A stretch of 9,969 bases of DNA from Thermoplasmatota archaeon (GTDB lineage Archaea; Thermoplasmatota; Thermoplasmata; Thermoplasmatales; Thermoplasmataceae): positions 1 through 9,969 of the forward strand of contig JAMCUD010000045.1 in the NCBI GenBank assembly GCA_023379355.1, in the 5' to 3' direction. The number at the start of each line of letters is the position of its first letter. Position 1 is the stretch's first letter. Under the pieces are notes generated by a model, which saw nothing but the letters and a program-made list of their open reading frames with translations, made no database searches and had not been told where the DNA came from. The position numbers and the translations under genes were made by a program. This document shows positions 1-9,969 of this stretch, piece by piece.

Positions 1-32
1 ATCATTTTTCAGGGGGTAGAGTTTTGAGCCAA

Positions 33-42
33 GTTTTATGGG
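33..42 (+). promoter_or_regulatory. Possible TATA-like element of the GIY-YIG gene
   Basis: A T-rich TTTTAT stretch is centred about 27 bases before the ATG at 64. That is the spacing expected for a leaderless archaeal transcript, and no clear Shine-Dalgarno sequence precedes this ATG. The match is weak and rests on spacing alone. Confidence 0.3.
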
Positions 43-63
43 ATCTTTTGGTTTTATTCTATT

Positions 64-366
64 ATGGCAAGAAATAAGATGATCAGAACTTTGGAGTCCG
101 CCGGACATAATGTAAAAGAGTATGGAACGGGTTGGTCAAAAAGCGAAATTTATGATGTGCCCGACTCCCCAGGTATTTACGCCCTCTATTGGGGAGACAC
201 CCTGCAATACATTGGTATGTCAGAGGGGGCAATCCCAGATCGTGTAAACCAATGGGAACGTCTCGATAGAAATAAGATCGAAAATATACCCTTTGGGAGT
301 TTTGATTGGTTTACTCTTCCTAAGAATCAAGTAAGGGAAGCAGAGGATTACTTGATAAAATACTAA
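64..366 (+). CDS. GIY-YIG nuclease domain protein, truncated by in-frame TAA
   Basis: A 100-residue product with GIY at residues 37-39 and YIG at 49-51. A candidate catalytic Arg is R60, and a Glu in EDYLIK (E94) sits where the metal-binding Glu of GIY-YIG nucleases lies. The family makes single-strand or double-strand DNA cuts in repair, restriction and homing enzymes; the role here is unknown. The frame stops at TAA 364-366. The next codons, in the same frame, read QPPYNIKQRL and then TAA at 397-399. PPYN after a LIKY helix is the usual end of this domain, so the stop looks like a nonsense mutation and not a natural end. The enzyme may be inactive, or may tolerate loss of its last ten residues. 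The start at 64 is the first ATG after an in-frame TGA at 25. Confidence 0.72.
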   Translation: MARNKMIRTLESAGHNVKEYGTGWSKSEIYDVPDSPGIYALYWGDTLQYIGMSEGAIPDRVNQWERLDRNKIENIPFGSFDWFTLPKNQVREAEDYLIKY

Positions 367-472
367 CAACCCCCTTACAACATAAAGCAGAGACTTTAAT
401 AGGAAGTTTTAAAGTTATTCCCACTCCGGTAAGGGTCTTAAAAATTCCATTCCTCATATATAATGTAATTCC

Positions 473-1648
473 TCACTTGCTTGACCCAACCTCAGTCTTC
501 AGAGAAGCTTTCCTTATGACGTCGAACCTTTTCCTGTCCGGGGGAAAGAGTAGAGCATACCATAGAGTAGCGCCCTCATAGATTGCCACCGCATACTGGA
601 GAACAAGAAGGATGGGTGAATATCTCCTCCTTGTTCTAAGTGCACCGTACTGGTAGACCATGAAGTATGAAACGGTATTGAAGAGTGACACTGCGAGAAT
701 CTCCGGAGGAAGTGACAACCCGAAGAATATGGAATAGAGGATGTATGCCAGCCCAAGCATGCCTGTCCATCCCACAATGTACCTGTAGAACAGGAACATC
801 ATGAGTCTCCTGGATACGGACCACAGCTTCTTCCTTGCATAAACAATGGCCATGAGCCATCTCCTTCTCTGCCTGTAGAAATCCTTCATGCTCAATGGCG
901 GCGAAATGAACACATGGAACGGTATCCTGCTGAAACCATATTTCCTGGATACAAGGTTTCCCATCATGACGTCATCAGCGCCATAGGTCGCGAAATCCCA
1001 CCCCATCTCATACTCAACATCAGCCCTGATGGTGAGGCCCTCTCCGTGAACGAACATCGCTCTCCCCTTTGAGTTGAAGTGCCTGCAGTATATGTCGCAG
1101 TCAGAAATCCTTACCATGTCAGCCAGGGTTGACATGAGGTGTGTTCCATAGTCCCTGAGCCTTATCTCTCCCTGGCCTGCGACTGCGTTCATCCCCATGA
1201 TGTAAAGAAGGTAATCCTTCTCCACTATGGAATCATCATCCAGGTGGCATATGTATGTCTCCAAGCCGTATCCCAGTTCATGAAGCACAGAGATGGCATA
1301 GTGAAGTGCCCTTAACTTTGTCAGGCTTCCCTTCGGAGTGCCGTATGATGTGGGTACTGTTATCTCCCTCGCCATGTACCGGTGCGAATCATTCTCCTCC
1401 TTTACCACGAATATGTCCATTTCAATGCCATAGGCCTCGAGAGTCCCTATGATGGAGTCCACGACATCCGGATTCTGGCCGTTGGTTGCAATCTCAACCA
1501 CGAGTCTCCTCCCCTGGACAGGTCTCGGAATGTGAACGGTATCATGGCGGTGTATGAAATTTGAAACAATACCTGCAATCTGGATCACGCCCAGGGGAAA
1601 GTACACTATCACAACGAAGGTGAATAGATACCATGCTATGGGGTACAA
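473..1648 (-). CDS. Membrane GT2-family glycosyltransferase, Egghead-like
   Basis: A 391-residue inverting family-2 glycosyltransferase, expected to use a nucleotide-activated sugar at the membrane. There is one N-terminal hydrophobic segment (residues 3-31) and a cytosolic catalytic domain, followed by roughly three C-terminal membrane segments (about 284-370). The metal-binding DDDS is at 137-140, a candidate catalytic-base motif GADD at 223-226, and QRRRW at 260-264. A VPTSYGTPKG segment followed by KLRALHYA, and HLDDDS, recall the animal beta-1,4-mannosyltransferase Egghead. The donor and acceptor cannot be read from sequence. The start is TTG at 1648, because the codon just before it is the TGA of the upstream RHH gene. 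GAGG six bases before that TTG provides the ribosome site. It therefore looks translationally coupled to the regulator. A role in surface glycan or glycolipid synthesis is plausible. Confidence 0.85.
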   Translation of the reverse strand: MYPIAWYLFTFVVIVYFPLGVIQIAGIVSNFIHRHDTVHIPRPVQGRRLVVEIATNGQNPDVVDSIIGTLEAYGIEMDIFVVKEENDSHRYMAREITVPTSYGTPKGSLTKLRALHYAISVLHELGYGLETYICHLDDDSIVEKDYLLYIMGMNAVAGQGEIRLRDYGTHLMSTLADMVRISDCDIYCRHFNSKGRAMFVHGEGLTIRADVEYEMGWDFATYGADDVMMGNLVSRKYGFSRIPFHVFISPPLSMKDFYRQRRRWLMAIVYARKKLWSVSRRLMMFLFYRYIVGWTGMLGLAYILYSIFFGLSLPPEILAVSLFNTVSYFMVYQYGALRTRRRYSPILLVLQYAVAIYEGATLWYALLFPPDRKRFDVIRKASLKTEVGSSK

Positions 1649-1798
1649 TCAGATCCTCTCCCTCTTCAGGCTGTTCCTCACCGCTTCAAGTATGAATTCC
1701 TGCCTTGATCTGTATCCCCCCTTCCTTATTGCTTCCTCAATTCTTTCTTCTAGATCCTCTGTCATTTTTAGCAGAATCTGTACATTGGTAGTGGTCAT
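1649..1798 (-). CDS. Small ribbon-helix-helix (CopG-type) regulator
   Basis: A 49-residue protein. It has a short strand (TTTNVQILLKM), helix A (EDLEERIEEAIRKGG) and helix B (SRQEFILEAVRNSLKRE), the layout of a dimeric ribbon-helix-helix DNA-binding protein. The strand residues would enter the major groove. The start is ATG at 1798. Its TGA at 1649-1651 directly abuts the TTG of the glycosyltransferase, so the two form an operon. A perfect 20-bp palindrome 11 bases upstream covers the likely TATA box, which suggests autoregulation. The targets are inferred. Confidence 0.8.
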   Translation of the reverse strand: MTTTNVQILLKMTEDLEERIEEAIRKGGYRSRQEFILEAVRNSLKRERI

Positions 1799-1808
1799 TG
1801 TAAATCTG

Positions 1809-1828
1809 TAAATATCTTAAGATATTTA
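1809..1828. promoter_or_regulatory. 20-bp perfect palindrome, probable RHH operator over the TATA box
   Basis: TAAATATCTTAAGATATTTA is a perfect inverted repeat. Read on minus, its TTAAATAT edge lies about 27 bases before the ATG at 1798, where a TATA box would sit for a leaderless transcript. Binding here would block transcription of the RHH-glycosyltransferase operon. Confidence 0.65.
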
Positions 1829-1894
1829 ATTCATGTCTTCAGATATGATAGCTATTCAATGTCATGGCAAGATTAATGCAATATTACGGGTTGA

Positions 1895-1908
1895 GTATCT
1901 GGAGATAT
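1895..1908. promoter_or_regulatory. Second copy of the palindromic operator-like site
   Basis: GTATCTGGAGATAT matches the core of the palindrome at 1812-1825 (ATATCTTAAGATAT) at 11 of 14 positions, and two of the three differences are in the centre. It ends one base before the TTG start of the divergent RHH gene and includes its GGAG ribosome site. A protein bound here could affect transcription of the rightward gene. Confidence 0.5.
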
Positions 1909-1909
1909 C

Positions 1910-2110
1910 TTGGCAAAAAGAACAAGGTTAACGTCAATAGGAACAAAGCAGGTTCTACTGAAGCTTCCTGAAGGGATGTACGGGGAGATAATGCATCTGA
2001 TCGAGGAGAAGAGGATGTGGCAGTCCATACAGGACTTCATCAGGGACGCTATCATGACGGAGTTGAGGAGGCAGGAGGATGAGCATTCGCGGGACAAGGG
2101 GCCCCCATGA
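1910..2110 (+). CDS. Ribbon-helix-helix regulator, 66 aa
   Basis: The protein has a basic N-terminus (AKRTRLT), a strand (KQVLLKLP), helix A (EGMYGEIMHLIEEKR) and helix B (SIQDFIRDAIMTELRRQ). This is a CopG/Arc-like RHH fold with a charged tail. The start is TTG at 1910, because the frame has a TGA at 1892-1894 and no ATG or GTG in between. GGAG at 1901-1904 lies five bases before it. It is transcribed away from the 49-aa RHH gene across a shared regulatory region. The two may regulate each other. What it controls is unknown. Confidence 0.72.
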   Translation: MAKRTRLTSIGTKQVLLKLPEGMYGEIMHLIEEKRMWQSIQDFIRDAIMTELRRQEDEHSRDKGPP

Positions 2111-2128
2111 TCCCAAGGTTCCAGTTAG

Positions 2129-2155
2129 GAGAAAGATTCTCATTTTCTCATTTTT
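2129..2155 (+). terminator. Hairpin plus T-rich tail, probable terminator
   Basis: A 5-bp stem (GAGAA/TTCTC, three-base loop) at 2129-2141 is followed by T-rich ATTTTCTCATTTTT. It lies 19 bases after the stop of the RHH gene. Archaeal termination relies mainly on T tracts, and this region provides one. Confidence 0.45.
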
Positions 2156-2171
2156 CATCGGCACAGAACCC

Positions 2172-2179
2172 CTTAAATT
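2172..2179 (+). promoter_or_regulatory. TATA-like box before the 2189/2204 gene
   Basis: CTTAAATT is centred about 28 bases before the ATG at 2204. That fits a leaderless transcript starting at 2204 better than one starting at the ATG at 2189. Confidence 0.4.
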
Positions 2180-2188
2180 GAGAATTCA

Positions 2189-2398
2189 ATGAACCGACAT
2201 GCAATGAGAGTGAGAAATACGCTGATAGACATTGAGGGGGAAGCCCTCAAACAGATACGTAATGAAGGATACAGGGTGGGATGGAATGACCGGAAGCTCC
2301 ATGACACCGGCCTCATAGAGGAGGCGATAAGGGGATCACGAAGCTTCAAGGAATTTGTGGCCAGCCCCAGGGAGAGAATGGAGATACTGGATCAGTGA
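2189..2398 (+). CDS. Small protein of unknown function
   Basis: A 69-residue soluble, charged protein. If translation begins at the in-frame ATG at 2204, which the TATA spacing favours, it has 64 residues. The body has a strand-like RNTLIDI, then two probable helices (GEALKQIRNEG; TGLIEEAIRG) and a SFKEFVASPRERMEIL tail. It could be a diverged small DNA-binding protein of the RHH type, but the pattern is not convincing. I do not recognise a family. An interrupted small ORF follows four bases after its stop, so the two may once have been an operon. Confidence 0.5.
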   Translation: MNRHAMRVRNTLIDIEGEALKQIRNEGYRVGWNDRKLHDTGLIEEAIRGSRSFKEFVASPRERMEILDQ

Positions 2399-2402
2399 TA
2401 CC

Positions 2403-2606
2403 ATGGCCAGAAGAAATCCGCTTACAAAGGAATACTAACTAGGAAGGAAGGATCAGTATGATCTTGACTATTCCATATTCAGGAAGGCCATAGAGGAAAC
2501 TGAAACCAGGGATGAAATGATAGAGTTTCTGGAGGAAAGATTCGGGTATGTCATATCGAAAATTGAGGATGAGAATGCAAGAGATCTCATGAGGATCTGG
2601 AATTAA
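2403..2606 (+). pseudogene. Small charged ORF interrupted by in-frame TAA
   Basis: From ATG at 2403 the frame encodes MARRNPLTKEY and then TAA at 2436-2438. The same frame continues for 55 codons to TAA at 2604-2606. The downstream part is helix-rich and acidic (RKAIEETETRDEMIEFLEER, then KIEDENARDLMRIW) and reads like real protein. No ATG, GTG or TTG lies between the inner stop and ATG 2517 in this frame. The simplest reading is a 67-codon gene broken by a nonsense change. I do not recognise the family. Its position just after the 2189 gene suggests former co-transcription. Confidence 0.45.
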
Positions 2607-2742
2607 CATGACTTAGATCCTTATCGTGAGACATTTGTTCTGGTGATCTTTTCGTACGCTGACTAAATGTTGACCTTTGAGAGTAACATTTTAATCCTGG
2701 AAAATCATAAACTTCCTACTGTGGAAATGGAATTGCTGGTGG

Positions 2743-2762
2743 GGATCAATTCTCTTTGATCC
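2743..2762. promoter_or_regulatory. 7-bp inverted repeat upstream of vsr
   Basis: GGATCAA and TTGATCC are separated by six bases, ending 20 bases before the vsr ATG at 2783. It could be an operator for the vsr-methyltransferase operon or an RNA hairpin in its leader. No strong ribosome site was seen before ATG 2783, so a structure here could influence translation. Confidence 0.45.
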
Positions 2763-2782
2763 AAAAGAAGTGTGGTTATCAC

Positions 2783-3178
2783 ATGTCGGATAATTTGTCA
2801 AGTGAGAAGAGGAGAAAAGTCATGGCAAGTATCAAGGGAAAGGATACAAGGCCTGAGATGCTGTTATGGGCGCAGCTGGATCATAGGATATTTCATAGAT
2901 ACCCGAGAATCCAAGGAAACCCAGATATTGGGTGCGTATCAAGAAAGATTGCCATTTTCGTGGATGGCTGCTTCTGGCATGGCTGCCCTCTCTGCTATAG
3001 GCCACCTTCAACAAGGCCAGAATACTGGTCTAACAAGCTAAAGAGGAACTTGGAAAATGACGAACGCGTTAACATCATACTGAAAATGTCTGGGTTCAAG
3101 GTTTTGAGGTATTGGGAGCATGAAGTTCTGAGCGATGCGGAAGCATGTGTTCAAAGGGTAAATGAGGTGCTGGATTGA
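2783..3178 (+). CDS. vsr: Very-short-patch repair endonuclease (Vsr)
   Basis: A 131-residue Vsr-family nickase. These enzymes cut 5' of the T in T:G mismatches left by deamination of 5-methylcytosine, starting very-short-patch repair. The family opening (SSEKRRKVMASIKGKDTRPEML) is intact. So are the catalytic Asp in GNPDIG (D48), the core FVDGCFWHGCPLC (59-71), RPEYW and WEHE (111-114). Candidate zinc ligands are C63, C68, C71 and H113. The VDGCFWHGCP...WEHE variant is a known subtype, so Asp in place of the E. coli His there is not a defect. The frame opens upstream to a TTG at 2756, but family alignment puts the start at ATG 2783. The stop overlaps the start of the cytosine methyltransferase, its usual partner. 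Confidence 0.93.
   Translation: MSDNLSSEKRRKVMASIKGKDTRPEMLLWAQLDHRIFHRYPRIQGNPDIGCVSRKIAIFVDGCFWHGCPLCYRPPSTRPEYWSNKLKRNLENDERVNIILKMSGFKVLRYWEHEVLSDAEACVQRVNEVLD
3164..3178 (+). promoter_or_regulatory. Coupled ribosome site GAGGTG-N5-TTGA (vsr/methyltransferase)
   Basis: GAGGTG at 3164-3169 lies inside the last codons of vsr, five bases before the TTG at 3175. TTG overlaps the vsr TGA (TTGA). This site decides the TTG start of the methyltransferase, whose motif I begins only eight residues in. It implies translational coupling. Confidence 0.75.
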
Positions 3179-4365
3179 GGGAGCCCCTTACATTCATCGA
3201 TCTCTTTGCTGGGGCCGGAGGTTTCTCCTTGGGACTCAATCAAGCTGGCCTGAAAGGGATGTTCGCGATAGAAAGGGATGGTATGGCTTTTTCCACATTG
3301 GAGCATAACTTGATCCGGAAGGCGAAGGCGTTTGAGTGGCCAGAATGGCTACCGGTGGCCGCCGCAGATATCAGGTCGGTCTTGAGCGAGCATAAAGACC
3401 AACTAGTGAGACTCAAGGGTTCTGTTGACATAGTCGTCGGTGGCCCACCTTGCCAGGGATTCTCCGTGGCCGGGAGACGGCTTGAGCATGATGAACGTAA
3501 CCAGCTTTTCAAAGAATATGTGAAGTTTGTAGACTTAGTGAGGCCAAGATTACTTATGTTCGAGAATGTTCCAGGTTTTTCATATTCATTCAGAGAGCTG
3601 GGGAAACCGCAGATTCCGTATTCATCTTTGCTCGCTCAACAATTGCAAGATATAGGTTATGAAGAACCAGCCCAGCATATTTTTGATTTCTCTGAATTTG
3701 GTGTTCCTCAGCGAAGGAAAAGGCTCATTGTGTGCTCTGTAGAACGGGGAGGAGATCCCACAAAGATCATTGAATTGTTGGACAGCAATAAACTATCGCG
3801 AAAAGTTGGTGTTCGGAAGGCAATTTCTGACTTGTTAAGGGATTATGGTGAAATTCCGAGCCCTGATTCTAATGGTTTCATGGCAGGTCTATATGGTACA
3901 GTGAACTCAAAATTCCAGAAGAGAATGAGGAGCGGGGTTATTGGCAATGCTCCTGACAGCCATCGCTTCGCGAGGCATTCCACTCTAGTGAAAGAAAGAT
4001 TTTCCGAAATCATAAAGTCAACAGCTTCTTCAACGGAATGGACGAGGGAGTATATACGATCGCTCGGACTGAAGAAACGCGATCTTACTGCTCTTGATCC
4101 ATCTGCTCCCGCCCCAACTCTGACCACACTTCCTGATGATTATGTCCACTACGAGGAACCAAGGATATTGACCGTCAGGGAGTACGCTAGGATCCAGTCT
4201 TTCCCTGACTGGTTTGAATTCAAGGGAAAATACACTACAGGGGGGAAATTGCGTGCCTCTGAAGCTCCAAGGTACACTCAGGTAGCAAACGCTGTACCTC
4301 CAAAATTTTCAGAAATTGGCGGTGAAGCTTTAAGACAATATAGGGATAAGGTGGGACTCTACTAG
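3175..4365 (+). CDS. dcm: DNA (cytosine-5)-methyltransferase
   Basis: A 396-residue C5-cytosine methyltransferase that moves a methyl group from S-adenosylmethionine to cytosine in a specific DNA site. Motifs in order: I (DLFAGAGGFSLG, 9-20), IV (GGPPCQGFS, 89-97, catalytic C93), VI (FENV, 129-132), VIII (QRRKR, 179-183), IX (PAPTLTT and LTVREYARIQSFP, 312-344) and X (QVANAVPP, 369-376). The stretch at about 205-310, between VIII and IX, is the target-recognition region, and the recognised sequence cannot be inferred. All catalytic motifs are present and the length is normal. TTG start, coupled to vsr. No restriction endonuclease is adjacent. It ends 13 bases from the end of the convergent receiver-HEPN gene. 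The symbol is given by family, not by demonstrated specificity. Confidence 0.93.
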   Translation: MREPLTFIDLFAGAGGFSLGLNQAGLKGMFAIERDGMAFSTLEHNLIRKAKAFEWPEWLPVAAADIRSVLSEHKDQLVRLKGSVDIVVGGPPCQGFSVAGRRLEHDERNQLFKEYVKFVDLVRPRLLMFENVPGFSYSFRELGKPQIPYSSLLAQQLQDIGYEEPAQHIFDFSEFGVPQRRKRLIVCSVERGGDPTKIIELLDSNKLSRKVGVRKAISDLLRDYGEIPSPDSNGFMAGLYGTVNSKFQKRMRSGVIGNAPDSHRFARHSTLVKERFSEIIKSTASSTEWTREYIRSLGLKKRDLTALDPSAPAPTLTTLPDDYVHYEEPRILTVREYARIQSFPDWFEFKGKYTTGGKLRASEAPRYTQVANAVPPKFSEIGGEALRQYRDKVGLY

Positions 4366-4378
4366 GCTTATATATACG

Positions 4379-5350
4379 TCATTGAGAGGTAGCTCCATTT
4401 CCAAGTCTCACTATGTCCTCTTGCAATTTCTGAAGTTCCTTGTCGGTTTTATAACATAGATGTAGGTGGTCTTTGATTTTGTTTCTGGGCAAGCAGTCAG
4501 GGAAATAGGAGGGGCTGTTCTGTTGTTTACCTTTCTTTTGGTTTTCGGGAGTCAATCGATTTCTAATTTGCAAACCTCCTTTCCCATCGGATATGGCTAT
4601 TCCATGGGCGACTAAGTTTCTGGTTCTAAAAATTTCCTTTATGTGGCCTTCTACTTGTTTTGGAACGACATGTATTGATTTGTATTCATCCTCCGGCAAT
4701 CTATTTAAGTAGGTAGCCACAGTGTGAAATTTTGAGCCCGGGCCATAGTTTTCGCTCCTTAGAAGTGCCCATTTGAAAAAATCCTTGAGTTTATCGTCAA
4801 TCCTGAAAAGACTTCCGACGCAATCATCTATCAACACTTCTGTATCGGTGGCCCTAGAAAGGACTAAACCCCTCAAGTACTCTGGGTCAGATAATTTAGT
4901 GGTTGCTCTCCAGACCATTTTGTCAATAGTTCCCTCTATCTCGTCCCTATTCGCAGTCCAGACGTTTCCATAACGATTCCACAAGAGTTCATTATCAATG
5001 TTTATAGTTCCCGCCTGTGTATATAGAAGGATATCAGTGGGGTATCTTCTGCTGGAAATTGTATTGGCAACTTCTAGTCCAGCGTTTTTTTCTCTTAAAT
5101 TAAAATCACAAAAAATCCAATCTGGAACTTTGACATCACCCTCCAATACCTTTAAAACATCTGCCTTTGTCTTCATTAACTGAATCTGCTGCAACGATAA
5201 TTTAACCCCGTTTCGTATAGGTATGCTCGCAAGACTCCCTTCTAGAAATCCTTTCATCCTTTCCGCTTCAGTATCATTATCCTCAAGGACCACTACGTTG
5301 ACCTCAATAGCCTCAGAGTCTTTTTTTCTGGTGGGTGTCGCAGTAGTCAA
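4379..5350 (-). CDS. Receiver-domain protein with C-terminal HEPN-like RNase motif
   Basis: A 323-residue cytosolic protein. Residues about 16-145 look like a response-regulator receiver: an acidic pair in LEDN (E23, D24), a phospho-acceptor Asp in IFCDFN (D82) and the switch Thr in LYTQAG (T111). The conserved Lys expected near residues 131-135 (NVWTA) is absent, so the switch may be atypical. The all-helical second half (about 155-320) carries RNLVAHG at 244-250. This is the Rx4H signature of HEPN RNases, with the usual Asn after the Arg. HEPN domains cut RNA in many toxin and abortive-infection systems. No DNA-binding output domain is seen. TTG start, overlapping the kinase stop. The natural partner is the upstream kinase. 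The receiver is well supported; the HEPN call rests on one motif plus helical context. Confidence 0.72.
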   Translation of the reverse strand: MTTATPTRKKDSEAIEVNVVVLEDNDTEAERMKGFLEGSLASIPIRNGVKLSLQQIQLMKTKADVLKVLEGDVKVPDWIFCDFNLREKNAGLEVANTISSRRYPTDILLYTQAGTINIDNELLWNRYGNVWTANRDEIEGTIDKMVWRATTKLSDPEYLRGLVLSRATDTEVLIDDCVGSLFRIDDKLKDFFKWALLRSENYGPGSKFHTVATYLNRLPEDEYKSIHVVPKQVEGHIKEIFRTRNLVAHGIAISDGKGGLQIRNRLTPENQKKGKQQNSPSYFPDCLPRNKIKDHLHLCYKTDKELQKLQEDIVRLGNGATSQ

Positions 5351-5361
5351 AGGTCCACCTC
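5347..5361 (-). promoter_or_regulatory. Coupled ribosome site GAGGTG-N5-TTGA (kinase/receiver-HEPN)
   Basis: On minus, GAGGTG lies within the final codons of the kinase gene, five bases before a TTG that overlaps the kinase TGA. The layout is the same as at the vsr/methyltransferase junction. It fixes the TTG start of the receiver-HEPN gene and links production of the two proteins. Confidence 0.75.
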
Positions 5362-7650
5362 AAAACATGCACCTCTTAGCATCCCAGTCTTCCCATTTCC
5401 CATAAAACCTATATCTCCACCCAATCCTCTTGCTATTTTCTTCATAGTATACAAACCAAGCCCTTGACCCCCTCGTGTGGAAATCCCAGGAGAGAAGAGA
5501 GCATCAGAAACGTTTTCATTAACCCCGTCACCATCATCAGAAAAATAAAGTTTCAGGGAAGCCCCCGTAGCCTCAAACTTCAAGAGGATATTCTTGCAAT
5601 GGGCTTTCAGGGAATTGCTAACTAGGTTATCCAAAATAATAGATATTTCTAGATATCTTAGCTCCTTGGTTACTTTCACTTCATCTCCGATGAAACTGAC
5701 TTGAACACCATTGGACGCAAGGTTATCTTTCTTGGTTTTACTTAGATATTGTGTTATGAAGGAGATAATGTTGCCTTCTATTATATCTGAGCTTAAGTCA
5801 AACTTAGCACTAAGGGAAAGCTCGGCGACTTTCACCATCTTCTGTACCGAAATCCTTGCAGACTGGAGGGATTCGACAAAATCTTTCATGCCCTCGATCT
5901 TAGAAAGTCCATTAATCACTCTTTCAAGGGACGGTAAAACATCGTCCCCAGCAATTACAAGCTCGTGGTCAAGTAGATCAGATATCGGACCCCTAATATT
6001 CGGTGATTTTTCAAGGAAGAGTACCTCCTTTTCCCGTTGCCTAAGGTTCCTATTTAATTCCCTAATTCCTGTCTTGATCCCCTTTATTTGGGCTTCAACA
6101 AACTCCTTTGAACTTGAATCAGGTGCGACGCTAGCAAGTGCTTCAAGGCTGTTCACTAGTTCTGGCACTTTCTGTATCTCTTTTTCCTTGACAATCTCAA
6201 GAAGATTCTTTCCAACTCCAATTGAGATGAAATCCTTCGGATCACCGGCAATATAATCTACCAGCTTTAGGCTTTCAATCTTCCTTTCTTCTTCTGTGAC
6301 AGGTTTTGTTTCGGAGTCCCAATTTATCGCTTCAACAACATATCTCTGGAGCCGTTTGATCACATAGCTATTCATGAGTTCCTTGAGTTCCTCAAGAGGC
6401 TGGCCCTGATAGAAACCTTCACGATTAGATACCTCCTTGAAGGTGTTCGTTTTGTCTGTTATGGAAACCATCCCGAGAATGTCTCTGGTTGCAAGTCTAC
6501 GACCCCATCCTTGTCCTTTTTGCCTATCAAGGCCTAGCCAATCGTCACCTTCTTCACCGTATGGAAAAACACGGAAGGTATTCCTGTAAACGTGGATAGA
6601 GCCAAAGTTGACAGGTCTAATGCCCATGATCCTTGTGAAGATATTTTTTGAATTCTTGTTAAGGTAGAAGACTTCTGTATCTACTTTTTCTGCACGTTCC
6701 TGAGACCCGACAGTCTCGAACGGAGATCTCTCAAGAGTATCTATCAGCAGTTCCCCTTTCTCAAATAGCTTGATTCTAATTCTCCCATTCTCTATGTTAC
6801 CAGTTATCCATGTAGACCACTTCCTAAGGTCATCAATAACAACGTTAGAGATATCTCCGTTTACTGGGCCTTTGGGCTCCCATCTCTCCACTCGATCATC
6901 ATCCTCAGCTTCATTGGCGTCAGCATAATGTTTCTCGTTGAGTTTTATCTGTCTTGAATCCTCCTTATCGTAAAGAGATGAGCCAAGATAGAGCTTGAAA
7001 TCAGATGGCGGGTTGAAGGGATTAATCATCCTTTGGAGATACTTTCTAAGTCTGAACAAGTCTTCATAAGGCCACTTATCTCTGAGATTTTCAATTACTA
7101 AGATTGTGCCTTGACTTGGTTTCACAGTGTGGTATTGTTGAACTATGCGAGGGTAATCTTCAATTGTTATGTCCACAGGTATCTTGTTAAACTCTTCCTT
7201 CTGATTCTTTTCAAAATCAAGCCAATTAACATGCAGGTGAACCCATTCGTTCTCGCCTATTGTCTTGGAATATAGGTCCAATTTCTTGCCCAACCTGTCG
7301 CATGAAAATCTCCCAATTCCTTTCATCCCAGACTGTAATCTTGGCAGTTCTTTGCTAGCTTCTTCTTTCTTGTCAGAAAATCCCACAAATAACCATTTAT
7401 TTCTTATGTCTGCCTCGTTCATTCCAGTTCCATCATCTATTATGAAGAGCTTATCCGCGGTACCATCTTTTGGATCTGGATCGTTGTGTTTGAAAATTAT
7501 TCTCGTGTTCGTAGCTCCCGCGTCATAGGCATTTTTTACTAGTTCGAGCACGGCGATATACTTGTTGGACACTAGCTCTTGTCCCACTAGGTCTTTCAAG
7601 GCTGTACTAATCTGAAAATAACCTTCATTTCTTTTTTTTGGACTTATCAT
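5347..7650 (-). CDS. Soluble histidine kinase with an extra N-terminal MORC/Hsp90-like ATPase
   Basis: A 767-residue protein with two GHKL ATP-binding modules and no membrane segment. The first has an N box (ELVKNAYDAG, 36-45), DDGTGM (72-77) and GMKGIGR (108-114). A region to about 440, with SNREGF at 408-413, resembles the middle of MutL/Hsp90/MORC-type ATPases found in restriction islands. A charged, probably coiled-coil linker (about 515-550) follows. Residues about 555-610 look like a dimerisation/phosphotransfer helix pair, with H562 in LLDHEL as the candidate phospho-His. The C-terminal module has N box NLVSNSLKAH (675-684), DDGDGV (705-710), an F-box-like LFSPGIST and GGQGLGL (727-733). 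The start is ATG 7650, with GGTGGTG four bases upstream and TAA as the preceding codon. It probably senses a cytosolic nucleic-acid or stress cue and phosphorylates the next gene's receiver; the cue is unknown. Confidence 0.85.
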   Translation of the reverse strand: MISPKKRNEGYFQISTALKDLVGQELVSNKYIAVLELVKNAYDAGATNTRIIFKHNDPDPKDGTADKLFIIDDGTGMNEADIRNKWLFVGFSDKKEEASKELPRLQSGMKGIGRFSCDRLGKKLDLYSKTIGENEWVHLHVNWLDFEKNQKEEFNKIPVDITIEDYPRIVQQYHTVKPSQGTILVIENLRDKWPYEDLFRLRKYLQRMINPFNPPSDFKLYLGSSLYDKEDSRQIKLNEKHYADANEAEDDDRVERWEPKGPVNGDISNVVIDDLRKWSTWITGNIENGRIRIKLFEKGELLIDTLERSPFETVGSQERAEKVDTEVFYLNKNSKNIFTRIMGIRPVNFGSIHVYRNTFRVFPYGEEGDDWLGLDRQKGQGWGRRLATRDILGMVSITDKTNTFKEVSNREGFYQGQPLEELKELMNSYVIKRLQRYVVEAINWDSETKPVTEEERKIESLKLVDYIAGDPKDFISIGVGKNLLEIVKEKEIQKVPELVNSLEALASVAPDSSSKEFVEAQIKGIKTGIRELNRNLRQREKEVLFLEKSPNIRGPISDLLDHELVIAGDDVLPSLERVINGLSKIEGMKDFVESLQSARISVQKMVKVAELSLSAKFDLSSDIIEGNIISFITQYLSKTKKDNLASNGVQVSFIGDEVKVTKELRYLEISIILDNLVSNSLKAHCKNILLKFEATGASLKLYFSDDGDGVNENVSDALFSPGISTRGGQGLGLYTMKKIARGLGGDIGFMGNGKTGMLRGACFEVDL

Positions 7651-7679
7651 TTAGCACCACCGAGAGTTTTTTCAAACAT
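7647..7679 (-). other. Possible 10-codon leader ORF overlapping the kinase start
   Basis: ATG at 7679 opens MFEKTLGGAK, whose TGA overlaps the kinase ATG in an ATGA arrangement. A TAG directly precedes the ATG. The kinase ribosome site lies inside it. It could be a coupling leader peptide or chance; there is no independent support. Confidence 0.2.
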
Positions 7680-7795
7680 CTATTTCAATGACCTCAACTC
7701 GGCTAACATGCTATTTTTGCGCTTCAGACTCAAAAGTAGATTTCTGAACCTCAAGCATGATTGAAATTGCTTCTTTTGCCACCAGAAATTACTGT

Positions 7796-8377
7796 TCATT
7801 TCAATTCATCACCTTCATTTATCTTCCCTTCCTTGATATATTCCTCAATCAATGACCTCATGTGCGGAAGAGACCAAGCAAAGTCCACATGCTTGCATTC
7901 CTTGCTCTCATCCTTCTCGCACCATAATTCAAAGTGACTGTTAATCCTCTTAACGTAAACCATGATGACGCTTGTTGTCTTCCCGGATTGATCTATCTCC
8001 TGTATTGCAACATGATCATCTAGGACATTGAGATGGGTCATCGCTGACAGCCCCTTGAACCTGTCTCTCCAGTCCGGGGGCATTTTGAATTGCGCTCCTT
8101 CTTCAGTAATCTCACCTTTGGCGATTTCCTCTGCCTTTCTTAATTGCTCAGCGACCTGACGGCCTTTGGGAGTAAGAGATATTTCCTGTATGTTCTTTCC
8201 AAACGCCTTCTGATCTATTTTAATCAAGCCATCATTGCTTAACTGTGCCAGCAACTTGTCCAGTGAATAGAGATTCTTGACTATGTCCTGCAAAGCCGTC
8301 TTGAGGCAGCTTCTCCCAAGCAACCTAATCAGAACCGACTTGGAAAAACGCAGATCGAGTGAGCTTGAATTCACCAA
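7796..8377 (-). CDS. Winged-helix DNA-binding protein with Cys/His cluster
   Basis: A 193-residue protein. Residues about 10-85 look like a winged helix-turn-helix. Helices (SVLIRLLG; ALQDIVKNLYSLDKLLAQLSNDGLI) are followed by a wing-like IQEISLTPKGRQVAEQL, as in archaeal MarR/PadR-like regulators. The C-terminal half carries C153, C161, H163 and H172 in LWCEKDESKECKHVDFAWSLPH, a possible zinc site, then a final helix. The frame has a TTG at 8377 and a GTG at 8374. A TATA-like box centred near 8402 suits a leaderless start at GTG 8374 slightly better. It reads toward the kinase operon, 145 bases upstream. It may regulate that operon or be a resident regulator; no target is shown. Confidence 0.68.
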   Translation of the reverse strand: MVNSSSLDLRFSKSVLIRLLGRSCLKTALQDIVKNLYSLDKLLAQLSNDGLIKIDQKAFGKNIQEISLTPKGRQVAEQLRKAEEIAKGEITEEGAQFKMPPDWRDRFKGLSAMTHLNVLDDHVAIQEIDQSGKTTSVIMVYVKRINSHFELWCEKDESKECKHVDFAWSLPHMRSLIEEYIKEGKINEGDELK

Positions 8378-8396
8378 TTAACATGTCGCAGATGTA

Positions 8397-8406
8397 TCTT
8401 ATATCT
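8397..8406 (-). promoter_or_regulatory. TATA box of the winged-helix gene
   Basis: On minus this reads AGATATAAGA, centred 25-28 bases before the TTG 8377/GTG 8374 starts. This suits a leaderless archaeal promoter. Confidence 0.5.
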
Positions 8407-8415
8407 ACGCAACGT

Positions 8416-8423
8416 GATATATA
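8416..8423 (+). promoter_or_regulatory. TATA box of the RHH gene at 8448
   Basis: GATATATA is centred about 28 bases before the ATG at 8448. No ribosome site precedes the ATG, so a leaderless transcript is likely. It is divergent from the winged-helix promoter, and the two boxes are about 18 bases apart. Confidence 0.55.
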
Positions 8424-8437
8424 CACATTATACGTTA

Positions 8438-8450
8438 CATATTGTATATG
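8438..8450. promoter_or_regulatory. Small inverted repeat over the RHH start codon
   Basis: CATAT-TGT-ATATG overlaps the ATG at 8448 and the likely transcription start. It is a candidate autoregulatory site for the RHH protein, but 5-bp arms in AT-rich DNA can arise by chance. Confidence 0.3.
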
Positions 8451-8594
8451 TCAGATAGAATATCAATCGCTGTATCGAAAGAAAAGTTGAATGAGCTGTA
8501 TTCAGTGAAGTTTGATTTCAGGGTCAATACAATCGAAGAGGCCATAAAGGAATTGCTTAACAAATATCACCAGAAACAGGATATCCCCACTTAA
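8448..8594 (+). CDS. Small ribbon-helix-helix protein, 48 aa
   Basis: The strand RISIAVS is followed by helix A (KEKLNELYSVKFD), a turn (FRVN) and helix B (TIEEAIKELLNKYHQK). This is a clear RHH pattern of the kind seen in archaeal plasmid, virus and toxin-antitoxin regulators. The start is ATG 8448, backed by a TATA box at leaderless distance. It faces away from the winged-helix gene. Its stop lies 10 bases from the stop of a convergent RHH remnant with similar helix B (SLGEVIDRLIEEYNRK), so the two could be diverged copies. The partner or target is unknown. Confidence 0.72.
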   Translation: MSDRISIAVSKEKLNELYSVKFDFRVNTIEEAIKELLNKYHQKQDIPT

Positions 8595-8604
8595 TCTCCC
8601 CTGG

Positions 8605-8775
8605 TCAGGGCTGTTTTTCGTGGCTTTCCGTGCCATGTTTCCTGTTATACTCCTCGATTAGACGATCTATCACTTCCCCGAGCGAATCAACCTTCAGTTC
8701 ATATTTGAGTTCCCTCAATTCATCGCACAATTCATGGGACCTTGAGAAGGACAGCGGCAGCGGGACTGAAGAATC
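8605..8775 (-). pseudogene. RHH-type gene lacking a start codon
   Basis: The minus frame ending at TGA 8605-8607 encodes SVPLPLSFSRSHELCDEL, then a helix with KYELKVD and SLGEVIDRLIEEYNRK, and a polar tail ending EKQP. That is the strand-helix-helix order of an RHH protein. The frame is open back to 8805 but holds no ATG, GTG or TTG before TTG 8730, which would remove the DNA-binding strand. An ATG at 8787 exists in another frame. Upstream of about 8770 the DNA instead encodes an HsdR remnant on the opposite strand. The gene has therefore probably lost its head in a rearrangement; a frameshift is the alternative. Confidence 0.5.
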
Positions 8776-8777
8776 CT

Positions 8778-9335
8778 GACATATCCATACTGTCAGATTA
8801 ATTCCTCACCGAAGTCAGGGATATGTCACAGAAGAACCTTGCCTTTGAGATGTTAAGGAAACTGCTGAAAGATCAGATTGGAATAAGGAAGAGAAAGAAC
8901 CTCATACAGCAGAGATCATTTCTGGAACTTCTTGAAAAGTCAATCAAACAGTACACCAACAGGTCCATTGAAACAGCAGAGGTGATACAGGAACTTATCG
9001 ATCTTGCAAAGAAGATCAGAGAAGAACAGAACCGCAGAAAGGGCATGGGCCTTACCGATTATGAGGTTGTCTTCTATGATGCACTTGCGGACAACGAAAG
9101 CGCAAGGGAAGTTTTAAGTGACCAGAATCTGCGTATTATTGCAAAGGAACTTGTTGAGACTGTGAGGAAGAATGTCACAATCGACTGGATCATTGGAGAA
9201 AACCTACTGGGTAAACTTCGACTGATGGTGAAAAAGATATTAAGAAAGTGATGGTATCCTCCTGATAAGCAGGAGAAGGCAACCCAGACGGCGCTGGAAC
9301 AGGCAAAGCTGCATTGGTATGGGTGGGTAAATTAG
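8778..9335 (+). pseudogene. hsdR: C-terminal remnant of type I restriction enzyme R subunit (HsdR)
   Basis: This matches the C-terminal helical region (DUF3387-type) of HsdR, the ATP-driven translocase and nuclease subunit of type I restriction enzymes. From ATG 8823 it is open for 142 residues to TGA 9249-9251, with family-typical NLAFEMLRKLL, NRSIETAEVIQELIDLAKK, FYDALADNESA and KELVETVRKNVTIDW. The similarity runs past both ends. Before the ATG the same frame reads DISILSD, TAA (8799-8801), FLTEVRD. After the TGA it reads WYPPDKQEKATQTALEQAK to TAG 9333-9335. The nuclease and helicase domains, and HsdM and HsdS, are absent. It is a dead fragment, or at most a short expressed relic. Confidence 0.85.
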
Positions 9336-9392
9336 AAAGGTCGTGATAAGTAATCCTATTATACTGGACAGAGAATATCATATTTGAGGAAT

Positions 9393-9509
9393 ATGTCATC
9401 AAAAGGTAAAGGGAAAAGCGCACCACCCAATCCTCCCTCGAACCCAAATTACCCAAGTACAACTGGGCAGCCATCTGGAAAGGGGAGAGGGAACAGTCCT
9501 AAGAAATGA
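9393..9509 (+). CDS. 38-aa basic, disordered small protein
   Basis: From ATG 9393 to TGA 9507-9509 the product is made almost wholly of Ser, Gly, Lys, Pro and Asn. It begins SSKGKGKSAPPNPPSNP and ends GKGRGNSPKK. It has no hydrophobic core and a strong positive charge, as in nucleic-acid-binding tails or small chromatin- or RNA-associated peptides. GAGG at 9386-9389 precedes the ATG, and an ATTATA box lies about 32 bases upstream. The composition is too ordered to look random, but no family is recognised with certainty. It follows the HsdR remnant and may be the first intact gene to its right. Confidence 0.5.
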   Translation: MSSKGKGKSAPPNPPSNPNYPSTTGQPSGKGRGNSPKK

Positions 9510-9510
9510 A

Positions 9511-9570
9511 AAACCTTGAGAAATAGGGTTGTTATATCTCTTATTGTAATTATTTTTTCATTCCCTTTTT
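9511..9570 (+). terminator. Weak hairpin and T tract after the 38-aa gene
   Basis: AACC and GGTT can pair around an 11-base loop just after the TGA. Further on come ATTTTTTC and CCCTTTTTCC. T tracts of this kind end many archaeal transcripts. Confidence 0.3.
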
Positions 9571-9725
9571 CCATAATAACATGTTTTTGCATAAGTTTCC
9601 GACTTTAACAAACTTAGTATCTGGCTATGCTGTCTTGGGTCTAAAGCTTCAAGTATATCTTCACTGGAGACAACCAGCCTATGGTCCCCGGAAAGCTTAT
9701 CAGATTCCTATTGGTGTAATAGGCA
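9571..9725. other. No supported gene
   Basis: This stretch lies between the 38-aa gene and the edge gene. On minus, about 49 codons after a TAG are open from roughly 9707 to a TGA near 9561, in the same frame as the edge gene but after its stop, and no start codon serves them. The plus frame at 9581-9766 has no recognisable protein character. I assign no function. Confidence 0.4.
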
Positions 9726-9969
9726 TTATTCCAGTTTCGATATCTTCATGCCCTTGTCATCCGTGAATTTAAGGATGTCTCCGTCTTCCAACCCAGCCTC
9801 CTTGATATCTTCCTTTGTATTGTTATCCTTTACGACGTTCCTCTTGCAGATACGTGAGTTACGTGGATTAACCTTTTTGCCATTTCCCGTAATAGTATAA
9901 AATTTGAAAAACATTTTTCTTTCCTGTATGTTATTTACTGCGTTTATTGCATTCTCATCCTCAATTTTC
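9726..9969 (-). CDS. Unknown protein, 5' end outside the window
   Basis: The minus frame ends at TAA 9726-9728 and is open to the right edge, giving at least 80 residues. An ATG at 9914 would give 62 residues, but 18 open codons before it (including KIEDENAINAVNNIQERK) read naturally, so the true start may lie beyond the edge. The visible part is basic and polar (TITGNGKKVNPRNSRICKR), then KEDIKEAGLEDGDILKFTDDKG. The AGLEDGDILKF element recalls the 'lead-in to a swapped-hairpin strand' of AbrB-like folds, but the rest does not confirm it. It could equally be the tail of a larger protein. Confidence 0.45.
   Translation of the reverse strand, partial: KIEDENAINAVNNIQERKMFFKFYTITGNGKKVNPRNSRICKRNVVKDNNTKEDIKEAGLEDGDILKFTDDKGMKISKLE

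Follow-up and report, generated by a model that had tools for sequence, protein, structure and literature searches.

A C5-cytosine methyltransferase, a MORC-type histidine kinase and a receiver protein with a predicted HEPN domain as a possible restriction-like signalling unit

The window (the whole stretch of 9,969 nucleotides that was analysed) carries on its minus strand two genes whose products we term MORC-HK (5347-7650; 767 residues by the ORF call) and REC-HEPN (4379-5350; 323 residues, TTG start). The start of the latter overlaps the stop of the former by 4 bp (TTGA), just as an earlier sequence-only reading of this DNA had it, with its residue numbers correct. That reading had the kinase and receiver pair right and missed their methyltransferase partner: on the plus strand, convergent to REC-HEPN and separated from its stop by 13 bases, lies a gene for Dcm, a C5-cytosine DNA methyltransferase (3175-4365; DNA_methylase, E 1.5e-49, Pfam), accompanied by one for a Vsr mismatch endonuclease (2756-3178, plus strand; TIGR00632, E 5.6e-31). 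No type II endonuclease gene was recognised among the window proteins scanned (8 with Pfam, 7 with NCBIfam and 6 with PADLOC), though such an enzyme may be encoded elsewhere or have escaped recognition, and Rfam returned nothing at the gathering score. Our best reading is that Dcm, MORC-HK and REC-HEPN make up the functional unit, with Vsr as an accessory.

The domain analysis confirms MORC-HK as a predicted soluble fusion of a MORC-type ATPase to a histidine kinase core, its highest 19-residue Kyte-Doolittle mean of 0.89 agreeing with the solubility proposed earlier. The N-terminal module (residues 22-442; 6325-7587, minus strand) consists of a GHKL domain with a catalytic glutamate followed by an S5 domain, the arrangement of MORC and paraMORC ATPases, and carries E36, N40, D72, G74, G76, G108 and G113. 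A DHp hairpin and CA domain follow (residues 549-767; 5350-6006, minus strand), and here both the sequence and the predicted fold place an H-box histidine in a DHp helix, ahead of a CA domain in which the N, G1 and G2 boxes can be recognised. Pfam recognises the first GHKL domain as HATPase_c_3 (residues 32-158, E 2e-23) and the second as HATPase_c (residues 669-765, E 3e-17). The sequence-only reading was therefore right to see two GHKL modules (E36/N40 and N675/N679) and wrong to take them as the same in kind, given that E36 is an ATPase-type glutamate and N675 a kinase-type asparagine. The AlphaFold model has a mean pLDDT of 74, and structure search found matches to its fold; of 7993 candidates that were scored, 1911 proteins reach E <= 0.001. 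Partial REase_II matches from PADLOC fall on the GHKL part of the protein. In work on prokaryotic MORC ATPases, MORC proper is marked by a GhXhhpXXRhl motif within the S5 domain (Iyer et al. 2008, PMC2292703).

H562 (5965-5967, minus strand) is the predicted phosphorylated histidine, from the translation and from alignment. It had been only a candidate in the earlier reading, and it gains support from its alignment with the histidine of HELRT in the solved kinases 5uht and 2c2a and with that of HEIRN in ZraS, which we take to be the phosphorylation sites of these proteins. Across 81 rows (the window and 80 loci) it is histidine in 80, the exception being the truncated L079, while E36 is kept in all 81. 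The CA domain varies slightly, N675 being kept in 72 of the 81 rows, with D, S or T in 7, and D705 in 76.

The first half of REC-HEPN is a receiver domain (residues 14-153; 4892-5311, minus strand; E23, D24, D82 and T111) that has the acid pair, the phospho-accepting aspartate, the Thr/Ser and the CheY fold expected of one. Its residues D24, D82 and T111, named in the earlier reading, can be read directly from the translation, and in an alignment of 75 partners (alignment A3) the acid pair (E/D23 and D/N24), D82 and S/T111 are kept in every one; among 40 further database proteins, D82 is kept in 39 and falls in a gap in the other. The canonical receiver lysine after strand 5 is absent, the window having A133/N134 there and the partners R135 in 54/75 and K in 5/75, and we therefore regard the receiver switch as atypical. 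The alignment draws its members from 65 of the 80 loci, from the window and from 9 database proteins. Omitted from it are nine loci with short receivers, two with receivers only, L012 because its frame is shortened, L075 because it is divergent, and L067 and L079, in which no partner lies within reach, as well as the database fragments P0004 and P0008.

The missing lysine, together with the slight variation in the CA boxes, could point to a phosphate-independent adaptor, in which binding of MORC-HK and closure of its clamp would by themselves be enough to activate REC-HEPN, the kinase core being no more than a platform for dimerisation. Against this stand the near-constant H562 and the receiver residues that are conserved without exception, and we think it very unlikely.

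The second half of REC-HEPN (residues 156-322; 4385-4885, minus strand) is a helical domain that we predict to be a HEPN RNase, though less firmly than we assign the other domains. At the end of a helix (residues 230-249) it bears the motif RNLVAH (R244-H249; 4604-4621, minus strand), an instance of the Rx4-6H motif of the HEPN superfamily. Conservation of this motif in homologues had been set beforehand as a test, and no loss was seen: R244 and H249 are invariant in 75/75 aligned partners, at a mean column identity of 19%, and in 40/40 further database proteins (39/39 distinct ones, as one duplicates a sequence among the 75), these 40 having been fetched with a profile that contains the motif. 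On these counts we reject a chance occurrence of Rx4H. The same invariance weighs against the idea that a soluble two-component pair tunes the expression of Dcm or its neighbours, as a regulator of a methylase or restriction-modification (R-M) island whose C-terminal domain binds or processes RNA. Control of R-M has been raised as a speculation for a sister pair of genes (Bellieny-Rabelo et al. 2021, PMC8011034), but for the present pair we consider it very improbable.

The assignment to HEPN comes from Pfam matches in relatives and from a profile comparison that scores above its controls. When 66 C-terminal domains were excised and searched, four Pfam families were matched by at least three of them at E <= 1, and all four are HEPN types (RiboL-PSP 12, Swt1 5, MAE_28990 4 and Abi_2 3). 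The window's own C-terminal stretch matches no Pfam model at E <= 1, and the profile search proposed in the sequence-only reading thus gives support at the level of the family, with modest scores, and none from the window's stretch itself. Compared with a profile of 17 HEPN_RiboL-PSP proteins, the window clade scores 34.5, in register at Rx4H, whereas 30 shuffles reach no more than 19.2, the reversed control 13.2 and other domains 16.7; hhalign gives this clade a probability of 63%, and the wide set one of 37%. One stand-alone protein of 206 residues matches the HEPN half of the REC-HEPN profile (E 5e-7) and also PF18735 (E 4.5e-4, below the curated cut-off). The counts from two genome scans, 5/296 and 2/299, are lower bounds, at most about seven candidates having been scored per genome.

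The AlphaFold model of REC-HEPN (mean pLDDT 89.8) consists of a receiver and a confident all-helical domain. Structure searches took the whole of REC-HEPN as query, and the matches listed are almost all to the receiver, which accounts for no HEPN structure appearing among them; within this scope, no confident non-HEPN fold was seen for residues 155-320. A PDB profile search with the HEPN domain gave 14 weak matches up to E 10, none of them named HEPN, and REC-HEPN matches no PADLOC model at E <= 0.01.

The trio of Dcm, kinase and REC-HEPN recurs across many bacteria and archaea. Recurrence of the kinase and receiver pair, which the sequence-only reading had suggested surveying, is widespread, and the linkage to Dcm is constant: a Dcm homologue is present in 80/80 kinase loci (the best 80 of at least 561 confirmed), within 250 bases in 77, and in 7/7 loci drawn through the REC-HEPN partner; the partners in these seven share no more than 61% identity with the aligned ones. 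Vsr is found in 23/80 kinase loci. On predicted viral contigs we found 10 copies of REC-HEPN, 9 of them abutted by Dcm. These came from a kinase scan of the collection; when it was scanned with patterns for REC-HEPN, 10 matches to the patterns came up but none was a relative, from which we conclude that the patterns are too narrow. Plasmids yielded no relative of the window's REC-HEPN (tblastn, E 1e-5). Of the 139 flanking genes collected, the scan of neighbours covered 130, which represent no more than 75 of the 80 loci, and it includes two bare receivers and most of the third genes described below; its families are the best 25 of 116 (Pfam) and the best 25 of 272 (PADLOC), so an endonuclease present as a single neighbour may be hidden.

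In 11/80 loci the HEPN domain is absent, and in its place is either a gene that is tentatively CHAT/caspase-like (9 loci) or an HpaII-type endonuclease (2 loci). On the kinase tree (FastTree, with long branches), the fewest changes that account for this exchange number five. The third gene carries a GHG and LxC[NH]S pattern in 8/8 complete copies, the L077 copy ending at a contig end. A profile comparison gives the CHAT/caspase reading weak support, with a score of 21.9 where 30 shuffles reach no more than 18.3, the reversed control 14.5 and other domains 16.5; the hhalign probability is 2%. Pfam gives seven weak families, CHAT not among them, and a PDB profile search gives none; we refer to the product as protease-like only tentatively. 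This replacement of the output is a further argument against a regulator of expression. An ordinary transcriptional two-component system is likewise rejected, given that no DNA-binding output was recognised and that HEPN or replacement effectors stand in its place.

Our interpretation is that the locus encodes an R-M-like defence that attacks by way of a two-component relay acting on exchangeable effectors, a proposal that we hold to be evenly balanced between right and wrong. Dcm would mark host DNA by methylating cytosine at a fixed site. The MORC module would bind ATP and, as a dimeric clamp, close on DNA whose state indicates danger; the likeliest such state is foreign DNA that does not bear the mark, or else the loss of Dcm itself. 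Once closed, the clamp would release the kinase core to autophosphorylate at H562, and the phosphate would pass to D82 of the receiver. Phosphorylated receivers may then pair, joining two HEPN domains into a composite active site that would cut cellular or viral RNA, such that the cell stalls or dies ahead of the spread of the invader.

The same genes and the same linkage (the distance correlations being uncorrected for shared ancestry) would also suit an addiction module, as would carriage on predicted viral contigs. Here the kinase would hold REC-HEPN off, or phosphorylated and inert, for as long as Dcm methylation lasts, and the RNase would be unleashed once the cassette is lost or Dcm activity fails, the role being selfish maintenance of a methylase cassette rather than immunity. 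Type II R-M modules are established to behave in this way (see also PMC8011034). Nevertheless, a fused receiver and effector with a conserved phospho-site suits regulated firing equally well, and the HpaII-type endonuclease in the cassette of two loci would need no extra toxin. We judge an addiction role unlikely.

Taking R-M-like defence as the preferred reading, we further propose, tentatively and with somewhat less than even belief, a class of R-M in which a MORC clamp would sense DNA methylation and pass the signal, through His-Asp phosphotransfer, to suicide effectors that can be exchanged for one another (a HEPN RNase, a protease of CHAT/caspase-like type, or a bare receiver accompanied by an HpaII endonuclease), restricting by signalling and not by direct cutting of DNA. 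The trio may serve as an immune alarm with phosphate transfer as its signal. Such a proposal would supply an output for soluble two-component pairs linked to R-M, and would bring together the fields of MORC ATPases, His-Asp signalling and HEPN abortive infection. MORC sensing in prokaryotes would also become addressable, with autophosphorylation as a simple read-out of the state of the clamp on methylated or unmethylated DNA. Loci in which protease-like or endonuclease partners stand in for the RNase make it possible to test, in nature, how modular the effectors are.

Among the closest published systems are the two-component-like pairs of HEF_HK (PF19191) and Response_reg_2 (PF19192). As Bellieny-Rabelo et al. 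2021 (PMC8011034) describe them, a soluble kinase of HATPase_c_3, DHp and HATPase_c domains adjoins a receiver-like gene, and genes for a C5-methylase and Vsr lie nearby. We reject membership of this family, as the window kinase has no match to PF19191 and the window receiver none to PF19192 at E <= 0.1 (Pfam). Elsewhere, PF19192 matches 5/75 receivers weakly (best E 0.0017), and PF19191 is matched in 0/30 genomes carrying loci, to which we attach little weight since control genomes are likewise without a match. The receiver-like ORFs linked to HEF_HK span 567-721 residues in 8 sampled loci, with an RN-type Rx4-6H pattern in 2/8. The earlier statement that no characterised system has this exact pair must be set beside this sister pair, published in 2021; the main text of that paper does not contain the word HEPN.

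Detocs has the gene set DtcA/DtcB/DtcC with a PNP-type effector. In this defensive two-component family of three genes, phosphosignalling ends in a toxic, ATP-cleaving effector (PMC11249213), as we propose for the window, whose unit differs in that its sensor is of MORC type, its effector is HEPN-like and a C5-methylase belongs to it. The name Detocs is absent among the matches listed (the best 25 of 34 for the kinase, and those of PADLOC). A match to the BbrUII/HgiDII restriction enzymes (NF050001) covers the GHKL part of MORC-HK (residues 18-225, E 7.8e-21), but scores 74 against a cut-off of 550 and stops at profile position 201 of 659. MORC and paraMORC ATPases have been described in R-M islands (Iyer et al. 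2008), and as there, the GHKL and S5 module of the window adjoins C5-methylase and Vsr genes; those ATPases are described with helicases and nucleases, whereas ours is fused to a kinase core. Finally, paraMORC-HEPN (Ymh) fusions (Anantharaman et al. 2013, PMC3710099) likewise couple a MORC-like ATPase to HEPN in R-M neighbourhoods; there the ATPase is fused directly to HEPN, in a passage that mentions neither kinase core nor receiver, whereas in the window the two would be coupled through both.

The two minus-strand genes that the sequence-only reading had proposed as a phosphorelay-controlled RNase, namely a kinase (767 aa; 5347-7650) and a receiver-HEPN partner (323 aa; 4379-5350), are present with a four-base overlap, and the residues it named were recovered by reading back from the DNA. 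The observation is real and its interpretation, function being predicted, is right in outline; the unit is likely larger than was reported. Convergent to these genes are a paired mismatch endonuclease gene, vsr (2756-3178, plus strand), and C5-cytosine methyltransferase gene, dcm (3175-4365, plus strand). Across the roughly 0.9 kb at about 1811-2755 no ORF reaches 80 aa, and nothing matches Rfam at gathering score.

A kinase-profile scan confirmed at least 561 loci, and the best 80 of these form our set. They come from Bacteroidota, Pseudomonadota, Planctomycetota, Bacillota, Spirochaetota, several archaeal groups and others. A downstream partner ORF of at least 120 aa was found by script in 77/80, and that of L024, a Thermoplasmatales locus missed by the script, was added by hand; the spacing is 41 bases or fewer in 76 loci, with a four-base overlap in 49. 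All 80 carry a homologue of the window Dcm, certain copies being broken off at contig ends. Dcm lies upstream of the kinase, in the same direction and within 250 bases, in 62 loci (61 by script, plus L010), and convergently, immediately beyond the partner (the arrangement of the window), in 15; in L058 and L071 an HpaII-type endonuclease gene separates Dcm from the kinase, and L021 is the sole locus with Dcm at a distance (2.9 kb). Vsr occurs in 23 of the 80. On the kinase tree the window copy has archaeal and candidate-phylum kinases around it, with the long-branched L024 copy next to it, a placement that the long branches make uncertain.

Searching from the partner side gave clear full-length matches (E < 1e-50) in at least 5 of 296 and at least 2 of 299 genomes, in two phyla. 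The seven loci drawn in this way have partners at most 61% identical to those in our 75-partner alignment (65 of the 80 loci, the window and nine database proteins); Dcm abuts in all seven and the kinase is present in six, the contig ending at the seventh. On predicted viral contigs, kinase and receiver-HEPN gene occur together in 10 of 80 loci kept from 93 relatives, with Dcm abutting in nine of those 10. Distances correlate between kinase and partner (r 0.75) and, at a lower level, between kinase and Dcm (0.42; 64 loci), values reached by none of 999 permutations in a test that ignores shared ancestry. An addiction role for such a linked unit is possible.

The output module appears to be exchangeable. 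The partner has the Rx4H motif in 67 loci (65 in the alignment, L012 and L075), is a receiver of 225-241 aa lacking it in nine and a bare receiver of 124-127 aa in two; two have no partner within reach. In each of the nine loci with a short receiver one more gene abuts it, and eight of these copies are complete (L008:13037-13792, L044:13266-13913, L047:13013-13756, L048:13174-13920, L054:13191-13937, L059:11172-11804, L062:13194-13943 and L073:13097-13744). These third genes encode 210-251 aa, and all eight complete copies show GHG and LxC[NH]S patterns, which by eye and with weak profile support suggest a possible CHAT/caspase-like protease effector. Where the receiver is bare, the unit of Dcm, kinase and receiver includes the HpaII-type restriction endonuclease (L058:8916-9995; L071:8916-9995). 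Output labels change at fewest five times on a FastTree tree of 79 kinases. In Stenotrophomonas rhizophila, a plasmid combines Dcm and the kinase with a receiver of 212 aa and an ORF whose HG and SC pattern resembles that of the third genes.

Several neighbouring genes may be recorded here. In L012, where the receiver part of the partner's frame is shortened, a second ORF (L012:15225-16142, plus strand) matches the receiver-HEPN profile weakly (27.9 bits) and may be another copy beside the first. A gene of about 145 aa adjoins the receiver-HEPN gene at L053:13206-13646, L060:7272-7712 and L070:13302-13733; its product might act as a phosphatase on RNA ends or on the receiver, the L053 copy reading by eye as a HAD phosphatase and the HAD_PNKP model matching 4/130 nearest flanking genes, which ones unspecified. 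The families listed for those 130 genes include HpaII endonuclease (3), HNH (2) and HhH-GPD/nicking types (4), counts that come from 25 of 116 Pfam and 25 of 272 PADLOC families and are no measure of endonuclease rarity. In the window, a 100-aa ORF at 64-366 (plus strand) has a GIY...YIG-like pattern by eye and is possibly a small nuclease, family-model scans giving no convincing match; a 142-aa ORF at 8823-9251 (plus strand) matches T1RH-like_C (E 4e-52), limited to the C-terminal part of that type I restriction subunit family, and may be left over from a different defence system.

That the partner's C-terminal domain is HEPN is favoured by conservation of Rx4H among partners. With 66 cut-out domains, the four Pfam families having at least three matches at E <= 1 are all HEPN types (Abi_2 being taken as one following a passage of PMC3710099); the window's own copy has no HEPN Pfam match at that threshold, and a profile search of the PDB gave no HEPN match for the domain. 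Compared with a profile of 17 HEPN_RiboL-PSP proteins, the window clade scored 34.5 (maximum of 30 shuffles 19.2; reversed profile 13.2) and the wide set 29.4 (10.8 and 10.7, likewise), other domains reaching at most 16.7; hhalign probabilities were just 63% and 37%, respectively. The HEPN half of the partner profile also matches one stand-alone protein (E 5e-7), which itself matches PF18735 weakly, under the cut-off.

On the most economical reading, Dcm would mark self DNA, the MORC clamp would read DNA state, the kinase core would pass that signal to the receiver, and receiver pairing would assemble the HEPN dimer. We give this chain as a whole an even chance of being correct, and infer that the relay stands in for a restriction enzyme; possibly, the receiver acts independently of phosphate. 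More distant kinases, at about 22-27% identity, accompany receivers without recognisable HEPN, with Dcm in Campylobacter armoricus and an N6-methylase in Hymenobacter. On a Hymenobacter plasmid (L224:4590-11173) such a kinase and a receiver-like gene have the N6-methylase alongside and a Piwi-domain gene near: association with C5-methylases may not hold across the wider family.

Among the top-ranked open-licence papers, judged by title and abstract opening, none describes the pairing of a MORC kinase with a receiver-HEPN protein. Bellieny-Rabelo et al. 2021 (PMC8011034) published a sister pair, HEF_HK/Response_reg_2; HEPN is absent from the main text, and that study's two models (PF19191, PF19192) match no window protein. 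Sections of earlier work place MORC/paraMORC genes with a C5-methylase and Vsr (Iyer et al. 2008, PMC2292703) and paraMORC-HEPN fusions at restriction-modification loci (Anantharaman et al. 2013, PMC3710099). DefensePredictor 2026 (PMC13092281), in the portion covered, has HATPase and REC among its abbreviations for predicted systems, the domains being unvalidated. VcSduA, in the excerpt of PMC12137116, shows that a GHKL module and a nuclease joined can act against phage. Detocs, as described in part of PMC11249213, is a defensive two-component system with a different effector.
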